A stretch of DNA of 5,058 nt from Candidatus Nitrosopumilus sp. (lineage in GTDB: Archaea > Thermoproteota > Nitrososphaeria > Nitrososphaerales > Nitrosopumilaceae): NCBI GenBank assembly GCA_011055585.1, contig DRGT01000100.1, positions 1-5,058 on the forward strand. Reading direction: 5' to 3'. The position numbers and the translations under genes are program-made. The notes under the pieces are model-generated. The model ran no database searches and was not told where the DNA came from. It saw nothing but the letters and a program-made list of their open reading frames with translations. Positions 1 to 5,058 of this stretch are shown here, one piece after another; within the stretch, counting starts at the first letter, position 1, and every line of letters begins with the position of its first letter.

Positions 1-1772
1 TGTTCTTGATCTGGTGGCGGTTTAACATTCTTGTAAAGTTCTGTTGTAACTTCATTGACTAATGTTTTAAGTGCATCTAATTTTGGTTTTAATTGATCTG
101 TATCTTTGTTTAAAACTTCTTTTAGTTCTTTTACAGCATCTGTGATTTTGATTCCTTGTTCTTGTGAAATTTTGTCTTTAAGATCCTGAGTTACTAGTTT
201 TTCGGTAGTGTAAATGTAACTTTCTGCTTCATTTTTAAGATCTATTGTTTCTTTTTTCTTTTTATCTTCATCTGCAAATTTTTCTGCGTCTTTTTTTAGT
301 TTTTCAATATCATCTTTTGATAATTTAGTGGTAGATTCAATGGTTATTTTAGCTTCTTTCTGTGTACCTAAATCTTTAGCAGTTACATTTATGATTCCAT
401 TAGCATCGATATCAAATTTGACATCAATTTGAGGTACGCTCCTTGGTGCAGGAGGAATATCAGTTAGATTGAAGCTTCCAAGTGAAACATTATCAGCTGC
501 CATTGGCCTTTCACCTTGTACAACATGAATTGTAACAGTTGTTTGATTATCAGCGGCTGTAGTGAAAACTTTATTTTTAGAGGTAGGAATCGTTGTGTTT
601 CTTTCAATTAGAGGTTCTCGTACTCCTCCTAATGTTTCAATTCCAAGTGTCAATGGTGTAACATCGAGTAAAACGATATCACTAGTTACGTCTCCTGCAA
701 TAATTCCAGCCTGAATAGCAGCACCGGCTGCTACCGCTTCCATCGGATCAACTCCTGACTCGGGCTCTTTTCCAACAACTTCACCAACAAATTTTCTTAC
801 CAAAGGCATTCTTGTTGGACCTCCAACCATTACAATTTTAGAAATGTCAGATGGAGATAGTTTAGCGTCTTCTAATGTCTTTTCTATTGAAGGTTTACAT
901 CTGTCAACTATTGGTTTAACCAAATCTTCTAATTTTGCTCTGGTTAATCTTAATTCTAGATTTTTTGAACCACTTGAAGGATCATGTGAAATAAATGGTA
1001 AATTGATATCAGTTTCCATAACTGTTGAAAGCTCAATCTTTGCTTTTTCAGAAGCTTCAGCAATTCTGGTCATTGCTGTTTTATCTTGGTTAAGATCAAT
1101 TCCTTCTTTTTTCCTGAATTCGTCAACAACATAATCTATAATCGCTTTATCCATATCAGTGCCACCAAGTTGTGTATCTCCAGAAGTACTCATTACTTCA
1201 AATACTCCTCCACCCATTTCCATTATTGTTACATCAAGTGTTCCTCCCCCAAAATCAAATACCATAATTTTCATGTCTTGTTTTGTTTTGTCTAAGCCAA
1301 AGGCCAAAGAGGCAGCAGTTGGTTCATTGATTATTCGTACAACATCAAGTCCAGCAATAGTTCCAGCATCTTTAGTTGCCTGGCGCTGATTATCATCAAA
1401 ATAGGCTGGAACTGTAATTACAGCCTGTTCGATTTTGTCACCAATAAAGGCTTCAGCATCTTTTTTTATTTTTTGTAAGATAAATGCAGAAATTTGTTGA
1501 GGTTTGTATTCTTTATTATTAGCTTTGAAAACATAATCAGTTCCCATTTTTCTCTTTGCTGCAAAAATTGTATTTTCTGGATTTGTAACTGCTTGTCTTC
1601 TTGCAGGTTCACCAACTAACAGTTCTCCATCTTTGAATGCAACAACTGAAGGGAATGCCTTTCCACCAACAGTAGCACCTTCAGCAGATGGAATAATGGT
1701 TGGTTTTCCCCCCATAACAACAGCAGCTGCAGAATTACTTGTTCCAAGATCTATACCGATAATTTTTGCCAT
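1..1772 (-). CDS. dnaK: Molecular chaperone DnaK (Hsp70), C-terminus cut by the window edge
   Basis: ATP-driven cytosolic Hsp70 chaperone that binds unfolded segments of client proteins, working with GrpE and normally DnaJ. I read 590 uninterrupted residues from the ATG at 1772. The nucleotide-binding domain shows phosphate-1 loop GIDLGTSNS (residues 6-14), the catalytic-lysine region AAKRKMG (71-77), [13 protein letters not shown] (121-133), NEPTAA (149-154), phosphate-2 loop [10 protein letters not shown] (173-182) and the adenosine motif [10 protein letters not shown] (314-323). The interdomain linker is DIVLLDVTP (365-373), followed by the beta-sandwich substrate domain with LGIETLGG (376-383) and a lysine/glutamate-rich helical lid from about 485. 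The frame is still open at the edge, ending near KPPPDQE; family lengths of about 600-640 suggest only a short tail is missing. The start lies one base after the grpE stop, and GGGTGA sits five bases upstream, so translation is probably coupled to grpE. Bacterial-type DnaK in archaea is generally regarded as ancient horizontal acquisition (established knowledge). Confidence 0.98.
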
Positions 1773-1773
1773 A

Positions 1774-2379
1774 TTATTCACCCAATTTTTCAGATTTTAT
1801 TTTCTTTGAAATTTCCACTAGTGTTGGTCTAATAACTCTATTATGAGAAATATATCCTTTCCTGAGTTCTTTTGTAATTGTATTTTCTTCAAGTGTTGAA
1901 TCCTCCATAATGGATATTGCTTCATGAAGTTTAGGGTCAAAAATTTCTCCTAATGCATCAATTGTAGAAACATTGTTTTTCAATAAAAGTGAGTCCATGT
2001 TTTTTAAAATAGAATCAAGACCTTCAACGTTAACATTATTTTTTGAAAAAGCTTCTTTAGCGCGGACAAAATCGTCGTAGATTTGAAGAAATTCAATCAT
2101 AAATTGATCAATTTTTGTATTGATACCACTTTCAATATCTAATTTAGTTTTTCGATCTAGATTTTGTAAATCCGCTAATGCACGTTTAAACTTTAATTCG
2201 TATTCCATAGTTTTTTCTTTTTCTTGTGATAATAATTTTTTTAATTCTTCTAATGATAATTCTGGTTCTTCTTCTGATTCTTCAGACTCCTTTTGGAGTG
2301 GCAAACCATTTAGTTTTTCTTCTGATTCTTCTTCAGAATTTACTTCAATAGGTACTTCATTTGATTCTTCTTCAGACAA
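1774..2379 (-). CDS. grpE: GrpE, nucleotide-exchange factor for DnaK (TTG start)
   Basis: Cytosolic co-chaperone that opens the DnaK nucleotide-binding cleft to release ADP. The 201 residues fall into three parts. A highly acidic tail (about 1-48) is made mostly of Glu and Ser with repeated SEEE/ESEE units. A long helix (about 45-110) contains [19 protein letters not shown], matching the GrpE dimerising coiled coil. The C-terminal head (about 115-195) carries the family signature: [13 protein letters not shown] (144-156), then [19 protein letters not shown] (175-193). Length is normal for the family. No ATG or GTG occurs in frame between the upstream in-frame TAA (2424-2422) and the body of the gene, so TTG at 2379 is the best start; a slightly longer N-terminus from a rare codon cannot be excluded. 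No Shine-Dalgarno is evident before it. It lies 34 bases after the upstream dehydrogenase-like gene and one base before dnaK, whose partner it is. Confidence 0.95.
1778..1783 (-). promoter_or_regulatory. Shine-Dalgarno site of dnaK inside the grpE 3' end
   Basis: On the minus strand GGGTGA lies five bases before the dnaK ATG at 1772 and overlaps the last codons of grpE. GGTGA is the usual archaeal complement of the 16S rRNA 3' end. Together with the one-base gap between the grpE TAA and the dnaK ATG it fixes the dnaK start and suggests re-initiation or coupling after grpE is translated. Confidence 0.75.
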
Positions 2380-2403
2380 TTCAAAATCGTTTTTTCTTTG
2401 GCT

Positions 2404-2411
2404 AATTTTAT
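2404..2411 (-). promoter_or_regulatory. Possible internal TATA-like element for grpE-dnaK
   Basis: On the minus strand ATAAAATT is centred about 28 bases before the grpE TTG, in the short gap after the upstream gene. This is the usual archaeal TATA-to-start distance, so a leaderless grpE-dnaK transcript starting at or near the TTG is possible. That would also explain the missing Shine-Dalgarno. In such AT-rich DNA a match of this kind is weak evidence; the gene could equally be read through from upstream. Confidence 0.3.
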
Positions 2412-2413
2412 GT

Positions 2414-3553
2414 TTATTGTATTATTTCGCATAGAGGATTGGCTTTAATTAGTAATAAATCAGAATCTTTTTTGTTTTTTTCTATACTTTCAAAATCAGT
2501 TTTTGAACATGCAACAACAATAGTTGTCTTATCACTATGAAATAAGTCAAAATTAGGAGTGTCAAATGATTCAACGTCTCCAATATAATCTCGTAAGCGT
2601 GAGATTAAATTTTGTAATATTTCAATTTTATCTCCACGCATTTCATGTTGATCTAAATTCCATGATAAGGCAATTTTAGTTCTGCTTGCTTTAAGATCAT
2701 TTTTCTTTAATGTTGCACGAATTTCATCTATTAGTCTTTTAATGTACCCATCAATTCCTTTGATACTTCCATTAATCAAATACATGAGGGTGTTTGCTCC
2801 TTCAAAGGATGAACCTAGAGCCTTAAGATCATAAAGGCCTTTTATCATATCATCCAAGTATAGGTTTTTGAATTCATCAGAAGAAAGATCCGATTTTGTA
2901 GTATCATCTTGAGCAAACTTGCATACTTCCAATACACTACAAAGCCTTGAAAATCTAGAAAGAGTGTCAATCGCGTGAAAGTGCTCTGACGATGAAAGAG
3001 ATACAAATTTTTTTTCTTTTTTACCACTGGATATTAATTCAGCTAGCTCATTGTCTTTTTTACTGTTGAATGAACCAATAACGTTTGGAGTGTTTTTTAG
3101 ATTGCCAAGAGGAAAATAATAGTATAAAATTGATTTTCCTATTTCAAAACCTGTAACATGCTCTAATAGTGAAATATTTTCATTATTTCCTCCAAATCCA
3201 ACCGGTAGAGTATAAACTATGGAACTGTTTTTCTTTAAAGATGAAGTGGCGTCTTTAAATTTTGAATTGATTTCAGTTTTAATATCTTGACCAGTTTTTC
3301 TAATTCTTGGCGCAAAGAAAAGATATTTTGCTTTTGATGTTGCAATATCTATTGGTTCCATTGATAATAATGGTTCATCTTCTTTCAAAGATGAAACGTT
3401 GGGATAGGTTTTGGCAATTTCAGATTTTAACGAGATTGCAGAAGGTGCAGATTCATCAATAATGGAGACATCTGCTCCTTTAATGGCCATTTGACACGCC
3501 ATGGCATAACCTTCTGTACTAAGTCCATAAACAACAACTTTTGCTCTCCCCAT
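2414..3553 (-). CDS. Divergent UDP-glucose/GDP-mannose dehydrogenase-like protein, probably without dehydrogenase activity
   Basis: I do not recognise a named gene; the layout is that of nucleotide-sugar 6-dehydrogenases. Residues 4-33 form a Rossmann strand-turn-helix (VVVYGLSTEGYAMA then VSIIDE at 29-34) for NAD(P). Residues 68-117 match the family's 'xxADVIFIAVPTP ... LKKGxxVVxxSTVPPGT' stretch, here AKYLFFAPRIRKTG and LKKNSSIVYTLPVGFGG. SSEHFHAIDTLSRFSRLCSVLEV (188-210) fits the central dimerising helix. KIALSWN (293-299), R306 with EILQNLIS (311-318), VESFDTP (327-333) and TTIVVACSKTDFESI (343-357) parallel the UDP-binding third domain. The catalytic GGxC segment should fall near 247-262 but reads GSSFEGANTLMYLI, with no cysteine; the central-helix Lys and Asn are also not evident. 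Full family length is about 400-440, so 379 is slightly short. The ATG at 3553 is the first plausible start. It heads the grpE-dnaK cluster. Fold assignment is moderately sure; function is unknown. Confidence 0.85.
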   Translation of the reverse strand: MGRAKVVVYGLSTEGYAMACQMAIKGADVSIIDESAPSAISLKSEIAKTYPNVSSLKEDEPLLSMEPIDIATSKAKYLFFAPRIRKTGQDIKTEINSKFKDATSSLKKNSSIVYTLPVGFGGNNENISLLEHVTGFEIGKSILYYYFPLGNLKNTPNVIGSFNSKKDNELAELISSGKKEKKFVSLSSSEHFHAIDTLSRFSRLCSVLEVCKFAQDDTTKSDLSSDEFKNLYLDDMIKGLYDLKALGSSFEGANTLMYLINGSIKGIDGYIKRLIDEIRATLKKNDLKASRTKIALSWNLDQHEMRGDKIEILQNLISRLRDYIGDVESFDTPNFDLFHSDKTTIVVACSKTDFESIEKNKKDSDLLLIKANPLCEIIQ

Positions 3554-3600
3554 TTCTACTCAGGTCGGGTAACAACACTAAAAACTTATTGAACTTGAAA

Positions 3601-3609
3601 TTAAATAAG
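3601..3609 (-). promoter_or_regulatory. Candidate TATA element of the dehydrogenase-like gene / chaperone operon
   Basis: Read on the minus strand, CTTATTTAA lies about 52 bases before the ATG at 3553, predicting transcription from about 3580 and a leader near 27 bases. The leader has no clear GGTGA site, only GAGTAG close to the start codon. A second AT-rich stretch nearer the gene (AATAAGTTTTTA, about 3577-3588) is an alternative and would give an almost leaderless mRNA. The choice is not settled by sequence alone. Confidence 0.4.
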
Positions 3610-3631
3610 AAAGGAAAAATTAGATCAAAAC

Positions 3632-3655
3632 AGAATGAAAATTACTTTTCATTCT
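3632..3655. promoter_or_regulatory. Perfect 10-bp inverted repeat, possible operator
   Basis: AGAATGAAAA (3632-3641) and its exact reverse complement TTTTCATTCT (3646-3655) are separated by the four bases TTAC. The palindrome lies in the spacer between the divergent chaperone operon and tRNA-Gln gene, about 23 bases beyond the candidate operon TATA element and about 33 bases before the tRNA TATA element. That position fits a dimeric regulator site better than a terminator, since no gene reads into it. It could also be a chance AT-rich palindrome, though ten uninterrupted pairs with a GC pair in each arm are not common. The binding protein is unknown. Confidence 0.5.
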
Positions 3656-3687
3656 AATTGAAACAATCGGTAAATTACAGAAGAACA

Positions 3688-3694
3688 TTTTAAA
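3688..3694 (+). promoter_or_regulatory. TATA element of the tRNA-Gln gene
   Basis: TTTTAAA is centred 32 bases before the mature tRNA 5' end, followed by G-rich AAGG. Archaeal transcription starts about 25-27 bases after the TATA centre, so the transcript would begin near 3717 and RNase P would remove a leader of about six bases. It is the best archaeal promoter match on the plus strand in the window, and its position relative to an independent tRNA gene supports it. Confidence 0.6.
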
Positions 3695-3722
3695 GGAAAT
3701 TAGATTAAAGTCGTCGTCCGGC

Positions 3723-3812
3723 AGCCCGGTAGAGGAGAAATCCGCTGAATGTAGAGGTCAAGCATAGGGGCCTTTGGAGCCCTTGACCCCAGTTCGAATC
3801 TGGGCCGGGCTA
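3723..3812 (+). tRNA. tRNA-Gln (anticodon UUG) with a 17-base insertion before the D-arm
   Basis: Decodes glutamine codons CAA and CAG. The acceptor stem is AGCCCGG (3723-3729) paired with CCGGGCT (3805-3811), with discriminator A at 3812; CCA is not encoded, as usual in archaea. The D-arm is ATGT / GCAT (3749-3752 with 3762-3765) around loop AGAGGTCAA. The anticodon stem GGGGC/GCCCT (3767-3771 with 3779-3783) closes loop CTTTGGA, giving anticodon TTG at 3774-3776. The T-arm is CCCAG / CTGGG (3788-3792 with 3800-3804) around TTCGAAT. The gene is 90 bases; a normal tRNA needs only two bases between acceptor and D-stem, but here there are 19. Removing 17 restores a 73-base tRNA with U8-A9. In archaea this tRNA is commonly charged with Glu and then amidated. 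It is divergent from the chaperone operon and ends 21 bases before the convergent permease gene. Confidence 0.95.
3732..3748 (+). other. 17-base insertion in tRNA-Gln: candidate non-canonical intron or inserted hairpin
   Basis: These bases (equivalently 3731-3747, because A3731 and A3748 are interchangeable) are extra to a standard tRNA and sit at position 9/10 between acceptor and D-stems. Together with flanking bases they can form a hairpin: T3730-G3747, A-T and G-C pairs, one A-G mismatch, then GGA/TCC closed by a GAAA tetraloop at 3737-3740. Intron-containing tRNAs with unusual intron positions are known in Thermoproteota and Nitrososphaerota, which favours an intron. However, I could not draw the standard bulge-helix-bulge motif (3-nt bulge, 4-bp helix, 3-nt bulge) at either possible pair of splice sites. 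The insertion is certain from the fold; that it is spliced out is inference. Confidence 0.6.
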
Positions 3813-3833
3813 TCTTAATTCAGGTAAATTATG

Positions 3834-4595
3834 CTAAAAATCCAATCTAGTGAGTAGTTTTGTAGCAATTGAAAATGATCCGAGGGCTAAAAGCACCAAT
3901 ACTATCATCTCAATTAGAATAAAGTCATTAAATGTTCCAAAAAATCCTGCTCTTATTACATCTACAATATAGGTTAAGGGATTGATGTAAAATGCAGAAG
4001 CAAGGGGTTCTGGAGCTCCCGCAGCTGGATAAAATGCAGTGCTTACAAATGCAAAGAATAGAAAAACAGTATTTATGGTAACATTGAAACTTTCACTTGA
4101 TTTTATCCGTGTGGAAATTATTGATGCAATAGAACCAAACAAAACTGATCCTGTAATAGCCGCAAAAATAATCAACGGTATTGTTATAAAACTAAATTCA
4201 ATCGATTGAAAGAAAACTGGAAAGCCTACTAATGCAATTAAAAATGCACTGACTAGACCAATGATTCCAATTGTGAAAATATTACTGAGAATATAATTTG
4301 CTCTTGTAAATGGACCAGACATAATTTGCTCAAACATTCCATATCTTTTATCATTCCAAATTATAATTCCAGAAACTAGTGTACTATTCATTATGTTAAA
4401 ACCAATCATACCAGTTGCTAAAAATACAGGATAAGTAATTTCTTTTGTTTCAAATGTAACTTTATCAATCAACGAAGTATAAGCAAATCCTGCAACAAAA
4501 ATATAGATTAATGGAAATATTACTTGCCATAACAAAAATCCAGGATTAAGTGAAATTGTAAGATTTCTGTTAACTAATCTAATTATTGGATGCAT
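3834..4595 (-). CDS. ABC-2 type transporter permease
   Basis: Membrane subunit of an exporter driven by the ATPase encoded just upstream. The 253 residues contain about six hydrophobic spans, near 20-40, 56-80, 104-127, 136-160, 173-190 and 225-247, the standard count for ABC-2 permeases such as the DrrB/NodJ type. The cytoplasmic segment NDKRYGMFEQIMSGPFTRAN (81-100) matches the family's coupling helix ('ERRxGTLEQLLVSPxxR'). The C-terminal stretch FYPAAGAPEPLASAFYINPL (188-207), continued by TYIVDVIRAGFFG (208-220), is the ABC-2 signature before the last span. There is no cleavable signal peptide. The ATG at 4595 lies inside the ATPase gene, giving a 17-base overlap and probable translational coupling; only a weak GGTAGA precedes it. 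The exported substrate cannot be told from sequence: lipids, polysaccharide precursors and drugs are all handled by this family. No terminator is visible after its TAG. Confidence 0.95.
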   Translation of the reverse strand: MHPIIRLVNRNLTISLNPGFLLWQVIFPLIYIFVAGFAYTSLIDKVTFETKEITYPVFLATGMIGFNIMNSTLVSGIIIWNDKRYGMFEQIMSGPFTRANYILSNIFTIGIIGLVSAFLIALVGFPVFFQSIEFSFITIPLIIFAAITGSVLFGSIASIISTRIKSSESFNVTINTVFLFFAFVSTAFYPAAGAPEPLASAFYINPLTYIVDVIRAGFFGTFNDFILIEMIVLVLLALGSFSIATKLLTRLDF

Positions 4596-5058
4596 CTGAG
4601 TATTCTACCATTTTAAGGAAAATTTCTTCTAGATTTGTTGGGATTGCTGACAAATCTTCGATTGGTATATTGTTATTGTTTAGAATTTGTAAAATTTGTA
4701 AAAGTACTGTTTCAGATTTATCTGAATGAATAGTTATATTAGTTCCAGAATTAAAATCTATTTTGCAATCATCAATGTTATTTAATAAATCAGAAATTGA
4801 TTTGTTAATTCCAGAAAGATGAATTTTGATAGTTTTTTCCCTACCAAATCTGTTTTTCAGGTCATCTGTAGAATCAACAGCAATTATTTTTCCTTTATTT
4901 ATGATAGCAATTTCATCGCAAATGTACTCCGCCTCACTCAGAACATGTGTAGTATAGAAAATAGTGAGACCAGATTTGGCCTTATTTTTTAAAAAATCTA
5001 ACAATTTTCTTCTAGCGGTAGGATCTAGCCCAACCGTTGGTTCATCTAAGAAAAGTAA
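4579..5058 (-). CDS. ABC transporter ATP-binding protein, N-terminal half beyond the window
   Basis: Cytoplasmic ATPase that powers the ABC-2 permease encoded next. The reading frame is open at the right edge and gives 159 residues, so the Walker A and LSGGQ signature motifs lie outside the window. Visible are Walker B LLFLDEP (1-7) with its catalytic Glu, the D-loop GLDPTARRK (10-18), and the switch histidine in TIFYTTHVLSEAE (His at 38). After IINKGKIIAVDSTDDLKNRF (52-71) comes a C-terminal accessory domain of about 85 residues, as in DrrA/CcmA-type export ATPases, ending NLEEIFLKMVEYSDASNN. A TTG codon at 5004 could be mistaken for the start, but Walker B lies upstream of it in the same frame, so it is an internal leucine. 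The TAG stop falls 17 bases inside the permease gene. Confidence 0.97.
   Translation of the reverse strand, partial: LLFLDEPTVGLDPTARRKLLDFLKNKAKSGLTIFYTTHVLSEAEYICDEIAIINKGKIIAVDSTDDLKNRFGREKTIKIHLSGINKSISDLLNNIDDCKIDFNSGTNITIHSDKSETVLLQILQILNNNNIPIEDLSAIPTNLEEIFLKMVEYSDASNN

Follow-up and report, generated by a model that had tools for sequence, protein, structure and literature searches.

The window, by which we mean the whole stretch of 5,058 nucleotides analyzed here, derives from a Nitrosopumilaceae-like archaeon and contains genes for DnaK, a GrpE-like ORF, a conserved ORF of 379 amino acids, a tRNA, and the permease and ATPase of an ABC transporter (the names DnaK, GrpE and ATPase are presumptive assignments from the sequence). 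PF01061 is found in relatives of the permease, which one source calls ABC-2 type permease. Of the named GTDB loci, the closest relative is the MAG Nitrosopumilales archaeon NPMR_NP_theta_1 (L001), whose 379-aa ORF is 87% identical and whose DnaK is 91% identical to its counterpart in the window. We also looked for phage relatives and found none.

The tRNA gene (positions 3723–3812, + strand) encodes tRNA-Gln with the anticodon TTG, and its acceptor stem is formed by AGCCCGG and CCGGGCT. As reported in a first-pass annotation of this DNA, 17 extra bases are present between the acceptor stem and the D-arm, and these can be read directly from the window sequence. ARAGORN calls the gene as tRNA-Gln(ttg) but places its 5′ end inside the insertion, at position 3739 (the call spans 3739–3812), which shows that the 5′ end of this gene can be misplaced by standard annotation. 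The match to Rfam RF00005 in the window is limited to 3748–3804. A TATA-like box is present upstream; when the distance from TATA box to gene was compared between intron-bearing and intronless genes, two box types were found to compete. The features of the locus are collected in Table 1. The base at tRNA position 33 is near-universally U; a C is present instead in the tRNA-Gln genes of L001, L020, L304 and L306, whose anticodon loop has the sequence CC(T/C)TGGA.

Table 1. Features of the tRNA-Gln(TTG) gene and its leader, in window coordinates (A1 is the first base of the tRNA; BHB, bulge-helix-bulge).
Feature	Position	Strand	Sequence	Basis
TATA-like box	3688..3696	+	TTTTAAAGG	Read from the sequence; centre approximately 31 bases before A1
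Putative leader copy of acceptor bases 2–7	3716..3721	+	GTCCGG	Comparison of intron-bearing and intronless leaders; three-way covariation
Exon 1: acceptor 5′ strand (3723–3729), U8, A9, G10	3723..3732	+		Sequence and intronless orthologues
Exon strand of the BHB central helix	3727..3730	+	C5 G6 G7 U8	4/4 pairs in 108/109 distinct genes
Predicted 17-nt BHB intron, position 10/11	3733..3749	+	AGGAGAAATCCGCTGAA	Alignment to intronless orthologues; base-10 test
Intron helix	3734..3743	+	GGA / GAAA loop / TCC	Compensatory changes, 109 genes
Intron strand of the BHB central helix	3744..3747	+	GCTG	Variants across genes keep the pairing
Exon 2: D-arm from U11, anticodon TTG, T-arm, acceptor 3′ strand (3805–3811), A73 (3812)	3750..3812	+		Sequence, ARAGORN, Rfam

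Of 80 named loci that share the neighbouring ORF, 73 yielded a tRNA-Gln gene, nine with the insertion (L001, L020, L028, L029, L030, L046, L052, L064, and L065) and 64 without it; no gene was obtained from L002, L008, L011, and L066–L069, and L234 was likewise unparsed. The insertion is therefore variable among relatives, and the junction found in the intronless genes equals the spliced product, which points to an intron and supports the earlier proposal that a normal 73-base tRNA is obtained only after splicing. For all further comparisons we used the distinct leader-plus-gene sequences among the loci listed, 109 of them intron-bearing and 110 intronless, which do not represent a census; the intron-bearing set comprises 96 distinct exon-1-plus-intron sequences. 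Left out of the counts were L111 (a spurious parse of an intronless gene), and L336 and L431/L449 (not tRNA genes).

These comparisons fix the position of the intron. Most intronless genes read AGCCCGG-TAG-TGTAG, and the intron-bearing genes, when cut between bases 10 and 11, read AGCCCGG-TAG-(intron)-TGTAG. In the window, joining 3732 to 3750 gives GGTAG/TGTAG, the same junction as in the intronless orthologues. The first-pass annotation had placed the splice at 9/10 (intron 3732–3748), which is one base off. Under splicing at 10/11, base 10 is a G in 109/109 distinct intron-bearing genes (the window included), whereas under splicing at 9/10 it would be A in 59, G in 39, T in 8, and C in 3 of these genes. 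As the base before the intron is always G and the base before TGTAG is variable, the intron comprises positions 3733–3749, and splicing at 9/10 is rejected.

No standard BHB motif had been visible in the earlier reading, but one appears once the register is set to 10/11. In the window, C5G6G7U8 can pair with GCUG of the intron, with the bulges AG^A and AA^U and the inner helix GGA/UCC. The two bulges have the expected geometry of three nucleotides on opposite strands with a cut after the second base (marked ^), at the junctions set by the intronless orthologues, the cuts themselves being predicted. Of the hairpin described previously, the GAAA tetraloop stands, closed by the three base pairs GGA/UCC; the supposed A-G mismatch does not, as these bases and the adjoining pair belong to the 5′ bulge and to the first part of the central helix. 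The 4-bp central helix of archaeal BHB introns (CGGU/GCUG in the window) is complete in all but one of the distinct genes. Its intron strand reads GCCG in 63, ACCG in 19, GCTG in 18, ATCG in 5, GCGG in 3, and GCCT in a single gene, and of these variants the first four pair with CGGT and GCGG pairs with CCGT, while GCCT leaves one mismatch. The helix is mostly lost when slid out of register (0.10–0.30 of pairs).

The intron-side helix (GGA/UCC) shows strong covariation across the 109 genes. Its pairs 1–5 form in 99.1, 94.5, 92.0, 77.1, and 80.0% of 109, 109, 100, 70, and 50 genes, respectively, and the observed pairing at any of these was reached in 0/2000 shuffles, which excludes chance for this helix. 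Controls in which the helix was slid gave lower values, which were not low throughout (0.00–0.88, the peak of 0.88 being pair 2 slid by one). The length of the intron varies from 14 to 45 nt. A single intron among the 109 (L338, genome G220) ends in TT instead of A plus any base, and this gene is present on two contigs. In some divergent relatives (L309, L341, L343, L369, and L370) the tRNA-Gln gene seems to contain one or two introns in addition to that at 10/11, located downstream of the D-arm and around the anticodon.

The strict form (hBHBh′) also has an outer exon helix, which is absent here: in the five precursors whose folds were inspected, bases 1–4 were unpaired once the leader was paired, so that the motif has the relaxed rather than the strict form. 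Such a relaxed motif is described as the kind cut by (αβ)2 endonucleases (PMC6379350). Two proteins of the endonuclease family PF01974 were found in each of the 8/8 relatives examined (their broad specificity is putative), and archaeal RNase P RNA in 6/6 relatives. The first-pass annotation had considered that a relaxed substrate is cut by the tRNA endonuclease, and we hold this to be probably right. Judged from the alignments and helices, the insertion is a non-canonical archaeal BHB intron at position 10/11, a non-canonical subtype as it does not lie at the canonical position 37/38.

The leader of the window gene contains a hexamer that is identical to acceptor bases 2–7 at 5/6 positions and can pair with 3805–3810 at 6/6, once as G-U. 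Within 20 nt of A1, such a copy is found at 6/6 in 83, at 5/6 in 25, and at 4/6 in 1 of the intron-bearing genes (n = 109), and at 6/6 in 1, at 5/6 in 4, and at 4/6 in 28 of the intronless genes (n = 110), with 77 of the latter scoring lower. Thus, a copy of at least 5/6 is present in 108/109 intron-bearing vs. 5/110 intronless genes, and one of at least 4/6 in 109/109 vs. 33/110; shuffled leaders reach 5/6 in 7.2%. In a first set, the leader motif was present in 77/77 distinct intron-bearing and 0/91 intronless genes, apart from two artefacts (intronless TTTTGG leaders that also matched the motif expression and are not copies). A lenient leader score with full credit for G-U pairs also gave 6/6 for 6/91 intronless leaders, and identity to the acceptor was used as the criterion for that reason. 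All nine intron-bearing genes that were found later carry the copy (8 exact, 1 at 5/6), and a chance pattern match in the same search had a leader at 4/6; as these nine genes are related to the rest, they control for sampling but not for shared descent.

The copy lies 0–4 nt from A1 in 103/109 genes and 8–13 nt upstream in 6 (L343, L344, L345, L369, L370, and L381, which at first appeared to be exceptions). All 25 changes at its three middle C's are C to T opposite G, such that the pair is kept, and in two copies (ATCCGG and GCCCGA) an end base breaks the pairing. The base following the copy is T in only 9/109 genes, which indicates that U8 is as a rule not copied. A function of the leader as acceptor strand of the mature tRNA was also considered and rejected, since U8 would then need a T at this position. 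One intronless tRNA-Gln gene (L324, genome G059) has an exact leader copy with the spacer TGG; the copy may have been left behind when the intron was lost, or may stem from a tandem duplication that arose by chance.

Three of the 109 genes (in G176, G181, and G351) have a C at acceptor position 6, and in these both the leader and the intron match the change: the acceptor is AGCCCCG/CGGGGCT, the leader GCCCCG, and the intron strand GCGG. All three strands have changed together, such that both pairings, of the leader with the acceptor 3′ strand and of the intron with the acceptor 5′ strand, are preserved as possibilities. This three-way change probably reflects one evolutionary event. That the leader follows the changed acceptor favours a pairing of RNA strands over a DNA motif. 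In addition, CCCG of the leader is unable to pair with CCCG of the acceptor in these genes, which excludes a hairpin between the leader and the acceptor 5′ strand. A search for further acceptor variants in 300 genomes of the order yielded no new one.

The intron at 10/11 of tRNA-Gln is present in at least 112 of 400 genomes of the class. This number derives from 112/400 genomes with a pattern match, from which one chance genome (G044) was subtracted and to which G110 was added, where the parse revealed an intron of 45 nt (L152) that is too long for the pattern; a second match in G120 was also due to chance. Two intron-bearing copies on different contigs occur in G220, G231, and G362, with different introns in G362, and these could be either mixed assemblies or real paralogues. 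We mapped the intron on a midpoint-rooted DnaK tree with 61 rows, consisting of the window and a chosen set of 30 genomes with and 30 without the intron, on which 5 changes are needed and at least 3 are forced by well-supported branches. At the longest split, 14/14 rows on one side are intron-bearing, and 17/47 on the other side, in several places. The sign test on independent pairs gave p = 0.25 for the intron, a test that cannot reach significance with only 3 such pairs. The simplest reading of this distribution would be several losses of an ancestral intron.

Folding energies were calculated for the 109 genes with the D- and T-arms held, comparing the BHB with leader pairing to the ordinary acceptor state. 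The BHB state is predicted to be favoured in 80/109 genes with their own leader, in 0/109 when the leader is barred from pairing, in 9/109 with a random intronless leader, and in 25/327 with shuffled leaders (60, 0, and 0 in an earlier version of the folding, for which the leaders were shorter and 77 genes were used). In 29/109 genes, the window gene being one of them, the BHB state is not favoured. For the window, the ordinary acceptor state has the lower predicted energy (-38.6 vs. -32.0 kcal/mol), because pairing of U8-A9-G10 with CUG of the intron can lengthen the acceptor helix, and an unconstrained fold of the 90-nt gene without leader also kept the acceptor state. According to these predictions, protein binding would have to pay the energy difference for the window to adopt the BHB state.

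Comparison of the genes provides the intron position, the BHB helices, and the leader copy with its joint change with acceptor and intron; from these we infer that the leader is transcribed and pairs in the cell, and that strand exchange and splicing precede 5′ maturation. Overall, we consider it likely that the leader stands in for the acceptor 5′ strand until the intron is removed, with splicing before 5′ maturation. Upon formation of the BHB, C5–U8 of the acceptor would pair with the last helix strand of the intron (GCUG in the window), which makes these bases unavailable to the 3′ acceptor strand at the same time. The leader copy would then replace the 5′ acceptor strand by pairing with 3805–3810, and the precursor would fold as a cloverleaf with a borrowed acceptor and an extra BHB arm. 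A two-subunit endonuclease may cut this precursor after G10 and after the last base of the intron, a ligase would join the exons, and the true 5′ strand could subsequently displace the leader. At that point RNase P would meet a normal acceptor stem and remove the leader. RNase P needs the true acceptor stem, so that in this model splicing comes first.

An alternative is that we are dealing with an ordinary non-canonical BHB intron at 10/11, and that the upstream motif plays no role in splicing, being either a promoter or initiator element of the DNA or the remnant of a duplication. Consistent with this, the motif adjoins the start site expected from the TATA-like box, the genes are related by descent, L324 has a copy without an intron, and the predicted energies of the window itself point the same way. 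We nevertheless regard this explanation as unlikely, because the motif tracks the acceptor change in the three genomes with GCCCCG, it lies anywhere between 0 and 13 nt from A1, 109/110 intronless orthologues have no exact copy, and nothing above 4/6 was found upstream of 32 other tRNA genes of one genome (G007), those listed among its 37 tRNA matches. It appears quite improbable that the leader copy acts as a decoy or slows splicing by pairing with the central-helix strand of the intron or with the 5′ strand of the acceptor. It is true that a copy of C5–G7 is necessarily able to form 3 bp with CCG of the intron, and that CCGG is self-complementary, such that a leader-acceptor hairpin is possible in genes with GCCCGG; however, this hairpin fails in the AGCCCCG genes, the copy includes G2, C3, and C4, for which the intron offers no partner, and it rarely extends to U8.

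We find it very hard to believe that the helix is never removed and that the tRNA functions with the extra arm in place, as this would leave unexplained why the insert varies in length and yet conserves the geometry of a BHB where the cuts are expected; the D-stem is kept by G10 and U11, the insert is missing from many orthologues, and endonuclease-family proteins are present in relatives. The earlier suggestion that this copy is decaying while a second, normal tRNA-Gln(UUG) gene exists is scarcely credible. Two tRNA-Gln matches do occur in some other genomes of the class, but there was one match per genome in 12/12 genomes, 9 of which are intron-bearing, the intron occurs in at least 112/400 genomes of the class, all arms are intact, and the helices are kept by covariation. 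Returning to the leader as a substitute acceptor strand, we incline, by a little more than even belief, to a broader version of it, in which an ancient, class-wide three-strand switch uses a leader selected as stand-in acceptor strand, RNase P waits for intron removal, such that 5′ maturation is coupled to splicing, and leader and intron have been lost together several times.

For introns near the acceptor stem, the splice motif and the acceptor stem need the same exon strand. The tRNA-Gln family suggests a solution, in which the leader substitutes for the missing strand. The 5′ leaders of tRNAs, usually seen as discarded, would thereby gain a role in folding, and the model predicts a processing order that is testable in cultured ammonia-oxidising archaea.

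Non-canonical introns in thaumarchaeal tRNAs are already known (PMC8450103). The passages covered by the literature search describe neither an acceptor-mimicking leader nor a 10/11 intron; the latter may already be listed elsewhere, e.g., in tRNAscan-SE tables or among the D-arm introns reported for Caldiarchaeum (PMC3293823). The intron described here resembles the relaxed-BHB introns (hBH or HBh′) spliced by (αβ)2 endonucleases (PMC12397907) in that it is short and has a central helix of 4 bp, two bulges of 3 nt, and a helix on the intron side, and in the two endonuclease-family proteins present in relatives. The non-canonical positions given in PMC4090602 are 20/21, 22/23, 25/26, 29/30, 30/31, 45/46, 53/54, 56/57, 59/60, and 3/4, a list ending in "etc.", and 10/11 is not among the positions named in this open-ended list. 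Unlike these introns, that of tRNA-Gln has its central helix on the acceptor 5′ strand and is accompanied by a leader copy. In split (trans-spliced) archaeal tRNAs, sequences outside the tRNA body likewise pair and bring the BHB together (PMC3293823). There it is the leaders of the two partners that pair, whereas the tRNA-Gln precursor would be one transcript in which the leader mimics an exon strand. The order of tRNA processing may differ between organisms (PMC7714728). In Methanopyrus kandleri, in which two tRNAs have an unusual D-loop intron, the tRNA ends are reported to be trimmed before the introns leave (PMC3695527), and for tRNA-Gln our model predicts the opposite order.
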